NCBI RefSeq assembly: GCF_023897015.1
Contig: NZ_JAMHFY010000003.1
Coordinates: 248,001-312,000 of the forward strand
DNA length: 64,000 nucleotides
Direction: 5' to 3'
DNA from: Desulfosporosinus nitroreducens
Lineage (GTDB): Bacteria; Bacillota; Desulfitobacteriia; Desulfitobacteriales; Desulfitobacteriaceae
Position numbers and translations under genes: made by a program. Under the pieces are notes generated by a model, which searched no databases, was not told where the DNA came from, and worked only from the letters and a program-made list of their open reading frames with translations. Numbering within the stretch: position 1 is the stretch's first letter; each line of letters opens with the position of its first letter. Shown piece by piece: positions 1-64,000 of this stretch.

Positions 1-1
1 G

Positions 2-20
2 AGTGGTTGGCCCGACCACT
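2..20 (+). terminator. Hairpin at window edge, possible terminator
   Basis: AGTGGT and ACCACT form a 6-bp stem around a 7-nt loop, followed by a T-rich stretch. It may end a transcript entering from the left. The stem is short, so the call is weak. Bases 21-237 show no gene. Confidence 0.3.
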
Positions 21-237
21 ACGTTTTCTTCAATCAACGCCTTTGGTGAAAGCGTCCTTATTCTATGCATGTTACTGGGGCGATTAGAGCTCTTTACTTT
101 GTTGGTACTTATACAGCCAGAATTTTGGCGCAGTCGTAAAGGGTGGTAGGATTTCAGTTTGCGAGACTCTTATTATTAATTAGACTAATTGTGTCACTGT
201 TTAGTTAATGCAGGCGTTTTGCGGAAGGATAAGAAAA

Positions 238-726
238 ATGATTGAGATTAGAAAAGCTCAAGGATCAGACTTCCAACAAATATGGACTATTTTGCAGGAA
301 GTTTTTCAAAAAGGGGATACATATGCTTTCTTTCCTAACATCACTAAAGAAGAAGTATTCCAAATTTGGATGGAAATACCTTTAGCCACATATGTTGCAG
401 TCGAGAATGAACTCATTCGAGGTACCTATTATTTAAAACCTAACCAACCGGGTTTAGGTTCTCACGTTTGCAATGTTGGCTATGCTGTAAGTTCTAATGT
501 CCGTGGTAAAGGAATCGGCAGACTGATGTGTGAGCATTCTCTTAACGAGGCTAAGGCTTATGCATTTAAAGCAATGCAGTATAATTATGTAGTAAGTACA
601 AATCAAGCCGCCGTTGAATTATGGAAAAAATGTGGTTTTAAGATTGTCGGTACACTTCCCAAAGCATTTAACCACAAAGAAAAGGGATTAGTTGATGCTT
701 TTGTGATGTATCAATGGTTTAATTAA
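238..726 (+). CDS. GNAT family N-acetyltransferase
   Basis: Probable GCN5-related N-acetyltransferase of about 162 residues, the usual size for a single-domain GNAT. The acetyl-CoA binding segment is visible as VRGKGIGRLM, preceded by the strand NVGYAVSSNV. The C-terminal AAVELWKKCGFKIVGTLP is the typical motif B end of the fold. The substrate cannot be deduced. An upstream in-frame ATG at 208 exists, but the GGAAGG ribosome site at about 221-226 favours the ATG at 238, giving MIEIRKAQ, the usual start of this fold. It stands alone, with no partner on its strand. Confidence 0.85.
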   Translation: MIEIRKAQGSDFQQIWTILQEVFQKGDTYAFFPNITKEEVFQIWMEIPLATYVAVENELIRGTYYLKPNQPGLGSHVCNVGYAVSSNVRGKGIGRLMCEHSLNEAKAYAFKAMQYNYVVSTNQAAVELWKKCGFKIVGTLPKAFNHKEKGLVDAFVMYQWFN

Positions 727-761
727 TAATAAGGCGATAAGGTATCCAATTCTCTTTAAAT

Positions 762-798
762 AAAAAGGCCTTTAACTTGGTTTTAAACAAGTAAAGGC
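762..798 (-). terminator. Rho-independent terminator, reading leftward
   Basis: The arms GCCTTTAACTTG and CAAGTAAAGGC pair with one bulged A. On the minus strand the stem is followed by CTTTTTATTT. It ends the cytochrome transcript and could also stop transcripts from the acetyltransferase gene. Confidence 0.7.
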
Positions 799-819
799 TA
801 ATTAATTTTCTGTCCAGCT

Positions 820-1329
820 TTACTGTTTTGTTGATTCTTGACTATGTCCCACATTCAGATGGCAAGTAAGACAAGAAGTCTTATTCTTTATAATTTCTGC
901 ATGCGGAAACTTTGGCGCAAGATCTCCGGAAGTAAGGAGAAGATTCTTTGCCTTGGGAAAATCGCTGCCAGTATGGCAGGAAATACAAGCTTCAGTATTT
1001 AACCTTGCCTCTATCTTGTTAGGAACCTGGTTAGTAACATGTAAATATACTTCCTTTAAACCACCGACTTTTCGCTTAACGTAACCGATTGTACCAGGAT
1101 CGGCATGGCATTTTAGACAAGTAACATCTTTGTGTTTTCCTTGGGCCCATGAGGTTACAGATGGACTAATTTGATGGCAACTTGCGCAAAAGTTTGGTTG
1201 TGAGGTGTAATGCATACCAATTAAAGCTAATATACCCAGCAGAACCACGGCCAGAGTAGAAATTATTACTACTTTTTTGGTCTTTCTACTTAGCTTTTGT
1301 TCTTTATAGGCATCTTCAGCATTGGTCAA
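820..1329 (-). CDS. NapC/NirT-type tetraheme cytochrome c, membrane anchored
   Basis: Likely quinol-oxidising multiheme cytochrome of the NapC/NirT/NrfH group, 169 residues. One N-terminal membrane anchor (about 19-40) follows a basic segment. Four CxxCH heme sites are visible at about residues 48, 71, 115 and 153 (CASCH, CLKCH, CISCH, CLTCH). The protein should sit on the outer face of the membrane and pass electrons from menaquinol to a terminal reductase. No nrfA, napA or other reductase gene lies beside it, so its partner is unknown. The start is TTG at 1329, chosen for the AAGGAG ribosome site just upstream. Its own terminator lies at 762-798. Confidence 0.9.
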   Translation of the reverse strand: MTNAEDAYKEQKLSRKTKKVVIISTLAVVLLGILALIGMHYTSQPNFCASCHQISPSVTSWAQGKHKDVTCLKCHADPGTIGYVKRKVGGLKEVYLHVTNQVPNKIEARLNTEACISCHTGSDFPKAKNLLLTSGDLAPKFPHAEIIKNKTSCLTCHLNVGHSQESTKQ

Positions 1330-1447
1330 AGTTCTCAGCTCCTTCTTTAAGTAATAACGTTTAATCTTTCATATTTTTAGATAACGAAATTATAGTTCCC
1401 TTATTCCTTGAATTATATCTATTGAAAAATTAAGGAGGTTTTTTCAA

Positions 1448-1834
1448 ATGCCAAGAAAAGCTTACACTGCTGAAGGGGCGGTTGCAATCGGCCCGTATTC
1501 CCATGCCGTAGAATCGGGTGATCTCATTTATCTTTCGGGGCAAACCCCTATAGATTGCACAACAGGAAAGCTTGTTTTAGGTGATATCACTACTCAAACT
1601 GAACAATGCTTTCAAAATCTATTCAATGTTTTAGTTGCTTCCGGTTTGACGTCAGATGATGTTATTAAGGTGAACGTTTTTCTAACAGACATGGTAAACT
1701 TTGATGCTATGAATTCAGTCTATAAAGCTAAGTTTTCTTCACCTTATCCTGCCCGTACTACAATTGGTGTCTCCTCATTGCCTCTTGGGGCTCAAGTGGA
1801 GATTGAAATGATTGCAAGAAGAGGAGATCGCTAA
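1448..1834 (+). CDS. ridA: RidA/YjgF reactive imine deaminase
   Basis: A 128-residue member of the RidA (YjgF/YER057c/UK114) family, full length. These cytosolic trimers hydrolyse reactive enamine/imine intermediates released by PLP enzymes. The family signature is present: AIGPYSHAV near the N-terminus, YLSGQTPID, and PARTTIGVSSLPLGAQVEIEMIA near the end, with the substrate-carboxylate-binding arginine in PARTTI. The start ATG has a perfect AAGGAGG site 11 bases upstream. The gene appears monocistronic and no regulatory site is evident. Confidence 0.95.
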   Translation: MPRKAYTAEGAVAIGPYSHAVESGDLIYLSGQTPIDCTTGKLVLGDITTQTEQCFQNLFNVLVASGLTSDDVIKVNVFLTDMVNFDAMNSVYKAKFSSPYPARTTIGVSSLPLGAQVEIEMIARRGDR

Positions 1835-1908
1835 ACATACTCAATAAAAAAGATTTGGATTATAAGGTCAATTTTAAAGGCGACAATTATAGAGGGGATT
1901 TTTAGGAT

Positions 1909-3021
1909 ATGCTTGAGCGTCACGTCATAAAACACTTAGCACCTGGATGGTTCGCTGTAGTCATGGGTACAGGGGGACTTGCAAATATCTTATATCAATG
2001 GAAGTATGTCTTTCCCGCAGGAAACGTGTTGAGCTTAGCAGTTGCAGCACTGGCTGATATTCTTTATTTCTTGGTTCTCGTTCCATGGATTATTCGCTGG
2101 ATTTCTTTTTTTGAGTATGTTCGAAGGGATCTTCATCATCCAGTCGCAAGCAATTTCTTCGTTACGATGCCCGTAGCTACTATCATTGTAGGAACAAATA
2201 TCTATACAATTTGGAGTCAATATCTAGGCGGATCCCTGACTTTCATAATTACGACTATTGCCTGGATGATAGGATTAGCGGGAGTCACCTTTTTCTCTTT
2301 CTACACGACTTTTAGGATTATTCAGGTTGAAGTGGCACCCAAACCAGAAACGACTAATTTCTCCTGGATTATGGCACCGATAGCTAATATGGCAACATTA
2401 TTGTTGGGGAATGTTGTTTTAATTCAAAGTTTAAGTTATAAGCCCGCTTGGAGCATGTCTATTTTCATTATCAACACAATTATGCTGGGGATAGGTTTCT
2501 TTTTGTTTATATTTATTAGTGCCGTGATCTTTGTTCGTCTTGCCCAACATGCGCTTCCTCCCGCGGAGTTGACGCCGTCGTTCGGGATCCTGTTAAGTGC
2601 TGTTGGTCTTGCTGCTATTGCCATCATTGATATTGCAAAAAATGCCGAAAACCTTGGAATATTAACATCCATCGATCTTGCTTACTTAGGGGCAACGATT
2701 ATCTGGGGTTTTGGTGTTTGGGTAATTGGGATTACTGGACTGATTTTCATTCATCATATGCGAAGGGGTGGAATCCCTTTTGGGTTGGGATGGTGGGCGT
2801 TTATCTTCCCCTTGGCAGCCTATACAATAGCAAGTCAGAAAATAGCCTCAATCTATTTAACACCCCTTACTTATGGGTTTAGTGCTTTGTTAACATTTTC
2901 ACTTGCTCTTCTTTGGAGCTATGTTTTTATAAAAACCATGGCAGGTGCTTTAAGTGGTAAGCTTTTCATGGGCAGCCCAATTTCACAACCGGTAGGGAAA
3001 ACTGTAATTGCGAAATCCTAA
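1909..3021 (+). CDS. TDT/SLAC1-family membrane transporter (TehA-like)
   Basis: A very hydrophobic protein of 370 residues with about ten membrane spans. The N-terminal LAPGWFAVVMGTGGLAN is typical of the tellurite-resistance/dicarboxylate transporter (TDT) family that includes TehA, Mae1 and SLAC1. These proteins are anion or dicarboxylate channels or carriers in the cytoplasmic membrane; sulfite export is another known role in the family. The substrate cannot be assigned here. The start ATG follows AGAGGGG. The neighbours (RidA upstream, a GNAT-like protein downstream) give no functional hint. Confidence 0.85.
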   Translation: MLERHVIKHLAPGWFAVVMGTGGLANILYQWKYVFPAGNVLSLAVAALADILYFLVLVPWIIRWISFFEYVRRDLHHPVASNFFVTMPVATIIVGTNIYTIWSQYLGGSLTFIITTIAWMIGLAGVTFFSFYTTFRIIQVEVAPKPETTNFSWIMAPIANMATLLLGNVVLIQSLSYKPAWSMSIFIINTIMLGIGFFLFIFISAVIFVRLAQHALPPAELTPSFGILLSAVGLAAIAIIDIAKNAENLGILTSIDLAYLGATIIWGFGVWVIGITGLIFIHHMRRGGIPFGLGWWAFIFPLAAYTIASQKIASIYLTPLTYGFSALLTFSLALLWSYVFIKTMAGALSGKLFMGSPISQPVGKTVIAKS

Positions 3022-3158
3022 CGGGACTATTGAAGGGGACGAGTTGGCGTTTAATCCTAAATACTGTATTATTGTAAGTATAGAAGCATGGAATTAAGTT
3101 GTTCTGTAAACGTTAAAGAAATTTATGTTTGTATTTTTTGAAAGGCGTGTGACATTAG

Positions 3159-3788
3159 ATGGCGGTTAAGGCACAGCGTATCTATTCTGAACAATGGAAT
3201 CCTTCGGGGGAAGAAATAAAGAGTCTTTTTCCTGTAGATGACTTGAAATCTGAAATTGGAAGAGACCCTGGAATAAAGGTGCTTCGTGATGATGAAATAA
3301 GACTTCAGTATCCGGGACAATATAATATCTCTGTTCAGGCTAGAGCATACAATCAGCAACTAGTTCAACTCTTACAGGAGTATTATACTACCTACTGTAA
3401 TAGTCCCGAACTTGCAGGTTTACTTGGGATTCAGATACCTCAGATTATGTGGGTGGATACATTAGGCTTTGAAGAAGCTTTAATTAGTCTTCACATTTCA
3501 AAGCTTAACAAACAGGAAATCTTCATTAATGATATCGTCTTAGTTAAGAATGAAGACTTCGATCTATTAAGTGAGGGTACTATGGAAAAGATACTTAACA
3601 ATTTGCGACTATTTGCTAAAGAACAAGGGGCAAAGTATCTATCTGGATATGCCACTAACCGAAGCACTTTGAATCTACTGAAAAGTAAAGGATTTATTGA
3701 AGACAAGAGAGAAGGCATGGGTAACGATTACTTGTGGAGAATAGCAACTATCAGGGGCGAGCAATTGCCCTTCTATGAGGAGTTGTAA
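3159..3788 (+). CDS. Unrecognised protein with a GNAT-like C-terminal segment
   Basis: A 209-residue soluble protein. The N-terminal 120 residues match nothing I recognise. The C-terminal part (MEKILNNLRLFAKEQ, then TNRSTLNLLKSKGFIEDKR) resembles the last helices and strand of a GNAT fold, so a divergent acetyltransferase is possible, but a clear acetyl-CoA loop is not visible. The stop codon is six bases before the next start, and its last codons contain that gene's ribosome site GAGGAG. The two genes are therefore probably cotranscribed and translationally coupled. Start ATG at 3159; the upstream site GAAAGGCGTG is plausible. Confidence 0.65.
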   Translation: MAVKAQRIYSEQWNPSGEEIKSLFPVDDLKSEIGRDPGIKVLRDDEIRLQYPGQYNISVQARAYNQQLVQLLQEYYTTYCNSPELAGLLGIQIPQIMWVDTLGFEEALISLHISKLNKQEIFINDIVLVKNEDFDLLSEGTMEKILNNLRLFAKEQGAKYLSGYATNRSTLNLLKSKGFIEDKREGMGNDYLWRIATIRGEQLPFYEEL

Positions 3789-3793
3789 TCTTG

Positions 3794-4402
3794 ATGTCAA
3801 GTAAAATAACAGTCTTCTCGGATTTCTTATGACCCTTTTGTATGATAGGGAAAGTCCCCCTTGACCAGTTGGCCAAGGATAAAAATTTAACTGTAGAATG
3901 GAAAGCTTTTGAACTTAGGCCAGAGGGGATTGAACTCCCTGAGAAATCACCGGAATATTTGGCCAGAGCGAAGGCTGGTGTTGAAGCTTTAGGGAAAAAG
4001 TACGGGCTCCATATGAACTTTAATGAAAAGAGCAAGCACTCAAGATTAGCCCTGGAAGGGTCTAAATTTGCGGAAGAACAGGGGCTTGGCAATGCATATC
4101 ATGATGCAGTTTTTGCGGCTCAGTTTCAAGAACAAAAGAACATTAATGATGTAGGCGTTTTAATCGAGCTGGCAGGGCAGATTGGACTGGACAGTCAAGA
4201 ATTTAAGCAGACTCTCCTTAGCGGGAAATATAAACAAGCTGTATCCCAGGATATAGCTGAAGCTCAGCATCTGGGAATTCAAAGTGTTCCTTGTTTCATT
4301 GTTGATGGTCGTGCAGTCCATGGAGCCCAGAGTTATGAAGCTCTGGAGAAGTTCCTTCAGGGAACAGGGGGCGGGTTTCCGTTAGATATTAAATTAAAAT
4401 GA
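3794..4402 (+). CDS. DsbA/FrnE-family oxidoreductase with probable active-site selenocysteine (in-frame TGA)
   Basis: Reading from ATG 3794 gives MSSKITVFSDFL, a TGA at 3830-3832, then PFCMIGKVPLDQL and an open frame to 4402. FrnE/DsbA2-type proteins normally read VFSDFxCPFCxxGK here, so the TGA falls exactly on the first Cys of the CPFC active site, giving UPFC. The total is 202 residues with Sec at 13, the usual family length. The cis-proline region is SVPCFIVDGRAVHGAQS. A suitable hairpin follows (3859-3878). A start at the later ATG 3842 would remove the first strand and the redox motif. Ribosome site GAGGAG at 3777-3782 lies 11 bases upstream. Predicted role: thiol/disulfide (selenenylsulfide) redox chemistry, substrate unknown. 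The alternative is a nonsense-mutated pseudogene, but the rest of the frame is intact. Confidence 0.82.
3859..3878 (+). promoter_or_regulatory. Candidate bacterial SECIS hairpin
   Basis: CCTTG pairs with CAAGG, then after one A-C mismatch CC pairs with GG, closing a 4-nt AGTT loop whose second base is G. The loop begins 34 nt after the TGA, within the spacing generally accepted for bacterial SECIS elements, and G near the 5' side of the loop is their main sequence requirement (SelB contact). It lies inside the coding frame, as usual for bacteria. A second small hairpin, GGGA/TCCC at 3848-3858, is less fitting. Confidence 0.6.
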
Positions 4403-4454
4403 AATTCAAGAATTATAGTAGAGATCAAGGAGCAGGGGAGGAGAAGTACTTAAA

Positions 4455-5153
4455 ATGGAGTTAACTGATGAACAGAAAAAGGCGTTAAAAGGACGAGGCT
4501 ATATCGTCTACAAAGATGGTATTCATTTTTCCTGCAGGGTGTTAATACAGGGAGGCAGTATGAATGCCCAGGAAGCTCGAAAGATCACAGAGGTCAGTGA
4601 GAACTATGGCAGGGGTTATTTTACCTTAACCCAACGCTTAAACGTAGAAATACCTTGGATCAAGTATCAGGATTTAGAGACTGTCGCACGTGAGCTTAAG
4701 GAAGCGGGGCTGTCGGCAGGAAGTACGGGGATGAGGGTAAGACCGGCACTCACCTGTAAAGGGGATGTTTGTCAAGTTAGCTTTTTCGATACGGCAGAAG
4801 TGACTAAGCAAATTAATGAAAAGTTTTATACAGGGAAATACGATATTGCACTTCCTAATAAATTCCGAGTAACGATTAGTGGATGCAGGAATGGTTGTTC
4901 GAAACCGCAACTTGGATGCATCGGATTGCAAGGGCGAAAACAGGGCCAAATAGCGATTACTATCGGAGGAATGTTCAGTCAAAAACAACATGTGGGAAGA
5001 GAGTTGCCTGGTTTATACTCTATTAGTGAGGCGCTCAATATTGTGGATAAGGCTATGGAATTTTATCGTGAAAATGGTCTAAAAGGGGAACGATTTGCTA
5101 AAACTGTGGAAAGAATCGGGTTTGAAACTGTTGCAAGCTTCCTAACAGTGTAA
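4455..5153 (+). CDS. Short siroheme/4Fe-4S nitrite-sulfite reductase-like protein
   Basis: A 232-residue protein with the nitrite/sulfite reductase ferredoxin-like half-domain (about residues 10-85, GRGYFTLTQRLNVEIP) followed by the siroheme-4Fe-4S domain. The cluster/siroheme cysteines are visible as C101-x4-C106 and C144-x3-C148 (SGCRNGCSKP). It is much shorter than assimilatory sulfite reductases and lacks a second repeat or flavin domain. It therefore belongs with the small single-domain proteins found in anaerobes, whose substrates (sulfite, nitrite or other) are mostly unsettled. Start ATG 4455 has GGGGAGGAG upstream. It follows the UGA-containing DsbA-like gene by 52 bases and may share its transcript. 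Confidence 0.82.
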   Translation: MELTDEQKKALKGRGYIVYKDGIHFSCRVLIQGGSMNAQEARKITEVSENYGRGYFTLTQRLNVEIPWIKYQDLETVARELKEAGLSAGSTGMRVRPALTCKGDVCQVSFFDTAEVTKQINEKFYTGKYDIALPNKFRVTISGCRNGCSKPQLGCIGLQGRKQGQIAITIGGMFSQKQHVGRELPGLYSISEALNIVDKAMEFYRENGLKGERFAKTVERIGFETVASFLTV

Positions 5154-5311
5154 CTCCATTTACTCTGGCATCTGCACTTCTGAAACTGCTAACATATAAA
5201 TTGGGGTTGGGATTCTTGTGGAGCAAGGATTTCTGCCCTAGTTTTGTCTGTCAAAACTATTTTCTAAATGGAAATCTTTTAATTAGAATCTCATATAAGG
5301 GAGTATTTCTT

Positions 5312-6016
5312 TTGGATTCAGAACAAAGATTAAAAAAACCAACTAGTATAATTCCTTGCGGACAGCAATCTCAATTGCGTGTCCTAGTAGTGACGGCAGT
5401 TTCGGCCGAGAGGGATGCGGTATGGCGAGCTTTACACAGAGATCCAAGGTTTGATGTTTTGGTGGGGGGCGTCGGTGCGGTTGTTGCCGCAGTAAATACG
5501 ACTAAGGCGCTTGTTGGAGCCGAATACAGCTTGGTTATTAGTGCAGGTATCGGTGGAGGCTTCCCTGGCAGAGCTGAAGTAGGTTCACTCGTGGTAGGGA
5601 CAGAGATCGTCGCCGCCGATTTGGGGGCAGAGACTTCAGATGGGTTCAATAGTTTGGAGAAGTTGGGTTTCGGAATGACCCGAATTCTGACTGATGCTAA
5701 CTTAGCAAAGTGCATTACGAAGGCCTTGCAAGATGCGAAATTGCCTGTTAATACCGGCCCGGTGCTCACAGTCTCAACCGTTACAGGGACGTCTGAGACA
5801 GCTATAGAACTGGCTGCCCGGATAAATGACGCCTCAGCAGAAGCGATGGAGGGATTTGGTGTTGGATTTGCAGCGCTTGATCGCGGTTTGCCGGTTCTGG
5901 AGATTCGCGCGATCTCAAACATAGTGGGTCCGCGTGACCGGTCTGCATGGCGGATTAAAGAGGCACTGGACGTTTTGGAAGCTGCTTGTGAAGTATTAAC
6001 GGAGGTATTAGCGTGA
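5312..6016 (+). CDS. mqnB: Futalosine hydrolase MqnB
   Basis: Nucleosidase-family enzyme of about 234 residues that releases hypoxanthine from futalosine in the futalosine route to menaquinone. Family features: LVVTAVSAERDAV at the N-terminus, the glycine-rich ISAGIGGGFPGRAEVGSLVVG, TVSTVTGTSETA, and the C-terminal AEAMEGFGVGFAALDRGLPVLEIRAISNIVGPRDR, with the nucleoside-binding ME and a catalytic Asp in the Gx(D/R)R region. The frame is open from 5201, but TTG 5312 is preferred because AAGGGAG lies 8 bases upstream and the extra N-terminus is not family-like. It overlaps mqnD by four bases (GTGA), which supports an operon. Confidence 0.92.
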   Translation: MDSEQRLKKPTSIIPCGQQSQLRVLVVTAVSAERDAVWRALHRDPRFDVLVGGVGAVVAAVNTTKALVGAEYSLVISAGIGGGFPGRAEVGSLVVGTEIVAADLGAETSDGFNSLEKLGFGMTRILTDANLAKCITKALQDAKLPVNTGPVLTVSTVTGTSETAIELAARINDASAEAMEGFGVGFAALDRGLPVLEIRAISNIVGPRDRSAWRIKEALDVLEAACEVLTEVLA

Positions 6017-6855
6017 AAATTGCATTCTCTCCTTGTCCCAATGACACGTTTGTTTTCCATGCATGGGTACACGGGCTGATACCCGGGGCACCTAAGCTGG
6101 ATGTAACCTACGCAGATATTGACATTACGAATGGTATGGCCGCTGGTTCCGACGGCCCTGATGTGGTTAAGATCTCATATGCGGCCCTGCCGTGGGTATT
6201 GTCTGAATATGCCCTGTTGCCATGTGGGGGTGCTTTGGGTAAGGGCTGCGGGCCATTGCTACTGACCTCAAATAAAGCAGGCGGCATCTTTGATCCTGCG
6301 AAACTGCATAGCAGTCGGGTGGCGGTTCCGAGTGAACGGTCAACCGCATATTTGCTTTTTCGGTTATGGGCAGCGCAAAATGTGCCAGGGGGAGTAGGCG
6401 AGATTACAGTGCTCCCTTTTCATGAGATTATGCCGGCGGTGCGTGATGGTTTAGTCGATGCAGGGCTTGTGATCCATGAGGCGCGTTTCACCTATCCTGC
6501 ATATGGGCTTACCCTCATGGCAGACTTAGGAAATTGGTGGGAGCAAGACACTAATCTGCCGATTCCGCTGGGAGCTATTATTGCTCGACGCTCGCTTGAT
6601 CTGTCTGCAATCACCAGCTGGATTCAGGAATCAGTCAGATATGCCTGGGCCCACCCGAAGGCGTCGAGCGAATATGTGTTGCACCACAGCCAAGAGCTGT
6701 CTGCTGAGGTAACTCAGGCGCACATTAAGCTTTACGTTAACGAATTCACCGAACACATCGGCAAGATCGGATATAAAGCGGTTGCATCCTTGCTGAGCAG
6801 AGCGTCACAAGAAGGCCTGGTACCAAAGGTAGATTTGGAGAGGCTTTATTTATAA
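6013..6855 (+). CDS. mqnD: 1,4-dihydroxy-6-naphthoate synthase MqnD
   Basis: A 280-residue enzyme of the periplasmic-binding-protein fold (MqnA/MqnD family). It converts cyclic dehypoxanthinyl futalosine to 1,4-dihydroxy-6-naphthoate in menaquinone synthesis. Signature KIAFSPCPNDTFVFHAWVHG at the start, later VKISYAALPWVL, VPSERSTAYLLFRLW and the VDAGLVIHEARFTY histidine region near residue 155. GTG start overlaps the mqnB stop, with GGAGG upstream. mqnA, mqnC and mqnE are not in the window. A long hairpin follows at once. Confidence 0.94.
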   Translation: MKIAFSPCPNDTFVFHAWVHGLIPGAPKLDVTYADIDITNGMAAGSDGPDVVKISYAALPWVLSEYALLPCGGALGKGCGPLLLTSNKAGGIFDPAKLHSSRVAVPSERSTAYLLFRLWAAQNVPGGVGEITVLPFHEIMPAVRDGLVDAGLVIHEARFTYPAYGLTLMADLGNWWEQDTNLPIPLGAIIARRSLDLSAITSWIQESVRYAWAHPKASSEYVLHHSQELSAEVTQAHIKLYVNEFTEHIGKIGYKAVASLLSRASQEGLVPKVDLERLYL

Positions 6856-6864
6856 AAAATCAGA

Positions 6865-6929
6865 AAACGAGATATAAATAGACCCCAAGCAAATTCTGGA
6901 TTTGCTTGGGGTCTATTTATATCTCGTTT
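6865..6929. terminator. Perfect 30-bp hairpin after mqnD
   Basis: The arms 6865-6894 and 6900-6929 are perfectly complementary over 30 bases around a 5-nt loop TCTGG, with a core of GACCCC/GGGGTC. No clean T-run follows on the plus strand. It may be a terminator, a transcript-protecting 3' hairpin, or a small palindromic repeat. The stem is longer than the other terminators here. Confidence 0.6.
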
Positions 6930-7011
6930 CAAACAGGATAATGTTTTGTTGGAATATTATACCATAAATATATTTCTTGCATATAGTAAAGTTAAGGAGG
7001 TGAGTTTCTAA

Positions 7012-7272
7012 ATGCATGGATGTAAACCAATCTGTTGCCCCCCGCAATATTGTGTTCGAGATTTTTACACTCAGCGAATGGTCCCAGTTATTCATCCTAT
7101 TGTGAATATTAACCGTCAGAATATTATCGATGTTCCTCAGCATGTTTATCAACAGACTACTAGAACCGTCGTTGTCGACCAAGGCTTCGCAGGCCAAGGT
7201 GTTCAAGGTCAAGGTTTCTTAGGCCAGGGTGTTCAAGGGTATCAAGGATACACTAATCGTCTCTTCTATTAA
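7012..7272 (+). CDS. CotD-like spore coat protein
   Basis: An 86-residue Cys-rich, Gln/Gly-rich protein resembling the CotD family of inner spore coat proteins. It has the opening Cys cluster CKPICCPPQYC, the motif VPVIHPIVNINRQNIIDVPQH, then VVVDQGF. The C-terminal part has GQGVQGQGF repeats (about residues 59-80). Structural, deposited on the forespore surface. Start ATG follows AAGGAGGTGA. It indicates an endospore-forming host. A sporulation sigma (SigK-type) promoter would be expected but I could not identify one with confidence. It is followed by a terminator. Confidence 0.85.
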   Translation: MHGCKPICCPPQYCVRDFYTQRMVPVIHPIVNINRQNIIDVPQHVYQQTTRTVVVDQGFAGQGVQGQGFLGQGVQGYQGYTNRLFY

Positions 7273-7288
7273 TTGATAAAATTGTAAA

Positions 7289-7326
7289 AATACAAGCCGC
7301 GCTGAGCAAAGCGTGGCTTGTATTTT
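7289..7326 (+). terminator. Rho-independent terminator after the coat gene
   Basis: AATACAAGCC pairs with GGCTTGTATT around an inner GCGC-rich loop, and the stem runs into TTTT. Good position 17 bases after the stop. Bases 7327-7497 hold no gene. Confidence 0.75.
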
Positions 7327-7497
7327 GATGCGTCTAGTATTAATCTGACTGAAAGATTATAATAACTATGAATCTAAAGAATAATCGGACTTTTATATAA
7401 CCTCTTTTAAAGGAGATTACATAAAATTACAGGGAATTGAAGAATGAAAGAGGAACGAACTTTCGAATGCAATCCTATAGAGAGGAAGTAGTGCAAA

Positions 7498-8400
7498 GTG
7501 ATGACTAAAATCGAAAGAATAATGGCGGCTGTACGATTTGAGAAGGTGGATCGCCTACCTAAAGGAGAGTTTCATCTTGAAGATGGTTTTATTGCAGACT
7601 TATTAAGTTTGAAAGAGAGCGTAATGTTTAAAGACAGAGTAGAGGCTTGTGAACTGTGTGGACTCGATGCGTTAGCAGTTTCCCCTGCATTGTCACAACA
7701 AGACAATGGAAAGGTTTGGGAGGAACTCAAACAATGGAGAAAAGAGACAGATTTTTTTGTTTTTGCTATAATCGACGGCCCTTTTCAAGGAACTGCTAAG
7801 CTATTCACTTCGTTTACCGATTATTTGCTGGCAATCGCTAAATGTGACCCTGTAATACCTAAACTTGTCGCTAAGTCTGTAGCTGCTAATATCGAACTTG
7901 GGCTAAATGCTTTGGCTTCGGGGGCAAACGGAATAATCGTTGCGGACGATATAGCATATCAGAGTGGAACGTTTATATCCCCTGCGGCTCTGCGTAAGGA
8001 CTTTTTCCCTGGACTTGCGGAGCAAACAGAATTTTTCAGGGGCCAAAAGGCTCCAGTTTTCTTCCATGCTGATGGAGATTTATTGCGGGTATTAGATGAT
8101 ATAATTAATTTAGGTTTTAATGGCTTGCATTCCCTCGATTTTTCTTCCCTTGCTGATATAGCAAAGGTCAGAATGGCGACGGAAAATCGGCTCTGTCTAA
8201 TGGGTGGATACGATCTGGGATGGTTTGCAGAGGAAAACAGGACTGAAAAAGTCTTAGAATTATTAACCGCAACTTCTATTGAGGGTATGGAGGGCGGATA
8301 TATTTTTGGCAGCAGCGCGGGGATTCTGGGAAGTACTTTATCGGCTAAACAGGTATTAGACGTATATAAGTATGCGAGTAACCTCCCTGTAGGTATATAA
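7498..8400 (+). CDS. UroD-family protein (MtaA/CmuA-type methyltransferase-like)
   Basis: A 300-residue protein of the uroporphyrinogen decarboxylase superfamily. In anaerobes of this kind such proteins are mostly corrinoid/CoM-type methyltransferases (MtaA, CmuA) rather than heme enzymes. Visible features: the start MTKIERIMAAVRFEKVDRLP, the ANGIIVADDIAYQSG segment, and KAPVFFHADGDL (a histidine where the family places a zinc or substrate ligand). The product lacks the N-terminal arginines typical of true HemE. The start is GTG 7498 or ATG 7501. No corrinoid protein gene is adjacent. A corrinoid-activator-like ATPase is encoded 5 kb downstream, which fits methyl transfer but does not prove it. 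Confidence 0.75.
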   Translation: MMTKIERIMAAVRFEKVDRLPKGEFHLEDGFIADLLSLKESVMFKDRVEACELCGLDALAVSPALSQQDNGKVWEELKQWRKETDFFVFAIIDGPFQGTAKLFTSFTDYLLAIAKCDPVIPKLVAKSVAANIELGLNALASGANGIIVADDIAYQSGTFISPAALRKDFFPGLAEQTEFFRGQKAPVFFHADGDLLRVLDDIINLGFNGLHSLDFSSLADIAKVRMATENRLCLMGGYDLGWFAEENRTEKVLELLTATSIEGMEGGYIFGSSAGILGSTLSAKQVLDVYKYASNLPVGI

Positions 8401-8469
8401 TATGAAATACATAAGGGGAAAAAACTCTAGACAATTAAACAATAGTTAGTTAGAATGAATAATGTAGAA

Positions 8470-8493
8470 AACCTGTGATCTGTTTCACAGGTT
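8470..8493. terminator. Perfect 9-bp hairpin
   Basis: AACCTGTGA and TCACAGGTT pair around TCTGTT. There is no T-run after it, so it is either a weak terminator for the UroD-like gene or an operator-like palindrome. Confidence 0.4.
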
Positions 8494-8560
8494 GTAGCAA
8501 GGTAGAATTGGCAAGTGGTTTAGGGTTGAGCATATTAATAGAATGGAAGGATGGCAGAAT

Positions 8561-8641
8561 ATGAAGCATTTTGCAATTGTTTGTGTAATAGCTATCCTTT
8601 CTTGTGGTAGCTATTTTTTATTTTGTGAAAAGAGTTATTAA
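8561..8641 (+). CDS. Possible 26-residue hydrophobic peptide
   Basis: A small frame beginning MKHFAIVCVIAILSCGSYFL with GGAAGG ten bases upstream. It has a basic N-terminus, a hydrophobic core and three cysteines, like a truncated signal or membrane peptide. It ends 26 bases before the phenylacetate-CoA ligase start, so it might act as a leader peptide. There is no homology support. Confidence 0.3.
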   Translation: MKHFAIVCVIAILSCGSYFLFCEKSY

Positions 8642-8667
8642 ATTTCCAAAGAAGCGAGGTTGGTTTT

Positions 8668-9978
8668 ATGGTGATCTGGAATACTGAACAAGAATGTATG
8701 AGTCGCAGCCGACTGGAAGACCTGCAACTGGAACGGCTGAAGTGGACAGTCAACAGGGTTTACAATAAGGTGCCTCATTATCGTGCGAAATTCGAAAAGT
8801 TAAGTATAACTCCTGAGAAGATCAAATCCTTAGTCGATCTAAAATGCTTACCATTTACGACAAAGGACGATTTAAGGGGTAACTATCCTTTTGGTCTTTT
8901 CGCTGTTCCCCAGAGAGAAGTGGTACGGGTTCATGCCTCATCCGGAACGACTGGCCGTCCTGTGGTTGTCGGCTATACGGCTAATGATCTCAATACCTGG
9001 ACGGATCTGACAGCGAGGATGGTCAGTCTGGCAGGGGTCACTTCGGAAGATGTTGCTCAAATAGCGTTTAACTATGGCCTCTTCACAGGAGGGTTTGGCC
9101 TCCATTACGGATTGGAGAGGGCCGGGGCCTTGGTAGTACCCGTTTCGGGAGGGAATACGGAAAGACAGCTCATGCTAATGCAAGATTTCGGTACTACTGT
9201 ACTAATATCGACCCCGAGCTATTCCCTCTATATTGCAGAGGTTGCCGAGAAGATGGGTATTGATATTTCTTCATTGAAGCTAAAGATCGGGCTGTTCGGC
9301 GGTGAACCTTGGACGGAGGAAATGCGCAGCGAAATCGAATCCAGACTTCACATTCTTGCTACCGATAACTATGGCTTAAGTGAGGTCATGGGGCCAGGCG
9401 TTGCTGGGGAATGCGCTTGCAAATGCGGTCATCATATTGCTGAGGACCATTTTATCGTTGAGACGATTGACCCAGAGACGGGTGAAGTTCTTGAGCCGGG
9501 CCAGGAAGGCGAGTTAGTCTTTACTTCCTTGACTAAGGAAGCTTTCCCAGTGATCCGCTTTCGAACCAAGGACATTTCCCGCGTTACCCAGGATCCCTGC
9601 CAGTGTGGGCGAACCACGGCTCGAATGCGTAAGATTATCGGTCGAACAGATGATATGCTAATTATTCGCGGGGTCAATGTCTTCCCTTCTCAAATTGAAA
9701 GCGTTCTTATGACGATCGAAGGTATCGGTCCCCATTATGTCATCAATGTCCACAGACGTAACTTTCTCGATGAGCTGGAAGTGGTGGTCGAGCTTACTCG
9801 TGAAGATTTACTCGAGCCTTATTCAAAGTTGGAGGACTTCTCCGGCTACATCCGCCAGAAGCTCCACAGTGTTCTTTCAATTAACGTTCGCTTGAAAATT
9901 GTCCAACCGGGTACCTTGGAACGGAGTGCAGGTAAAGCCAAGCGAGTCTTCGATTACCGCAACCAGACTGCTAAATAA
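8668..9978 (+). CDS. Phenylacetate-CoA ligase (PaaK-type)
   Basis: A 436-residue adenylate-forming enzyme of the short PaaK type, which lacks the large N-terminal part of other acyl-CoA synthetases. The ATP-binding P-loop is HASSGTTGRPVVVGYT (about residue 90). Further family motifs are FNYGLFTGGFGLHYG, ATDNYGLSEVMGPGVA and the C-terminal IIGRTDDMLIIRGVNVFPSQIE hinge. It probably activates an aryl acid such as phenylacetate to its CoA ester; in anaerobes it often works beside 2-oxoacid:ferredoxin oxidoreductases, none of which is here. The ribosome site GCGAGG is modest. A terminator follows, so it is a single-gene unit, perhaps with the small peptide upstream. Confidence 0.92.
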   Translation: MVIWNTEQECMSRSRLEDLQLERLKWTVNRVYNKVPHYRAKFEKLSITPEKIKSLVDLKCLPFTTKDDLRGNYPFGLFAVPQREVVRVHASSGTTGRPVVVGYTANDLNTWTDLTARMVSLAGVTSEDVAQIAFNYGLFTGGFGLHYGLERAGALVVPVSGGNTERQLMLMQDFGTTVLISTPSYSLYIAEVAEKMGIDISSLKLKIGLFGGEPWTEEMRSEIESRLHILATDNYGLSEVMGPGVAGECACKCGHHIAEDHFIVETIDPETGEVLEPGQEGELVFTSLTKEAFPVIRFRTKDISRVTQDPCQCGRTTARMRKIIGRTDDMLIIRGVNVFPSQIESVLMTIEGIGPHYVINVHRRNFLDELEVVVELTREDLLEPYSKLEDFSGYIRQKLHSVLSINVRLKIVQPGTLERSAGKAKRVFDYRNQTAK

Positions 9979-10024
9979 TATATGGTTATATTTGTCCTGC
10001 CTTAGAGCTGAGTGAATAGAGTTT

Positions 10025-10065
10025 GAAGAGTCCATGCCTTTAAAAATAAGGAGTGGACTCTTCTT
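10025..10065 (+). terminator. Rho-independent terminator
   Basis: GAAGAGTCCA pairs with TGGACTCTTC over ten bases, with an inner CCTT/AAGG, followed by TTT. It lies 46 bases after the ligase gene. Confidence 0.7.
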
Positions 10066-10271
10066 TAGATAAGATAATTAGTATATTCTCACAATTATAC
10101 ATGATGAAAGTGTTATAATAACTAACGGAGCACCTTCTGAGGACTTATTTGAAAGTAGAATAACTTTAAATATATGTGTTTAGTAACTGATTGGTATGGT
10201 ATTATCTCTTAAGGACTTTGCAGATGTAAAAGGATGCGGGTTATACAGTGAGGAGGCAATTTGGGGCAAAA

Positions 10272-11132
10272 ATGACTATAAGAGCTTATGTAAGTTTAAG
10301 TCAAAAGGCTATCGCGGAGGTACTTGATTTAGAAGGGATTTGTATTGACCATGATAGCCTTAGAGGAAGCGTATTTTTAGATTCGTCATTGAACATCAAT
10401 CAACAGATTAAAAGTTTTTTCCTGCTCTATAAAAATGGCAAGTTAATAAGTATGTTATCTATGTTTATCCCGACAAAAAATGAGGCAGAGATTACTGCCT
10501 ACACTCTGCCAAAGTTTAGAGGAAAAGGATACTTCAAGTCATTATTAGGAAAAGCAGTTGAAGAATTAAGGGCATTTGATATTCCCGAACTTCTATTTGT
10601 ATGCGAAAGCCCATCAATTCCGGGTAAACGGGTAATTGATGCTCTCAATGCTGATTATGATCATACTGAGTATTTTATGAGATTTGATAGGGCGAGTTAT
10701 ACTCGTCTTAATAGGTATCGCTTAATTCTGTCAAAGGCAGAGCAAAAGGATCTTGAAAAAGCAATTGCGGCTAATATGAAGGTGTTCGGCGACAGCCGTG
10801 AAGAATCTAAGAACCTAATTAAAAACTGCTTTTCATCGGATACAAGAGAACAATACTTTGCGGTTTTAGATGATGAGATTATTGGTGTGGTTTCAGTGAA
10901 TTTAGAGGAAGAAGACGTGTCGATATTTGGGTTCGGTATTGTACCTGAATATCACAGCAAGGGTTACGGGAAAGAGCTGCTTCACCTTATTGTAGATGAT
11001 TTATTGCATAGAGGAAGATCGGGTATCACAATTGACGTCAATAACGAAAATGCCGATGCCTTAGAGCTTTATCAAAAGACTGGTTTTCATATAGAAGCAG
11101 CTTATGAGTATTATCGCAAAAAAAGTGGGTAA
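10272..11132 (+). CDS. Tandem-GNAT acetyltransferase
   Basis: About 286 residues with two GNAT modules. The first (about 5-140) shows TLPKFRGKGYFKSLLGKAVEEL as its acetyl-CoA loop. The second (about 150-286) shows GFGIVPEYHSKGYGKELLHLIV and the end motif ALELYQKTGFHIEAAYEYYRKK. Such two-domain proteins usually have one catalytic and one degenerate half; the second looks more canonical. The substrate is unknown. The frame is open from GTG 10248, but that codon precedes the AGGAGG site, so ATG 10272 (MTIRAYVS) is chosen although the spacing of 15 bases is long. Confidence 0.85.
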   Translation: MTIRAYVSLSQKAIAEVLDLEGICIDHDSLRGSVFLDSSLNINQQIKSFFLLYKNGKLISMLSMFIPTKNEAEITAYTLPKFRGKGYFKSLLGKAVEELRAFDIPELLFVCESPSIPGKRVIDALNADYDHTEYFMRFDRASYTRLNRYRLILSKAEQKDLEKAIAANMKVFGDSREESKNLIKNCFSSDTREQYFAVLDDEIIGVVSVNLEEEDVSIFGFGIVPEYHSKGYGKELLHLIVDDLLHRGRSGITIDVNNENADALELYQKTGFHIEAAYEYYRKKSG

Positions 11133-11239
11133 AATTTCGAGAGATTAAGTATTTAGCTATTTGTCGACGAATTGGGTCTAGTGATTATGCGACAATTTTT
11201 ATGATAAACTTTTAAAGTTTATAAATTAATTAATAATCA

Positions 11240-11430
11240 CAGCATCCTACTCTGCGTAACGGCGAGGAGAGTGGGACTTCTCCGGGGTCGAAGAGCCAGG
11301 CATGCTATACAATGATTACACAGCAACTCGGGAGATCCTGCTCGTTCTTTCAGGAGAGAGTATGACAAACAACCGATACAAAGGGGATGTCAAACGATGA
11401 GTAGGAAGTCGGATAACCGCGTAAGAGCTG
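11240..11430 (+). mobile_element. Probable group II intron 5'-region remnant
   Basis: The stretch contains ACAGCAACTCGGGAGATCCTG and a later GAGTAGGAAGTCGGATAACC, which resemble the conserved RNA segments that precede the maturase gene in bacterial group II introns. No maturase frame follows, so only a broken relic remains. Recognition is from memory of the motif, without alignment. Confidence 0.4.
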
Positions 11431-11532
11431 CTGAAGGAACTGACTAAGCTGGCTCCGGCGGACCCGGAAGCTCACGAAAAGTATAAGAGTGAGGTAAGCG
11501 GGCTGATCGGGAAAATAGCGGGGAGACTGTAA
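11425..11532 (+). pseudogene. C-terminal scrap of an unrecognised gene
   Basis: A 35-codon frame without a start (ELLKELTKLAPADPEAHEKY, then KSEVSGLIGKIAGRL and stop) has clear coding-like composition, rich in Lys, Glu and Leu with codon-position bias. It begins right at the intron-like remnant and looks like the tail of a small helical protein. I do not recognise the family. Bases 11533-11912 contain a possible insertion-sequence end (GGGACTGTTGCAAAAT at 11573) and no convincing gene. Confidence 0.35.
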
Positions 11533-11912
11533 GGCAGCGGGCTCAGGGGGCAGGCGGGTTTGCGATAGTGAAGGGACTGTTGCAAAATGAACGAAGAAAG
11601 TTCACAGAGTAGCAGCCCCTTGTTTTCAAAAGGACATCAGTCCCTTCTCGGCCGCGATCATTCATGGGACTTCCGCTTTTTAAGAAGTTCGGAGGTATGC
11701 ATTATTAGTTCTTCCGACCTGGGAATCTTACAGAACATTATCGCAGGGCGTTCCTTGCCATCCATTGAAGAATTTTTGTATATCTGTGAGTAAAGAGTTT
11801 GATGTTTGCTGGTTTCTGCCTTTTAGTGTGTTTTTGCGGTTGACATCCAGCTGGAAAATATTCGGGGTACTTGCTTTGGTCAAAGTAATCATATTTAGTA
11901 GTCCGGTTATAC

Positions 11913-12149
11913 TTGACCAGATTTTCCGATACGGTTTCCGTTAGTTTGAATTTTGATTATGATTTAGAATGTTTTCCTGAGATTAATATAGCTTATCAAG
12001 GAACTCTAAAAAGTGTTATGAAAGCCGTGGAAGAGAAGTATGTAAATCAAGTTCTGGAAGAATGCAATGGACGAGTAGACGAAGCAGCTCGGAGATTAGG
12101 AGTCCACTGCTCCTTGCTGTATCGAAAGCGCGAAGTAAAATCCACATGA
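11913..12149 (+). pseudogene. C-terminal remnant of a sigma-54-type regulator (Fis/HTH_8 domain)
   Basis: The frame encodes TLKSVMKAVEEKYVNQVLEE, then CNGRVDEAARRLGVHCSLLYRKRE. This is the typical linker and Fis-type helix-turn-helix that ends sigma-54-dependent activators such as PrpR-like proteins. The AAA+ and sensor domains are missing. The 30 N-terminal residues do not look native and there is no ribosome site. It sits beside mobile-element traces, so insertion and deletion probably destroyed the original gene. Confidence 0.6.
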
Positions 12150-12217
12150 CGAAACGTTACAGATACAGTTTTTAACAATTTAGCCGCTTTTTCTTTACGA
12201 TCTATTATAGAATGACT

Positions 12218-12251
12218 TATAATAAACAAGACACTCATGTTGGAGTGTCTT
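12218..12251 (+). promoter_or_regulatory. -10 box and 9-bp leader hairpin before the NRDE gene
   Basis: TATAAT at 12218-12223 is a good -10 but its -35 is poor (TTACGA, 17 bases upstream). The hairpin AAGACACTC/GAGTGTCTT at 12228-12251 would then lie at the start of the transcript. It could instead be a terminator for the remnant upstream. Confidence 0.35.
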
Positions 12252-12290
12252 TGGCTTTGGCGAATTATTTCTTATGAGAGGGACAGAATT

Positions 12291-13058
12291 ATGTGCTTGA
12301 TCTTATTTGCATATAACTGCCATCCGAATTATCGTCTGATTCTCGCAGCTAATAGGGATGAGTATTTCCAGAGGCCAACAGAAAAGGCTCATTTCTGGGA
12401 GTCTTACCCTTGGGTTTTAGCTGGCAGAGATTTGGAAATGCTGGGAACTTGGATGGGAATAACCAGTTCAGGGCGTTTTGCAGCACTGACAAACTATCGA
12501 GATCCTTCTCAACAGCTTACGAATGTTGAATCCAGGGGGAAGCTGGTCAGTGACTTTTTATGTATGAATGAATGCCCAACCAATTACTTACAAGATGTCG
12601 TAAAATATCGCGAACTTTATAATTCGTTTAATCTCATAGCAGGAGATTCATCATGTCTTGTATATTATTCTAAACAAACATCGGAGCTTAAGGAACTTAA
12701 ACCTGGGATCTATGGTCTTAGTAATCATCTCATAGATACACCTTGGCCAAAAGTCCTAAAAGGGAAACAAGCACTGGCCAATTACATAGAAAATAAAACC
12801 TTGATCAAAGCTCAAGCTCTTTTTGAGATTTTGGCCGATGAAGAAAAGGCAATGGATCACGAATTGCCGAATACCGGGATTAATTATGCTTTTGAGAAAC
12901 AGCTATCCTCAATCTTTATTAAAGGTATGGATTATGGAACAAGGTCTTCTACAGTGCTATTGATTGATCGCAGCAATCATGTGACGTTTACAGAGAAAAG
13001 TTTTTCCCCTGGCCAAAAAAACTCTATTGAAGTTAGTCATGAATTCAAAATAATATAA
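12291..13058 (+). CDS. NRDE-family protein (TANGO2-like)
   Basis: A 255-residue protein of the NRDE family (named after its Asn-Arg-Asp-Glu motif), related to eukaryotic TANGO2. It starts MCLILFAYNCHP, so Cys2 could become an N-terminal nucleophile as in Ntn hydrolases. It then shows LILAANRDEYFQRPTE, WVLAGRDLEMLGTWMGI and GRFAALTNYR, and near the end YGTRSSTVLLID. The biochemical role is not established; a cytosolic amidohydrolase-like activity or a role in heme handling has been considered for the family. The frame is open from 12237, but ATG 12291 gives the conserved MC start and follows GAGAGGGA. Confidence 0.9.
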   Translation: MCLILFAYNCHPNYRLILAANRDEYFQRPTEKAHFWESYPWVLAGRDLEMLGTWMGITSSGRFAALTNYRDPSQQLTNVESRGKLVSDFLCMNECPTNYLQDVVKYRELYNSFNLIAGDSSCLVYYSKQTSELKELKPGIYGLSNHLIDTPWPKVLKGKQALANYIENKTLIKAQALFEILADEEKAMDHELPNTGINYAFEKQLSSIFIKGMDYGTRSSTVLLIDRSNHVTFTEKSFSPGQKNSIEVSHEFKII

Positions 13059-13142
13059 AACGGCAACAAATTTGGATACCTTAAATCTCTTACAGAATGA
13101 TAGTATAGAAAATAATTTAAAAAATTAAAATGAGGTACGATT

Positions 13143-14744
13143 ATGTTAAACAATAAGTCGAACAATAATCAGAAGCCTGTGATTCTTTCGGATCAGGTTC
13201 AATCCCCTCTAAATAAGCTCGAGCCCCTTACCAGGAAGGTATTCTTGTCTCTTAACCCGCCTGGCCCACAAGATAACCGGGCAGATGTCGACCAAATACG
13301 TCAAGTGTTAGAGCGCATTTGCGGCGGCTTTGTATATGTACCATTGGCAATGATGCCTAAGATACCCAGCATATGCAGGGGTGCCAATTGGCAACTTACA
13401 GCCACCGTAGCAGACACTGGACAAGCCTGGAAATTAATTGACATAGAACCCGGCGATACTGCCCAAGAACACTACGGGTTGGCCATAGACATTGGAACAA
13501 CAACCGTGGTTGTATACCTGATCAATCTCTGCGATGGCACGGTACTTAAACATGCTGCTGACTATAATGATCAGATTGCCATGGGTGAGGATTTACTGAC
13601 CCGGATTCGTCATGCATCAGAACCGGGCGGTTTAGCAAGCCTGAAATCGGCGGTTTTGAATACCCTCAATCGTCTGATAAAGCGTCTTTATCCGCTGCCA
13701 ACTGAGACAAGTAAGATTACCGCGGCAGCAATAGGGGCAAATACGACTATGATTCATCTTTTGTTAGGTCTAGACCCTGCTTCAATCTGCCGCGCTCCAT
13801 ATACTCCGGTTGTTAATAATCCGGGATTGATTCCGGCGGGAGAAATTGGCCTTGATATTGCCCCCTTGGCCCCAGTCTATTGCTTGCCCAGTATAGGCAG
13901 TTTTCTTGGTGGAGACGTCATAGGAGGAATATTAGTTAGTGGCATGCACCAACAGTCTGACATTTCCCTTTTTGTCGACATAGGGACAAATGGGGAAATC
14001 GTGTTAGGTAATGAAGAGTGGCTTGTCGCCTGTGCTGGTGCAGCCGGACCGGCTCTGGAAGGCGGGGTTACAACCTATGGTATGCGGGCAGAACCAGGGG
14101 CAGTTGATCATGTTTCCATTGATCCAAAGACAGGCTGGGTGAATTATTCAACAGTAGGTAATCTCCCTGCTCGCGGTATTTGCGGTTCAGGTCTGGTGGA
14201 CACACTCGCCGGACTTTTCCTTAGCGGCATCATTAATAGAACTGCCCGTTTTCAGAATGGACAGAAGGAGTTTGTTATAGTCCCTGCCCATGAAGCAACC
14301 TCTGGGGAAGACATTGTTGTTTCTCAGGTCGATATTAATAATTTTATGGCGACTAAAGGGGCAGTCAACGCAGCTACGGATCTATTGATAGAAAATGTTG
14401 GATGTGATTGGCGAGAAATTTGTCATTTCTATGCTGCTGGAGCCTTCGGTCAGTATCTTCCAATTGAGTCTGCCGTTACGATAGGTCTCTACCCTGATCT
14501 TCCAAGGACAGCGATCGTGCGCCTAGGTAACAGTTCAGGTGAAGCGGCCCGCCAAGTGCTCTTGTCCCGTGGCAAGCGTCTGGAAGCAGAAGGGATCGCG
14601 GGAAAAGTAACATATTTTGAGCTAAATGCTAATTCTGCTTTTATGGACAAGTTCGTAAGCAGCAAATTTCTGCCTCATACTGATCTGGATCGCTATCCTA
14701 GTGTCGCAGGAAGGCTGTTAGAGGTTTTCACTAACAAGAGCTGA
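13143..14744 (+). CDS. Corrinoid-activator-like ASKHA ATPase (RACo/RamA-like, DUF4445)
   Basis: A 533-residue protein whose main part is the ASKHA-type domain of reductive activators of corrinoid proteins. It has [17 protein letters not shown] at about residue 115, [41 protein letters not shown] and a C-terminal [12 protein letters not shown]. These proteins use ATP to restore Co(I) in methyl-transferring corrinoid proteins. The usual N-terminal 2Fe-2S ferredoxin domain is absent: the first 110 residues contain only the linker and no Cys-rich motif, so an outside electron donor would be needed. The methyltransferase it serves may be the UroD-like protein at 7.5 kb (inference). Its 3' end overlaps the convergent chemoreceptor gene by 27 bases. 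Confidence 0.85.
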
Positions 14745-15719
14745 CCAGTTTTTTCCTTTATAGGCGTTATAACCACGTGTATGTGCATACCCATAAATTT
14801 TAGTACCCATAGTATTTTTTTCGAAAAGATAACCGTAAGTTTCCCCATTAATAGCTAATTGGGCAGCCTTAAGGTGCTTCAAATTATCTGTAAGTATACC
14901 TTTGCGATTTCGGCAGGCAATGACGTATCCAGCGCTGTTTATAATGAATATATCTCCATTCTTGCCTATTCGGGCAGAATCGATAATGTCGTAGATGTAG
15001 TTCCAGTTGAATCGAGTAGAAAAATATCCGATTATTTGACCTCCATCATTACGAATTGGGCATGTATACGCCACGGTATGAGATTTAGCAACCGTGGAAT
15101 AGTAAAGGTCACTTACCGATATGGTATTTTCAACCTTAGCAGCATTAAACCAGTCTTTATCCGCCATGCTCTGGCCGATGAGTTCGTGATGAACGCCAGC
15201 GGCAACGATTATTCCTTCAGGGTCTATTACGTATAGGTCATTATAGACCTCATAAATATCAACTAGTTTTTTTAATAAGCTATTAGCAATCGATGAACGG
15301 TCACTAATGGCTGTGCAGAAGCAGTTTTTAACTTTATCGAAACCAGCCCAGGCTTGGGCATCGCAATTACGTTCAAAAAGGTTCCGATCAATCTTATCAA
15401 TCGTGTCATAGGCCACATCAGCCATTCGTACAGCCATTACCTCGTTTGCTTTAGTTTGAATATTTTCAATGATCGCAGTACTCTCTTTAGTTGAAGCTAA
15501 ACTTCGTGTGGCCAGTTTTTTAATTTCATCCGCTACTACGCTAAAGCCACGACCAGCTTCACCTGCTCTGGCTGCTTCAATGGCAGAATTAAGAGATAAG
15601 AGGTTTGTGTGCTGGGCTATTTGCCGTATGGATTCAATGACTTGACCCATTTCCTGGTTCGCGCCCTTGAGTTCGCTTAGTAGGATTGAAGTATCGATAA
15701 CGAGATTTTCGTTTGCCAT
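14718..15719 (-). CDS. Soluble methyl-accepting chemotaxis protein with C-terminal Cache domain
   Basis: A 333-residue protein with reversed architecture. The MCP signalling hairpin tip comes first (about residues 25-85; [20 protein letters not shown], then [12 protein letters not shown]), followed by a Cache-type sensor (about 110-330; [48 protein letters not shown]). There is no membrane segment, so sensing is cytoplasmic. The signalling part is short, apparently without full methylation helices, and the C-terminus stops at [10 protein letters not shown], where Cache domains usually end. ATG start; a promoter was not identified. It overlaps the 3' end of the convergent gene. Confidence 0.85.
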
Positions 15720-15740
15720 GTAGATCAGATCACCCCTAAA

Positions 15741-15773
15741 TAAAAATAGCCGACCTGAAAAAAACAGGTCGGC
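15741..15773 (-). terminator. Rho-independent terminator, reading leftward
   Basis: GCCGACCTG and CAGGTCGGC pair over nine bases. On the minus strand the stem is followed by TATTTTTATTT. It ends the 15865-16290 gene ahead of the chemoreceptor. Confidence 0.8.
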
Positions 15774-15864
15774 ACCTTTGCCAATCTTTTCTCATTATAC
15801 GACAGTCCTAGGAATTTGCAACGATTTCTTTTCAGGAAATAGTATTGATAAAAGCTGTTATATG

Positions 15865-16290
15865 TTAACTCTCACTTTCGGAATTGGGTACTTCAAACAA
15901 TAATTTACTAAAGGTAAGTACATCGTTGAATTCGATAAAGTTATAGTCGCTAATCTGAGCTTTTTCCATAAGGAGTGATATGGGAGTTGTTGTGAGGATA
16001 ACATCTTTAGGTTGAAGTAATTGGTCAATTAGGCCAAAATGTTGAGGGTTAAAGCGGATAGCAATGTGAATTTCGTTTTCCCAAGTTACTTGCAGGACAT
16101 AGGCATCCTTATGTTCTGTTGCAAACCAATGATAGGTATATTTAGAAAGGCCGGACTGGTTAATGGACCGGACTTGTTCGCTAAATTCCTTGACATAGAG
16201 AATAAGTACATCCCGACCATTTTCAAGTTTGCCAAAAGCAGATTGTTCAGGTGAATAAGCCTGAGTAAACATAGAATTCCCCCAATTCAT
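15865..16290 (-). CDS. Conserved-looking hypothetical protein
   Basis: A 141-residue soluble protein I do not recognise. It has mixed alpha/beta character with aromatic-rich strands (YTYHWFATEHKDAYVLQVTW) and an acidic C-terminus. Two starts are possible: ATG 16290 (MNWGNS) behind AGAGGA, or ATG 16272 (MFTQAYSPEQ) behind GGGGGAA. The clear terminator and open frame support a real gene. It is divergent from the next small gene, and the 90-base gap must hold both promoters. Confidence 0.6.
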   Translation of the reverse strand: MNWGNSMFTQAYSPEQSAFGKLENGRDVLILYVKEFSEQVRSINQSGLSKYTYHWFATEHKDAYVLQVTWENEIHIAIRFNPQHFGLIDQLLQPKDVILTTTPISLLMEKAQISDYNFIEFNDVLTFSKLLFEVPNSESES

Positions 16291-16381
16291 TGACGTTATC
16301 TGTCCTCTTATGTATATTGCAATTATAGACTATTTGTTTGTTAGAGTGAAGCAATAATCAATTCGGAAAGGAGGGAAATCA

Positions 16382-16648
16382 ATGGGCAACCCATGTGGAA
16401 TGACAAAGGCCAAGATTTATGAGGAAACTGAGGTATATGGGATACCTGTTTATTATGGTGCTGGGGTTAATCCCGTCAATTCTCCTGCTCAGCTTTTTGT
16501 AGCTTGGGGCAGAGGGGCTATATCTGCTGGTTTGATCCATACCTTTAACAGTGAATCAAAAGATCAAGGGGTATGGTGGTTTATTGATGAGGATGAGGCA
16601 GAGGCTCAATATGTCAAAATACAAGAAATCCTAAGCGACAACAAATAG
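16382..16648 (+). CDS. Small conserved hypothetical protein
   Basis: An 88-residue protein with no family I can name. It contains two Cys-free beta-like stretches (VYGIPVYYGAGVNPV, QLFVAWGRGAISAGLIHTF) and an acidic helix at the end (FIDEDEAEAQYVKIQEIL). The start ATG has a strong AAAGGAGGG site and a perfect terminator follows, so expression is likely. The fold resembles a small sensor or adaptor, but that is only an impression. Confidence 0.65.
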   Translation: MGNPCGMTKAKIYEETEVYGIPVYYGAGVNPVNSPAQLFVAWGRGAISAGLIHTFNSESKDQGVWWFIDEDEAEAQYVKIQEILSDNK

Positions 16649-16652
16649 ATAA

Positions 16653-16690
16653 GCATCTGCACTAGAAGTGCAGATGCCAATAATTTTTTG
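16653..16690 (+). terminator. Rho-independent terminator
   Basis: GCATCTGCAC and GTGCAGATGC form a perfect 10-bp stem around TAGAA, followed at a short distance by TTTTTT. Confidence 0.85.
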
Positions 16691-16696
16691 ATTAAT

Positions 16697-16801
16697 TTAC
16701 CAACGACGACGACGTCCCCAGCGTGGAACAATAATTATCAAAGGAAACCGACGCCAAAAACGCCTGCGATGCCTGCGATGCCTGCGACTCCATCTGTCCA
16801 T
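16697..16801 (-). CDS. 34-residue arginine-rich small protein
   Basis: A short frame with a strong GGAGGAG ribosome site 8 bases before its ATG. The product MDRWSRRHRRHRRRFWRRF, then PLIIIVPRWGRRRRW, has 16 Arg, a central hydrophobic PLIIIVP and five aromatic residues. Such composition suggests nucleic acid or membrane surface binding, for example a spore-associated basic peptide. The HRR repeat could also arise from a slippage-prone GCATCGCAG repeat. No homology known to me. Confidence 0.5.
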   Translation of the reverse strand: MDRWSRRHRRHRRRFWRRFPLIIIVPRWGRRRRW

Positions 16802-17028
16802 AAAAATCACTCCTCCTCATAAGACTTAACAGTTTAAGGTAGTTCAAACGCCATTTAGCGTTAATGCTATTTGTTAGCTTATAATCCATTATATGGAATT
16901 AGCAATTTGTCTCGTTCCGTTATATTCCATTGCGTTTCTTAAAAATAAAGGACGCTTTTTTTATTGTCAGCATATGTGGATCACTATAAAAAGACAAAAT
17001 GAAAAAAACCAAAAGTAAAAAATAGCTA

Positions 17029-17057
17029 TTGACATAACTTTAAAATCGCAGTAAATT
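17029..17057 (+). promoter_or_regulatory. Sigma-A promoter of the efflux operon
   Basis: A perfect -35 TTGACA (17029-17034), 17-base spacer, and -10 TAAATT (17052-17057). It precedes the efflux genes by about 60 bases. Confidence 0.75.
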
Positions 17058-17062
17058 AAATC

Positions 17063-17089
17063 TTGTTCCAAATGTACGCATACGAACAA
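17063..17089 (+). promoter_or_regulatory. Candidate MarR operator
   Basis: The inverted half-sites TTGTTC (17063-17068) and GAACAA (17084-17089) lie between the -10 box and the first efflux gene. A repressor bound here would block transcription start. The MarR gene that ends the operon is the obvious candidate. Confidence 0.4.
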
Positions 17090-17119
17090 TTCTTATAGAA
17101 ACGAAAAAGGGGGATTGGA

Positions 17120-18085
17120 ATGAAAAGAGTGGTCGGTATCCTATTAATTATGAGTGTTTTGCTTACAGGATGTAATAGTACAAGTCAAAAAATTGAAACC
17201 GATACTGCTGTTGAAGTAAGTAAACCTGTGTTTGTCATGGCAGGAATCGTTGACGCTAACGAAAAGGCCCAGATCAATAGCAAACTATCGGCTAAAGTAT
17301 CTGATATTTCTGTTGAAGTAGGCTCAGTAGTAAAAAAGGGTGATTCCTTGATTACACTGGATACAAAAGATATTGAAGCTCAAGTGGCACAGGCTGAGGC
17401 AGGAGTTAATACAGCTCAGGCAAACTTAATTAAGATGCAGGCTGGAGCGCGACCAGAGCAAATAGCTCAAGCACAGTCAGCTCTGGACAGTGCTAAAATA
17501 AGCTACACTAATTCTAAAAATAACTTTGATCGAAACCAACAACTTTTATCAGCCGGAGCAATATCTCAATCTCAGTTTGAAACCGCTCAGACTCAGCTAG
17601 CTGCGGCACAAGCACAATACAACTCGGCTCAAGATCAGCTAAATCTGTTAATCCTAGGAGAAACAGAAGAGTCTTTAAATGTCTTGCGAGCACAAGTCGC
17701 TCAGTCCCAAGCAGCCTTAGAACTTGCTAAAACTCAGTTGACTAATGGAACGATAGTATCTCCGATTTCTGGAATAGTTAGTGAAAAGAATATTAATGTT
17801 GGAGAATTAGCCTCCCCGGGTGTTACTCTGATTTCCATTGTAAATGTTGACTCGTTGTATATAAAAGCTTCTCTGCCTGAAGGACTTATGGGGGATGTAA
17901 GTGTTGGAGAGGAAGTTGTTGTTAAAGTTGCGGAAATTAAAGATCAAGAATTCAAGGGGAAAATTTCACTGATAGATCCGGTGATCGACTCTCGCAGTAA
18001 AAGTGTTTTAGTGAGAATTCAAGTAGATAACCCCAATTCAATCTTAAAACCTGGAATGCTGGCTGAAATCGGCCTTATTAAATAG
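17120..18085 (+). CDS. HlyD/RND-type membrane fusion protein, predicted lipoprotein
   Basis: A 321-residue periplasmic-adaptor-type protein. The signal sequence ends in a lipobox LLTGC, so the mature protein should be lipid-anchored on the outer membrane face. Then come a biotinyl-lipoyl-like half (KVSDISVEVGSVVKKGDSL), an Ala/Gln-rich coiled-coil hairpin (about 75-190, AQAEAGVNTAQANLIKMQAG), the second lipoyl half (NGTIVSPISGIVSEKNINVG) and a beta-barrel. ATG start with AAAGGGGG. It is the first gene of an efflux operon and probably links the EmrB-type pump to its substrate path. Confidence 0.9.
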   Translation: MKRVVGILLIMSVLLTGCNSTSQKIETDTAVEVSKPVFVMAGIVDANEKAQINSKLSAKVSDISVEVGSVVKKGDSLITLDTKDIEAQVAQAEAGVNTAQANLIKMQAGARPEQIAQAQSALDSAKISYTNSKNNFDRNQQLLSAGAISQSQFETAQTQLAAAQAQYNSAQDQLNLLILGETEESLNVLRAQVAQSQAALELAKTQLTNGTIVSPISGIVSEKNINVGELASPGVTLISIVNVDSLYIKASLPEGLMGDVSVGEEVVVKVAEIKDQEFKGKISLIDPVIDSRSKSVLVRIQVDNPNSILKPGMLAEIGLIK

Positions 18086-18100
18086 GGGTAGGTGAAGAAT

Positions 18101-18754
18101 ATGGCTGACAAACGAAAAAAACTAATCTCTCTAATAATTGTCGTGATGGTGATTGCCTTGGCCAGTGTTGGCGGCTATTACTGGTATAAAAATTCATATT
18201 TCGTTTCAACAGAGGATGCCCGAGTGGCGGGTGATCTAGTAAGCGTGAGTCCGCAGATTTCGGGGAAGCTTTTGGAACTGAATGTTGAAGAAGGTGATAA
18301 GGTTATTAAGGATCAAATCCTTGGGCGTCAGGGGATGAGCAACCCTCAGGAGTCTAACATAGATCAATCTGTTTTTAGAGCACCTATCAGCGGAATGGTT
18401 ATCAAGAAGCAAGGAACGGTCGGGGAGTTTATTTCCACAGGTCAAACCGTTGCCATAATCGTTGATCCAGAAAAGCTATATATCAGTGCTAATATTGAAG
18501 AAACAAAGCTTACAAAGATAAAACAAGGTCAGGAGGTAGATATTACGATTGACCAATTTTCGAATAAGTCATTTTCTGGGACAGTTAAGTATGTTGGTCA
18601 AGCTTCAAATTCTGCGTTTGCCTTACTGCCTTCATCAACAAGCGGTACTTTCACGAAAGTCATCCAAAAGGTCCCTGTGAAAATAGAATTTGATAATAGT
18701 GATGTCACTTTGCTGCCTGGTACTAATGCTGTCGTGAAGATTCATATTAAGTGA
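18101..18754 (+). CDS. EmrA-like membrane fusion protein lacking the coiled coil
   Basis: About 217 residues with one N-terminal membrane segment (LISLIIVVMVIALASVGGYY) and the EmrA signature FVSTEDARVAGDLVSVSPQI (usually TDDAYV). The long hairpin between the lipoyl halves is missing: GDKVIKDQILGRQ runs straight into FRAPISGMVIKKQG. This agrees with a Gram-positive cell without an outer membrane to span. ATG 18101 is preferred to GTG 18092 because AGGGGTAGG lies nine bases upstream. It lies between the lipoprotein adaptor and the pump, 15 bases from each. Confidence 0.88.
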   Translation: MADKRKKLISLIIVVMVIALASVGGYYWYKNSYFVSTEDARVAGDLVSVSPQISGKLLELNVEEGDKVIKDQILGRQGMSNPQESNIDQSVFRAPISGMVIKKQGTVGEFISTGQTVAIIVDPEKLYISANIEETKLTKIKQGQEVDITIDQFSNKSFSGTVKYVGQASNSAFALLPSSTSGTFTKVIQKVPVKIEFDNSDVTLLPGTNAVVKIHIK

Positions 18755-18769
18755 TGGGGTGTATGAAAT

Positions 18770-20401
18770 ATGACAGGACATGACACACCAGAAAAGGCAG
18801 ATGGCGGCTTATATAAGTGGTCTGCTTTGCTTGTCGTTGTAATCGGTACGTTTATGGTAATGCTAGACAGCAGTATTGTTAATATTGCAATTCCCAAAAT
18901 GATGAATGTTTTTGGCTCTGATTTGGAGACAGTAAAGTGGATACTAACGGGATACACACTTGCTATGGGTGCTGTAGTGCCTATAACCGGCTTTATCAGT
19001 GATACGTTTGGGATAAAAAAGCTGTTTATTGGGGCTTTAGGCCTCTTTACTATAGGATCGTTTTTATGCGGCTTTGCCTGGAGTACTAATACCATGATCG
19101 CTTTTCGTGTGATACAGGCAATAGGCGGCGGTGCTATTATGCCAGTGGGTATGTCCTACATTATGCAGATTTTTCCCATTCATGAACGTGGTAAGGCCTT
19201 GGGTTTTTGGGGAATCGCTTCAATGTCCGCTCCTGCTATTGGACCTACCCTGGGCGGATATATCATTCAATATATGGATTGGCGCTTTATTTTCTATGTT
19301 AACGTTCCAGTCGGCGTGATTGGCGTTATAGTAGCAGCGCTGTTACTTAGGGAGACCCCCCTGAAACCATACAAAGGGAATTTCGATTACGTTGGATTTA
19401 TTTCCTCGATTTCTGGTATTGTCAGCCTTTTGTACGTCTTCGGTGAAGGTAATTCAATTGATTGGGGAAATGTTAAATTTCCACTTATCCTTACATTTGG
19501 GTTATTTAGTCTTCTCATATTTGTGGTCAATGAACTAACCCATCCTGAGCCATTGCTTGAATTGAGGGTCTTTAAAGTATATAATTTTACATTAAGTCAA
19601 GTTATTTCAGGTGTAACGACTTTGGCAATGATGGGTGGTATGTATGTACTGCCTCTGTTTTTGCAAAATATAAGAGGGTATACGGCAATGGAAACTGGTT
19701 TAATCCTGTTCCCATCCGCTATCGCTTCAGGATTAATGATGCCCATAAGCGGTGCTCTGTTTGACAAATACGGAGCAAAAGTCGTTACGATTCCAGGTCT
19801 TATCATCGTTGCCTTTGCTACCTATGAAATGTCCAGGTTTAATATGAATACTGCAATGTCAACAATAACCTTAGTAGCAGCTTTAAGAGGGATTGGACTT
19901 GGCTTTTCGATGATGCCTGTCAATACGGCCGGAATGAACGATGTGCCCAGGCATCTCTTTGGAAAGGCAACGGCTTTGTCCACGACCGTTCGAAGTATAA
20001 TGAATGCCTTAGCTATAACATTTATGACGACCATGATCTCTACAAGATCAAGCGAAAATTACGCTCGGCTTACTGAGCAGATTACCTCCTTTAATCAAGC
20101 TTCAAGCTCTTTGTTGAAGGGTTTGCAAGGGATTTATCTGAAAAACGGCTTAACGCAAGGAGATGCACAAGGGTCAGCGCTGACAACTCTTGGAAAGATG
20201 ATTTATGCCCAGGCTTATCTGGATGCCATGAATTATGTGATTGCCATAACTGTCTTCGCAGTGGTTATTGCTATTTTCATGGTTCTAATGATGAGAAACA
20301 GTAAAAAATCTAAAAATAAAGAACCCGAAAAAGGTCTCGTCAAGGGGGAGGTATTAGATGGAACAGAATCAGAAGCCCGAATTGCAACAATCCTGGAGTA
20401 A
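18770..20401 (+). CDS. EmrB/QacA-family drug efflux transporter (DHA2 MFS)
   Basis: A 543-residue major facilitator of the 14-span DHA2 type, which exports hydrophobic or cationic compounds using the proton gradient. Motif D1/A regions are visible: VIGTFMVMLDSSIVNIAIP in span 1 (acidic residue typical of the group), GFISDTFGIKKLFIGAL in loop 2-3, and the motif C region FWGIASMSAPAIGPTLGGYI. A basic tail ends in KKSKNKEPEKG. The 3' end overlaps the MarR gene by 44 bases, so both are cotranscribed and regulator dosage follows pump expression. Confidence 0.93.
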   Translation: MTGHDTPEKADGGLYKWSALLVVVIGTFMVMLDSSIVNIAIPKMMNVFGSDLETVKWILTGYTLAMGAVVPITGFISDTFGIKKLFIGALGLFTIGSFLCGFAWSTNTMIAFRVIQAIGGGAIMPVGMSYIMQIFPIHERGKALGFWGIASMSAPAIGPTLGGYIIQYMDWRFIFYVNVPVGVIGVIVAALLLRETPLKPYKGNFDYVGFISSISGIVSLLYVFGEGNSIDWGNVKFPLILTFGLFSLLIFVVNELTHPEPLLELRVFKVYNFTLSQVISGVTTLAMMGGMYVLPLFLQNIRGYTAMETGLILFPSAIASGLMMPISGALFDKYGAKVVTIPGLIIVAFATYEMSRFNMNTAMSTITLVAALRGIGLGFSMMPVNTAGMNDVPRHLFGKATALSTTVRSIMNALAITFMTTMISTRSSENYARLTEQITSFNQASSSLLKGLQGIYLKNGLTQGDAQGSALTTLGKMIYAQAYLDAMNYVIAITVFAVVIAIFMVLMMRNSKKSKNKEPEKGLVKGEVLDGTESEARIATILE

Positions 20402-20825
20402 AGATTCTGAACGAGTAGTATCTCTATTTAAAGCCATTCACAAGGTATATCGGGATTATCTCTACAAAAAATCCAGGCAATATGGTTTTACTGGACCTCA
20501 AATTGGTTTAATTATGGGTCTGCATAAGAACCCTTTTTCTACCTTGAATGAGTTGAGTGAGTGTTTAGGTCTTTCTAAAAGTACTGTATCCGGAATTGTG
20601 GATCGCTTAGTCAGCCAAGGGGTAGTTATTAGAGAAATTCCTGAAAGTAATCGGAGGATTGTGCGTCTCTCATTATCTCCAGAATGGCAAAAAAATAATG
20701 CCATACAAGAGCTAATGAATAACTACATCTACGATACTCTTAAGAATGCCAGTGCAGAGGAAATGGAAAGAATTATTTTGGGATTAGAGATCTTATATTC
20801 GTTGATCAGCAAGAGCGAATCTTAA
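20358..20825 (+). CDS. MarR-family transcriptional regulator
   Basis: A 155-residue winged-helix protein. Recognition region: LSECLGLSKSTVSGIVDRLVSQGVV (about residues 65-90), followed by the wing REIPESNRRIVRLSLS. It is the usual size for MarR and should act as a dimer that represses the efflux operon until a ligand binds. GGGGGAG lies seven bases before ATG, inside the pump gene. The likely operator is the TTGTTC/GAACAA pair near 17.07 kb. Confidence 0.92.
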   Translation: MEQNQKPELQQSWSKDSERVVSLFKAIHKVYRDYLYKKSRQYGFTGPQIGLIMGLHKNPFSTLNELSECLGLSKSTVSGIVDRLVSQGVVIREIPESNRRIVRLSLSPEWQKNNAIQELMNNYIYDTLKNASAEEMERIILGLEILYSLISKSES

Positions 20826-20829
20826 ATAT

Positions 20830-20863
20830 CGAACGTTCTCTCAATCAATCTAGTAAACGTTCG
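20830..20863 (+). promoter_or_regulatory. PurR-box pair, copy A
   Basis: The inverted sites CGAAC (20830-20834) and GTTCG (20859-20863) are separated by 24 bases; extended they read CGAACGTT and AACGTTCG. This matches the Firmicute PurR box core (CCGAACWWT) in its usual inverted pair arrangement. The same geometry recurs at 22783-22816. It lies 9 bases upstream of the -35 box. Confidence 0.65.
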
Positions 20864-20872
20864 AAAAAATGT

Positions 20873-20901
20873 TTGACCTATCTCTATATTTCTTGTAAAA
20901 T
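20873..20901 (+). promoter_or_regulatory. Sigma-A promoter, copy A
   Basis: TTGACC (20873), 17 bases, TAAAAT (20896). The spacer ends TTTCTTG, as in the second copy at 22825-22853. Confidence 0.75.
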
Positions 20902-20924
20902 ATAATCATGACAAGTGAATATTA

Positions 20925-20993
20925 GTTCATATAAAAGCAGAGATAAGGTCTGCTAGTTTCTACCGGGCTGCCGTAAATCGTCCGACTATGAGC
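20925..20993 (+). promoter_or_regulatory. Purine riboswitch aptamer, guanine type, copy A
   Basis: All parts of the purine aptamer are present: P1 GTTCAT/ATGAGC, P2 GCAGA/TCTGC with loop GATAAGG, the J2/3 core TTTCTACC, P3 closed by CGGGC/GTCCG with a TAAAT loop, and J3/1 GACTAT. The specificity base (C in GACTAT, position 20986) is the pyrimidine that selects guanine or hypoxanthine rather than adenine. It lies 25 bases after the -10 box and controls a PucG-like gene. Confidence 0.9.
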
Positions 20994-21103
20994 GAAAGTG
21001 TCCTAGGAGTCAAATCCAAGTTAACAGATTGCAAGACTTATCAAAAAGTTAATCTGTATTTGGATTATTCCGTTGGGTAAATTGCGATCCGCAACCCTAA
21101 GCT
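20994..21103 (+). promoter_or_regulatory. Extra conserved domain behind aptamer A
   Basis: Between aptamer and terminator lies about 110 nt not needed for a standard purine switch. Elements shared with copy B: GCGAAAG directly after P1, ATCCAA pairing with TTGGAT, TTTGGATTATTCCG, GGGT pairing downstream with ACCC, then CTCTCAC in the terminator. In this copy GAAAGTGTCCTAGG resembles the start of ykkC-class aptamers. It may be a second aptamer or an elaborate antiterminator. Confidence 0.5.
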
Positions 21104-21158
21104 GACAGGTTCTCTCACTTCATCTGAGCAGGATCTGTCGTTGGGGTCTTCTTTTTTT
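21104..21158 (+). terminator. Riboswitch terminator, copy A
   Basis: GACAG pairs with CTGTC, with inner CTCA/TGAG, followed by CTTCTTTTTTTG. It is placed to act as the expression platform of the purine leader. Confidence 0.75.
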
Positions 21159-21480
21159 GTACTATGGCCTTCACCTGCGGCTTGGCACTCAAGTTTTCTA
21201 ATACTCAAAGATTCAGTGTATCCATTATAACCAGCAGTTGTTTGGTAATAATTTTATATGGTTGGTGTATGCAACGAAGGGAGGACAATAGAAAGGTCGA
21301 TAATCATAGTAATCATGACTTGTGTTCATTTACGTACTTATATTAATTAATTTTACTTGATAAGAGAACATACTTCGAGCGGTTTAACTCCTTCGAAAGT
21401 GTAGTTAATTGTCCAGGGGCTTAATCCCTTATTGAGCCCATTGATACAGAGTGTTTATTATTAAAAAGGAGATGGATATT
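21159..21480 (+). other. Long leader between terminator A and the aminotransferase
   Basis: These 322 bases hold no convincing gene. A hairpin GGGCTTAAT/ATTGAGCCC at 21417-21439 lies 40 bases before the start codon. The matching leader of the hydroxylase operon has only 35 bases here, so the extra stretch is an insertion, a second promoter region or further RNA control. Confidence 0.4.
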
Positions 21481-22644
21481 TTGCGTAATAAAGAAATGCT
21501 GCTTGTCCCAGGCCCTACACCAGTTGTGGATGAAATATATGATGCTCTTTCCAGTGAGACGATGGGACACACTGATCCGAGATTTGCCAAAATCTTTAAG
21601 AACAGCTTAGACTTAAGTAAGCAATTGTTCAACACAGATGGCGAAGTTTTTGTGATTGCAGGTTCAGGGACCTTGGCGATGGAAATGGCAATTATCAATA
21701 CTGTTGCTCCAGGAGAAAAGTTGCTTGTGGTTAGTCACGGCTATTTTGGAGACCGTTTTGTTCCCTTGGCAAAAGTCTTTGGCATCCAAGTGGAGACTCT
21801 TCAAGCGGAGTGGGGTCAGCAGATCAGTAAGGAATTAGTCGAAGAAAAATTGGCTGAAGGCGGTTTTAAGGCAGTAACTGTAACTCATGTTGACACGTCA
21901 ACTGGAGTCATGGCTAATGTTGAAGAATTGGTTCCAGTTGTCAAAAAAGCTGGTGCGCTCTTTATTCTTGATGGAGTATGTGCCTCTGCTGCCATGGAAG
22001 AGGATATGCAAAAAACCTACGGTCACCCAGATTACAAGATAGATGTTGTTTTAACAGGATCTCAAAAAGCAATTGGCGTTCCGCCCGGACTGGGGATTGT
22101 GGCCTTTGGACCAAAAGCTTTGGCCGCTCGTGAAGCGATGCCTTCTGTTATGGGGTACTATACAGATATTAAGAATTGGCTCCCAGTCATGAATGAGCCT
22201 GTGAAATACTTTGCCACGCCTCCGGTTAACATGATTTATGCTTTTAATAAGGGCATGGAACTAGTTATGGCGGAAGGACTGGAGACCCGTTATAGTCGTC
22301 ATTTAGCTCTTGGACGCGCTGTGAGAGCTGGTCTAAAAGTCTTTGGCATGAAGCCCTTGGCAGAAGAAGCGGTCGCAGCTCCAACCTTGAGTTGCATAAT
22401 CTACCCTGAAGGTCTAAATGATGCGGAGTTCAGATCGAAGTTAGCTTCGAAAGGTGTTATCGTGGCTGGAGCTTTAGCCGCTTTAGCTGGAAAGGCTTTC
22501 CGAATAGGGCACATGGGGAATGCCACTGAAGAAATGTTTGTTAAAGCACTCCAAATTGTTGGAGTGACTCTTCAAGAGATGGGCTATACCGCTAATATAG
22601 ATGCAGCAGTCGATGAGTTTAAAGGGATTTATCATTCGGCCTAA
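21481..22644 (+). CDS. Class V aminotransferase, PucG-like
   Basis: A 387-residue PLP enzyme of the alanine-glyoxylate/serine-pyruvate aminotransferase group. It has LLVPGPTPVVDEIYDALSSE, VIAGSGTLAMEMAI, VTHVDTSTGVMANVEEL, LDGVCASAAMEED and the lysine that binds PLP in LTGSQKAIGVPPGLG (about residue 193). In purine-degrading Firmicutes the closest function is PucG, (S)-ureidoglycine-glyoxylate aminotransferase; alanine-glyoxylate aminotransferase is the alternative. The PurR-box/guanine riboswitch leader and the neighbouring molybdenum hydroxylase favour purine catabolism. The start is TTG 21481, nine bases after AAGGAG; the ATG at 21472 is too close to that site. Confidence 0.85.
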   Translation: MRNKEMLLVPGPTPVVDEIYDALSSETMGHTDPRFAKIFKNSLDLSKQLFNTDGEVFVIAGSGTLAMEMAIINTVAPGEKLLVVSHGYFGDRFVPLAKVFGIQVETLQAEWGQQISKELVEEKLAEGGFKAVTVTHVDTSTGVMANVEELVPVVKKAGALFILDGVCASAAMEEDMQKTYGHPDYKIDVVLTGSQKAIGVPPGLGIVAFGPKALAAREAMPSVMGYYTDIKNWLPVMNEPVKYFATPPVNMIYAFNKGMELVMAEGLETRYSRHLALGRAVRAGLKVFGMKPLAEEAVAAPTLSCIIYPEGLNDAEFRSKLASKGVIVAGALAALAGKAFRIGHMGNATEEMFVKALQIVGVTLQEMGYTANIDAAVDEFKGIYHSA

Positions 22645-22697
22645 AGGAAACTTAATGATTGATAATACTAATAGCTAAACATGGACTTCTGTTCAGG

Positions 22698-22734
22698 AAA
22701 CAAGGCTGTAAGATTAACTTGCAGCCTTGTTTTT
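22698..22734 (+). terminator. Rho-independent terminator after the aminotransferase
   Basis: AAACAAGGCTG and CAGCCTTGTTT pair over 11 bases and run into a T-run. Confidence 0.85.
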
Positions 22735-22782
22735 AAATATACAGATTTGTTGTGAAAAGGCTACTTCAATCTTGAATTTGAT

Positions 22783-22816
22783 CGAACAATATACAAAATT
22801 ACGCTGTTAATGTTCG
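22783..22816 (+). promoter_or_regulatory. PurR-box pair, copy B
   Basis: CGAACAAT and AATGTTCG as an inverted pair, with CGAAC and GTTCG again exactly 24 bases apart. The sequence between differs from copy A, so selection on the sites rather than recent duplication is likely. It ends 8 bases before the -35 box. Confidence 0.7.
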
Positions 22817-22824
22817 GAAATGTA

Positions 22825-22853
22825 TTGACCTATGATTAAGTTTCTTGTAGAAT
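22825..22853 (+). promoter_or_regulatory. Sigma-A promoter, copy B
   Basis: TTGACC, a 17-base spacer ending TTTCTTG, then TAGAAT. Confidence 0.75.
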
Positions 22854-22879
22854 AAACTCTAGGTCAGCAAATAAATAGT

Positions 22880-22948
22880 GTTCATATAGTAGCAGAGATA
22901 TGGTCTGCAAGTTTCTACCGGACTGCCGTAAATGGTCCGACTATGAGC
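22880..22948 (+). promoter_or_regulatory. Purine riboswitch aptamer, guanine type, copy B
   Basis: P1 GTTCAT/ATGAGC, P2 GCAGA/TCTGC with the canonical loop GATATGG, core TTTCTACC, P3 with TAAAT in its loop, and J3/1 GACTAT with the guanine-selecting C at 22941. It is nearly identical to copy A and precedes the molybdenum hydroxylase operon. Confidence 0.92.
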
Positions 22949-23052
22949 GAAAGATGTACTAAAGGCAATATGCCAATTGTACAGATCCAAAGACTTTATT
23001 TATAGGTCTAAATTTGTTTTTGGATTATACCGCAGGGTCAGATCCCAGGCGG
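22949..23052 (+). promoter_or_regulatory. Extra conserved domain behind aptamer B
   Basis: After GCGAAAG a hairpin TGTAC/GTACA encloses GGCA/TGCC. Then ATCCAAA pairs with TTTGGAT around an AGAC/GTCT stem, followed by TATACCGCAGGGTCAGATCCC, in which GGG pairs with CCC and CCGC with GCGG. The order of elements matches copy A although the sequences between the motifs have diverged. Confidence 0.5.
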
Positions 23053-23107
23053 GCAGATTTCTCTCACCAATTTGAGTTGAAACCTGTCTGCTTGGGTTTA
23101 TTTTTTC
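23053..23107 (+). terminator. Riboswitch terminator, copy B
   Basis: GCAGA/TCTGC with inner TTTC/GAAA and CTCA/TGAG, then TTTATTTTTTC. It lies 35 bases before the start codon of the first hydroxylase gene. Confidence 0.8.
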
Positions 23108-23142
23108 TGCAAAAGAATTAGAGTCACTGAGGAGGGGCAAGT

Positions 23143-23946
23143 GTGTTTACTATTCTTGATTTAGTTCAACCAGATAACCTAGCAGAAGCCTATCAGATCT
23201 TATCTGATAAACGAAATAATACCATTCTTGGAGGCTGTGCTTTTCTGAAAATGGGCAAAAAGCGAATCAATACAGGGATAGACCTGACTAAGCTTAAGCT
23301 TAATTATATACAGGAAAAGGATGGTTTTATTGAGATTGGGGCTATGACGAGCCTGAGAGACATTGAAACTCATCCTCTGTTAACGGAGCATTATAATGGG
23401 GTGCTTCCTCAATCCGTTCGTGACATTATTGGAGTGCAGTTTAGGAACGGCGTAACTGTGGGTGCTTCGGTTTATTCTAGATACGGTTTTTCTGATTTAA
23501 TCACGGCCTTGTTGTCTTTGGACACTGAGGTTGAGCTATTTAAGGCCGGCAGAATGCCTTTGGCGGACTTTCTGGCTAGACCTAAAGAAAAGGACCTCCT
23601 GGTTAGATTATGGATTAAGAAAACCAAGCGTCAAGCATCCTATCTGAGTTTCAGAAACTCTGCCAGCGATTATGCGGTTTTAAATGTGGCCGTCTCTATG
23701 TTGAATAATCGCTGGACGATTGCTGTGGGTGCCAGGCCAAGTAAAGCCTCGATTGCGATAAGTGCTTCTGCGCTGTTATCACTGGAAGGTGCAACATCAG
23801 AAACAATTGAAGAAGCAGCGAAGAGGACATCTGAAGAGTTATCATTTGGAACGAATACGAGGGGAACAGCAACCTATCGGAAAGCCCTTTGCAGAGCGCT
23901 TGTCAAACGGGGAATAATGGAGGTATTGGCATGCAAATCGAACTAA
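23143..23946 (+). CDS. Molybdenum hydroxylase FAD-binding subunit (XdhB/CoxM-like)
   Basis: A 267-residue flavoprotein subunit of the xanthine dehydrogenase family. The FAD pyrophosphate loop is NTILGGCAFLKMG (about 27-39), the second FAD region VQFRNGVTVGASVYSRYGFSDLITALL, and the C-terminal ATYRKALCRALVKRGIMEVLA matches the CO-dehydrogenase flavoprotein end domain. It carries electrons from the iron-sulfur subunit to NAD or another acceptor. GTG start with GAGGAGGGG. First gene of a three-gene operon behind riboswitch B; it overlaps the next gene by 16 bases. Confidence 0.9.
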   Translation: MFTILDLVQPDNLAEAYQILSDKRNNTILGGCAFLKMGKKRINTGIDLTKLKLNYIQEKDGFIEIGAMTSLRDIETHPLLTEHYNGVLPQSVRDIIGVQFRNGVTVGASVYSRYGFSDLITALLSLDTEVELFKAGRMPLADFLARPKEKDLLVRLWIKKTKRQASYLSFRNSASDYAVLNVAVSMLNNRWTIAVGARPSKASIAISASALLSLEGATSETIEEAAKRTSEELSFGTNTRGTATYRKALCRALVKRGIMEVLACKSN

Positions 23947-24380
23947 CGATTAATGATAAAGTTGTTAAATGGGAAGTCGCTAACGATGAGTTTTTAGCGG
24001 ATACACTCAGATCCCATGGCTTTCTGAGTGTTAAGAAGGCTTGTGATACAAGTTGTTGCGGGCTTTGTACTGTCTGGATGGATGGTAAATCGATGCTTTC
24101 CTGTTCTGTCCTTTCTCTGCGGGCACATAGCAAGAAAATCACAACTATAGAAGGTCTGCCCAAGGAAGCAGAGGAATTTGCCCAAATACTCAGCGCAGAA
24201 GGGGCTGAACAATGCGGTTTTTGCAGTCCAGGTTTTATAATGAGCGTCTTAGCTATGAAGAATGAGCTGGTTAACCCTACAGAGGAAGAAATTATTCACT
24301 ATTTAACGGGCAATCTATGCCGTTGTACGGGTTACATGGGACAGCTTAGAGCGATAAAGATCTATCTGGGGGTGGCTTAG
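23931..24380 (+). CDS. Molybdenum hydroxylase 2Fe-2S subunit (XdhC/CoxS-like)
   Basis: A 149-residue subunit with two 2Fe-2S clusters. The plant-type N-terminal cluster uses CDTSCCGLC and the later Cys in SMLSC (the usual CxxGxCGxC has Ser/Cys substitutions at the glycine positions). The C-terminal helical cluster uses CGFC and CRCTGY. It links the molybdenum site to the flavin. ATG 23931 with GGAGG eight bases upstream is the start; the frame itself is open from 23889. It is one base from the catalytic subunit gene. Confidence 0.93.
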   Translation: MQIELTINDKVVKWEVANDEFLADTLRSHGFLSVKKACDTSCCGLCTVWMDGKSMLSCSVLSLRAHSKKITTIEGLPKEAEEFAQILSAEGAEQCGFCSPGFIMSVLAMKNELVNPTEEEIIHYLTGNLCRCTGYMGQLRAIKIYLGVA

Positions 24381-24381
24381 A

Positions 24382-26661
24382 ATGGAAAATGTCGGACAAA
24401 GCATTCGTAAAATAGATGGAATGGCAATTGCCATGGGCAAACCTGTGTATACTGAGGATTTAGCTATGCCTAATGCTTTAGTGGTAAAAATCCTCAGAAG
24501 CCCACACGCTTTTGCCAAGATTACGTCAATAGACATTTCCAATGCGGAGTCTTTAGAGGGTGTAGAATGTATCCTGACCTTTAAGGATGTCCCGAACGCT
24601 CGATTTACTTTAGCTGGTCAATCTTATCCTGAACCTTCACCCTACGATCGTCTAATCCTTGATCAGATTGTGCGTTATGTAGGGGATGAAGTGGCTATCA
24701 TTGCGGCGGTAGACGAAAAAACTGCGCTCTTGGCTATGAAAAGAATTAAGGTTAAATATGAGGTGATGGAGCCTGTTTTAGATTTTGAGCAGGCCATTGG
24801 GCATCCTTCAGTCGTTCATCCTGAAGAGGACTTAAGCTGTAACTTTGAGATTGGACTGCAAAAAGAAAACAATATTACATCTTCCTCTCATGAAGAAGTT
24901 GGAGATGTTGACGAAGAATTTAAACGTTGTGCTGTGGTGGTAGAGGATGTCTATTATCCACAAGCTCAAGCGCATACTATGATGGAAACCTATCGGGCCT
25001 TTACCTACTTGGATCATGCAGGGAGGTTAATTGCAGTCAGTTCTACACAGGTCCCCTTTCATATTAAAAGGCAGTTGGCAAGAGCTTTACAAATCCCGGC
25101 AAGTAAGATCAGGGTGATCAAGCCTAGAATAGGTGGTGGGTTTGGCGGAAAACAAACCGGGGCAGGGGATGTATTTGCCGGCCTTGTAACTTTGAAAACA
25201 GGAAAGCCAGCGATGATCATTTATGATCGAAAAGAAACCTTTAGCGCTACAACAAGCCGTCATGCCATGAGATTAAAGGTTAAGTTAGGTGCAGACCAAG
25301 AGGGCTTTATTAGAGCTATCGATATGCAGGTTTTATCGGATACTGGTGCATATGGAGAGCATGCTCCGACTGTTTTAGGTTGTGTAGGGCATTACACGCT
25401 CCCGCTTTATAATAAAACAAGGGCGGTACGGTTTGACGGGAAGGCCGTATACACTAACAAAATGCCAGCTGGGGCTTTTAGAGGATATGGAGCAACTCAG
25501 GGTACATTCGCCTTAGAATCGACTGTAAATATGTTAGCTGAACAATTAAAGATGGATCCCACGGAAATTCGCCTTAAAAATATCAGTAAAGTTGGGGAAA
25601 CTTTTCTTACCGGGCAGGGAGTCATGCTAGGCAGTTCAACCTTAGATCGCTGTATTGCCAAGGGCAAAGAGCTGATTGGCTGGGAGGAAAAATTCCCGCG
25701 TCGGGAAGTCGGTTACAATAAAGTGAGAGCAGTAGGGATGGCGATCACGATGCAAGGCTCAGGGATTGCTAATATTGGGACTGCCTCTGCTGAAATTCGC
25801 TTAAATGATGATGGAAATTTCACTCTGCTCACTGGGGCTACGGATATGGGAACGGGCTGTGACACAATTCTCAGCCAGATGGCTGCAGAGATCTTAGAAG
25901 TTCCCATGGAGAAGATCATTGTTCATGCCGGAGATACGGATACTTCTCCCTATGACCCAGGTTCTTATGCTTCCAGTACGACCTATGTTGCGGGGGGAGC
26001 AGTGGTGAAGGCTTCAGAAGAGTTGAAACATAAAATACTAGCACAGAGTGCAGCAATTTTAGGGGTTGCCCCTCAAGACGTCGAATTCGATGGCTTAGCA
26101 GTCCGTACTATAAGCGGGGATCAAGAAATAAGCTTTGCTAAGCTAGCGGAACTTACCATCCTGGGTACGGGAAAACTTCAGTTAGTGGGTTATGCTACGC
26201 AGGGGTGTGAAGTATCCCCACCGCCTTATATTGCAGGGTTTGCTGAAGTAGAAGTTGATCAAGAAACTGGAAAAGTAGACTTAATTGACTATGTGGCAGT
26301 CATAGATTGCGGTACAGTGATTAACCCAAATCTTGCGCGTATTCAAGCCGAAGGCGGGATTGCTCAAGGAATCGGAATGGCCCTCTATGAACAGGTAAGA
26401 TATGATGAGATAGGAAAGATGGCTACGAACAGTTTTATGCAATATAAAATTCCCAGTCGCAAGGATGTCGGGAAGGTTCGAATAGCCTTTGAAGAAAGCT
26501 ACGAACCCACGGGTCCTTTTGGGGCAAAATCAATTGGAGAAGTGGTGGCTAATACTCCGCCGCCTGCCATTTCTCATGCAATTTATAATGCTGTCGGTGT
26601 TAGAGAGAATCATTTGCCGATTACTCCGGAAAAGGTTTTCTTAGGAATGCAGAAACTATAG
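24382..26661 (+). CDS. Molybdenum hydroxylase catalytic subunit (xanthine dehydrogenase-like)
   Basis: A 759-residue molybdopterin-binding subunit of full family length. Motifs: the start IRKIDGMAIAMGKPVYTEDL, IGGGFGGKQTGAGD (pterin contact), AGAFRGYGATQGTFALES, TGATDMGTGCDTILSQM, and near the end GPFGAKSIGEVVANTPPP containing the catalytic Glu. With the two small subunits it should form a cytosolic hydroxylase. Xanthine or hypoxanthine is the best guess because of the guanine-type riboswitch and PurR boxes; other purines or N-heterocycles are possible. No XdhC-type maturation factor is adjacent. A selenium-dependent hydroxylase cannot be excluded. Confidence 0.9.
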   Translation: MENVGQSIRKIDGMAIAMGKPVYTEDLAMPNALVVKILRSPHAFAKITSIDISNAESLEGVECILTFKDVPNARFTLAGQSYPEPSPYDRLILDQIVRYVGDEVAIIAAVDEKTALLAMKRIKVKYEVMEPVLDFEQAIGHPSVVHPEEDLSCNFEIGLQKENNITSSSHEEVGDVDEEFKRCAVVVEDVYYPQAQAHTMMETYRAFTYLDHAGRLIAVSSTQVPFHIKRQLARALQIPASKIRVIKPRIGGGFGGKQTGAGDVFAGLVTLKTGKPAMIIYDRKETFSATTSRHAMRLKVKLGADQEGFIRAIDMQVLSDTGAYGEHAPTVLGCVGHYTLPLYNKTRAVRFDGKAVYTNKMPAGAFRGYGATQGTFALESTVNMLAEQLKMDPTEIRLKNISKVGETFLTGQGVMLGSSTLDRCIAKGKELIGWEEKFPRREVGYNKVRAVGMAITMQGSGIANIGTASAEIRLNDDGNFTLLTGATDMGTGCDTILSQMAAEILEVPMEKIIVHAGDTDTSPYDPGSYASSTTYVAGGAVVKASEELKHKILAQSAAILGVAPQDVEFDGLAVRTISGDQEISFAKLAELTILGTGKLQLVGYATQGCEVSPPPYIAGFAEVEVDQETGKVDLIDYVAVIDCGTVINPNLARIQAEGGIAQGIGMALYEQVRYDEIGKMATNSFMQYKIPSRKDVGKVRIAFEESYEPTGPFGAKSIGEVVANTPPPAISHAIYNAVGVRENHLPITPEKVFLGMQKL

Positions 26662-26706
26662 ATCATAAGAGACTGGGGAAGTTACAACCGCCAGATATAA
26701 TGAGAA

Positions 26707-26768
26707 GAGCATTTTTGATTCACAAGTGGAGTCTTTGGTCCGCTGAAGTATCAAAAATGCTCATTTTT
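26707..26768 (+). terminator. Rho-independent terminator after the hydroxylase operon
   Basis: GAGCATTTTTGAT and ATCAAAAATGCTC pair perfectly over 13 bases around a 30-nt loop, then ATTTTTTG. Confidence 0.85.
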
Positions 26769-26844
26769 TGTTGTTTCTGTCGATTTGCACATCCATAATA
26801 ATGTATACTGTGATAGATAAGATAAGCCGAGAGGTCGTGGTGAA

Positions 26845-27186
26845 ATGACTGAAAATAATAGATTCAGTAAAGAAGGGTTCGTTTCAAAAACCGTAACTCT
26901 TCCTCGTTTGAATCGTTTGAGCCCCTCCCTGGAAAGTACAGCTCTTAAAATTATGGAAGAATCCGGTGAGCTAGCTCAGGCAATTGGTAAACTTAGAGGG
27001 CTCAGTGGAGAGAGTCAGCGGATGAAAGAAGAGGAAGCCATGCAGATGGTGGCTCGAGAATTGGTAGATGTGGCTCAGACAGCAGTAACAATGATGTTTG
27101 TTTTGGAAGAGCAATATGGAATTAATTTGGAAGCTATTTTAAAAGAGCATTTAGAAAAACTACGGTATAAGGGATACTGTGATTAA
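26845..27186 (+). CDS. MazG-like nucleotide pyrophosphohydrolase
   Basis: A 113-residue all-helical protein of the MazG/dUTPase-like superfamily. The metal-binding pattern is visible as MEESGELAQAIGKL (ExxE) and ARELVDVAQTAVTMM (ExxD). Such single-domain proteins hydrolyse nucleoside triphosphates to monophosphates and pyrophosphate, often as house-cleaning enzymes. The exact substrate is unknown. The GAGAGGTCGTGG site upstream is moderate. A single gene between terminators. Confidence 0.85.
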   Translation: MTENNRFSKEGFVSKTVTLPRLNRLSPSLESTALKIMEESGELAQAIGKLRGLSGESQRMKEEEAMQMVARELVDVAQTAVTMMFVLEEQYGINLEAILKEHLEKLRYKGYCD

Positions 27187-27370
27187 GGTTCTTAGTATTC
27201 AATCTCTTGCTGGAAGGACATTTTGAGTATGTTCCGGAGTTATTTTGCCATATATAGGTTGTTTAATTTGTTTATGTGATTCAAGTCACGATAAGTCAGT
27301 TTAGAGTTTAGTATAATTCAAGGTAATAAATTAAAGGACTATTCTGACTAACGGAGAGGGGTTGTTCTAA

Positions 27371-28387
27371 ATGCTGTCAGGTCAAGCTGTAACAACCGCC
27401 ATGGGCATTTTGCCGCACACTGATTTACCAGAGGCTCAGAGATTGGCGCTGAGTTTAGATATTCCGTTTTGGCCTCAATTACCGCGTTTTCGATTTAAGG
27501 AAGATATGTATGCTCAATTTGCCGAGCATTTCCCAGGTATCATAGTTAATGAAGAAAAACAAAGTCTTCATTTCTCCCATGAACGCTTTGCACAGGAACT
27601 TGACGAATATCTCGAGGCTAGTATTAGCCCAGATTACTTTGCATTATCTGAAGAATCTTCAGCAGCGTTTAATGGATTTTTAGCTCAGGATCTGTCCTCC
27701 TATAAAATGATTCATGGGCAGACAGTTGGTCCAATTAGTTTTGGACTGAAAATCTGCGACGAAGAACGAAAACCAATGATTTACAATGATTTTGTTCGCG
27801 AAATTCTATATGATTTTCTTCATCATAAGATAACTTGGCAATATAATCAATTGAAGAAGGTTCATTCTACACCCTTTGTTTGGCTGGATGAACCAGGATT
27901 AGAAATGATCTTTAACTCGCTAAGTGCTTATACTTCAGAAGTTGCTCAAGTGGAATACGGGGCTTTCTTGTTTAAACTGCCGGGTCCGAAAGGTGTCCAT
28001 TTATGCGGGAATCCTGATTGGTCCTTTCTATTAAAAGCAGATATAGATATTCTTTCGGTCGATGCTTTTAGCTGGGGACACATTTTGGTTCGTTACATTG
28101 ATGAAGTAAAAGAATTTTTGAGACGGGGAAAAATAATCTCCTGGGGAGTCATCCCCACTTTGACCAGCGAATTAAGTTCAGAGACCATCCAATCACTGAC
28201 TGCTCGTTTGCTTGATTTATGGAAGTTTCTTAACCATCATGGACTGGATGATAGTTTGATTTATGATCGTTCCTGGTTAGCCCCGTCTCGTTGTTGTCTT
28301 ATTAATAGGGATGGAAATGCCAGTATCAATCGCTCTTTTGAATTGTTACAAGAAATATCCCAAAACCTGAAATTAAGATTTGCGTAA
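27371..28387 (+). CDS. UROD/MetE-like superfamily protein
   Basis: A 338-residue TIM-barrel protein resembling the C-terminal domain of cobalamin-independent methionine synthase. Visible are IHGQTVGPISFGLKI, VWLDEPGLEMIFNSLSAY and VHLCGNPDWSFLL, where His and Cys could be zinc ligands, and LAPSRCCLIN near the end with another Cys. Homologues in acetogens and sulfate reducers are thought to use corrinoid or other methyl donors, since the MetE N-terminal folate half is missing. The ORF begins at ATG 27371 behind GAGAGGGG. A terminator follows. Confidence 0.75.
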   Translation: MLSGQAVTTAMGILPHTDLPEAQRLALSLDIPFWPQLPRFRFKEDMYAQFAEHFPGIIVNEEKQSLHFSHERFAQELDEYLEASISPDYFALSEESSAAFNGFLAQDLSSYKMIHGQTVGPISFGLKICDEERKPMIYNDFVREILYDFLHHKITWQYNQLKKVHSTPFVWLDEPGLEMIFNSLSAYTSEVAQVEYGAFLFKLPGPKGVHLCGNPDWSFLLKADIDILSVDAFSWGHILVRYIDEVKEFLRRGKIISWGVIPTLTSELSSETIQSLTARLLDLWKFLNHHGLDDSLIYDRSWLAPSRCCLINRDGNASINRSFELLQEISQNLKLRFA

Positions 28388-28408
28388 CTGCTAATATACA
28401 GAAACATT

Positions 28409-28438
28409 GGCTGAGATACCATTCTTTCAGCCTTTTTT
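28409..28438 (+). terminator. Rho-independent terminator
   Basis: GGCTGA and TCAGCC around a 12-nt loop, directly followed by TTTTTT. Confidence 0.85.
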
Positions 28439-28534
28439 GTTTCAAATAAAATTTCTTTCATAGGAGTGGAGGAATTCATCGGAATTTACCGAATGTTGAA
28501 GATAGATGGAATGTTATAAAACGGAGGGTTTTTA

Positions 28535-29377
28535 ATGAAAAGGATTGCCCTGGTGACAGATAGTACAGCTGACCTAACGGAAGAAGTTAAAAAGGATTTT
28601 GATATTCATGTAATCCCTCTTAAAGTGAGGTTTGGAGTGCAGGAGTATTCTGATGGGGAGCTTACAAGTGAAGACTTCTATCGACGTTTAATGGAAGATA
28701 AGATACTTCCAAAAACATCACAACCAACTCCGGAAGAGTTTAGCTGTTTATACAGTAAGTTGCTAGAGGAATATCAAGAAATTATCTCCGTGCATATATC
28801 TTCTGCTTTGAGCGGTACATTTAATGCTGCATATCTGGCCAAGGAGAAGTTCAAAGAAAGGATCCACCTCGTAGACTCAAAAACCATTAGCCTGGGTGCA
28901 GGACTAATGGTAATGGAAGTTGCAAGGAATATTAAAGAGGGTCAAGATACTGAATGGATTCTTGAGAACATTAAGAAGGCCAGAAAAAATATCGAAACGC
29001 TTTTCACTTTAAATACGTTGGAGTACCTGCAAAAGGGGGGGCGTATCGGGAGGGTTCAAGGTTTCATGGGCTCGCTCTTGAATATTAAGCCAATCATCCG
29101 GGTAGGAGATGACGGGGTATATCAAACCTATGGAAAAGCGCATAGTCAGAAGAAGGCGTTAGATAGTGTTGTGCAGGCTTATCAAGATTTAACTAAAGGC
29201 AGGAAACCAATCCGATTGGTAGTAGCTCACGGTGCTGCACATAAGGCTGGAACATATCTGAAGGAAGCTTTAGAATATGCCTTTCAACTTCAGACAACGG
29301 TTTTTACTCAGGTGGGGCCAGTTATAGGGGTGCACACTGGGCCGGGAACGGTGGGAGCCGCTATTCAGTTCGAGTAA
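28535..29377 (+). CDS. DegV family fatty-acid-binding protein
   Basis: A 280-residue DegV/FakB-type protein. It binds a fatty acid and presents it to a fatty acid kinase (FakA type) for phosphorylation. Signature: IALVTDSTADLTEEV at the N-terminus, PKTSQPTPEEF, SVHISSALSGTFNAA, LNTLEYLQKGGRIGRVQGFMGSLLNIKPII, and a C-terminal VGPVIGVHTGPGTVG. Strong GGAGGG upstream of the ATG. No fakA lies nearby. A terminator follows. Confidence 0.93.
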   Translation: MKRIALVTDSTADLTEEVKKDFDIHVIPLKVRFGVQEYSDGELTSEDFYRRLMEDKILPKTSQPTPEEFSCLYSKLLEEYQEIISVHISSALSGTFNAAYLAKEKFKERIHLVDSKTISLGAGLMVMEVARNIKEGQDTEWILENIKKARKNIETLFTLNTLEYLQKGGRIGRVQGFMGSLLNIKPIIRVGDDGVYQTYGKAHSQKKALDSVVQAYQDLTKGRKPIRLVVAHGAAHKAGTYLKEALEYAFQLQTTVFTQVGPVIGVHTGPGTVGAAIQFE

Positions 29378-29383
29378 AAAACT

Positions 29384-29419
29384 AAGAACCCATGGGATAA
29401 AATCTCAAGGGTTCTTTTT
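29384..29419 (+). terminator. Rho-independent terminator after degV
   Basis: AAGAACCC and GGGTTCTT around a 17-nt loop, then TTTTAT. Confidence 0.8.
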
Positions 29420-29465
29420 ATACTAACAGTATAAACTTTCTGGTGAAGGTCCCTTCTCGCCATCC

Positions 29466-29531
29466 TGCAAGAAGGCTAATCCGTGCGAAGACAGTGTCTG
29501 CAAGAAGAGTAATCCGTGCGAAAACAGTGTT
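29466..29531. repeat. Two tandem copies of a 33-bp repeat
   Basis: TGCAAGAAG-N2-TAATCCGTGCGAA-N-ACAGTGT occurs twice head to tail (29466-29498, 29499-29531) with four differences. The surrounding 29420-29740 holds no gene. The repeat is followed by a GC-rich stretch ending near 29580. Confidence 0.7.
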
Positions 29532-29740
29532 TTCGTGGGCTCCAAGGAGACTTGGCCGTCCATGGCGATGCTTGTGGTTGGGTGCTAGATAAGTTTTATT
29601 TATGATACTATTTAAAAATCTTTGGCAATATAATTAGGAAGATAATAATTTAAACATGATATAAGCTTGGAATTGAGTAGATTGGCCTCTGCATATAATT
29701 AACTAATATATTGTTCGGTTGGAAGGGTGAGTGCTGCATA

Positions 29741-29905
29741 ATGGGCTATTTGACACTGACATTAGCGATGGTAATTATAGTATCGGTGGGTTTTTGGTCA
29801 AGAAACCGTCGTCTCAAATCAGAGAAGAGACAAAAACAAACTGTACCCAAAGTCTATCCTTTATCAAGAACAAAGAGCCAGACTAAACTGCGTAGAATCA
29901 AATAG
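29741..29905 (+). CDS. Small single-span membrane protein
   Basis: A 54-residue product: MGYLTLTLAMVIIVSVGFWS forms one membrane helix, followed by a very basic tail (RNRRLKSEKRQKQ, TKLRRIK). The ATG lies 14 bases after GGAAGGGTGAG, a rather long spacing. The frame is open further upstream but the residues before Met are not hydrophobic. Its stop is three bases from the stop of the convergent acyl-CoA dehydrogenase-like gene. Function unknown. Confidence 0.5.
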   Translation: MGYLTLTLAMVIIVSVGFWSRNRRLKSEKRQKQTVPKVYPLSRTKSQTKLRRIK

Positions 29906-29907
29906 GG

Positions 29908-31611
29908 TTAAGCGTGTTGATAGGTACCTGCTAAAGGCTTAACCTCTGTCTCCCAAAGCGCTTGAGTGGCAGCAGAATTTAAGTTAGGCTTTTTCATCAT
30001 GGCTTTTAAGAAATCTTCTTGTTGTGCAGAATTGTTATAATTTGAAATCTGAGTTAAGGCGAATTGAGCAAAGTCACGAACTATAAAGCTGAAAATTTCA
30101 TCCAGTAAGGCGGAAGAAATAGTATGGATTTTGGAGTTTTCCAAGATCAGCTGGGCATAAACAATTAATGTAAACATTTCACCTAAAGCGAGCATATAGT
30201 CAATATTTCTTAGCTGTTCCTGATTAGGGCTGGCTTGTTCTAAGAAGGAACGGAAGAGTTCAATTTGTTCTTGAAAAACAGTTACATTGGGGACTTGAAT
30301 TCCTTCGTAGGCCAAACGGTAGTCTGGAAAACGGACAGACGCAAGTTTCCCTGCCTTTTGACGGAATAGATAGGAATCGTCTGCAAGATCGTCCCGTTTG
30401 GGAATAATGGGGTATTCTTGAGGATTAAAGAAATAGTTGTTAATAAACTTAATTACGAGGGCAATATTTACATGAGTCGTCCCTTCCAAGCGAGGAATCA
30501 TACCGATGTCCCGGATGGCCGTTTCAAAATATGTGTCTTGTTCAAATCCTTTGGCAGCAATAGCATCGAGGAGCATTTCAATAATTTTCATCCCCTGAGT
30601 AGTAACTTTCATTTTTTGTATGGGATTGAAGAGTAAATAACGTCTGTCGTTGTCAGTGGCAGAACGGAAATAATCTAAACTTCTTAAGGCATACAACTTC
30701 ATGGCAATCAGTCGGGCATAGGATTCAGTGAAAATTTTCTGGATATGTGGAAAATCAGTGACCTTATTACCGTATAATTCACGGTTTGAGGCGTGATTCA
30801 AAGCTTCATAATAAGCATGGGTACAAATACCTATAGAGGCAAATCCTAATTGAAATTTGCCAATGTTAATACTAGAAAGGGCAGAATCCCAAGCTAAAGG
30901 CCCACTTGATAGAATCTCATTCTGAGTGATTGGATAATCGATCAGTTCGTAATCTCCTACATAGGCGGCACGAACCCCAGAAGTTGAGATTTTTTTAATT
31001 AATTTGTAGTTGCGGTGTTGACTATCGACGATAAAAAATACGTAATCTTTAGAGTCGCTATATTTAGCGAAAGTCGATACTAGTGCTGCTTCATTAGCAT
31101 TACCAATATAGTACTTTCCACCGTTAGCACGGTAGTTCCCTTCGCTAGTCGAAGATAATGACATTTCATTACTGTAAAGATCTGCACCATGAGCTTTTTC
31201 GGATAATCCGAACGCAAAGATAGCACCCTCTCTTAGTTTTTCTGCCGTTAAGTGTTTTGCTTTTTCATTATCTCCCATCCAAATCGGTCCAAGTCCAAGA
31301 ATGGAAACCTGGTAAGCGTACTGATACGACAAGGAATAAAATGCACTTATCTCGTTAAATTCACAGACTCGACTTAGATCAAATCGTGAGTCAGGTGCAC
31401 CATATCCTGCCGGGGTTAATAAAGTAGAAAAAATTTGTTCTTTTTTAATTAGTTTTAAGAAATCCGTATACCATCGACTTGCCTGGTCATCTTCTTTGAT
31501 GCTTCTGAGCCCTTTTTCCTCAAAAAAAGCAATAGTTTTCTCCATTATTTCCTTTGATTGAGAATCTTTTTGCGGACTTTCATAGTTTTGTGGATTAAGT
31601 AAGAGGGACAC
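29908..31611 (-). CDS. Acyl-CoA dehydrogenase family protein, divergent
   Basis: About 567 residues, with the order of an acyl-CoA dehydrogenase: an N-terminal helical domain, a middle beta domain (FAFGLSEKAHGADLYSNEM, GGKYYIGNANEAALVSTFA), a C-terminal four-helix domain, and PRLEGTTHVNIAL, where the Glu occupies the catalytic base position. A further 150-residue helical extension follows, as in VLCAD or AcrC-like forms. The middle domain is more divergent than in the dehydrogenase at 50 kb, so the substrate is unclear. The start is probably GTG 31611 (VSLLLNPQ); GTG 31620 is too near the AAAGG site. A TetR-like palindrome lies upstream. Confidence 0.8.
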   Translation of the reverse strand: MSLLLNPQNYESPQKDSQSKEIMEKTIAFFEEKGLRSIKEDDQASRWYTDFLKLIKKEQIFSTLLTPAGYGAPDSRFDLSRVCEFNEISAFYSLSYQYAYQVSILGLGPIWMGDNEKAKHLTAEKLREGAIFAFGLSEKAHGADLYSNEMSLSSTSEGNYRANGGKYYIGNANEAALVSTFAKYSDSKDYVFFIVDSQHRNYKLIKKISTSGVRAAYVGDYELIDYPITQNEILSSGPLAWDSALSSINIGKFQLGFASIGICTHAYYEALNHASNRELYGNKVTDFPHIQKIFTESYARLIAMKLYALRSLDYFRSATDNDRRYLLFNPIQKMKVTTQGMKIIEMLLDAIAAKGFEQDTYFETAIRDIGMIPRLEGTTHVNIALVIKFINNYFFNPQEYPIIPKRDDLADDSYLFRQKAGKLASVRFPDYRLAYEGIQVPNVTVFQEQIELFRSFLEQASPNQEQLRNIDYMLALGEMFTLIVYAQLILENSKIHTISSALLDEIFSFIVRDFAQFALTQISNYNNSAQQEDFLKAMMKKPNLNSAATQALWETEVKPLAGTYQHA

Positions 31612-31639
31612 CAACCTCACACCTTTCTTCTAATTGATA

Positions 31640-31659
31640 TAATGAATGACCGTTCATCA
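31640..31659 (-). promoter_or_regulatory. Palindrome, candidate TetR-family operator
   Basis: ATGAATGACCGTTCAT pairs in seven of eight symmetric positions apart from the centre. It resembles the TGAATGA...TCATTCA operators of FadR-type TetR repressors of fatty acid genes. It lies about 30 bases before the acyl-CoA dehydrogenase-like start. Confidence 0.45.
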
Positions 31660-31817
31660 ATTATCATAATTATCTCATAAATTCCGAGAATGTAAAGTAA
31701 ACATTTTCGTATCTTGTAGCAGTAGGCTCCTTAGCTTAAACCTTTCTAATCAGACCCATCAACTTAATAAGGGGTATGATTATCGTGATTTATCAAATAA
31801 TAGCATATGAGAATCGT

Positions 31818-31846
31818 TTGATAAGTTAACAATGGGTTCTGATAAT
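31818..31846 (+). promoter_or_regulatory. Sigma-A promoter of msrAB
   Basis: TTGATA, 17-base spacer, GATAAT. It lies 90 bases before the msrAB start. The rest of 31621-31936 shows only AT-rich sequence. Confidence 0.5.
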
Positions 31847-31936
31847 AACTCTAATTTATATTAATTTCAATTGATTATATGCCTATTAATAACTAAAGTG
31901 GCGAAGATGATTTAGAGAGAATGTGAGGAAGAAATT

Positions 31937-32899
31937 ATGAACAATAACGAATTCCAACTTGCTACCTTTGCGGGAGGCTGTTTTTGGTGTATGGTCAAAC
32001 CGTTTGAAGAATTGTCTGGCATTGTTAAAGTGGAGTCAGGATATACTGGCGGGAATTTAGAAAATCCTACATATGAGGACGTTTGCTCTAAAAAGACAGG
32101 GCACTATGAGGCGGTACAAGTTACCTTTGATCCACTTTTGTTGTCTTACACTCAATTATTAGAGGTTTTTTGGAGACAAATTGACCCTACAAACCCAGGA
32201 GGACAGTTTGCTGATCTAGGGCAAGCCTATAGAACAGCCATTTTCTATCATAATCAGGAACAGAGGAATTTTGCCGAGCGGTCTAAAGAAAATCTGGAAA
32301 AAAGCAAGAGATTCCAGAATCCTATCGTAACGGAAATTATACCAGCTGCGACGTTTTATCCCGCTGAAGACTATCACCAAGGTTATTATAAGAAGTTTCC
32401 ATTAAGATACGGTGCCTACAGACAAGGATCAGGACGGGATACGTTTCTCAATGAACATTGGAGTCAGGAAAAGGAACAAGAAAAGGAGCTAAAAGCTAAA
32501 CTGTCAACGTTACAGTATGAAGTTACTCAAAAACGAGGGACAGAACCACCTTTTCAAAATGAATACTGGAATAATGTCAGAGAAGGAATTTATGTTGATG
32601 TGATATCTGGGGAGCCTCTTTTCAGCTCTCAAGACAAATTCGATTCTGGTTGTGGGTGGCCTAGCTTTTCAAAACCTCTCAGGCCTGAAGAGATAAAGGA
32701 AAAGCCTGATTTTAGTCATTTAATTAAGAGAACTGAGGTTGTGAGTGCAAAATCGGATGCACATCTCGGGCATGTCTTTGAGGATGGTCCTGAGCCAACT
32801 GGGCTTCGTTACTGTATCAATTCTGCAGCTCTGCGGTTTATTCCTAAAGAAGTACTAGTTGAAGAGGGTTATGGAAGCTACTGTGAAATGTTTAAATAA
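31937..32899 (+). CDS. msrAB: Peptide methionine sulfoxide reductase MsrA-MsrB fusion
   Basis: A 320-residue two-domain repair enzyme reducing both S- and R-methionine sulfoxide. The MsrA domain (about 7-160) has the catalytic Cys in [16 protein letters not shown] and the SGYTGG segment. The MsrB domain (about 190-315) has [21 protein letters not shown] and the catalytic Cys in [12 protein letters not shown]. The zinc-binding CxxC pairs of many MsrB proteins are absent ([13 protein letters not shown]). The catalytic codons are TGT/TGC, not TGA. ATG start with GAGGAAG. Single gene ending at a terminator. Confidence 0.95.
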
Positions 32900-32938
32900 A
32901 GAACATAAATAATTTGATCCGAGATTCATTATTAATGT

Positions 32939-32972
32939 AAAACCTCCTGGTCTTTCGACCGGGAGGTTTTTA
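32939..32972 (+). terminator. Rho-independent terminator after msrAB
   Basis: AAAACCTCCTGGTC and GACCGGGAGGTTTT pair around TTTC, followed by TT. Two similar terminators occur at 33.74 and 36.13 kb. Confidence 0.9.
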
Positions 32973-33143
32973 TAGTTGATTAAAATTATTGCCAATAATA
33001 CAGATAATTTAGATTTTATAGTATAATATAGCTATAAATTATGTAACTTTTAGATTGAACTATATTTTTGAAAACATTAATTTAAAGTTATGCAACGATA
33101 AGTAAGATTGAAATACTAATATTCTGAAAGGAGTGTGCGAGTT

Positions 33144-33755
33144 TTGGAGAAATTATTGAAACAAAAGGGGTTTACTAGAATTTTATTTGATACTATCCCT
33201 CAGTTAGCCTTGCTCCTTGATCCAAAGTGCCAGGTTCATGCTTTAAATCGATCGGCAAAGGCCTTCTTCGGATATAAGGGGGGAGAATTTAAGGAAGCAA
33301 GTTGTGGTGAAGTTATACGGTGTGTTCATCATCGAGACCATCCTCAAGGGTGTGGATTTAGTTCAGTTTGTCCTAAATGCATAGTCAGGAATACAGCCTT
33401 GGACGCGATTGTGGGAACAGAAACTCGTCGAGCAAAAGGAAAACTGGAATTTCTTACAGGCCAAGAAATGGCGATATTAGTTAGTTCCTCGCCCTTTGAA
33501 TATAATCAACAGGGATATGCAGTTATTGTTATAGAAGATATTTCTCTGATTACAGAGTTAGAAGGACTTATTCCAATATGTGCATCTTGTAAAAAAATTA
33601 GAGATGATAAGGGCTACTGGAATCGAGTTGAGAGTTACATAGAAGCACATTCTGAAGCGGAATTTACTCATGATATTTGTCCAGAGTGTTCCGAAGAATT
33701 GTATGCTAATATGCAAGCAAAGATCAGAAAAAGAGAAAAAACCTCCTCGGTTTGA
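33144..33755 (+). CDS. PAS-domain protein with Cys-rich C-terminal module
   Basis: About 203 residues. A PAS domain (about 15-130: LALLLDPKCQVHALNRSAKA, then FFGYKGGEF) carries an inserted Cys-rich segment GCGFSSVCPKC. The C-terminal part LIPICASCKKIRDDKGYWNR through FTHDICPECSEELY is a short CxxC...CxxC module seen at the end of PAS sensor proteins, probably zinc binding. No kinase, GGDEF or HTH output domain is present, so it may signal through a partner. TTG 33144 (LEKLLKQ), ten bases after AAAGGAG, is the best start; GTG 33135 is too close to that site. Confidence 0.8.
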   Translation: MEKLLKQKGFTRILFDTIPQLALLLDPKCQVHALNRSAKAFFGYKGGEFKEASCGEVIRCVHHRDHPQGCGFSSVCPKCIVRNTALDAIVGTETRRAKGKLEFLTGQEMAILVSSSPFEYNQQGYAVIVIEDISLITELEGLIPICASCKKIRDDKGYWNRVESYIEAHSEAEFTHDICPECSEELYANMQAKIRKREKTSSV

Positions 33756-33770
33756 CCTGGGAGGTTTTAA
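33738..33770. terminator. Bidirectional terminator between convergent genes
   Basis: AAAACCTCC and GGAGGTTTT form the stem, with T-runs on both strands. It overlaps the stop codon of the PAS gene and serves the zinc-ribbon gene from the other side. Confidence 0.8.
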
Positions 33771-33781
33771 TATATGGATGT

Positions 33782-34090
33782 CTACCAATTGTTACGCGGG
33801 GCGGGGTGGAAGCAGTCCCGACAATATACCGGCTTCTCACCAGACGGTCGAAACGGAACTGTGGTTTCCTTTCCACATGTAGCACAGGTGGCAGGGAACA
33901 TTTCCCGTTCTTGACGGTTATTGTTATATCCGCCCGAAGAACGATTCTGAGCCTTTTTTTCTGCACGGCATTGGGGACATCTTCCGGGTTCATTCGTAAA
34001 CCCTTTCTCTGCAAAGAATTCTTGTTCTGACGCGGAGAAAACAAATTCTTGGCCACAATCCCGACAAGTCAAAATCTTGTCATTAAACAT
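33782..34090 (-). CDS. Zinc-ribbon protein
   Basis: A 102-residue protein with two zinc ribbons: CRDCGQEF with GRCPQCRAEKK, and CATCGKETTVPF with YCRDCF. The first half matches the widespread probable zinc-ribbon domain (KILTCRDCGQEFVFSASEQE, FFAEKGFTNEPGRCP), and the second half is the CxxCG...PVYCRDC form often fused to it. The role is unknown; nucleic-acid or zinc binding is likely. ATG start with AGAGGTG. Confidence 0.85.
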   Translation of the reverse strand: MFNDKILTCRDCGQEFVFSASEQEFFAEKGFTNEPGRCPQCRAEKKAQNRSSGGYNNNRQEREMFPATCATCGKETTVPFRPSGEKPVYCRDCFHPAPRNNW

Positions 34091-34258
34091 AAATAAACAC
34101 CTCTTTAGTTCTTAGTGGATATCGTCGTGTTCAGGAAACTGCAAAATTACTTCCTGATGTCACGCACCGATATATAGAGTATAACCAAAGTTATGTTTTT
34201 TTATCAACGTTAGCATGCTTGTGATTAAGACCTTGATCGATGGATACCTTAATTGGGA

Positions 34259-34966
34259 TTATTGATTCTCTGATATTTCAGGGTCTGATATCACCTTGGG
34301 CGGTTGTGGACGGGTCGCTTTGACGACAAGGTAAATACCGCCTAAGATAAGCAAGAGTGGAATTAAACTCCCTCTAAGTAAGTTGTAATAATCCCAGTTT
34401 CCGATCAGACGAGGTAAGAATGAATATCTGTCTATTTGCCTTATAAGGCTGAGAAGGCCGATTATTATTATTGTAGATCCAATTATGCGACGATTTTTTA
34501 AAAGAGGAGTATAGTCAAACAATTGACGGTCAAAGAGATCCTGATCGACGATAGTCTGCCCGTTTTCAAACTGCTTCCTTAAATGATGGCTCTCAAAGAA
34601 ACTGAAAAACCAAGTGGGTATTACTATAAAAGGAATGAGGAAATCCAAACCAATAAAGTTGATAAGAGCGATTCCGCCAAAGGTGATGATCATCAGCTGA
34701 AGACCACGCCGAAAAAGGCCCAAATGCATGTGCGCAGCACCAGGAATCAGACTGTAGCAGAGAAATAGGAATTTCTCTAGAAAGGTTTTTCTAGGGATGC
34801 CCACAGGTGAATTTGTTGACGCTGGGTTGAAACTGAGATTTTGTTCAAGGCACTTGCGGCAGGCGGTTTTATCGTCTACTTTAATCGTGCATTCCGAGCA
34901 GATTGGATTTTTACATTTCACGCATATGGCTTGGGCTTCTTCATTGGGATGATATTTGCAATTCAT
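34259..34966 (-). CDS. Membrane protein with N-terminal B-box-type zinc finger
   Basis: A 235-residue protein. The N-terminus (1-40) is a B-box-like zinc finger, CKYHPNEEAQAICVKCKNPI, then CSECTIKVDDKTACRKC. Four or five membrane spans follow (about 68-230), including GLQLMIITFGGIALINFIGL. Proteins of this shape often sit next to ECF sigma/anti-sigma pairs and may sense or help transmit envelope stress. It is the third gene of the leftward sigma operon, 17 bases after the anti-sigma gene, with GGGGGG upstream of the ATG. Confidence 0.75.
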   Translation of the reverse strand: MNCKYHPNEEAQAICVKCKNPICSECTIKVDDKTACRKCLEQNLSFNPASTNSPVGIPRKTFLEKFLFLCYSLIPGAAHMHLGLFRRGLQLMIITFGGIALINFIGLDFLIPFIVIPTWFFSFFESHHLRKQFENGQTIVDQDLFDRQLFDYTPLLKNRRIIGSTIIIIGLLSLIRQIDRYSFLPRLIGNWDYYNLLRGSLIPLLLILGGIYLVVKATRPQPPKVISDPEISENQ

Positions 34967-34983
34967 GGGTAACCCCCCTTTTT

Positions 34984-35460
34984 CTATTTTGACAAACTCA
35001 GAGATTCAATTTTTTCAAGAGCGTCGTTAGCAACTTGGCTCATTTTATCGAAGGGTATAGTGAATTGCTTACCTAGCTCGGTATGCAATTCGGTCATCTG
35101 ACCGTTTTCAGATCCAGGGTTCAAGGTGGTTAGGTTCAGGGCGAAAAGGAGGATTCCTGCTGCGATCATGCTAACGCCCCAGTTTTTCAACTCGAAAAGG
35201 TGGAAGGGGTTAGTGCTAACGATGTTTTCCCTATACCGATGCTTATCAATAGCCTTCATAACGTTGATTTTGATATCTAGAGGAGGACAGAGGATTACTT
35301 GATTTTTTGCCAAGCTCTCTAATGTCTCCTGAATAATTGCAACGATACTGCGGCATTCAGGGCAATTCGATAGATGAGAAGCCATTTCGTCTCGTTCTGC
35401 CTCGCTCAAACTGTTCTTAACGTAGCTGTGCCAGTTGTCTCGACTTCGATAACAGGTCAT
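34984..35460 (-). CDS. Anti-sigma factor with zinc-finger (zf-HC2) and one membrane span
   Basis: A 158-residue protein. The N-terminal anti-sigma domain has the HxxxCxxC motif in MASHLSNCPECRSIV (about 30-44). A membrane segment WGVSMIAAGILLFALNLTTL (about 90-115) and a short outer tail follow. It should hold the ECF sigma factor inactive at the membrane. ATG 35460 (MTCYRSRD) follows GGAGGTGAAG; a GTG three codons earlier lies inside that site. It overlaps the sigma gene by about 44 bases, implying coupled translation. Confidence 0.87.
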   Translation of the reverse strand: MTCYRSRDNWHSYVKNSLSEAERDEMASHLSNCPECRSIVAIIQETLESLAKNQVILCPPLDIKINVMKAIDKHRYRENIVSTNPFHLFELKNWGVSMIAAGILLFALNLTTLNPGSENGQMTELHTELGKQFTIPFDKMSQVANDALEKIESLSLSK

Positions 35461-36037
35461 GGTCTTCACCTCCAGAAGATGTAGGTTGGAGTTTGTCTCT
35501 TAACATTTTTCGACCCCGAAACAAGCGGGTTTCCACCGTTCTTTTGGGTATTTCCGTTATGTCTGCAATTTGTTGGGGACTGAAGTCTTCAAAGTAGTAT
35601 AGGATAAGGACTGTACTGTAGATTGCCGGCAGGCTCCCGACTGCTGCGTGTACTTCAGAGGTAATCTCCTGCTGTAGAAACAAGTCTTCTGGGCTGTCTT
35701 TGTCAGAACAGAGATTATCCAGACTGAAAGATTCTACATATGTGGGTTTTTTCTTCCGACACCAATCGAGGCAATGGTTTATTGCAATTCGGTAGAGCCA
35801 AGTGGAAAACGCAGAGCGCTGTTTGAATCCAGCCAAATTGTTATAGGCCTTGATAAAAATATCTTGGGTGAGGTCTCGGGCGTCTTCAACATTCTGAGTA
35901 TAATAATAAACTGTCCTATATAGCCCTGTCTGATAGCGCTCCACGATATCTCCATATCGCTCGCCATTTCCTGCTAGGATATATTTAATTAATTCTTCAT
36001 CCCCTTTGAGGATGTTTTGAGCTTCATCATCATGCAA
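35417..36037 (-). CDS. ECF-type RNA polymerase sigma factor
   Basis: About 206 residues with sigma region 2 (YGDIVERYQTGLYRTVYYYT, NVEDARDLTQDIFIKAYNNL, STWLYRIAINHCLDWCRKKK) and region 4 (LPAIYSTVLILYYFEDFSPQ, then QIADITEIPKRTVETRLFRG, RKMLRDKL). It resembles SigW/RpoE-like factors that respond to envelope stress under a zinc-finger anti-sigma. The frame is open to 36139, but TTG 36037 (LHDDEAQN) follows AAGGGCGG, and the extra N-terminus overlaps the upstream terminator. First gene of a sigma/anti-sigma/B-box membrane protein operon. Confidence 0.9.
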   Translation of the reverse strand: MHDDEAQNILKGDEELIKYILAGNGERYGDIVERYQTGLYRTVYYYTQNVEDARDLTQDIFIKAYNNLAGFKQRSAFSTWLYRIAINHCLDWCRKKKPTYVESFSLDNLCSDKDSPEDLFLQQEITSEVHAAVGSLPAIYSTVLILYYFEDFSPQQIADITEIPKRTVETRLFRGRKMLRDKLQPTSSGGEDHDLLSKSRQLAQLR

Positions 36038-36121
36038 ATACCGTTCACCGCCCTTGCTATCTTTTAGACGTATTAATGCTGGATTATACTTCAATTTAAA
36101 TGAAATTCTTAGCTGAATTCT

Positions 36122-36162
36122 TAAAAAGAAGAACCTCACCGGTCTTTTGACTGGGGAGGTTT
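36122..36162 (-). terminator. Rho-independent terminator, reading leftward
   Basis: AACCTC-ACCGGTC and GACTGG-GGAGGTT pair around TTTT. On the minus strand it is followed by CTTCTTTTTAA. It ends the 36201-36665 gene. Confidence 0.7.
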
Positions 36163-36200
36163 TCCTTTAGGTGACTAGCCAATTATATATAGAATAGAGT

Positions 36201-36665
36201 TTAAACAGGTTGTTTCACCTTGCGCTGAAAATATAGAAATATCGGGAGAGGAACGATAATCCAACCGAAGCTCTTAATTAAGCTATTTTGTGCTCTTTGT
36301 TTGGTTAAGGATCGTTCATCATTAACAATTCGATCGTATTGCTCTTTTAACTCTGCATCACTTAGAGTTTGAGTTGGATTAGCAGGCGTTGGAATCTCTC
36401 CTTTATATTGGGGTTGCATCTTATATTGCTCAAAGCTCTGATAATAACCAGATGGTGCTACAATATCAGCCACGGCCATAAAAGCAGCTACTGTCCCCCC
36501 AATCGTCATCATCAACGTTGCGAATAGTATCAAATAAACATAGACAGTTTTAATCATTTCATTACCTCTTTCCACAGATTCTTCGTTGCCTTTTTTAATT
36601 CCTATCACACTTGCTATGATTAAAATGATAAGTACTAAGGGTACGATACCGATCAGAATGCTCAT
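36201..36665 (-). CDS. Small integral membrane protein of unknown function
   Basis: About 154 residues with three predicted membrane helices: residues 2-22 (ILIGIVPLVLIILIIASVIG), about 43-65 and about 130-148. A hydrophilic loop between the second and third is rich in Pro, Gln and Glu (QYKGEIPTPANPTQTLSDAE). ATG 36665 follows GAGGTGG by ten bases; the earlier GTG lies within that site. Similar small proteins with this layout occur in Firmicutes without a known role. It is cotranscribed with nothing obvious. Confidence 0.6.
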   Translation of the reverse strand: MSILIGIVPLVLIILIIASVIGIKKGNEESVERGNEMIKTVYVYLILFATLMMTIGGTVAAFMAVADIVAPSGYYQSFEQYKMQPQYKGEIPTPANPTQTLSDAELKEQYDRIVNDERSLTKQRAQNSLIKSFGWIIVPLPIFLYFQRKVKQPV

Positions 36666-36899
36666 TGTTATGTTGACCACCTCACTTTGCTTTATTATTA
36701 AGTAGATTTACTTCTACAGATTTCACTATAAACCCTTTTTAATGTTTTTAGTAAAGTTTGATTTTATTTTTTATGCTGGTTTACCAAGCTGTAGTTTATA
36801 CATATTAATGATAAAAGTCACCCAGGGGTAAGATTAGATATATTGTTTTTGGACAGATTAAGGCATAATTAGTATAAAGAATTATGGGGAGAATGGGAT

Positions 36900-37130
36900 T
36901 TGAACATATTAAGTAAATTTCTCACACCATCTCGGGTGTTGGTTGTAGGGTTTGCTTTGCTCATCTTGTTTGGGACATTATTACTTACCTTACCTCAAGC
37001 TACTCAAGACGGATTAGGCTTACCTTTTTTGAATGCGACGTTTACAGTGACTTCTGCGGTTTGTGCTTGCTCAGAAAAAGAAAAATCAAGCAAATTTAAA
37101 TATCCGGATGAACGAATTCTGATTGGCTAA
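36900..37130 (+). pseudogene. Internally deleted TrkH/KtrB potassium channel subunit
   Basis: The first 54 residues are the N-terminus of a KtrB/TrkH protein (LTPSRVLVVGFALLILFGTL, LPFLNATFTVTSAVC). The frame then passes directly to SSKFKYPDERILIG and stop, which is the typical extreme C-terminus. About 380 central residues, including nearly all filter repeats, are missing, apparently by an in-frame deletion near codon 55. TTG start with GGGGAG upstream. The regulatory partner ktrA follows intact and is close enough for translational coupling. It could also be an assembly collapse. Confidence 0.8.
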
Positions 37131-37145
37131 AGGAGGTAGTTGTTA

Positions 37146-37796
37146 ATGCGTAGACAATTCGTAGTCATTGGATTAGGCAGATTTGGAACAAGTGTCGCAA
37201 AAACCTTAAGCGACTTAGGACATGATGTTTTAGCGATGGATAAGAACGAACATGCCGTCCATGCCATCATGAATGATGTGACCCAAGCGGTACAGGCTGA
37301 TGGACGAGAGGAAGAGACACTTCGAGCTTTAGGAGTGCGAAACTTTGATGTTGCAATTGTAGCGATGGGGGATGACTTAGAAGCAAATATTTTGATTACA
37401 CTGATGTTGAAAGAAATGGGAATTCCTACTGTAGTTGCCAAAGCTCAATCGTCTCAGCACGGAAAGGTTTTAGAAAAAATCGGAGCAGATCAAATTATTT
37501 ATCCGGAACAAGATATGGGGCTACGCTTAGCTCATAACTTAATTCGATCGAATGTCATGGATTTTATTGAATTATCACCAGATTATAGCATTTTTGAAAT
37601 TGCTGCTCCTTCCCGTTTTCTTAAGAAAACGATTGGAGAATTAGATCTAAGAGCTGTGTGTGGAATTAATGTCATGGCCATCAAGAAGAAGGGAGAGCAT
37701 ATAATTGTTGCGCCAGGAGCAGAGGATGTCATAGATGAAAAAGATGTATTGGTCATCGTTGGAAGTAAGAATGCACTTTCGAAATTACCTGAATAA
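37146..37796 (+). CDS. ktrA: Ktr/Trk potassium uptake regulatory subunit KtrA (RCK protein)
   Basis: A 216-residue RCK protein: a Rossmann RCK_N domain with VIGLGRFGTSVAKTLSDLGH (nucleotide loop), the acidic VLAMDKNEHAVHAI strand end and GADQIIYPEQDMGLRLA, then an RCK_C domain (about 135-216). It binds ATP/ADP and gates the KtrB/TrkH channel at the membrane. ATG 37146 lies eight bases after AAAGGAGG. Its channel gene just upstream is broken, so it may serve another KtrB elsewhere or be on the way to loss. Confidence 0.93.
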   Translation: MRRQFVVIGLGRFGTSVAKTLSDLGHDVLAMDKNEHAVHAIMNDVTQAVQADGREEETLRALGVRNFDVAIVAMGDDLEANILITLMLKEMGIPTVVAKAQSSQHGKVLEKIGADQIIYPEQDMGLRLAHNLIRSNVMDFIELSPDYSIFEIAAPSRFLKKTIGELDLRAVCGINVMAIKKKGEHIIVAPGAEDVIDEKDVLVIVGSKNALSKLPE

Positions 37797-37813
37797 TACA
37801 GGCATGCCTTAAG

Positions 37814-39232
37814 TCAAATAAACAGTGATGCAATTCCAAATAAAATCGTGGTTATGCCTGCCGCAATTAACGATGGTTTTAACTTTGAGTGCGCATATTC
37901 CATTACTGGCAGATCAAGTATTGCGCAGAGCGTTATGGAATTATCACTCAAAGGGGAGGCGAAAGCTCCAAACGTTCCACTCGCAAAAACGGCGCCAATG
38001 ACGAGGATAATATTTGATCCGGTTTGGTGGGCGAGAGTTACTGCGAGGGGCATTAACAGGCCCCAGGTTCCCCATGATGAACCAATAAAATAAGCTATAA
38101 AGCTCCCTAAGATAAAAACTACAGGTGCTATAAAGGTTTCGGGGATCCAACCAATCAAATTTGAAGCAATATAGGTGGAAAACCCTAAATCTTCAGAGAC
38201 GGCGGATAAGGCCCAAACTAAGGCAAGCATAAGGATAACAGAGACCAACTCATTGCCTCCATCAATGAAATGAGTAACGATTTTTGCAACGCTGAAACGT
38301 TGCAAAAGGAAAAGAAGCAAAGATAAAAATAATGTAACGAAGAGTGCCTCAAGCATAACTCCAAGTGCGTCTGCCTTAACAAAGGCATCAAAGAAACTTA
38401 TTGCCTGAGCCTGACCATTTCGCCAACTTAAATACAAAGTCATAACTAAGATTATACCCAAAGGCAATAATAGATTTAGAGGCTTGCTGGGAGTATCTTT
38501 TTCATAAGCTTGTATACATTTTTGCAACTCTTCTTCCTCTCGCTGGGCATCAGAATCTTCAACCATATCTCCTTGCATATGATTGCTCATTTCTCTAAAA
38601 AAGCTATAGTAAATTCCTATTCCAATAATAATAAGTGAAAAAAAGTTAAAAAGTATACTCTTTATGAAGATACTATAAGGGGATTCATTAATGCCGACCT
38701 GTTGCAACGCTGTCCCTATCAAAGATACCATATATCCGACAAAGGCAGTCGCTACAGGTACAAGCGCAACAACCGGATTTGAGGTGACTTCAATCATGAA
38801 GCCGATCTTCTGAGTGGAAATCGGTAATCTCCTTTTCAGCAGTTTCATGATAGGTGCGACAGTTACAATTCGAAAATTGGGATTATTAAAGGTCCCAATT
38901 GTTGAAAGCCATATAAGAAGCATAGCCGAGCGTTTTGTTTTTACTTTTCGACTTACTAAGTCAACGAAACCTTTAATTCCTCCAGTCATCCTGGTTAAAT
39001 TAATGAGGCCAGCAAACACATAGAGGAAAATAATTATACGTATATTATTGGGTTTTACCAGATTGTTGATCAGATAGGAGATAAGTGTCATAATGCCTCC
39101 AAAGAGATCCGGTTGTATAAGATAACTTCCGAGGATCAAACCCGCAAACAATCCTGGCAGAACCTGTTTAGTTAAGACCGCTATTGGAATGACAACGATA
39201 AAAGGCAAGAGTGAAACCCATGAATTTTCCAT
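37814..39232 (-). CDS. NhaC-family Na+/H+ antiporter-like transporter
   Basis: A 472-residue membrane protein with about 11-12 spans. It begins SLLPFIVVIPIAVLTKQVLP and has the family region IWLSTIGTFNNPNFRIVTVAPIM, a central acidic cytoplasmic loop (DMVEDSDAQREEEELQKCIQ), and near the end SSWGTWGLLMPLAVTLAHQ and ASGTFGAFASPLSDNSITLC, matching NhaC/YqkI-type antiporters. It likely exchanges sodium or an organic cation/acid for protons; the ion is not proven by sequence. It is convergent with ktrA, 17 bases apart, with no clear terminator between. Confidence 0.85.
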   Translation of the reverse strand: MENSWVSLLPFIVVIPIAVLTKQVLPGLFAGLILGSYLIQPDLFGGIMTLISYLINNLVKPNNIRIIIFLYVFAGLINLTRMTGGIKGFVDLVSRKVKTKRSAMLLIWLSTIGTFNNPNFRIVTVAPIMKLLKRRLPISTQKIGFMIEVTSNPVVALVPVATAFVGYMVSLIGTALQQVGINESPYSIFIKSILFNFFSLIIIGIGIYYSFFREMSNHMQGDMVEDSDAQREEEELQKCIQAYEKDTPSKPLNLLLPLGIILVMTLYLSWRNGQAQAISFFDAFVKADALGVMLEALFVTLFLSLLLFLLQRFSVAKIVTHFIDGGNELVSVILMLALVWALSAVSEDLGFSTYIASNLIGWIPETFIAPVVFILGSFIAYFIGSSWGTWGLLMPLAVTLAHQTGSNIILVIGAVFASGTFGAFASPLSDNSITLCAILDLPVMEYAHSKLKPSLIAAGITTILFGIASLFI

Positions 39233-39461
39233 GTATGACCTACTTTCCGTTTCCGAGTATTTATAAATCTATCTCAAGACTAATTGTATTAAAATTTTAC
39301 TAATATATTATCCCCAAATTGGCAATCATATATTAAGGTCGCAATCGCAATCATCGATTCCTTGACACAATCAAAGAAGGAATCTCTAAATATTTATCGA
39401 ATTGTAACAGATATGATTTATTGTTTGTGAGTAAACTTTAATTTGATAAGGGGATTTTATT

Positions 39462-39647
39462 TTGGAAAGACAGCAAAGCAACCCGAGTCGTATGGTCGTC
39501 ATTGAAGACAAACGCAGTGGTGAACGTTTTCTGGTTGACCTCTTAAGGGGGCAAACTTATGACAAAGAACAATATACTAAAATTACCTATGAGGTCCCGT
39601 TAAAAAAGGAATTCTGGGATTTGCCTCGATTAACTAAGTCTAAGTAA
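39462..39647 (+). CDS. Small hypothetical protein
   Basis: A 61-residue charged protein (MVVIEDKRSGERFLVDLLRG, then QTYDKEQYTKITYEVP). TTG start with AAGGGG 11 bases upstream. The clear ribosome site and the strong terminator right after it support translation. No family recognised; the compact beta-rich look suggests a small adaptor. Confidence 0.55.
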   Translation: MERQQSNPSRMVVIEDKRSGERFLVDLLRGQTYDKEQYTKITYEVPLKKEFWDLPRLTKSK

Positions 39648-39673
39648 GTGAGTAATTTTTGAGAAAAACATCC

Positions 39674-39720
39674 TGAATTAAAATATAGACGCCCTTGAAG
39701 GGTGTCTATATTTTAATTCA
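39674..39720 (+). terminator. Long terminator hairpin
   Basis: The arms 39674-39695 and 39699-39720 pair over 22 bases with one G-T, with a GCCCT/AGGGT core next to the loop and A/T flanks. Confidence 0.85.
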
Positions 39721-39793
39721 AGTATAAGTTCAACCTTATTTGTTCCAATTATGCTGCTTATGCAATAGCAACTCATAACCTTGTTGAAATTAT

Positions 39794-40651
39794 TTAAATA
39801 ATTTCTGATACCGCTCGCATGGTCTGAGTAGTGGCGGTGAAACTTTCAATGGTAGCTGTCATTTCTTGGTTAGCTGCTGCTTGAGTATGTGCGACATTCA
39901 TTAATTCTTCAACTTTTCGCATAAGATGATTAACTTTATTATCAATCGTTGAAATGAGTTTCTTAGTATCAGTAACTGATTTTGCACTATTTTCGGCCAT
40001 TTTACGTATTTCATCGGCTACAACGGCAAAACCACGCCCAAATTCGCCAGCTCGTGCAGCCTCAATAGCCGCATTTAGGCCTAGGAGCCTCGAATTAGTG
40101 GCAACACTATTTACAAAATCTAATATGTTATTAGTTTGCTCTATCAGTTGCAGAATATCCTGAGTTTGTTCTAATACCTCAGATACATTATCGGATAATA
40201 ATAATGCGGAGGATGCTAAATCTTCTGTTGTAGCTGACAGTTGTTCAGCCGAAGATGAAATATTCTCAGTTATCTCTTGTAGAGCAGTTTGACCTTTTAA
40301 ACTTAACGCAAGAGTCAGGGTTCCGATAATTGTATCGGAATTATTTTTTATAGGTAAGGTTGAGGATTTAAATGCTACGCCATAGAGTTCCTTTGGCATA
40401 ATGCCTATTTTATGGACACCAGTCTTTAAGACTACAGGGATATGTCCTTTTTCGGGGATGGGGCTCCCTATTAAGTTAGATTGCTTTACAACAGCTTCTG
40501 AACCCATAAAATAATGCCTGAATTTTTCTCTATCAGTTATTATCACAGTATTCTCTATCGGTATCACTTGATGAAATAACGATGCGATTTTTCCAATAAT
40601 TTCAAAAAGGTTTTCTTCATTTAAGTTATTCAATGTTGCAGTGTTTTCCAT
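39794..40651 (-). CDS. Soluble methyl-accepting chemotaxis-like protein
   Basis: A 285-residue protein without membrane segments. The N-terminal ~120 residues form a PAS/GAF-like sensor that recurs in short clostridial MCP-like proteins ([20 protein letters not shown], then a later [12 protein letters not shown]). The C-terminal signalling region has the hairpin tip [20 protein letters not shown], then [17 protein letters not shown], and ends soon after. It probably signals to CheA or to another partner in the cytoplasm. ATG start. Directly upstream, on the other strand, lies a gene relic, so its promoter region may be rearranged. Confidence 0.85.
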
Positions 40652-40678
40652 ATATACGCCTCTTCCGTTAAATCCACA

Positions 40679-41444
40679 AAAGCTCCTTCAGGAACTCAAA
40701 TCCCAGATATCGTCTATACAAATGTAGGTCGTTACCATGCAGGGATTAATGTCTACCGCGAACACGAGATTCTCGCAGAAATAGCAGGGGGATTACCGGC
40801 TACTCTCCCCTCAGAGAAGGAATTCTTTAATCCGGTTATCTCTGATTTTATGGCAAAATACATCGTGCAAGGTTGGGGTTGGTGATGCACTAATCGGGGC
40901 TACTCAGGCCATGGCGGAGTACAATGGCGTTTCTCGGGCTTCCCATGTAAAGGACAAGATTGTGGAGATGTGCCACCTTAACGAGACCTTATATTCTTGC
41001 GGAATTGCCTGTTCCACAGAGGGCCGTAAAACGGCATCTGGCAATTATCTCGTTGATATTTTGTTAGCTAATATCTGCAAACAAAATGTCACTCGTTTTC
41101 CCTATGAAATAGCTCGCTTAGCGCAAGATGTTGCAGGAGGAGCATTCGTTACAATGCCATCAGAAAAAGACTTCGCTCACGTGGAGGTAGGGCCATTAAT
41201 TAAAAAGTATTTTATCGGCAAGTCGGACATCTCAGCAGAAAGTCGTCAGCGGATGCTCCGGTTGATAGAAAACCTGACGATGGGGACAGCAGCTGTAGGT
41301 TACCTGACAGAATCTATGCATGGAGCAGGTTCTCCCCAAGCCCAACGCATTATGATCAGTCGATTGATCAATCTCGCGCACCGGAAAAACTTAGCGGAGA
41401 AGCTTGCGGGTGTTCAGGAAAATAAAGACGTGGATTGGCAGTAA
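40679..41444 (+). pseudogene. Chimeric relic of 4-hydroxybutyryl-CoA dehydratase genes
   Basis: Two fragments of the 4-hydroxybutyryl-CoA dehydratase/vinylacetyl-CoA isomerase family are joined out of frame. Fragment one, 40679-40871, reads [20 protein letters not shown] on to EILAEIAGGLPATLPSEKEF, the late part of the protein, then meets a stop at 40883. Fragment two, in the next frame from about 40872 to 41444, reads VGVGDALIGATQAMAEYNGV, YSCGIACSTEGRKTASGNYL, TMGTAAVGYLTESMHGAGSP, the last third of a related but different copy. Both cover overlapping regions of the family, so two paralogues recombined or decayed together. The intact homologue lies at 48379-49857. Confidence 0.8.
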
Positions 41445-41646
41445 ATCCACTATCTTCGGAACGGTATTCCTATTAAGAACCGTGCTTTTGGCTGATGCTA
41501 TCCTGTGGGGACTTAAATATTAAGTAGTATTAAATATCGAACATACGGTTACTGTTGAAAGGAGCTTAAATGGGGAGAGATTGTTGTTTCGTATTCATCA
41601 ACAATGTCCATCTATGGTCTTTCTCAGGAGATATTGTTAGGATGGC

Positions 41647-41684
41647 AGAAATAGCCGCGATTTCAATCGTGGCTATTTCTTATA
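41647..41684. terminator. Strong hairpin, likely terminator
   Basis: AGAAATAGCC-GCGAT and ATCGT-GGCTATTTCT pair over about 15 bases with one mismatch or G-T. Weak T-rich end. It probably stops transcripts from the dehydratase relic. Confidence 0.6.
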
Positions 41685-41964
41685 ACATTCGAGAGATCTC
41701 CCAAGGCATCCCAACCATTTTCAACATTGCTTAGTCTCGAGAGTACATAAAAGTCAACATCGACCGAAACCTGGTGTGCGATATTAAAACATATTGAAAA
41801 CTATTTTTATGATTAAAGGATTATGAAGGACAAGTTTCTTGAAATCTGAATTATATTTGGCTATTCCCGAGAGCTGTTGCGGACTCGCCAGAGTAATGGT
41901 ATTTTTCTTAAATATATTTAAAGTGATGTGTGTATCCGCTGAAGATAGTCTTATAGTAATTCAT

Positions 41965-41980
41965 TGGCATGGAAATTGCT
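41965..41980 (+). promoter_or_regulatory. Sigma-54 (-24/-12) promoter
   Basis: TGGCATGGAAATTGCT has GG at 41966, GC at 41978 and exactly ten bases between, matching the consensus TGGCAC-N5-TTGC at all key positions. It lies about 60 bases before the PHP gene. The cluster encodes its own sigma-54 activator at 45.8 kb. Confidence 0.75.
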
Positions 41981-42038
41981 TAGAGTAATAGCAATAGTAA
42001 TAGTAATAGCAAAGGATCGAAATTAAGCGGGGAGGAAT

Positions 42039-42725
42039 ATGAAGAAATCTAGTATGGAGTTTGATTTGCATACGCATTCCAGTCAGGGCTCGGCCTGCAG
42101 CCGTATGAACATTTGGGACTTAATTCACGCAGCGTGTCAGAAAGGTTTAGATGGTGTCTGCATCACCGATCATGATTATTGTTGGGATCCAAGGGAGTTG
42201 GCCAAACTGCACAAGGAAAGCGGTCTTCAAGTCTATGGTGGAATTGAATTAAGCACATCTGTTGGAGAAATATTGGTATATGGTGTTCATCAATCCTTGT
42301 TACACCTTAGAGATGACTTGCCAAAATTAGCACAATTCGTACGGGAATCGAAGGGGGTGATGGTCGCTGCGCATCCTTTTCGAACTGATTTTGCCTTATC
42401 CCCATTCTCTAGGGAAGAACGTGGTTTGGAACCGATTGAAGTGGAGGTGATGTGCAGGAGATCAATCTTTGACTTTGTAGACACCTTGGAGGTCTATAAT
42501 GGCCGAAGCTGTCAGGAGGAAATAAATGCGGTGCGTAAGGCCACAAAAATTTTAGGTAAAAAAGGAACCGGGGGGAGCGACGCCCACAGTATACTCAGTG
42601 TTGGCTCTTGTGTAACCGTATTTGATGCCCCAGTTGAGAATGAGGCACACCTGGTAGATCAATTGCTAAATGGATGTATTCAGGCAAAAAAGAAGGAGGT
42701 ATCACGGAATGTGTTGGGTATGTGA
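42039..42725 (+). CDS. PHP-domain metal-dependent phosphoesterase-like protein
   Basis: A 228-residue PHP protein. Metal ligands are visible in FDLHTHSSQGSACS (HxH), VCITDHDYCW (DH), GGIELSTSVGE (E), VAAHPFR (H) and TGGSDAHSILSVG (DAH), so the active site is complete. Similar proteins hydrolyse phosphate esters or nucleotides; the substrate here is unknown. First gene of a seven-gene run controlled by the -24/-12 promoter upstream. Start ATG after GGGGAGG. Its 3' end overlaps the next gene by 17 bases. Confidence 0.87.
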   Translation: MKKSSMEFDLHTHSSQGSACSRMNIWDLIHAACQKGLDGVCITDHDYCWDPRELAKLHKESGLQVYGGIELSTSVGEILVYGVHQSLLHLRDDLPKLAQFVRESKGVMVAAHPFRTDFALSPFSREERGLEPIEVEVMCRRSIFDFVDTLEVYNGRSCQEEINAVRKATKILGKKGTGGSDAHSILSVGSCVTVFDAPVENEAHLVDQLLNGCIQAKKKEVSRNVLGM

Positions 42726-43542
42726 TAAATATAGTAACGGAGAAAAATGGTATCTCAACCCGGAAAACTATGCAAGACGTTTATATAAAGTTCGCAAAGA
42801 GGGCAAAGAAGCGGCTGGTGCTGATGCAGACCCACAGGCAGCTGGGATGGGTGCCGGCGTGGTGGCAGAGTTAGTTAAGGCTAGAATCAGCGGGGATCAA
42901 GAATGGGAGGACGAAATTAAACGCGAAGCCTTGGAACATGCCTATCAAACACATTTTGGACAGGTAGTCACCCTTGATGAATATCTTCAGATTCTGGATA
43001 TTGCATATCCTTTGGCTAAAATGACGTGCGGATGTCGTCGAGTGCAAAGGGGTATGCCTGATGAGGAAAACTTCACGTGTATGGGCATCGGACCTGGAAT
43101 GTATAAGTGGGAACGTTGGCCTGAGACTTATCATGGCGGGGTAGAATTCGTTACCCCGGAGGAAGCAAAAGAATGGGCAATGATGAACCACAAGGAAGGA
43201 AGAGTTCAGACGGTTGACGTATTTGGCACACCCTACATTGGGGGACTCTGCCAATGCGAGTATCCTGGGTGTGTAGCGGTGCGTAACAGGATCGATTATG
43301 ACTTTAAATTTCTGCTCAAGGGCCATACAGTGGCTAAAGTAGATCGAGAGAAATGCACAGGGTGTAAAAGTTGCTTGGGCCGTTGTCAGTTTAAAGCTCT
43401 AAATCTTGAGGTTTACACGAACAAAGCTTATATAGACTTAGATCAATGTTTTGGGTGCGGACTCTGTGTAACGGCCTGCCCAAGTGGCGCTATCGAATTA
43501 ATTGACAGGCAAAGTTTGCCCGGATTAGCCGAAAACTGGTAA
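42709..43542 (+). CDS. Cys-rich iron-sulfur protein with C-terminal 2x[4Fe-4S] ferredoxin domain
   Basis: A 277-residue protein. The N-terminus opens MCWVCDKYSNGEKW, a CxxC. A middle domain of unknown type carries CGCRRVQRGMPDEENFTC and GGLCQCEYPGC, seven further cysteines that could hold another cluster. The C-terminal part (about 215-270) is a bacterial ferredoxin with CTGCKSCLGRCQF and CFGCGLCVTACPS. It is likely an electron-transfer protein for the acyl-CoA pathway or for activation of the FeS dehydratase. ATG 42709 follows AAGGAGGT; the frame opens further upstream but that region belongs to the PHP gene. Confidence 0.78.
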   Translation: MCWVCDKYSNGEKWYLNPENYARRLYKVRKEGKEAAGADADPQAAGMGAGVVAELVKARISGDQEWEDEIKREALEHAYQTHFGQVVTLDEYLQILDIAYPLAKMTCGCRRVQRGMPDEENFTCMGIGPGMYKWERWPETYHGGVEFVTPEEAKEWAMMNHKEGRVQTVDVFGTPYIGGLCQCEYPGCVAVRNRIDYDFKFLLKGHTVAKVDREKCTGCKSCLGRCQFKALNLEVYTNKAYIDLDQCFGCGLCVTACPSGAIELIDRQSLPGLAENW

Positions 43543-43557
43543 AAGGAGGAAGATCTA

Positions 43558-43860
43558 ATGATTGCTCAAATTGGCATTGACTACGACTTATGCAAAGATC
43601 CCTTAAACTGTCGCAAGTGTTTGAGTGTATGTCCATCGGTAGTTTTCGTGTGCGGTCCGACGAAAGTCTGGAAAGGACGAGAGAGTGATCCCAGTGAATA
43701 TCGAATCGTTGGACGCTATTTCGACAAGTGTTCCGGATGTGGTGATTGTGTCAAGGTTTGTCCTATTGATGCTATACAACTGAATTTTGTCCCCCGTGAT
43801 CAGTTAGCCCAGAAATATAAGGAGGAAAGGGCAGCTCAATTAAAACAACGTAATTCTTAA
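43558..43860 (+). CDS. 4Fe-4S ferredoxin-type protein
   Basis: A 100-residue ferredoxin-like protein. The first cluster motif is unusual and split (CKDPLNCRKCLSVCPS); the second is normal (CSGCGDCVKVCPIDAI). The insertion between them (VFVCGPTKVWKGRESDPSEYR) makes it longer than a simple 2[4Fe-4S] ferredoxin. Strong AAAGGAGG before the ATG. It follows the other ferredoxin-type gene by 15 bases, so the two may form one electron-carrier unit. A basic tail ends the protein. Confidence 0.85.
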   Translation: MIAQIGIDYDLCKDPLNCRKCLSVCPSVVFVCGPTKVWKGRESDPSEYRIVGRYFDKCSGCGDCVKVCPIDAIQLNFVPRDQLAQKYKEERAAQLKQRNS

Positions 43861-43907
43861 CTTATTCGGGAATAATTGAACATTTTATAAACAAAGGGGA
43901 GTTAAGT

Positions 43908-44501
43908 ATGGCTTTGGATTTTAAGGTTTTGCAAAAAGTCAAAGGCAACCCCAGTGCAGAGGCAGCACCTGGGCGCAGGCTAAAGATAAACCCCGGTCAG
44001 GATTATGTCTATGATCTGCCTAAGGAGCTAATTTATGCTGTGAACAAGGAATTCCCAATTGAAAGTCTGTTTAGCTCAGACGAAGTAACCAGCGAGGAAT
44101 TTCTGGTAAAACAAGGGAAAACTTTTATGAACCTTGTAATAAGAAACGCTGATTCTGACGCCTACAGAGATAGGACGGCAGATATGATTGAACGTGTAGC
44201 TCAGCAAACTGGGATTCGTTTTCCCCATGTCTTTGAACGATATGTTGAACTTGCCATTTTAGCTTTGCGTCCACGAGATGCCTGGACTGTCACAGAAGCA
44301 ACGACAAGGGTCTTGAAAGTGCGCAGTTTTAACTGCAGCCTAGGCAAGAAGTTCGCTGAAAAAGGGATAAACAACTGCCAGACCTTCTGCTTGGCAGCTT
44401 GTCAAGTGGCAGCAGAACAAGCTGGAACTCCCGTGCAAATGACTTATAAAAATGAGGAAGACGGCAGCGGGCTATGTGAACTTACCTTTCAAAAGGTGTA
44501 A
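43908..44501 (+). CDS. Unrecognised protein, possibly ATC hydrolase-like at its C-terminus
   Basis: A 197-residue soluble protein. The N-terminal third matches nothing I know. The C-terminal half (AILALRPRDAWTVTEATTRV, FNCSLGKKFAEKGINNCQTF) with three clustered cysteines loosely recalls L-2-amino-thiazoline-4-carboxylate hydrolase-like and V4R-like small-molecule binding proteins; this is a weak resemblance. It is well translated (GGGG site, ATG) and lies in the middle of the sigma-54 operon, 11 bases before the next gene. Confidence 0.6.
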   Translation: MALDFKVLQKVKGNPSAEAAPGRRLKINPGQDYVYDLPKELIYAVNKEFPIESLFSSDEVTSEEFLVKQGKTFMNLVIRNADSDAYRDRTADMIERVAQQTGIRFPHVFERYVELAILALRPRDAWTVTEATTRVLKVRSFNCSLGKKFAEKGINNCQTFCLAACQVAAEQAGTPVQMTYKNEEDGSGLCELTFQKV

Positions 44502-44512
44502 GGAGGTTAATC

Positions 44513-44710
44513 GTGCACATTGGACATAACGAGGATGACCTCGATCATGAGAGCTTAGCTATGCGTCATTTAGGTGAGGGTATTTGCAAGGAACGTGCTG
44601 GCCATCTTTATGAAGCTTTAAATGAATATATGGTGGCAAATGCTCTTGATCCAGATTTAGAAATAATACAGATCAAACTGGGCGAACTTAAGAAGAAAAT
44701 GGGTCTTTAA
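44513..44710 (+). CDS. Small TPR-like helical protein
   Basis: A 65-residue acidic protein. LGEGICKERAGHLYEALNEY, then MVANALDPDLEIIQIKLGEL fits one and a half tetratricopeptide repeats. It may be a scaffold for neighbouring operon products. GTG start with AAGGAGG. No closer family known. Confidence 0.6.
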   Translation: MHIGHNEDDLDHESLAMRHLGEGICKERAGHLYEALNEYMVANALDPDLEIIQIKLGELKKKMGL

Positions 44711-44760
44711 AAAGTGGCAATTACCTATGGCAAAAAGGAAGGAGGGCGGAGAATATAATA

Positions 44761-45156
44761 ATTGGCAAAGAATTAATTGGCCTTGAGAGTAGGTTGCTCC
44801 CATTGAAAATTAAACTTGAAGATGTGCGCAGGTTCGCAGAAGCTATTGGGATTCGGTTCAATGACCAAGTGCCAGCAACTTTTGTGGGAACATTAGTTCA
44901 GGCAAACATTCCCGGAGTAGAATTGCCGGCACCTGGCATGATTCACGGAGAACAGAATATAACATACTATCGTCCGCTCTGTGTGGGGGATAGTCTTAAT
45001 TATAAGAAGTGCGTCAAAGATGTTTATGAACGCAGTGGCAAGCTAGGGAAGAAGATGTTTTTAGTGCTCGAAACTACTGGTTATGATTTGGCAGGAGAAT
45101 TGGTATTTGCCAGTAGTTCTGTCTTAATTGCACCTTCTAAGGAGGAAGGCGAATGA
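44761..45156 (+). CDS. MaoC-like dehydratase, N-terminal-type hotdog protein
   Basis: A single-hotdog protein of about 131 residues, like the FAS1-type MaoC N-terminal dehydratase domain. It has IKLEDVRRFAEAIG, the PGMIHGEQNITYYRPLCVGD segment, and ends in ASSSVLIAP. It should pair with the MaoC protein encoded next to form a heterodimeric enoyl-CoA hydratase. The first normal start would be TTG 44794, with no ribosome site, and would lose the conserved opening IGKELIGLESRLL. The GGAGGGCGGAG site points to initiation at ATT 44761 or ATA 44758, which are rare start codons. It overlaps the next gene by four bases. Confidence 0.8.
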   Translation: MGKELIGLESRLLPLKIKLEDVRRFAEAIGIRFNDQVPATFVGTLVQANIPGVELPAPGMIHGEQNITYYRPLCVGDSLNYKKCVKDVYERSGKLGKKMFLVLETTGYDLAGELVFASSSVLIAPSKEEGE

Positions 45157-45557
45157 AAAGCCTATTAGATTATCAGGTTTCAGAACCGCTTCCTATCCGA
45201 GAATGGGTTCCTAGTGACTTGCAAGTACGTCAATACGCGGAGGCGACTGGGGATTTTAATCCAATTCATTTAGATGATGATTATGCCCGCCAAGCCGGTC
45301 TGGAGGGGGCGATAGTGCACGGCATGTTAACAATGGCCCAAATGGGTGCAATGTTAACAGATTGGATCGGTGAAGAAGGGACGCTTAGTAAATTCAATGT
45401 GCGGTTTGAGCAATTAGTCCGACCAAATGATAAGATTACGTGCTCTGGTTCTATTAAAGCGCGATCGAAAAACACCTTAGTTTGTATTTTAGAAGCCTCT
45501 AACGACAAGAAGGAGAGAGTTTTATCCGGCTTGGCATACGTCATGCTCAAAAGCTAA
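45153..45557 (+). CDS. MaoC-family (R)-enoyl-CoA hydratase
   Basis: A 134-residue hotdog hydratase. The catalytic hydratase-2 motif is complete: TGDFNPIHLDDDYARQAGLE with Asp and His, and GAIVHGMLTMAQMG. It adds water to trans-2-enoyl-CoA, forming (R)-3-hydroxyacyl-CoA, probably as a dimer with the preceding protein. Start ATG overlaps the stop of the upstream gene (ATGA), with GGAGG close before. Last gene of the first sigma-54 operon. Confidence 0.9.
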   Translation: MKSLLDYQVSEPLPIREWVPSDLQVRQYAEATGDFNPIHLDDDYARQAGLEGAIVHGMLTMAQMGAMLTDWIGEEGTLSKFNVRFEQLVRPNDKITCSGSIKARSKNTLVCILEASNDKKERVLSGLAYVMLKS

Positions 45558-45655
45558 ATCACTGTTAACGAGTCCTTTTTGATCTGTCATATATGCAGGG
45601 CGGACCTGTTTAAACTGAAAATTGTTGTGCGTTTTAGTATACAACGGTTTGCACG

Positions 45656-45713
45656 AATGCCTCTAGAAACACAAAAAGGCCTGGACGGGTCTTTTTGTGT
45701 TTCTAAAGGCATT
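45656..45713 (+). terminator. Long terminator hairpin
   Basis: AATGCCTCTAGAAACACAAA and TTTGTGTTTCTAAAGGCATT form a stem of about 22 pairs with small mismatches around a GC-rich loop. It separates the hydratase operon from the regulator gene. Confidence 0.8.
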
Positions 45714-45817
45714 AAATTATATCAAGAATATTTGAACTATTTAAAGATTTATCCTTTACTTCAATTAACCAGCTTCTATATAATGGTGATAAAAAGCAAA
45801 GAGAATGGGGGAAAAGC

Positions 45818-47215
45818 ATGAGTGTCGGAGTCCATGCTGTCACAACCAGCGATTTTCCACAATGGGACAGAGAACTATTGTTTCATATATTGGATAATAT
45901 TCATGACGTAGTGCTTGTTATTGATTCCGATACGACTATTGTTTATGCAAACGAGGCTTATGCTAAAATTCTTGGAGTGCCTGTGGCTAAAGTATTAGGG
46001 CGAAGATTAGACAAGATTGAGCCAAAAGCGGCGGCGATTGAAATATTGCGAACGGGTAAGCCAACCAGCGGTGCAGATTATTTGGATTCTTTAGGGATCG
46101 ATGTGGTAGGGAGCTCCTTTCCTTTATATAATGGCGACAGTATTATTGGCTGTGTTTCTACATTTAAAAACATAACTGAAGTCGTTGAATTAAACCGTGA
46201 GCTGCAACAAACCAAGGGACTGGCGGACTATTTAAAAGAGCAGTTAGAACAGTGGGAACAACTGCCTCTTTCCTTCAAGGAATATGTAGGACAAAACAGG
46301 AACGTGAAAGAGACATTGGTGTTGGCTGCCAAGGTGGCGCGCACGGATAGTACAGTATTAATCCGCGGTGAAAGCGGTGTAGGCAAAGAAGTGTTGGCAA
46401 GAGCAGTACATAACAGCAGCCGTCGTAAAGATATGCCCCTGATTAAGGTGAATTGTGCAGCTATACCCGAGGACTTAATAGAGAGCGAACTCTTTGGATA
46501 TGAAGACGGTGCTTTTACGGGTGCAAAAAAGGGAGGGAAGCTAGGGAAATTTGAGTTGGCTCACAGCGGCACAATTTTCTTGGACGAAATTGGGGATATG
46601 AGCTATACCATGCAAGCAAAACTACTGCGAGTGTTACAAGAAAAAGAGTTTGAACGAGTAGGGGGAACCAAACCAATAAAAGTCAATATTCGGGTGATCG
46701 CGGCCACAAACCGAGATTTAGAAAGTATGATCAAACAAGGTACTTTCCGACGTGACTTATATTACCGCTTAAATATCGTTCCTCTTAATTTAACTCCACT
46801 GCGTGAGCGTAAAGATGACATTTTAGCTCTGGCTAAAACCTTCCTTGGTCAGTTTGCTCGAGAAGTTGGTCATGAGCTGATATTGTCTCCCCAGGTCGTA
46901 GGTTTTTTTCAGGATTACGACTGGCCCGGTAACATTAGGGAATTGCAAAATGTATTAGAACACGCAAGTATCGTGTGTAACGGTATGATTATCGAAATGT
47001 ATCATTTGCCTGCTCAATTAATACCGTCTACTTTCGATCAATATGATAACACGAAGGACTCTTCTTCTGTAAAAGAGATTATCGCATCCGTGGAAAGGGA
47101 ACTTATTTTATCGGCTTTAGTCACTCATAAGAATAATCGTACGAAGGCAATGGAGGCATTAGGCTTTTCTAGGCGAGTATTTTACGATAAGTTACGTCGG
47201 TATGGTATAAAGTAA
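45818..47215 (+). CDS. Sigma-54-dependent transcriptional activator (PAS-AAA-HTH)
   Basis: A 465-residue enhancer-binding protein. It has a PAS sensor (about 25-125; [20 protein letters not shown], then LGV), an AAA+ ATPase (about 150-390) with Walker [15 protein letters not shown], the sigma-54 contact loop GAFTGA, Walker [12 protein letters not shown] and the arginine region [13 protein letters not shown], and a Fis-type HTH ([20 protein letters not shown]). No receiver domain, so it senses a small molecule by PAS, perhaps an acyl-CoA or acid substrate. It lies between the two -24/-12 promoters (41.97 and 47.42 kb) and very likely controls both operons. ATG start with a GGGGG site. Confidence 0.93.
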
Positions 47216-47251
47216 TTCGCCCAGCTAACGGTAAAAGGGGTTTAGGCGCAT

Positions 47252-47266
47252 GTGCGTTTTACGCAC
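47252..47266 (+). promoter_or_regulatory. Inverted repeat, candidate activator site
   Basis: GTGCG-TTTTA-CGCAC is a perfect 5-bp inverted repeat, preceded by GCGCAT. It lies about 155 bases upstream of the 47.42-kb -24 box, the usual distance for an enhancer of a sigma-54 activator. Confidence 0.4.
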
Positions 47267-47323
47267 TATATTATAGTTAAGGAATCGAGCTTTGTATCTA
47301 ATTCCATACGGATTAAGTAATTT

Positions 47324-47359
47324 CCAACGGGCGGATCTGCCTGTTGGGAGTTTTTTTTT
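47324..47359 (+). terminator. Rho-independent terminator after the regulator
   Basis: CCAACGGGC and GCCTGTTGG (one G-T) around GGATCT, then GAG and nine T. Confidence 0.9.
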
Positions 47360-47419
47360 AGAAATTATCGCTACCTTCTAGCTGTTATGCCCTCTTTGTC
47401 ATCACCGCTACTTCTAATC

Positions 47420-47435
47420 AGGCATGCTTTTTGCA
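47420..47435 (+). promoter_or_regulatory. Sigma-54 (-24/-12) promoter
   Basis: AGGCATGCTTTTTGCA has GG (47421), ten bases, GC (47433), with TTTTTGC as the -12 part. It lies about 75 bases before the crotonase gene and after the regulator terminator. Confidence 0.75.
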
Positions 47436-47511
47436 AAGATGAGTGGTAAATAAATATTCAGAAAATTTAAAATCGATATGGTTTAACGAACAAAATTAGG
47501 GGGTTGTTCAA

Positions 47512-48291
47512 ATGGCTTATGAAACGATAATTGTGGAAATTGAAGAGGGAATCGCAGTACTTACTCTTAATCGCCCCATGGTACTCAATGCTCTAAACAA
47601 TCAGGTCTTTTACGAGTTGGCTGAAGCTGCTTCAACTATAGCTGCTGATCCGTCTGTGCGTGTCATGATCATCACAGGTGGGGATAAGGTATTTGCCGCA
47701 GGAGCGGATATCGGTCAGATGGCTTCTGCATCCGCTGTGGATGTGACAACAAGCGATAATCCCTCGCATCGAGCATTTCACTTAATCGAAAATATGCCTA
47801 AGCCAGTCATCGCGGCGGTCGCTGGTTATGCTTTAGGTGGCGGGTGTGAACTTTCATTGGTTGCGGATGTACGAATCGCTGCCGACAATGCTCTGTTTGG
47901 CTTACCCGAAATAAAGCTGGGTATTTTGCCAGGGGGAGGAGGAACACAGCGTTTACCTCGTCTAATCGGTGCTGGCAAGGCGAAAGAACTAATATTTGGC
48001 GGGGATTTTATTAAGGCAGATGAGGCCTTGAGCATAGGTCTTGTTAATAAAGTAGTGCCTGCAGATCAGTTATCCACTGAGGCTAAGAAAATGGCAACAC
48101 GCTTTGCTGAACGAGGTGCTGTGGCTTTACGTCTGGCTAAATCATGCGTGAATGAAGGGCTTAAAATGGACTTGGAGGCAGGTTTGCAGTACGAGCATAA
48201 ATGTTTCAGTCTTCTTTTTTCGACTGAGGATCAAAAAGAAGGCATGAAAGCCTTTTTGGAAAAAAGACCTGCAAGATTTCAGGGGCGTTAG
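47512..48291 (+). CDS. Enoyl-CoA hydratase/isomerase (crotonase)
   Basis: A 259-residue crotonase of full length. It has the substrate-binding AAGADIGQMA, the oxyanion-hole loop AVAGYALGGGCELSLVADVR (first catalytic Glu position) and LGILPGGGGTQRLPRLIG with the second. It hydrates trans-2-enoyl-CoA to (S)-3-hydroxyacyl-CoA in beta-oxidation. ATG with AGGGGG. First gene behind the second -24/-12 promoter; the following genes carry the neighbouring steps. Confidence 0.93.
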   Translation: MAYETIIVEIEEGIAVLTLNRPMVLNALNNQVFYELAEAASTIAADPSVRVMIITGGDKVFAAGADIGQMASASAVDVTTSDNPSHRAFHLIENMPKPVIAAVAGYALGGGCELSLVADVRIAADNALFGLPEIKLGILPGGGGTQRLPRLIGAGKAKELIFGGDFIKADEALSIGLVNKVVPADQLSTEAKKMATRFAERGAVALRLAKSCVNEGLKMDLEAGLQYEHKCFSLLFSTEDQKEGMKAFLEKRPARFQGR

Positions 48292-48378
48292 GGTTAAGAT
48301 CATGTAAGAATATCTGACAAACGAGGGTAAGCATCGACGGATTGGATGATTAAACTATGAACTGAAAGGGGTTTGACT

Positions 48379-49857
48379 ATGAGAACAAGAGCTCAGTATA
48401 TTGAGAGATTAGGCAAAATGAACAACAACCTCTATTGCAATGGACAGAAAATGGATAGGTTGGATGAGCGTCAAGAAGGGACCATCAATGTCATGGGCTT
48501 GACCTTTGACGCGGCCTGGGATCCCGCCAGCAAGGATCTTTGTACAGCGACGTCCCACATTACAGGAGAAATCATTAATCGCTTTAACCACATTCACCAG
48601 AGTGTAGAAGATTTACATAAAAAGCAAGACATGACTCGATTTATGTGCAATAAGGTTGGTCAGTGCATTCAACGGTGTATGGGTATAGATGCCGCCAACG
48701 CTATCAATGCCGTTTCTTTTGAAGCTCAGAAGTCCCCTAAGGCTAAAACTGCCTATCATGACAACTGGCTTAAGTGGCTGGAGCGGTTTCAAAGAGAAGA
48801 TCTTGTAGCAAGTTGCGCTCAGACCGATGTCAAGGGTGAACGTCTGAAGCGGCCAGCCGAACAAGATGATCCTGACATGTATGTCCACGTTGTAGAAGAG
48901 CGAAGTGACGGCATTATAGTCCGTGGTTCCAAGGTCCATATTTCTGAAGCTTCGATATCCGATGAAATATTGGTAGTGCCTAACCGGGCCCTTAAAAAAG
49001 GGGAAGAGGCTTATGCTTTGGCCTTTGCTGTCCCTTCGGATTATGAAGGCATTAAGCAGGTTGTCCATATTCACAATACTCGCAAGCGCGAGCATTATCA
49101 AAGGGGAATTGAATATGGCTATACGGATTCTTATATAATATTCGAAGACTGTTTCATTCCCTGGGAACGCGTATTCCTATGCGGAGAAACCCAGCATGGG
49201 GGGATCGCCGCCCTATTGTTTGCTTTGTTCCACCGCCATTCATATTCTGGATGCAAGCCAGCAATGCTTGATTATGTCATTGGTCTGAGCGGTTTGGCGG
49301 CTGAAATAAATGGAATTGAGAGCACCCCGCATGTGCGTGAGATGCTGTCCAAGCTGATCATGACAGGTGAACTGGGATATGCAGCAGGTTATACGGCATC
49401 TGATTTTGGCAAGCCAGAGGTTTATATCCCAGGAGTAGGAGTCATGAAGTATGGCCCGGGCAGCTATATCCCAAACTCAATCTATGCCAACGTTGGAAGG
49501 TGTCTAACTGGGGAAGCCGTCTTCCATGAGCAAGAGATTCTCTGCAACATAGCAGGGGGTATGCCTGCAACGTTTCCTTATGAAAAGGACCTTGCAAATC
49601 CAGAAACTAAACATTTGCTGGAAAAGTATCTTAACCGAAACCCGAAGATTCCCATCGAGGATCAAATCAAGTTCTGGTTGAACTTTGCTGATTTTGGTCT
49701 CTCCAGTTTTTCGGGACCAACACAATACGGTGCCTACCATGGCGGGGGATCACCGATTATGGAGCAGATTGCGATAACTTCCCAGTACGACTTAGAGTCT
49801 AAAAAAGACATTGTCCGCGCTATTGCCGGGATGTCACCTAGGTCTAAGAAAAAATAG
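48379..49857 (+). CDS. 4-Hydroxybutyryl-CoA dehydratase/vinylacetyl-CoA isomerase homologue
   Basis: A 492-residue member of the HpaB/AbfD flavoprotein family. The residues that bind the [4Fe-4S] cluster in Clostridium aminobutyricum AbfD (C99, C103, H292, C299) are all matched: QCIQRC at C96 and C100, and HRHSYSGC at H285 and C292, with the Tyr between also kept. It should therefore be a radical-type dehydratase/isomerase, not an oxygen-using hydroxylase. Expected reaction: 4-hydroxyacyl-CoA to enoyl-CoA and/or isomerisation of a 3-enoyl-CoA. ATG 48379 follows AAAGGGG; the frame starts two codons earlier at TTG. It lies downstream of crotonase and upstream of acyl-CoA dehydrogenase. Confidence 0.88.
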   Translation: MRTRAQYIERLGKMNNNLYCNGQKMDRLDERQEGTINVMGLTFDAAWDPASKDLCTATSHITGEIINRFNHIHQSVEDLHKKQDMTRFMCNKVGQCIQRCMGIDAANAINAVSFEAQKSPKAKTAYHDNWLKWLERFQREDLVASCAQTDVKGERLKRPAEQDDPDMYVHVVEERSDGIIVRGSKVHISEASISDEILVVPNRALKKGEEAYALAFAVPSDYEGIKQVVHIHNTRKREHYQRGIEYGYTDSYIIFEDCFIPWERVFLCGETQHGGIAALLFALFHRHSYSGCKPAMLDYVIGLSGLAAEINGIESTPHVREMLSKLIMTGELGYAAGYTASDFGKPEVYIPGVGVMKYGPGSYIPNSIYANVGRCLTGEAVFHEQEILCNIAGGMPATFPYEKDLANPETKHLLEKYLNRNPKIPIEDQIKFWLNFADFGLSSFSGPTQYGAYHGGGSPIMEQIAITSQYDLESKKDIVRAIAGMSPRSKKK

Positions 49858-49999
49858 TGAAGAATATTGGTACTCAAGGATAGTTTTGATGACTTAAAAG
49901 AAGATAAGAAATTGACTCGATTATTACCTTGATATGACCAGGTCTGTAGTATTTAAGTCACTATAACTTTTAAAGTCTTAGGAGAGAGGATGATTATCC

Positions 50000-51814
50000 A
50001 TGGGAAGTAAATATATATTTAGCAATCGTGACCACAAGTTTATTATAAAAGAGTGGCTGGACGGAAGAAAAATTCTTAGTTTAAAACGCTTTCAGGACTA
50101 TTTAAGCATAGAGGATGTTGATGGAATTCTTGATCAGTCCTTAAAAGTATGCAGAGACGTTGTCGCTCCCACGAATGATGACGGTGACACAATCGGAGCG
50201 ATCTTCAAAGAGGGAAAGGTTACAGTTCCGCCCTCATTTCATAAAGCATTCAAATTCATTCAAGAAAATGGGTGGGGAGCCAGCAACAGTGATGTAGATG
50301 GAGAAGGCGCCCTTCCGGAGATCCTTAATCAAGCTGTACGTGAGTTTATTATTGGTGCAAACCCATCTTTGTCTCCCTATGTTGGGTTGTGCGGGGGTAT
50401 AGCATCCGTAATCAAAGCCTTCGGGTCTCCGGAACAGATTGCTCTTTTTACTCCGAAAATGTTCGAGGGAGTTTGGGAAGGAACAATGTGCCTAACTGAA
50501 CCAGGCGGCGGTTCTGATGTTGGGGATATGACAACCAAGGCTTATGCTACAGACAACCCCTTAATTTATAAGTTGAAAGGCACTAAGTGTTTTATCACCG
50601 GAGGGGATCACGATCTTACAGATAACATCATTCATCTGGTACTGGCTCGAGTGGCTGGCGCCGCCCCCGGCACCAAAGGTTTGTCTTTATTCATTGTGCC
50701 AAAGATCTGGGTTAATGAAGACGGCAGTTTGGGAGAATCCAATGATGTTGCTACGGTTGGGATTGAACATAAAATGGGTCTCAAGGGTTCGTCTACAGCA
50801 GTGCTTAGTTTCGGAGATGAAGGGCAATGCCGCGGTATCCTGTTAGGAAGCGCCCCGGATGAAAAAGGGTTTGGACAGGGTATGGCCCAAATGTTTATGA
50901 TGATCAACGGTTCACGCTTGGATACAGGGCACAGTGCCCTTGCAGTGGCGACAGTAGCCTATAATAATGCAGTTCACTATGCTAGAGAACGTATTCAGGG
51001 TCGACCTATTCACAATCCCAAAGGGGACAGGGTTCCCATTATTCAGCATGAGGATATAAGGCGTATGCTTCTTACCCAAAAAGCGACCCTAGAGGCAATG
51101 AGAGCTATGATCTTTAAGGGCTACTATTATCAGGATCTAATCGTATTTGGGGATGATCCTGCCGATGTCAATAAAGCCAAACGTTCCATTGAAGTTATCA
51201 CTCCTCTAGTAAAAGCGTATTGCTCTGACCAAGGGTGGTTAATGATTACTGAAGCCATTCAAGTTTTTGGTGGATATGGGTTTACCGAGGAATACCCAGT
51301 GGCGCGTCAAGCTAGGGACGTCAAGATTTACTCTATCTGGGAGGGGACCAATTTCATACAATCAATGGACTTAGTCGGTCGTAAATGGAATCTGGATAAA
51401 GGGAATATCTTTAAAGAATGGCTAATGGAGATTGCAACATTTGTCCAGGCGAACCAGAATCACGACACTTTTGCCCGGGAGTTTAAGGTTCTCGGTAAAG
51501 CATTATTAGCCTATCAGGAACTTCTGGGTACGGTTTTAGGTTACTTTAAAGAAAATATCCGACTCGTTCCTTTATACAGTACAAGGATTTTGCGTATTAC
51601 AGCTGAACTTTATGGGGGTTATTTACTAATTCAACAAGCTATAGTTGCCCTGGAAAAACTGAAACAAGGGGATGATGACAAAGATTTCTATAACGGGAAA
51701 ATCCAGACTGCCAAATTTTATCTACTAAATATTGTGCCTGATGTAATGGCAACAGTGAAGGTTATTAAGGAAGGGGATACTTCGGCCATTGATATTCCAG
51801 AAGGAGCTTTCTAA
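50000..51814 (+). CDS. Acyl-CoA dehydrogenase (long form, DmdC/AidB-like)
   Basis: A 604-residue acyl-CoA dehydrogenase with the N-terminal and C-terminal extensions of the 3-methylmercaptopropionyl-CoA dehydrogenase-like group. FAD/substrate motifs: MCLTEPGGGSDVGDMTTKA, KCFITGGDHD, GSRLDTGHSALAVA, QVFGGYGFTEEYPVARQARD, and the catalytic Glu in YSIWEGTNFIQ. It oxidises an acyl-CoA to trans-2-enoyl-CoA; electrons would go to an electron-transfer flavoprotein or ferredoxin, not encoded here. ATG with GGAGAGAGG. Part of the crotonase operon. Confidence 0.92.
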   Translation: MGSKYIFSNRDHKFIIKEWLDGRKILSLKRFQDYLSIEDVDGILDQSLKVCRDVVAPTNDDGDTIGAIFKEGKVTVPPSFHKAFKFIQENGWGASNSDVDGEGALPEILNQAVREFIIGANPSLSPYVGLCGGIASVIKAFGSPEQIALFTPKMFEGVWEGTMCLTEPGGGSDVGDMTTKAYATDNPLIYKLKGTKCFITGGDHDLTDNIIHLVLARVAGAAPGTKGLSLFIVPKIWVNEDGSLGESNDVATVGIEHKMGLKGSSTAVLSFGDEGQCRGILLGSAPDEKGFGQGMAQMFMMINGSRLDTGHSALAVATVAYNNAVHYARERIQGRPIHNPKGDRVPIIQHEDIRRMLLTQKATLEAMRAMIFKGYYYQDLIVFGDDPADVNKAKRSIEVITPLVKAYCSDQGWLMITEAIQVFGGYGFTEEYPVARQARDVKIYSIWEGTNFIQSMDLVGRKWNLDKGNIFKEWLMEIATFVQANQNHDTFAREFKVLGKALLAYQELLGTVLGYFKENIRLVPLYSTRILRITAELYGGYLLIQQAIVALEKLKQGDDDKDFYNGKIQTAKFYLLNIVPDVMATVKVIKEGDTSAIDIPEGAF

Positions 51815-51903
51815 GGTTTCGTTAAGTCGGTTCTCTTATGCTTGGCATGAAGTTATTTCATTACGTTTTGTGCCTTGAGCGAGCGAAAGGAATGGATATA
51901 AAA

Positions 51904-52770
51904 ATGAAAATCGAGGACGTAAAGAAGATTGGGGTCGTTGGAGCAGGCATCATGGGGCATCAAATTGCCTTGAGCGCGGCTTTGGCCGGCTATAAGGTCA
52001 GTTGTACAGATATTAATCCGGAAATGCTGGGCAAGGCTGAGGAATTTGCCCGCACATATTTCCCGGAGAGAGTTGCTAAAGGAAAATTAACTCAACAACA
52101 GGTTGATCTCGCTATGGCGAATATTTCATTTACTCAATCCCTTGAAGAGGCCATTGGAGATGCAGATTTTGTGATCGAGGCTGCTGTCGAAAAGATGAAC
52201 GTAAAACGCGATCTCTTTGCCAACCTGGATAAAATAGCTCCTCCTCACGCGATTTTAGCCACAAATAGTTCCTTTATTGTCAGTTCAAAAATTGCCGATG
52301 CTACGAATCGACCTGATAAAGTTTGCAATATGCATTTTTTTAATCCTGCTCTAATCATGAAACTAGTTGAGGTCGTTCAAGGACCGCATACGTCCACAGA
52401 AACTGCCCAAATAACCATGGAGTTATGCGAAAAAATGGGCAAAAACGGTGTTTGGCTTAAGAAGGAGATTTACGGCTTCTTAGTTAATCGCATCCTCGTC
52501 GCTCTTCATCATGAAGCCCAGTTTCTTGCAGAGATGGGGATAGCCACTCCTGAAGAGATTGACTTGGCAGTAACCAATGCTTTAGGGCATCCGATCGGGC
52601 CCTTCCGTTTAATAGATCTTACAGGTATAGATCTGGCCTATTATGTCACTATGGAACATTATCAAGAAACTGGCGACCCCAAAGATAAGCCTTCCCCATT
52701 AATTGTGGAGAAATTTGCCAAGGGAGAATGGGGTAGGAAAACGAAGAAAGGTTTTTATTCCTATGAATAA
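51904..52770 (+). CDS. 3-Hydroxyacyl-CoA dehydrogenase (3-hydroxybutyryl-CoA type)
   Basis: About 288 residues, the size of short Hbd/FadB2-type enzymes. NAD-binding loop KIGVVGAGIMGHQIALSAAL, VIEAAVEKMNVKRDLF, SNS-like ATNSSFIVSS, the catalytic His in NMHFFNPALIMKLVEVV, and the C-terminal domain NRILVALHHEA. It oxidises (S)-3-hydroxyacyl-CoA to 3-oxoacyl-CoA with NAD(P). The frame is open from 51838; ATG 51904 gives the family start, although AAAGGA is then 12-13 bases upstream (ATG 51892 would be too close). It overlaps the next open frame by one base. Confidence 0.92.
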   Translation: MKIEDVKKIGVVGAGIMGHQIALSAALAGYKVSCTDINPEMLGKAEEFARTYFPERVAKGKLTQQQVDLAMANISFTQSLEEAIGDADFVIEAAVEKMNVKRDLFANLDKIAPPHAILATNSSFIVSSKIADATNRPDKVCNMHFFNPALIMKLVEVVQGPHTSTETAQITMELCEKMGKNGVWLKKEIYGFLVNRILVALHHEAQFLAEMGIATPEEIDLAVTNALGHPIGPFRLIDLTGIDLAYYVTMEHYQETGDPKDKPSPLIVEKFAKGEWGRKTKKGFYSYE

Positions 52771-52811
52771 TGACTAATAATCCAATTGCCAAAAAAGGGA
52801 GGGTAGTTTCT

Positions 52812-54113
52812 ATGCTTCAGGAAGCGGTATCTCTAGTTAGAGTAACGGATGTTTATGAGTCTCTTCAGAAGTGCTTAAGCCTATGTGATGGATTTGCAGG
52901 ACTTGCGACAAATGACAAAATCCTAATTAAACCAAACGTCGTATGTTGGGAATACAAATTACCATTTCCGCCTTATGGTGTCATTACCACCAGTTTAGTG
53001 ATGGATGCCTTGGTACGCATCTTAGCGGAACACGGCTTTAGTGATTTGACAATTGGCGAAGGTGCTCTACAATCCCTGATACCTGATATAAATGTCGTTT
53101 ATGAAACTTTAGGATATAAGAAATTACAGGAGCGCTACGGAGTTAAGCTTGTGGATTTTAACCAAGGAGAGTTTAGCTCAACAGATTATGGAGATGGCTT
53201 TCAAATTGATCTTGCCAAACAAGCGTTGGAAGCAGACAAAATTATCAATGTTCCGGTCTTAAAAACTCATAATCAGGCTAAAGTGTCCTTAGGCATTAAG
53301 AACCTCAAAGGGTGCTTGAATAAAAAATCCAAACAGGCTTGTCATGGTGTGGGGGATAATGAGCTGAGCCAAATGTTCCCCCGTATTATTGAAAAGTTAC
53401 CAGTGGCGTTGACCATTATCGATGGCCTTTATACCTTGGAGAAAGGTCCGGGACCTACTGGAAGAGCATTTCGTAAGGATGTACTGATAGCGTCGCGTGA
53501 TTCTTTTGCCTGCGACCTTGTGGGGTCAGCCATCTTAGGCTATCAAGGGAAGGAGGTGGAACATCTAACTAATTATGCTAAGCGTCATGGATACAGCATG
53601 GATTTGGCAGATTACGAGGTCAAAGGGGAAAAGGTTACAGATCTTCAGGAATTTGTTGACTATGATTGGGAATGGTCGGAAGCAGATACTGGTCCGGCAG
53701 GGTTCGAAAAGCGGGGAATTACGGGACTTGCAATCCGAAAGTATGACAGTAGTCTATGTACGGGCTGTTCGGTTGTGTACAATCCCATGTTAATTCTTTT
53801 CTCTTCAGCCTTTAAGGGAGAGCCCTTTCCAAATGTAGAGGTCGTCAGTGGCAAGCAGAGACTAGCGGCCGAGGGTTTTGACAAGACCGTCCTTTTTGGA
53901 AAATGTGCTTGTCACTTGAATAAGAATAATCCCAATATTAAAAAGGCAATCCCAATCTGGGGATGTCCGCCCGATCTGGAAAAGTTCATAGCGGCGTTAG
54001 CCGAAGAGGGAATTAAGTGTAACTATAAGGAGTATTTGGGCTTCCTTGACTATTTAGTTGGTCGCTACAAGGAAGAAGAGGGTTTCAGGTTAAAGGATTG
54101 GTCGATTGAATAG
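52812..54113 (+). CDS. DUF362-domain protein with Cys-rich C-terminus
   Basis: About 433 residues. The main part is a DUF362 domain: DKILIKPNVVCWEYKLPFPP, LTIGEGAL, ADKIINVPVLKTHNQAKVSL, then GIKNLKGCLNKKSKQACHG, and an APRxD-like region. The C-terminal 100 residues have CTGCSVVYNPML, GKCACHLNKNN and IWGCPPDLEKF, enough cysteines for an iron-sulfur cluster. DUF362 proteins often accompany ferredoxins in anaerobes, with unknown chemistry. ATG 52812 follows AAGGGAGGG nine bases upstream; the frame itself begins at 52770. Its place inside the beta-oxidation run suggests an accessory redox role. Confidence 0.75.
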   Translation: MLQEAVSLVRVTDVYESLQKCLSLCDGFAGLATNDKILIKPNVVCWEYKLPFPPYGVITTSLVMDALVRILAEHGFSDLTIGEGALQSLIPDINVVYETLGYKKLQERYGVKLVDFNQGEFSSTDYGDGFQIDLAKQALEADKIINVPVLKTHNQAKVSLGIKNLKGCLNKKSKQACHGVGDNELSQMFPRIIEKLPVALTIIDGLYTLEKGPGPTGRAFRKDVLIASRDSFACDLVGSAILGYQGKEVEHLTNYAKRHGYSMDLADYEVKGEKVTDLQEFVDYDWEWSEADTGPAGFEKRGITGLAIRKYDSSLCTGCSVVYNPMLILFSSAFKGEPFPNVEVVSGKQRLAAEGFDKTVLFGKCACHLNKNNPNIKKAIPIWGCPPDLEKFIAALAEEGIKCNYKEYLGFLDYLVGRYKEEEGFRLKDWSIE

Positions 54114-54166
54114 CTTTTAATTGCTGCGCCAAGATGCATCAGCGAAGAAATGAGAGGAGGATATAA

Positions 54167-56554
54167 ATGCAGATTCATAAAGTAGCGGTATTGGGGTCAG
54201 GCGTGATGGGGAGTACCATCGCAGCCCATTTTGCCAATGCCGGAATCCCGAGCCTGTTGTTGGATATTGTCCCTTCCAAGCTCTCAGCAAAAGAGGAAGC
54301 AGCCGGATTGACCCTAGAGGACCGTAAGGTTCGAAATAGCATTGCTGAAGCTAATAAGAGTAAATTGGTTAAAATGAATCCTGCCCCATTCTTAGTCCCG
54401 GAGTTTGCGGAACGAATTGAGGCAGGGAACTTAAGTGATGATTTGGGGCGTTTAAGTGAAGTAGACTGGGTAATTGAGGTTGTAGTAGAGCGTCTCGATA
54501 TCAAAGTAGACTTATTTAAAAAGATCGCTGCCAATGTCCGTCCGGGGACAATCGTCAGCTCAAATACGTCGGGTATTTCTTTGAAAGCTATGGTGGAGGG
54601 GCTCCCGGAAGAATTCGCCAGATATTTCCTGGGAACGCACTTTTTTAACCCCCCTCGCTATATGAAACTCTTGGAAATAATTTCTGGGCCTAATACCGAT
54701 CCAGAGGTCATCACATTCCTGAGCGAATTTGGAGAGCGAGTATTGGGTAAAGGAGTTGTCATGGCCAAAGATACTCCTAATTTTATTGCCAATCGGATTG
54801 GTGCAGTCGGCTCTCCTGTAATACTTAAGGAAATGCTTCGAACAGGTCTGACTGTAGAAGAAGTTGATGCTTTGACCGGACCTGTTATGGGTCGTCCGAA
54901 GAGTGCATCGTTTCGAACGATAGACCTCGTCGGATTGGATACTTTTATTCATTCCAACAATAACGTTGCCGAAGGCGTACCGGCAGAAAAAGATGATTTT
55001 ATATTGCCGGAGTTTATCCAAACCATGCTGAAAAATGGTTGGTTGGGTGATAAAACCAAACAGGGCTTTTACAAAAAGTCTAAAGGCCCTATAGGAAAAG
55101 TCATTGAAGTCCTAGACATTCAAACCATGACATATGGCCCACAGAAGCCTGTGAAATTTGGTTCTTTAGAAAAGGCAAAACAGGCAAAAGGTTTGCCGGA
55201 AAAACTTCGTACCTTAGTGAACGGTGATGATATTGGCTCAGAGTTTGCTTGGAATGTTTTGAAGGCATCCTTACTATATGCTGCAACGATCGTTAAAGAT
55301 ATTGCGGATGACATCACAGCAATCGATCAAGCAATGCGTTGGGGATACAACTGGGAACTGGGTCCCTTTGAGTTGTGGGATGCCTTGGGAGTCAAGGCAA
55401 CTGCGGACCGTATCCTTGCCGAAGGTGGTACGATTCCCCCACTTGTGGAGGAACTGCTTTCTAAAGGACATACGAGTTTCTATCAGAAGACAGAAGATGG
55501 ACAGACGGCTTATTACGATACCGGAACATATCATGAAAAAGCCTTGAGTCCTTACTCCTTTTCATTTAAGCAGGCGCATAAAGCAGGTAAGGTTATATTT
55601 GGGAATGATGGAGCAAGCTTGATAGATCTTGGAGACGGTGTGGCTTGCTTAGAATTTCACTCACCTAACAACTCTATTGGTGAAGATATCGTCACTATGA
55701 TCCAAAAATCATTGCAAGAAGTTGAAGATAACTATCTGGGAATGGTTATCGGAAATCAAGGTAAGAATTTCTGCGTGGGTGCAAATCTTATGCTCATTCT
55801 CTTGGAAGCTGAAGAACAGAATTGGGATCAGATAGACCTAATGATACGTGCCTTACAAAATGAAACAATGGCACTGAAATATGCCAAGAAACCTGTCGTC
55901 GCAGCTCCCTTCGGGATGACACTCGGCGGGGGTGCGGAAATTTGCTTGCATACCCACGCTATTCAGGCCTCTTCAGAAACTTACATGGGACTTGTCGAAG
56001 TGGGGGTAGGCTTGATTCCTGGCGGCGGCGGAACTAAAGAAATGGCAGTAAGGGCGATGGAAGGAGTTTTGCCGGGTATACAAGTTTCACCGGATTATTT
56101 TTTTGGGAAGCGGTTTGAAGCGATTGCCATGGCCCAAGTTTCGACGAGCGCTGAAAAAGCCCGTCAGCTTGGCTTCTTGCGGGATCATGATCATTACAGC
56201 ATGAATTCTGAACACGTCATTCTGGATGCTAAGGCCCGAGTCATTGATTTGGCTCGTAATTTTAGGCCTAATCTGCCAACTAAAGTTAAACTTGCAGGTC
56301 CGGGTGTTCGTGCAACTTTGGAGTTAGCCCTATATGGAATGCGCCAAGGAAATTATATCTCTGATTATGATCGGTATTTGGGCAATAAGCTGGCCTACGC
56401 TATGACCGGTGGAGATCGGCCTGCAGGGATGCTGGCTGATGAGCAATATCTCTTAGATCTTGAACGAGAAGCCTTTATGAGCTTGCTTGGCGAAGCAAAG
56501 ACCCAGGATCGCATTCGCCACATGCTTGCTAAAGGGAAGCCATTACGGAATTAG
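54167..56554 (+). CDS. Bifunctional 3-hydroxyacyl-CoA dehydrogenase/enoyl-CoA hydratase (FadN-like)
   Basis: A 795-residue fusion, arranged as in Bacillus FadN: the NAD-binding dehydrogenase first (VAVLGSGVMGSTIAAHFANA; SSNTSGISLKAMVEGLP; catalytic GTHFFNPPRYMKLLEII), then the two C-terminal dehydrogenase domains (to about 430), then a crotonase domain (about 480-680) with VAAPFGMTLGGGAEICLH and VEVGVGLIPGGGGTKEMA. It can catalyse two consecutive steps of beta-oxidation of longer acyl chains. GAGAGGAGG before the ATG. It is followed 11 bases later by the thiolase gene. Confidence 0.94.
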   Translation: MQIHKVAVLGSGVMGSTIAAHFANAGIPSLLLDIVPSKLSAKEEAAGLTLEDRKVRNSIAEANKSKLVKMNPAPFLVPEFAERIEAGNLSDDLGRLSEVDWVIEVVVERLDIKVDLFKKIAANVRPGTIVSSNTSGISLKAMVEGLPEEFARYFLGTHFFNPPRYMKLLEIISGPNTDPEVITFLSEFGERVLGKGVVMAKDTPNFIANRIGAVGSPVILKEMLRTGLTVEEVDALTGPVMGRPKSASFRTIDLVGLDTFIHSNNNVAEGVPAEKDDFILPEFIQTMLKNGWLGDKTKQGFYKKSKGPIGKVIEVLDIQTMTYGPQKPVKFGSLEKAKQAKGLPEKLRTLVNGDDIGSEFAWNVLKASLLYAATIVKDIADDITAIDQAMRWGYNWELGPFELWDALGVKATADRILAEGGTIPPLVEELLSKGHTSFYQKTEDGQTAYYDTGTYHEKALSPYSFSFKQAHKAGKVIFGNDGASLIDLGDGVACLEFHSPNNSIGEDIVTMIQKSLQEVEDNYLGMVIGNQGKNFCVGANLMLILLEAEEQNWDQIDLMIRALQNETMALKYAKKPVVAAPFGMTLGGGAEICLHTHAIQASSETYMGLVEVGVGLIPGGGGTKEMAVRAMEGVLPGIQVSPDYFFGKRFEAIAMAQVSTSAEKARQLGFLRDHDHYSMNSEHVILDAKARVIDLARNFRPNLPTKVKLAGPGVRATLELALYGMRQGNYISDYDRYLGNKLAYAMTGGDRPAGMLADEQYLLDLEREAFMSLLGEAKTQDRIRHMLAKGKPLRN

Positions 56555-56565
56555 GGGGGAAAAAG

Positions 56566-57723
56566 ATGCAACAAGCCTATATTGTGCAGGCCAAACGGAC
56601 GGCTGTTGGAAAGTCAGGAAAAGGGTCCTTGGCACAGGTCAGACCCGATGATTTAGGAGTATATGTTATCCAGGACATCCTTAAAAATGTACCTGCTCTT
56701 GAACCAAAAGATATTGAAGATAGTGTAATAGGTTGTTCTTTTCCTGAAGCAGAACAGGGGATGAACGTGGCCAGGATCATGGCCTTGCGTGCGGGTCTCC
56801 CAATTGATGTTTGCGGCGTGACAGTCAATCGCTTTTGTTCATCCGGACTGCAGGCCATTTCTATGGCAGCCGATCGAATTCGTTTGGGCGAAGCGGATGT
56901 TATGATTGGCGGCGGAATCGAGAGCATGTCTATGGTTCCGATGGGCGGGACTAAACCAGCCCCGAATCCCTATATGATCGTAAATGCACCTGAGGCGTAT
57001 ATTTCAATGGGCATAACTGCTGAAAATGTCGCTAAAAAATATGAAATTACCCGTGAACAACAAGACGAATTTGCTGCCTTAAGCCATAAGAAAGCCTGGG
57101 CAGCTCAGAGCAGTGGACGCTTTGATGATGAGATAGTTCCAATTCCCTTGCCGACATGGGGAAAACCGGGTGAAAAATGGTTTAGCAAAGATGAGGGGAT
57201 TCGTCCAGAGACTACGGCCGAATCTTTGAGCATGCTGAAGCCTGCTTTCATGACTGGGGGCTCGGTGACGGCGGGAAACTCCTCTCAGACCAGTGATGGT
57301 GCAGCAATGACTCTTATGATGTCGGAGCAAAAGGTCAAGGCTTTAGGGTTGAAACCTCTTGCAGTTTGGCGCGGATTTGCTGTGGCCGGGGTGGAACCGG
57401 AACTTATGGGGATTGGACCGATCAAGGCTATTCCTAAAGTTCTTAAGCAGGTAGGTTTGACTCTTGATCAAATCGATTTGTTTGAGTTAAATGAGGCTTT
57501 TGCCTCTCAGTCCTTGGCGATCTTAAAGACGCTGGAGATTGACCCTGCAAAGGTGAACGTTAATGGTGGGGCGATTGCCTTTGGACATCCACTTGGGTGT
57601 ACGGGCGCTAAGCTTACAGCTACACTTTTAAGTGAGATGAGCAAGCGGAAGTTGAAGTATGGTATGGTGACTATGTGCATTGGGGGCGGTATGGGGGCTG
57701 CTGGCGTTTACGAGATAGTGTAG
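56566..57723 (+). CDS. Acetyl-CoA acyltransferase (thiolase, FadA-like)
   Basis: A 385-residue thiolase. Catalytic Cys in TVNRFCSSGLQAISMA (about residue 89), the His in NGGAIAFGHPLGCTGAKL and the second Cys in MVTMCIGGGMGAAG. It cleaves 3-oxoacyl-CoA to acetyl-CoA and a shortened acyl-CoA. The ATG with AGGGGGG lies 11 bases after fadN, so the pair forms a FadN-FadA unit like that of Bacillus. It is the last gene before the palindromic repeat array. Confidence 0.95.
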   Translation: MQQAYIVQAKRTAVGKSGKGSLAQVRPDDLGVYVIQDILKNVPALEPKDIEDSVIGCSFPEAEQGMNVARIMALRAGLPIDVCGVTVNRFCSSGLQAISMAADRIRLGEADVMIGGGIESMSMVPMGGTKPAPNPYMIVNAPEAYISMGITAENVAKKYEITREQQDEFAALSHKKAWAAQSSGRFDDEIVPIPLPTWGKPGEKWFSKDEGIRPETTAESLSMLKPAFMTGGSVTAGNSSQTSDGAAMTLMMSEQKVKALGLKPLAVWRGFAVAGVEPELMGIGPIKAIPKVLKQVGLTLDQIDLFELNEAFASQSLAILKTLEIDPAKVNVNGGAIAFGHPLGCTGAKLTATLLSEMSKRKLKYGMVTMCIGGGMGAAGVYEIV

Positions 57724-57730
57724 GGATTTG

Positions 57731-58755
57731 GGGTCTTGTGAAAGAAAGGGGAAATTGCCCGTTCACCCACGTTCCCGTTCACTGGCTCGCTGATGCTGAA
57801 GGAATTTCGCCAACCTCTGGGCGGCGCAGGATGTGAACCTGGGCGAAATTGGCCCTTCAGCATCGGAACTCGCTTTATCGTGAACTCCCACGAATGGGTT
57901 CACTATGCAATTGCCCCTTTCTTTCTGGTCGACGGGGGTGGGACGAGGGGACGGGGGACGTTGGGGACGGTCTTGGCTTCGTCTTTGGGGTCGTGAAAGT
58001 CAGGGGAAATTGCCCGTTCACCCACGTTCCCGTTCACTGGCTCGTTAGATGCTGAAGGAATTTCGCCAACCCCCGGGTAGCGCAGGATGTGAACCTGGGC
58101 GAAATTGCCCTTCAGCATCGGAGCTCGCTTTAACGTGAACTCCCACGAATGGGTTCACTATGCAATTGTCCCCTTACTTTCTGGTCGACGGGGGTAGGAA
58201 CGAGGGGAGTGGAAGGAAACGAGCGACGTTGGGGACGGTCTTGGGTTCGTCTTTGAGGTCTTGTGAAAGACAGGGGAAATTGCCCGTTCACCCACGTTCC
58301 CGTTCACTGGCTCGTTAGATGCTGAAGGAATTTCGCCAACCCCCGGGTAGCGCAGGATGTGAACCTGGGCGAAATTGCCCTTCAGCATCGGAGCTCGCTT
58401 TAACGTGAACTCCCACGAATGGGTTCACTATGCAATTGTCCCCTTACTTTCTGGTCGACGGGGGTAGGAACGAGGGGAGTGGAAGGAACGGGCGACGTTG
58501 GGGACGGTCTTGGGTTCGTCTTTGGGGTCTTGTGAAAGACAGGGGAAATTGCCCGTTCACCCACGTTCCCGTTCACTGGTTCGCTAGTTGCTGAAGGAAT
58601 TTCGCCAACCTCTGGGTGGCGCAGGATGTGAACCTGGGCGAAATTGGCCTTCAGCATCGGCGCTCGCTTTATCGTGAACTCCCACGAATGGGTTCACTAT
58701 GCAATTGTCCCCTTTCTTTTTGGTCGACGGGGGTGGGAACGGGGGGACGAGGAAG
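57731..58755. repeat. Four tandem palindromic repeats of about 255-270 bp
   Basis: Units begin near 57731, 57988, 58256 and 58525. The anchor GAAATTGCCCGTTCACCC occurs at 57751, 58006, 58276 and 58545, giving periods of 255, 270 and 269 bases. Each unit folds on itself: GGGGAAATTGC faces GCAATTG-CCCC, GTTCACCCACGTTC faces a GTGAACTCCCACGAATGGG-type arm, and the centre has GCTGAAGG-AATTTCGCC against GGCGAAATT-GG-CCTTCAGC. Units two and three are nearly identical. The G-rich spacers vary in length. Open frames inside are by-products of the repeat. Bases 58756-58921 are AT-rich without a gene. Confidence 0.9.
57934..57966 (+). other. G-run cluster, possible G-quadruplex
   Basis: Five runs of three to five G separated by one to five bases (GGGGGTGGGACGAGGGGACG, then GGGGACGTTGGGG) in the spacer of the first repeat unit. 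This meets the usual four-run pattern. The other spacers keep only part of it. Confidence 0.5.
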
Positions 58756-58921
58756 AATTTAAAATAGATTTATAGAGGTGTAAAAAATTTTAATATAAAT
58801 TATCAGAAAATTCATATTAATATGTAAACTACTGTTTCAACTTCACTTGGAAAGGAGAGTTTCAGCAAGTTGTATAATTATGGAATGTCAAGTTTACAAA
58901 AGAAATTTGAGGAGGCAGGCT

Positions 58922-60577
58922 ATGGATGAACTAATACGCAAAGATTGGCCTGGTAATTTAGATCCGAACTTGACTTATTTTAAGGGGCAGAAGCCTTTGC
59001 ACGAGTATTTGAGGGGTAATGCTCGTCTAAATCCGGAGAGGATTGCGATTATATGGTATGGGCGGGAGATTACCTATGGGGAGTTAGATGATCTTAGCGA
59101 GCGGTTTGCATCCTTTTTATCGAGTTCTGGAGTCAAGAAGGGTGAGCGTGTAGCACTTTTTCTCTCCAATTGTCCACAGTATTTTATTGCTCATTATGGC
59201 ATCCAGAAAATCGGGGCGGTTGTTAGTCCTTGCAGTCCATTATTTAAGGAGTGGGAACTGGAGTACCAGTTAATTGATATGGAAGCTAAGGTCATTGTAG
59301 CGGCGGACAGTCTGTACGATGTTGTTGCTAAGGTACAATCTAAAACTAAAATCGAGCAGATTATTCTAACGAATTATGGGGATTTTCTACCGGATGAACC
59401 TTCGTTGAATGTCCCAGCCGAGATTTGCAAACCTAAGCCGATCATATCGGATGTTCAAGACATGCTTTCGGTTATAAACGATGTGAAAGGCTCAGTACCC
59501 GCTGTGGACGTTAACATGGATGATATTAGTCTAATGGTTTACACTTCTGGCACGACGGGTAAACCTAAGGGGGCTATGCTTTCTTACGGTAATGCTCTCT
59601 TTAAAACCGCGGCTGCAACACAAAGCAACCGAATATTGGAGAAGGATATTTTTCTTACTGTGGTACCGCTTTACCACATCGCTGGGATGTTATTGGGGCT
59701 TAATTGCCCGATTTATGCTAACGCGAGTATGGTGCTTTTGTATCGGTTTGATCCGCTTACCATTTTGCAAGCGATTGATCGGTACAAATGTACGTGGTGG
59801 TATAGCGTTGTTCCTATGAATGTCGCAGTTATGCAGGTACCAAATGCTGGACAATATGATATTTCCTCCTTAAGAACAACTAGGGGTACCAGTTTTGGGA
59901 TTAACCTGACCCAGGAGATTGCTGAGGCTTGGGCTAAGTTCACGGGAGGCTGCCAGATTTGTGAGGGGGCCTACGGTCTAAGTGAGACTCACACCGCGGA
60001 CACCTTTATGCCTTCGAATGCTGTTAAGTGGGGAACACAAGGTATTCCTACCTATGAAACAAAGATACGCATTGTTGATCCGGAAACTGGCAAGGAAAAG
60101 CCTGTTGGAGAAATGGGAGAAATAGTTATCTCCACTCCAGGTGCTTTCAAAGGCTATTGGAATAAGCCTGAAGAAAGTGCTCAGACTCTGCGTGAGGGAT
60201 GGATATACACTGGAGATATGGGGCAGTTGGATGCGGAAAATTATTTAATCTTCTGCGGACGATTCAAAGAGATGATTAAGGTAAGCGGGTACAGTGTGTT
60301 CCCAGAGGAAGTGGAAGCCATGCTGATGCGGCATGAAGGGATAGCACAAGCAGCAGTTACAGGTGTACCCGATGCCCAAAAAGGAGAAGTAGTAAAAGCC
60401 TATGTCGTTCTCAAATCGGGTCAGAGCACTCATATTACGGATCAGAACATTATGGACTGGGCTAAACAAAGAATGGCCCCATACAAGGCCCCGCGCTATG
60501 TGGAATTTCGCGAGTCCTTACCAGCCACCGGAGCGGGAAAAGTGTTACGCAGGCTGTTAAAAGAAAAACAGAACTAG
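58922..60577 (+). CDS. AMP-dependent acyl-CoA synthetase
   Basis: A 551-residue adenylate-forming ligase. P-loop LMVYTSGTTGKPKGAMLSYG (about residue 200), CEGAYGLSETHTADTF, EGWIYTGDMGQLDAENYLIF and the C-terminal lysine in ATGAGKVLRRLLKEK. It activates a carboxylic acid with ATP and CoA; the chain length cannot be read from sequence. The frame is open from 58847, but ATG 58922 (MDELIRKDWP) has GAGGAGG just upstream. It follows the repeat array and probably feeds the beta-oxidation genes. Confidence 0.93.
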   Translation: MDELIRKDWPGNLDPNLTYFKGQKPLHEYLRGNARLNPERIAIIWYGREITYGELDDLSERFASFLSSSGVKKGERVALFLSNCPQYFIAHYGIQKIGAVVSPCSPLFKEWELEYQLIDMEAKVIVAADSLYDVVAKVQSKTKIEQIILTNYGDFLPDEPSLNVPAEICKPKPIISDVQDMLSVINDVKGSVPAVDVNMDDISLMVYTSGTTGKPKGAMLSYGNALFKTAAATQSNRILEKDIFLTVVPLYHIAGMLLGLNCPIYANASMVLLYRFDPLTILQAIDRYKCTWWYSVVPMNVAVMQVPNAGQYDISSLRTTRGTSFGINLTQEIAEAWAKFTGGCQICEGAYGLSETHTADTFMPSNAVKWGTQGIPTYETKIRIVDPETGKEKPVGEMGEIVISTPGAFKGYWNKPEESAQTLREGWIYTGDMGQLDAENYLIFCGRFKEMIKVSGYSVFPEEVEAMLMRHEGIAQAAVTGVPDAQKGEVVKAYVVLKSGQSTHITDQNIMDWAKQRMAPYKAPRYVEFRESLPATGAGKVLRRLLKEKQN

Positions 60578-60781
60578 AGATTAGTGATGCAAAAAAGTTG
60601 ATCGACAAGTCTTACCTGTGTTAGGTGGTTAAGAATAATGCAAAGAAGAGTGATGCCAAGAAGAAAAGGTGAGAAGATTTAAGAATTAGTTTTATAGGTC
60701 ATAAGGCGAAGATATTCAAAAGATCTGTTTTCTCTATTTATGCCTATGATTAAATAACTAAAAGTAAGAGGAGGAAAAGGG

Positions 60782-62431
60782 ATGACGGAAAACGAGAGAG
60801 TATGGATAAAAAGCTATCCTGCCAATGTAAGGTACCATATTGATTATCCCAATAAGTCACTAGGTCAGATGTTTGACGAGACAGTCTCCAAAATGCCGGA
60901 TACTCCTGCTATGATCTTTGCAGGTCATACCGTTACTTATAGACAATTCGGTGATCAGGTCAACCGCTTTGCCACTGCTTTAGCTGATCTGGGTGTTACA
61001 AAAGGGGAACGTGTGGGGCTGATGGGTCCTAATTGTCCCCAATGGGAAGTCGCCTTCTTTGCTTTGCTCAAATTGGGTGCGATCGTCGTCCAGACAAACC
61101 CTATGTATGTTGAACCGGAAATTGCTCATCAGATGAATGATTCAGGGGCAACCACGATCATTGTGTTTGAAATGATGTATCCTTGTGTAAAGAATGTACT
61201 CCAGGAGACCCCCCTGAAAAGAGTTATAGTGTTTAATTTTCTGGCACCGGTCAAAGCAGCCCCGGACATGTATTCATACGATGATCTTATCAAATGTGAG
61301 CCGGCTCTTCCTGAAGTAACCATTGATCCTGCAAAAGATTTGGCGGTTTTGCAATATACTGGTGGTACTACGGGTATCTCTAAAGGGGTTATGCTCACTC
61401 ACAATAATCTTAGCGCTAATACCCAACAAGTTATTGAATGGTCAATTGACATGAAGTATGGAGCTGAACGAGTTCTCACGATCTTGCCAGTATTTCATGT
61501 ATATGGCATGACTGACTGCGTTAATTATGCAGTGGCAGTAGCCGCTACTCAGATAATATTGCCTCGTTTTGACCCCGATCAGGTATTGGAAACGATTCGT
61601 GCCTACAAGCCTACTTTGTTTCCTGGGGCACCAACTATGTTTATGGCCTTGAATATGCACCCCCGCATTGCGGAATACCATGAGAGCTTAGCTGAAATAA
61701 AAGTTTGCACGAGTGGTTCCGCTCCTTTGCCCTTAGAGGTTGCTCAGAAGTTTGGTGTGGTGACGCATGGTATGGGAAATCTGGTGGAAGGATACGGACT
61801 TTCCGAAGCATCCCCAATAACCCACTGCAATCCGCTTGACCGCCCTACGCGAGCTGGCTCCATTGGATTACCTCTTCCCGACACGGATTATATAATCACT
61901 GATCTGGAAACGGGTGATAAGGAACTCCCCATAGGGGAAATAGGAGAATTATGTATTCGTGGTCCGCAAGTAATGAAAGGATACTGGGAAAAACCGCAGG
62001 AGACGGCTGAAACCTTGCGTAATGGCTGGTTGCATACTGGCGATATGGCAAGAATGGATGAAGAGGGTTTCTGTTATATTATCGACCGTAAGAAAGATAT
62101 GATTATTGCAGGGGGGTTCAACGTATATCCCCGCGATATTGAAGAAGTTTTATATAAACATCCTAAAGTTAAAGAAGTAGTTGTGGCAGGAGTGCCTGAC
62201 GCCTATCGAGGCGAGACGGTTAAAGCATTTATTGTCTTGCAAGCTAATACCGAAGCAACTGAGCAAGAATTTATAGATTATTGCCGGAACAAGTTAGCCG
62301 CTTTTAAAGTCCCGCGTCTTGTTGAGTTTAGAAATGAATTACCTAGGACGATCGTAGGTAAAGTTTTGCGGCGTCAGCTTGTAGAAGAGGAGAAGGCGAA
62401 AATTCAAGCAGCGGCTGTCAGCCAAACCTGA
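60782..62431 (+). CDS. Long-chain acyl-CoA synthetase (FadD-like)
   Basis: A 549-residue acyl-CoA ligase. P-loop LQYTGGTTGISKGVMLTHNN, LVEGYGLSEASPITHCNPLD, NGWLHTGDMARMDEEGFCYI, then IDRKKDMIIAGGFNVYPRDI, and a C-terminal catalytic Lys in RTIVGKVLRRQL. It resembles LcfA/FadD-type enzymes for long-chain fatty acids, with a plant 4-coumarate-ligase-like fold. ATG with AGAGGAGG. Separated by 200 bases from the preceding ligase (no gene between). It is followed by a terminator. Confidence 0.94.
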   Translation: MTENERVWIKSYPANVRYHIDYPNKSLGQMFDETVSKMPDTPAMIFAGHTVTYRQFGDQVNRFATALADLGVTKGERVGLMGPNCPQWEVAFFALLKLGAIVVQTNPMYVEPEIAHQMNDSGATTIIVFEMMYPCVKNVLQETPLKRVIVFNFLAPVKAAPDMYSYDDLIKCEPALPEVTIDPAKDLAVLQYTGGTTGISKGVMLTHNNLSANTQQVIEWSIDMKYGAERVLTILPVFHVYGMTDCVNYAVAVAATQIILPRFDPDQVLETIRAYKPTLFPGAPTMFMALNMHPRIAEYHESLAEIKVCTSGSAPLPLEVAQKFGVVTHGMGNLVEGYGLSEASPITHCNPLDRPTRAGSIGLPLPDTDYIITDLETGDKELPIGEIGELCIRGPQVMKGYWEKPQETAETLRNGWLHTGDMARMDEEGFCYIIDRKKDMIIAGGFNVYPRDIEEVLYKHPKVKEVVVAGVPDAYRGETVKAFIVLQANTEATEQEFIDYCRNKLAAFKVPRLVEFRNELPRTIVGKVLRRQLVEEEKAKIQAAAVSQT

Positions 62432-62497
62432 ATATTATAAAAAAAGAGGGGGATCATTTCAGGGATTAATGCCCCTGAAAATCAGACATATAGCTCA

Positions 62498-62540
62498 AAG
62501 CCCTTTGGAGTTGCTCATTCCGAAGGGCTTCTCTTATTAA
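62498..62540 (+). terminator. Rho-independent terminator after the ligase
   Basis: AAGCCCTTTGGA and TCCGAAGGGCTT pair over 12 bases with one mismatch, followed by CTCTTATT. Confidence 0.8.
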
Positions 62541-62589
62541 GATTTGTTTTGTTGCCGATTTATTCGTTTTTCGTAAGCAGGAATAGTGA

Positions 62590-62744
62590 ACTCGTTCAGC
62601 TAAAAGCTGAACATCGAGACTTCGGTGGAGGAGTCTACCTCCTTCGCGCCGAGTGGGTCTATCGGGAAAGGCGTTCGGGGATACTCTCCACTGGAGACTA
62701 TCGTCACCGAAGAAGAATAAGGAACACCTACTTGAAGTGCGAGT
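62590..62744 (+). ncRNA. Candidate structured RNA
   Basis: About 155 nt with nested, consistent pairings: outer ACTCG/CGAGT; hairpin GTTCAGC/GCTGAAC with loop TAAAA; a long-range stem CTTCGGTG (62620) with CACCGAAG (62705) enclosing GAGG/CCTC, CGCC/GGCG and the hairpin GATA-C-TCTCC/GGAGA-C-TATC. Such a multi-branch fold is unlikely by chance. It lies after the ligase terminator and before gltB, and the sequence is more GC-rich than its surroundings. It is not one of the riboswitch classes I know. A mobile-element RNA is the main alternative. Confidence 0.5.
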
Positions 62745-62842
62745 CTGGGAATTATAAATAAGGAGCTAAATTAGAATTTGATGCCAAGCAAAGGGATTTG
62801 TGTAAGTCGACAGGTATAGGACATTTTTTCGCATGTTTACTG

Positions 62843-62848
62843 TATAAT
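62843..62848 (+). promoter_or_regulatory. -10 box before gltB
   Basis: A perfect TATAAT; no convincing -35 box lies 17 bases upstream, so activator dependence is possible. It would give a leader of about 190 nt. Confidence 0.45.
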
Positions 62849-62892
62849 CTAGCTAAAACAGTTGAATCATTTGTGTTCTTATGTTAAGTTTA

Positions 62893-62916
62893 ATTAAACA
62901 AACTAAATTGTTTAAT
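62893..62916 (+). other. Leader hairpin of gltB
   Basis: ATTAAACAA and TTGTTTAAT pair over nine bases around ACTAAA. AT-only except one G-C pair, so weak, but it precedes the leader terminator and could be an alternative fold. Confidence 0.35.
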
Positions 62917-62944
62917 CTTGAATTTAATTTAATAATGCAGGGCA

Positions 62945-63010
62945 AAGGCGCTCGAAAAAGTTTTGTACTTCCAGATCTGAGGTGCATTCTTTTGAGGGCG
63001 CTTTTTTGTT
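62945..63010 (+). terminator. Leader terminator (attenuator) before gltB
   Basis: AAGGCGCTC and GAGGGCGCTT form the stem, with an inner ACTTC/GAGGT hairpin, followed by TTTTTTGTTTT. It lies between the -10 box and the gltB start, so transcription of gltB must pass it. This suggests attenuation control of glutamate synthase. Confidence 0.7.
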
Positions 63011-63046
63011 TTATAAATATTAAATTCGCAACGAAGGGTGAGTTAT

Positions 63047-64000
63047 ATGCAAAGTTATGGTTTGCCAAAGAAACAGGGACTTTACGATCCAGCATTAGAA
63101 CATGATGCATGCGGTATGGGATTCGTTGTGAATATCAAGGGTGAAAAGTCTCATGGCATTATAGAAGAAGCTTTAACTGTATTGGAAAACTTAAGTCACA
63201 GAGGGGCAAGCGGAGCGGATGAAAATACCGGCGACGGTGCCGGTATACTAATTCAGATTCCTCATGGTTTCTTCAAAAGAGAATGTGATGTTCTGGGTTT
63301 TAATTTGCCGGAAAAAGGCAACTATGGCGTAGGCATGATTTTTGCACATAAGTATGATGATTTCAGAAAAACGCAGATGGAAACCTTCGAAAAAATTGCC
63401 CGGGAGGAAGGCCAGAAGATCCTTGGCTGGAGGGAAGTCCCTATCGATATGACTACAGTCGGCGAAGGCGCAAAGGCGGTAATGCCCAGATTTATTCAGG
63501 TTTTTATCGAAAAGAATACCAGCATATCAGATGAAATGGACTTTGAAAGAAAACTGTATATCATAAGAAAAAAAGCAGAAAAAGTCATGGTCCCGATGTG
63601 CGAAGATAAGGGAGGGACATTCTATGTTGCCAGCCTTTCCTCTAAAACTATCGTTTATAAAGGCATGCTTACAGCAGAGCAACTGAGAGATTTCTATCTT
63701 GACCTTTCCGACCTTGATTTTGTATCAGCACTCGCTATGGTCCATTCAAGGTTCAGCACCAACACCTTTCCAAGTTGGGAGAGGGCTCATCCCAACAGAT
63801 ACATTGTTCACAATGGCGAGATAAATACGATTAGAGGGAATGTAAATTGGATGAAGGCGAGACAAAAGTGTATCGCTTCCCCGCTGTTTGATGATCTCTC
63901 GAAAGTCTACCCTATCGTTGATGAGTCAGGCAGTGATTCTGCGATGTTCGACAACAGCCTGGAATTTCTTCACCTTACCGGCAGGTCGCTTCCACACTCC
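63047..64000 (+). CDS. gltB: Glutamate synthase large subunit, N-terminal part (runs off the window)
   Basis: The first 318 codons of glutamate synthase. After a 21-residue propeptide (MQSYGLPKKQGLYDPALEHD, A) comes the Ntn-type glutaminase domain with Cys22 as catalytic nucleophile in ACGMGF. It continues with LSHRGASGADENTGDGAGIL, VHSRFSTNTFPSWERAHPNR and HNGEINTIRGNVNWM, the standard glutamine-binding motifs. The enzyme transfers the amide of glutamine to 2-oxoglutarate. ATG 63047 has GAAGGGTGAG upstream. The FMN/Fe-S part lies beyond the window. A terminator in the leader suggests attenuation. Confidence 0.93.
   Translation, partial: MQSYGLPKKQGLYDPALEHDACGMGFVVNIKGEKSHGIIEEALTVLENLSHRGASGADENTGDGAGILIQIPHGFFKRECDVLGFNLPEKGNYGVGMIFAHKYDDFRKTQMETFEKIAREEGQKILGWREVPIDMTTVGEGAKAVMPRFIQVFIEKNTSISDEMDFERKLYIIRKKAEKVMVPMCEDKGGTFYVASLSSKTIVYKGMLTAEQLRDFYLDLSDLDFVSALAMVHSRFSTNTFPSWERAHPNRYIVHNGEINTIRGNVNWMKARQKCIASPLFDDLSKVYPIVDESGSDSAMFDNSLEFLHLTGRSLPHS

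Follow-up and report, generated by a model that had tools for sequence, protein, structure and literature searches.

The stretch of DNA analyzed here (64,000 nucleotides of Desulfosporosinus nitroreducens, referred to below as the window) carries at 3794-4402 on its + strand a complete gene for a probably cytoplasmic thiol-disulfide oxidoreductase of FrnE type (DsbA-like, COG2761), in which the in-frame UGA at 3830-3832 is almost certainly read as an active-site selenocysteine (Sec). The original prediction, a probable selenoprotein with a UPFC motif, is supported by the Sec machinery of the genome, the TGA/Cys pattern among homologues, the constraint on the SECIS region and the FrnE fold, all of which are read at the level of sequence. 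The frame is organized as follows: ATG at 3794 is followed by 12 sense codons (MSSKITVFSDFL), TGA at 3830-3832 and CCC TTT TGT (Pro-Phe-Cys), exactly as the prediction had it, and the frame past the TGA is fully open as claimed, although it has 189 codons rather than 190 before the TGA stop at 4400-4402. The product is 202 amino acids long. A Shine-Dalgarno-like GAGGAG (3777-3782, + strand) lies 11 nt 5' of the ATG within the 3' end of the preceding ORF, in agreement with the idea that the gene has its own ribosome site, and several orthologues have GGAGG-type sites upstream. As anticipated, the table-11 ORF list places the start at ATG 3842 and gives a 186-aa ORF (3842-4402, + strand), the truncated form expected from a standard gene caller, in which the UPFC active site is lost. 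The present reading thus corrects a gene that standard callers cut past its active site throughout Desulfosporosinus.

The identity of the protein was assessed by sequence and by predicted structure. It matches PF01323 with 131.1 bits (gathering cut-off 25.6) and its first phmmer match is Deinococcus radiodurans FrnE; an NCBIfam profile search gave only a sub-threshold match, to another Se family. The AlphaFold model has a mean pLDDT of 93.1 and its best structural matches are FrnE structures (TM 0.81-0.83). Helix 1 begins at the active site (U/C-P-F/W-C, residues 13-16), and the invariant Pro166 is in the predicted cis-Pro loop; Sec13-Pro-Phe-Cys16 thus stands where the family has CPFC or CPWC, and the TGA is indeed at the first Cys of that motif. 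Since the HCCA-isomerase and GST-kappa folds are also among the structural matches, could this be a selenoprotein of one of those types and not a disulfide oxidoreductase? We consider this very unlikely, as FrnE structures come first by both sequence and structure, and the UPFC motif and an FrnE-like cis-Pro loop are present.

The FrnE-type protein of the window shares with D. radiodurans FrnE (5cnw and others) its fold, about 31% identity, the position of the active site and membership in the cytoplasmic thiol oxidoreductase class, and differs from it in having Sec where that protein has Cys. In D. radiodurans FrnE a C-terminal CX4C motif regenerates the active site (PMC8945050), whereas the window protein sequence has no C-terminal CX4C (its only Cys residues, besides Sec13, are Cys16 and Cys167), and so its route of re-reduction must differ. 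The motif is not required in FrnE, as the D. maricopensis and S. roseofulvus proteins also do without it (PMC8945050). In the model strand 1 starts as early as residue 4. A signal peptide would not fit ahead of it, and a cytoplasmic location is therefore probable.

The fold places the TGA at a redox-active position; is it conserved there in other genomes? The closest named relative of the window is Desulfosporosinus lacus, at 99% identity. Orthologues are present in 27 of 30 Desulfosporosinus genomes and all 27 have the in-frame TGA, which, where the codon was read out, is always at the Sec13 position, with Cys in none. On the Bacilli side seven loci (Aneurinibacillus, Paenisporosarcina, Evansella, Terrihalobacillus, Aquibacillus saliphilus, Sediminibacillus and a Bacillota MAG) have TGA at this codon, as do a broken Paludifilum copy and three Chloroflexi MAGs whose proteins are 36-40% identical. 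In all, 37 of 37 distinct orthologous sequences from independent isolates and MAGs have the identical TGA, so it can be neither chance nor a sequencing error. The actinobacterial FrnE homologues of Geodermatophilaceae and Kineococcus (about 33-36% identity) have TGT or TGC in the same alignment column, and two more distant homologues from the window's own family (L084 and L085) have Cys there. Across the alignment the column holds Sec or Cys only and never Trp, and the other invariant residues are D10, P14, C16, E40, A109, P166 and G177. The original prediction had proposed to look for TGA versus Cys at this codon, and the outcome is TGA among the close relatives and Cys farther away; an in-frame UGA that is conserved at a redox-active site where other homologues have Cys is the mark of a selenoprotein.

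If the TGA were instead a true stop, the gene would be a pseudogene or would be translated only from ATG 3842 without its redox motif. The ORF caller's choice of that start is in keeping with such a reading, and so are decayed copies in Aquibacillus halophilus and probably Paludifilum (L055:4820-5240 and L056:4930-5265; the Paludifilum copy is frameshifted). However, the twelve codons that precede the TGA are kept as protein with synonymous change and, as had been claimed, are normal family sequence that aligns also with the Cys homologues; the second active-site Cys is as invariant as the TGA itself in the 37 distinct sequences; and a start at 3842 would delete strand 1 and the motif from the fold. 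Other nonsense changes in the frame, which the prediction had named as evidence against itself, are found in no intact orthologue and occur only in the decayed remnants of the two Bacilli. We therefore regard a true stop as extremely improbable.

Two observations on paralogues were made in the course of these comparisons. Three Desulfosporosinus genomes (L136:1003-1566, L137 near 627 and L138 near 1020) have a second paralogue of FrnE type in which the TGA occupies the same position (SDYI-U-PFCYIGK); its full copy is 28% identical. In Terrihalobacillus (L042:4326-4985) the Sec form is directly preceded, on the same strand, by a Cys-form FrnE-like paralogue with CPFC.

The DNA 3' of the Sec codon (GGGAAAGTCCCNCTTGACCAGTTGGCCAAGG) is near-identical from Desulfosporosinus through Bacillaceae and folds as two adjacent hairpins. 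The first (3848-3858, + strand; GGGA-AAG-UCCC) has three invariant G-C pairs, and the second (3860-3877, + strand; CUUGACC-AGUU-GGCCAAG) is, judged by its folding, its constraint and the published model, the probable SelB-binding apical stem-loop of a bacterial SECIS (bSECIS). That model has a loop of 3-9 nt, a stem of 4-16 bp and a distance of 16-37 nt from the UGA, with a G in the first two loop positions that is mostly followed by G or U (PMC13188914). The second hairpin has this geometry: its 7-pair stem (with an A-C mismatch in many sequences) carries an AGUU loop at 3867-3870, 34 nt past the UGA, with G at loop position 2 and then U. Folded alone it has a minimum free energy of -7.1 kcal/mol here, just short of the published bSECIS threshold (at or below -7.5 kcal/mol), and the versions of two relatives have -7.9 to -8.0 kcal/mol; the whole two-hairpin region has -12.5 to -12.9 kcal/mol. 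The first hairpin is a less likely SelB-binding apical loop, as its loop (AAG, AGA, AAA or ACA) has no conserved G.

Because the element is nearly invariant, covariation statistics are weak (in 62 of 500 shuffles the score is at least as high as that observed) and were discarded as the chief proof; synonymous-site constraint was used in their place. In the hairpin codons (GGG AAA GTC and CTT GAC CAG TTG GCC AAG) the same-codon pair fraction is 0.93-0.97, compared to 0.46-0.48 for the gene's other codons (Mann-Whitney p about 4e-7), and codons vary freely just before the hairpins (P, C, I), between them (P, whose third base is unpaired) and after them. The Evansella sequence (L043) has one double compensatory change, G-C to A-U, and G-U variants also occur. 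A single hairpin, different from these, stands about as far from the UGA in the Chloroflexi orthologues and in the second paralogue of Desulfosporosinus, which is as expected, since bacterial SECIS elements have little sequence resemblance to each other (PMC13188914). The window gene thus offers a clear and strongly constrained bacterial SECIS from outside E. coli.

The selA, selB, selD and tRNA-Sec (selC) genes that the prediction required of the genome are all present: it has two each of tRNA-Sec (anticodon UCA), SelA, SelB and SelD, and both SelD have an in-frame TGA of their own. Among the 30 genomes of the genus 28 have a SelB match, and the two without are 79-85% complete. D. orientis has been reported to have two tRNA-Sec genes and 13 selenoproteins (PMC5330540). 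That the UGA is read as some other amino acid, either Trp (a code change) or Cys (an opal-reading tRNA-Cys), might be entertained on the grounds that Cys is the family residue at this column and that tRNAs with UCA anticodon exist in the genome, but we give it next to no weight, since UGA is a normal stop for 5 of the 32 long ORFs of the window and for this very gene, the tRNAs in question pass the Rfam cut-off as tRNA-Sec and share their contigs with sel genes, Trp is absent from the column, and there would be no reason for the downstream hairpins to be conserved. Presence of SelB was considered as a means to tell Sec forms from Cys forms and does not separate them cleanly, because the actinobacteria whose FrnE has TGT or TGC (L049-L054, L057) likewise carry a SelB-like gene that passes the cut-off.

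The host genome has two deeply diverged Sec systems (G000 contigs C95:88863-97276 and C66:52780-61678; L002, L003, L010, L011, L018). One of its SelB clades is common to the whole genus, and the SelB of the second selA-selB-tRNA-Sec cluster has relatives only in G017 and G028 among the 30 genomes.

From these features we infer Sec insertion itself as well as the direction of the redox reaction and its substrate, and the following mechanism is proposed. SelB carrying Sec-tRNA(Sec) would bind the hairpin just 3' of the UGA at its AGUU apical loop, and the ribosome would then decode the UGA as Sec rather than terminating. In the folded protein the nucleophile would be Sec13, where helix 1 begins, Cys16 would resolve the selenenylsulfide, and the cis-proline loop with Pro166 would position the substrate. 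D. radiodurans FrnE is a predicted cytoplasmic disulfide oxidoreductase whose loss gives greater sensitivity to cadmium and diamide (PMC8945050), and Lmo1059 (PMC10715225) was used as a second analogue. By analogy to these proteins the role is most likely cytosolic disulfide reduction or exchange, in which Sec13 would attack and Cys16 resolve, and its setting is most likely oxidative or sulfur stress.

How new is such a protein? We take COG2761 in the 2005 table of Sec-containing families to be the FrnE family. As the prediction had stated, DsbA-like Sec variants with UxxC exist: they were catalogued in 2005 from Sargasso Sea data (DsbA-like form 1, COG2761/PF01323; Zhang et al. 2005, PMC1088965), are listed again in PMC5029168, PMC9312934 and PMC13188914, numbered 45 genes in 41 bacteria by 2016 (PMC5029168), and include a protein of Desulfotomaculum reducens, among others (PMC1794560). 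The Sec-FrnE of the window therefore belongs to a known family, to which it was likened by its COG and motif; the two share COG, UxxC and a predicted bSECIS just past the UGA, and no difference in kind was found. In the SECIS region of the window gene two hairpins lie side by side, and the AGUU apical loop is 34 nt past the UGA. In the literature on FrnE and selenoproteins that was searched, no bacterial paper calls the Sec family FrnE. The compact two-hairpin SECIS, and a link to sel gene clusters in Bacilli (below), may be modest new points, as neither was met in that literature. The gene is easily mis-annotated even though its selenoprotein family is already known.

In three Bacillaceae the Sec-FrnE gene or its broken remnant lies directly after selA, with selB adjacent. 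In Sediminibacillus halophilus (L045:471-5573) tRNA-Sec, selB, selA and Sec-FrnE are within about 5 kb, the Sec-FrnE ATG is about 17 bp past the selA stop, and selD is nearby. Aquibacillus saliphilus has selA directly upstream of Sec-FrnE, and the end of selB is at the locus edge. A. halophilus has selA and selB upstream too, but only a remnant of the gene itself, from which the UGA/PFC segment is gone and in which the sequence of the second hairpin survives. Formate dehydrogenase, where found, lacks an in-frame TGA in 8 of 9 such Bacilli genomes, whereas SelD has one in 9 of 9, which makes Sec-FrnE a plausible major selenoprotein in these organisms by comparison with those two proteins. It is possible, though doubtful, that this mostly halophilic Bacillaceae group keeps its Sec machinery mainly for Sec-FrnE (besides SelD) and that the two-hairpin SECIS is a distinct class. 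If so, an FrnE-based redox function would sustain the Sec trait where formate dehydrogenases, if present, use Cys. A thiol oxidoreductase encoded directly 3' of selA gives a clue to why some Bacilli retain the machinery.

The neighborhood of the gene is conserved in Desulfosporosinus. The ORF at 3159-3788 (+ strand, 209 aa, no Pfam match) ends 5 nt upstream of Sec-FrnE, is immediately 5' of it in every named Desulfosporosinus locus, and is a probable operon partner; by eye its C-terminal half is GNAT-like. On the 3' side there is usually a small sulfite-reductase-like protein gene and then two menaquinone-type genes. In the window, 4455-5153, directly downstream, encodes a stand-alone sulfite/nitrite-reductase-like protein of 232 aa with NIR_SIR domains, whose score does not reach the cut-off of any named sulfite reductase family. 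These neighbors, together with a SLAC1-type channel, suggest a sulfur or redox context. Elsewhere in the window, two purine riboswitches lie about 1.9 kb apart on the + strand (20907-21008 and 22862-22963).
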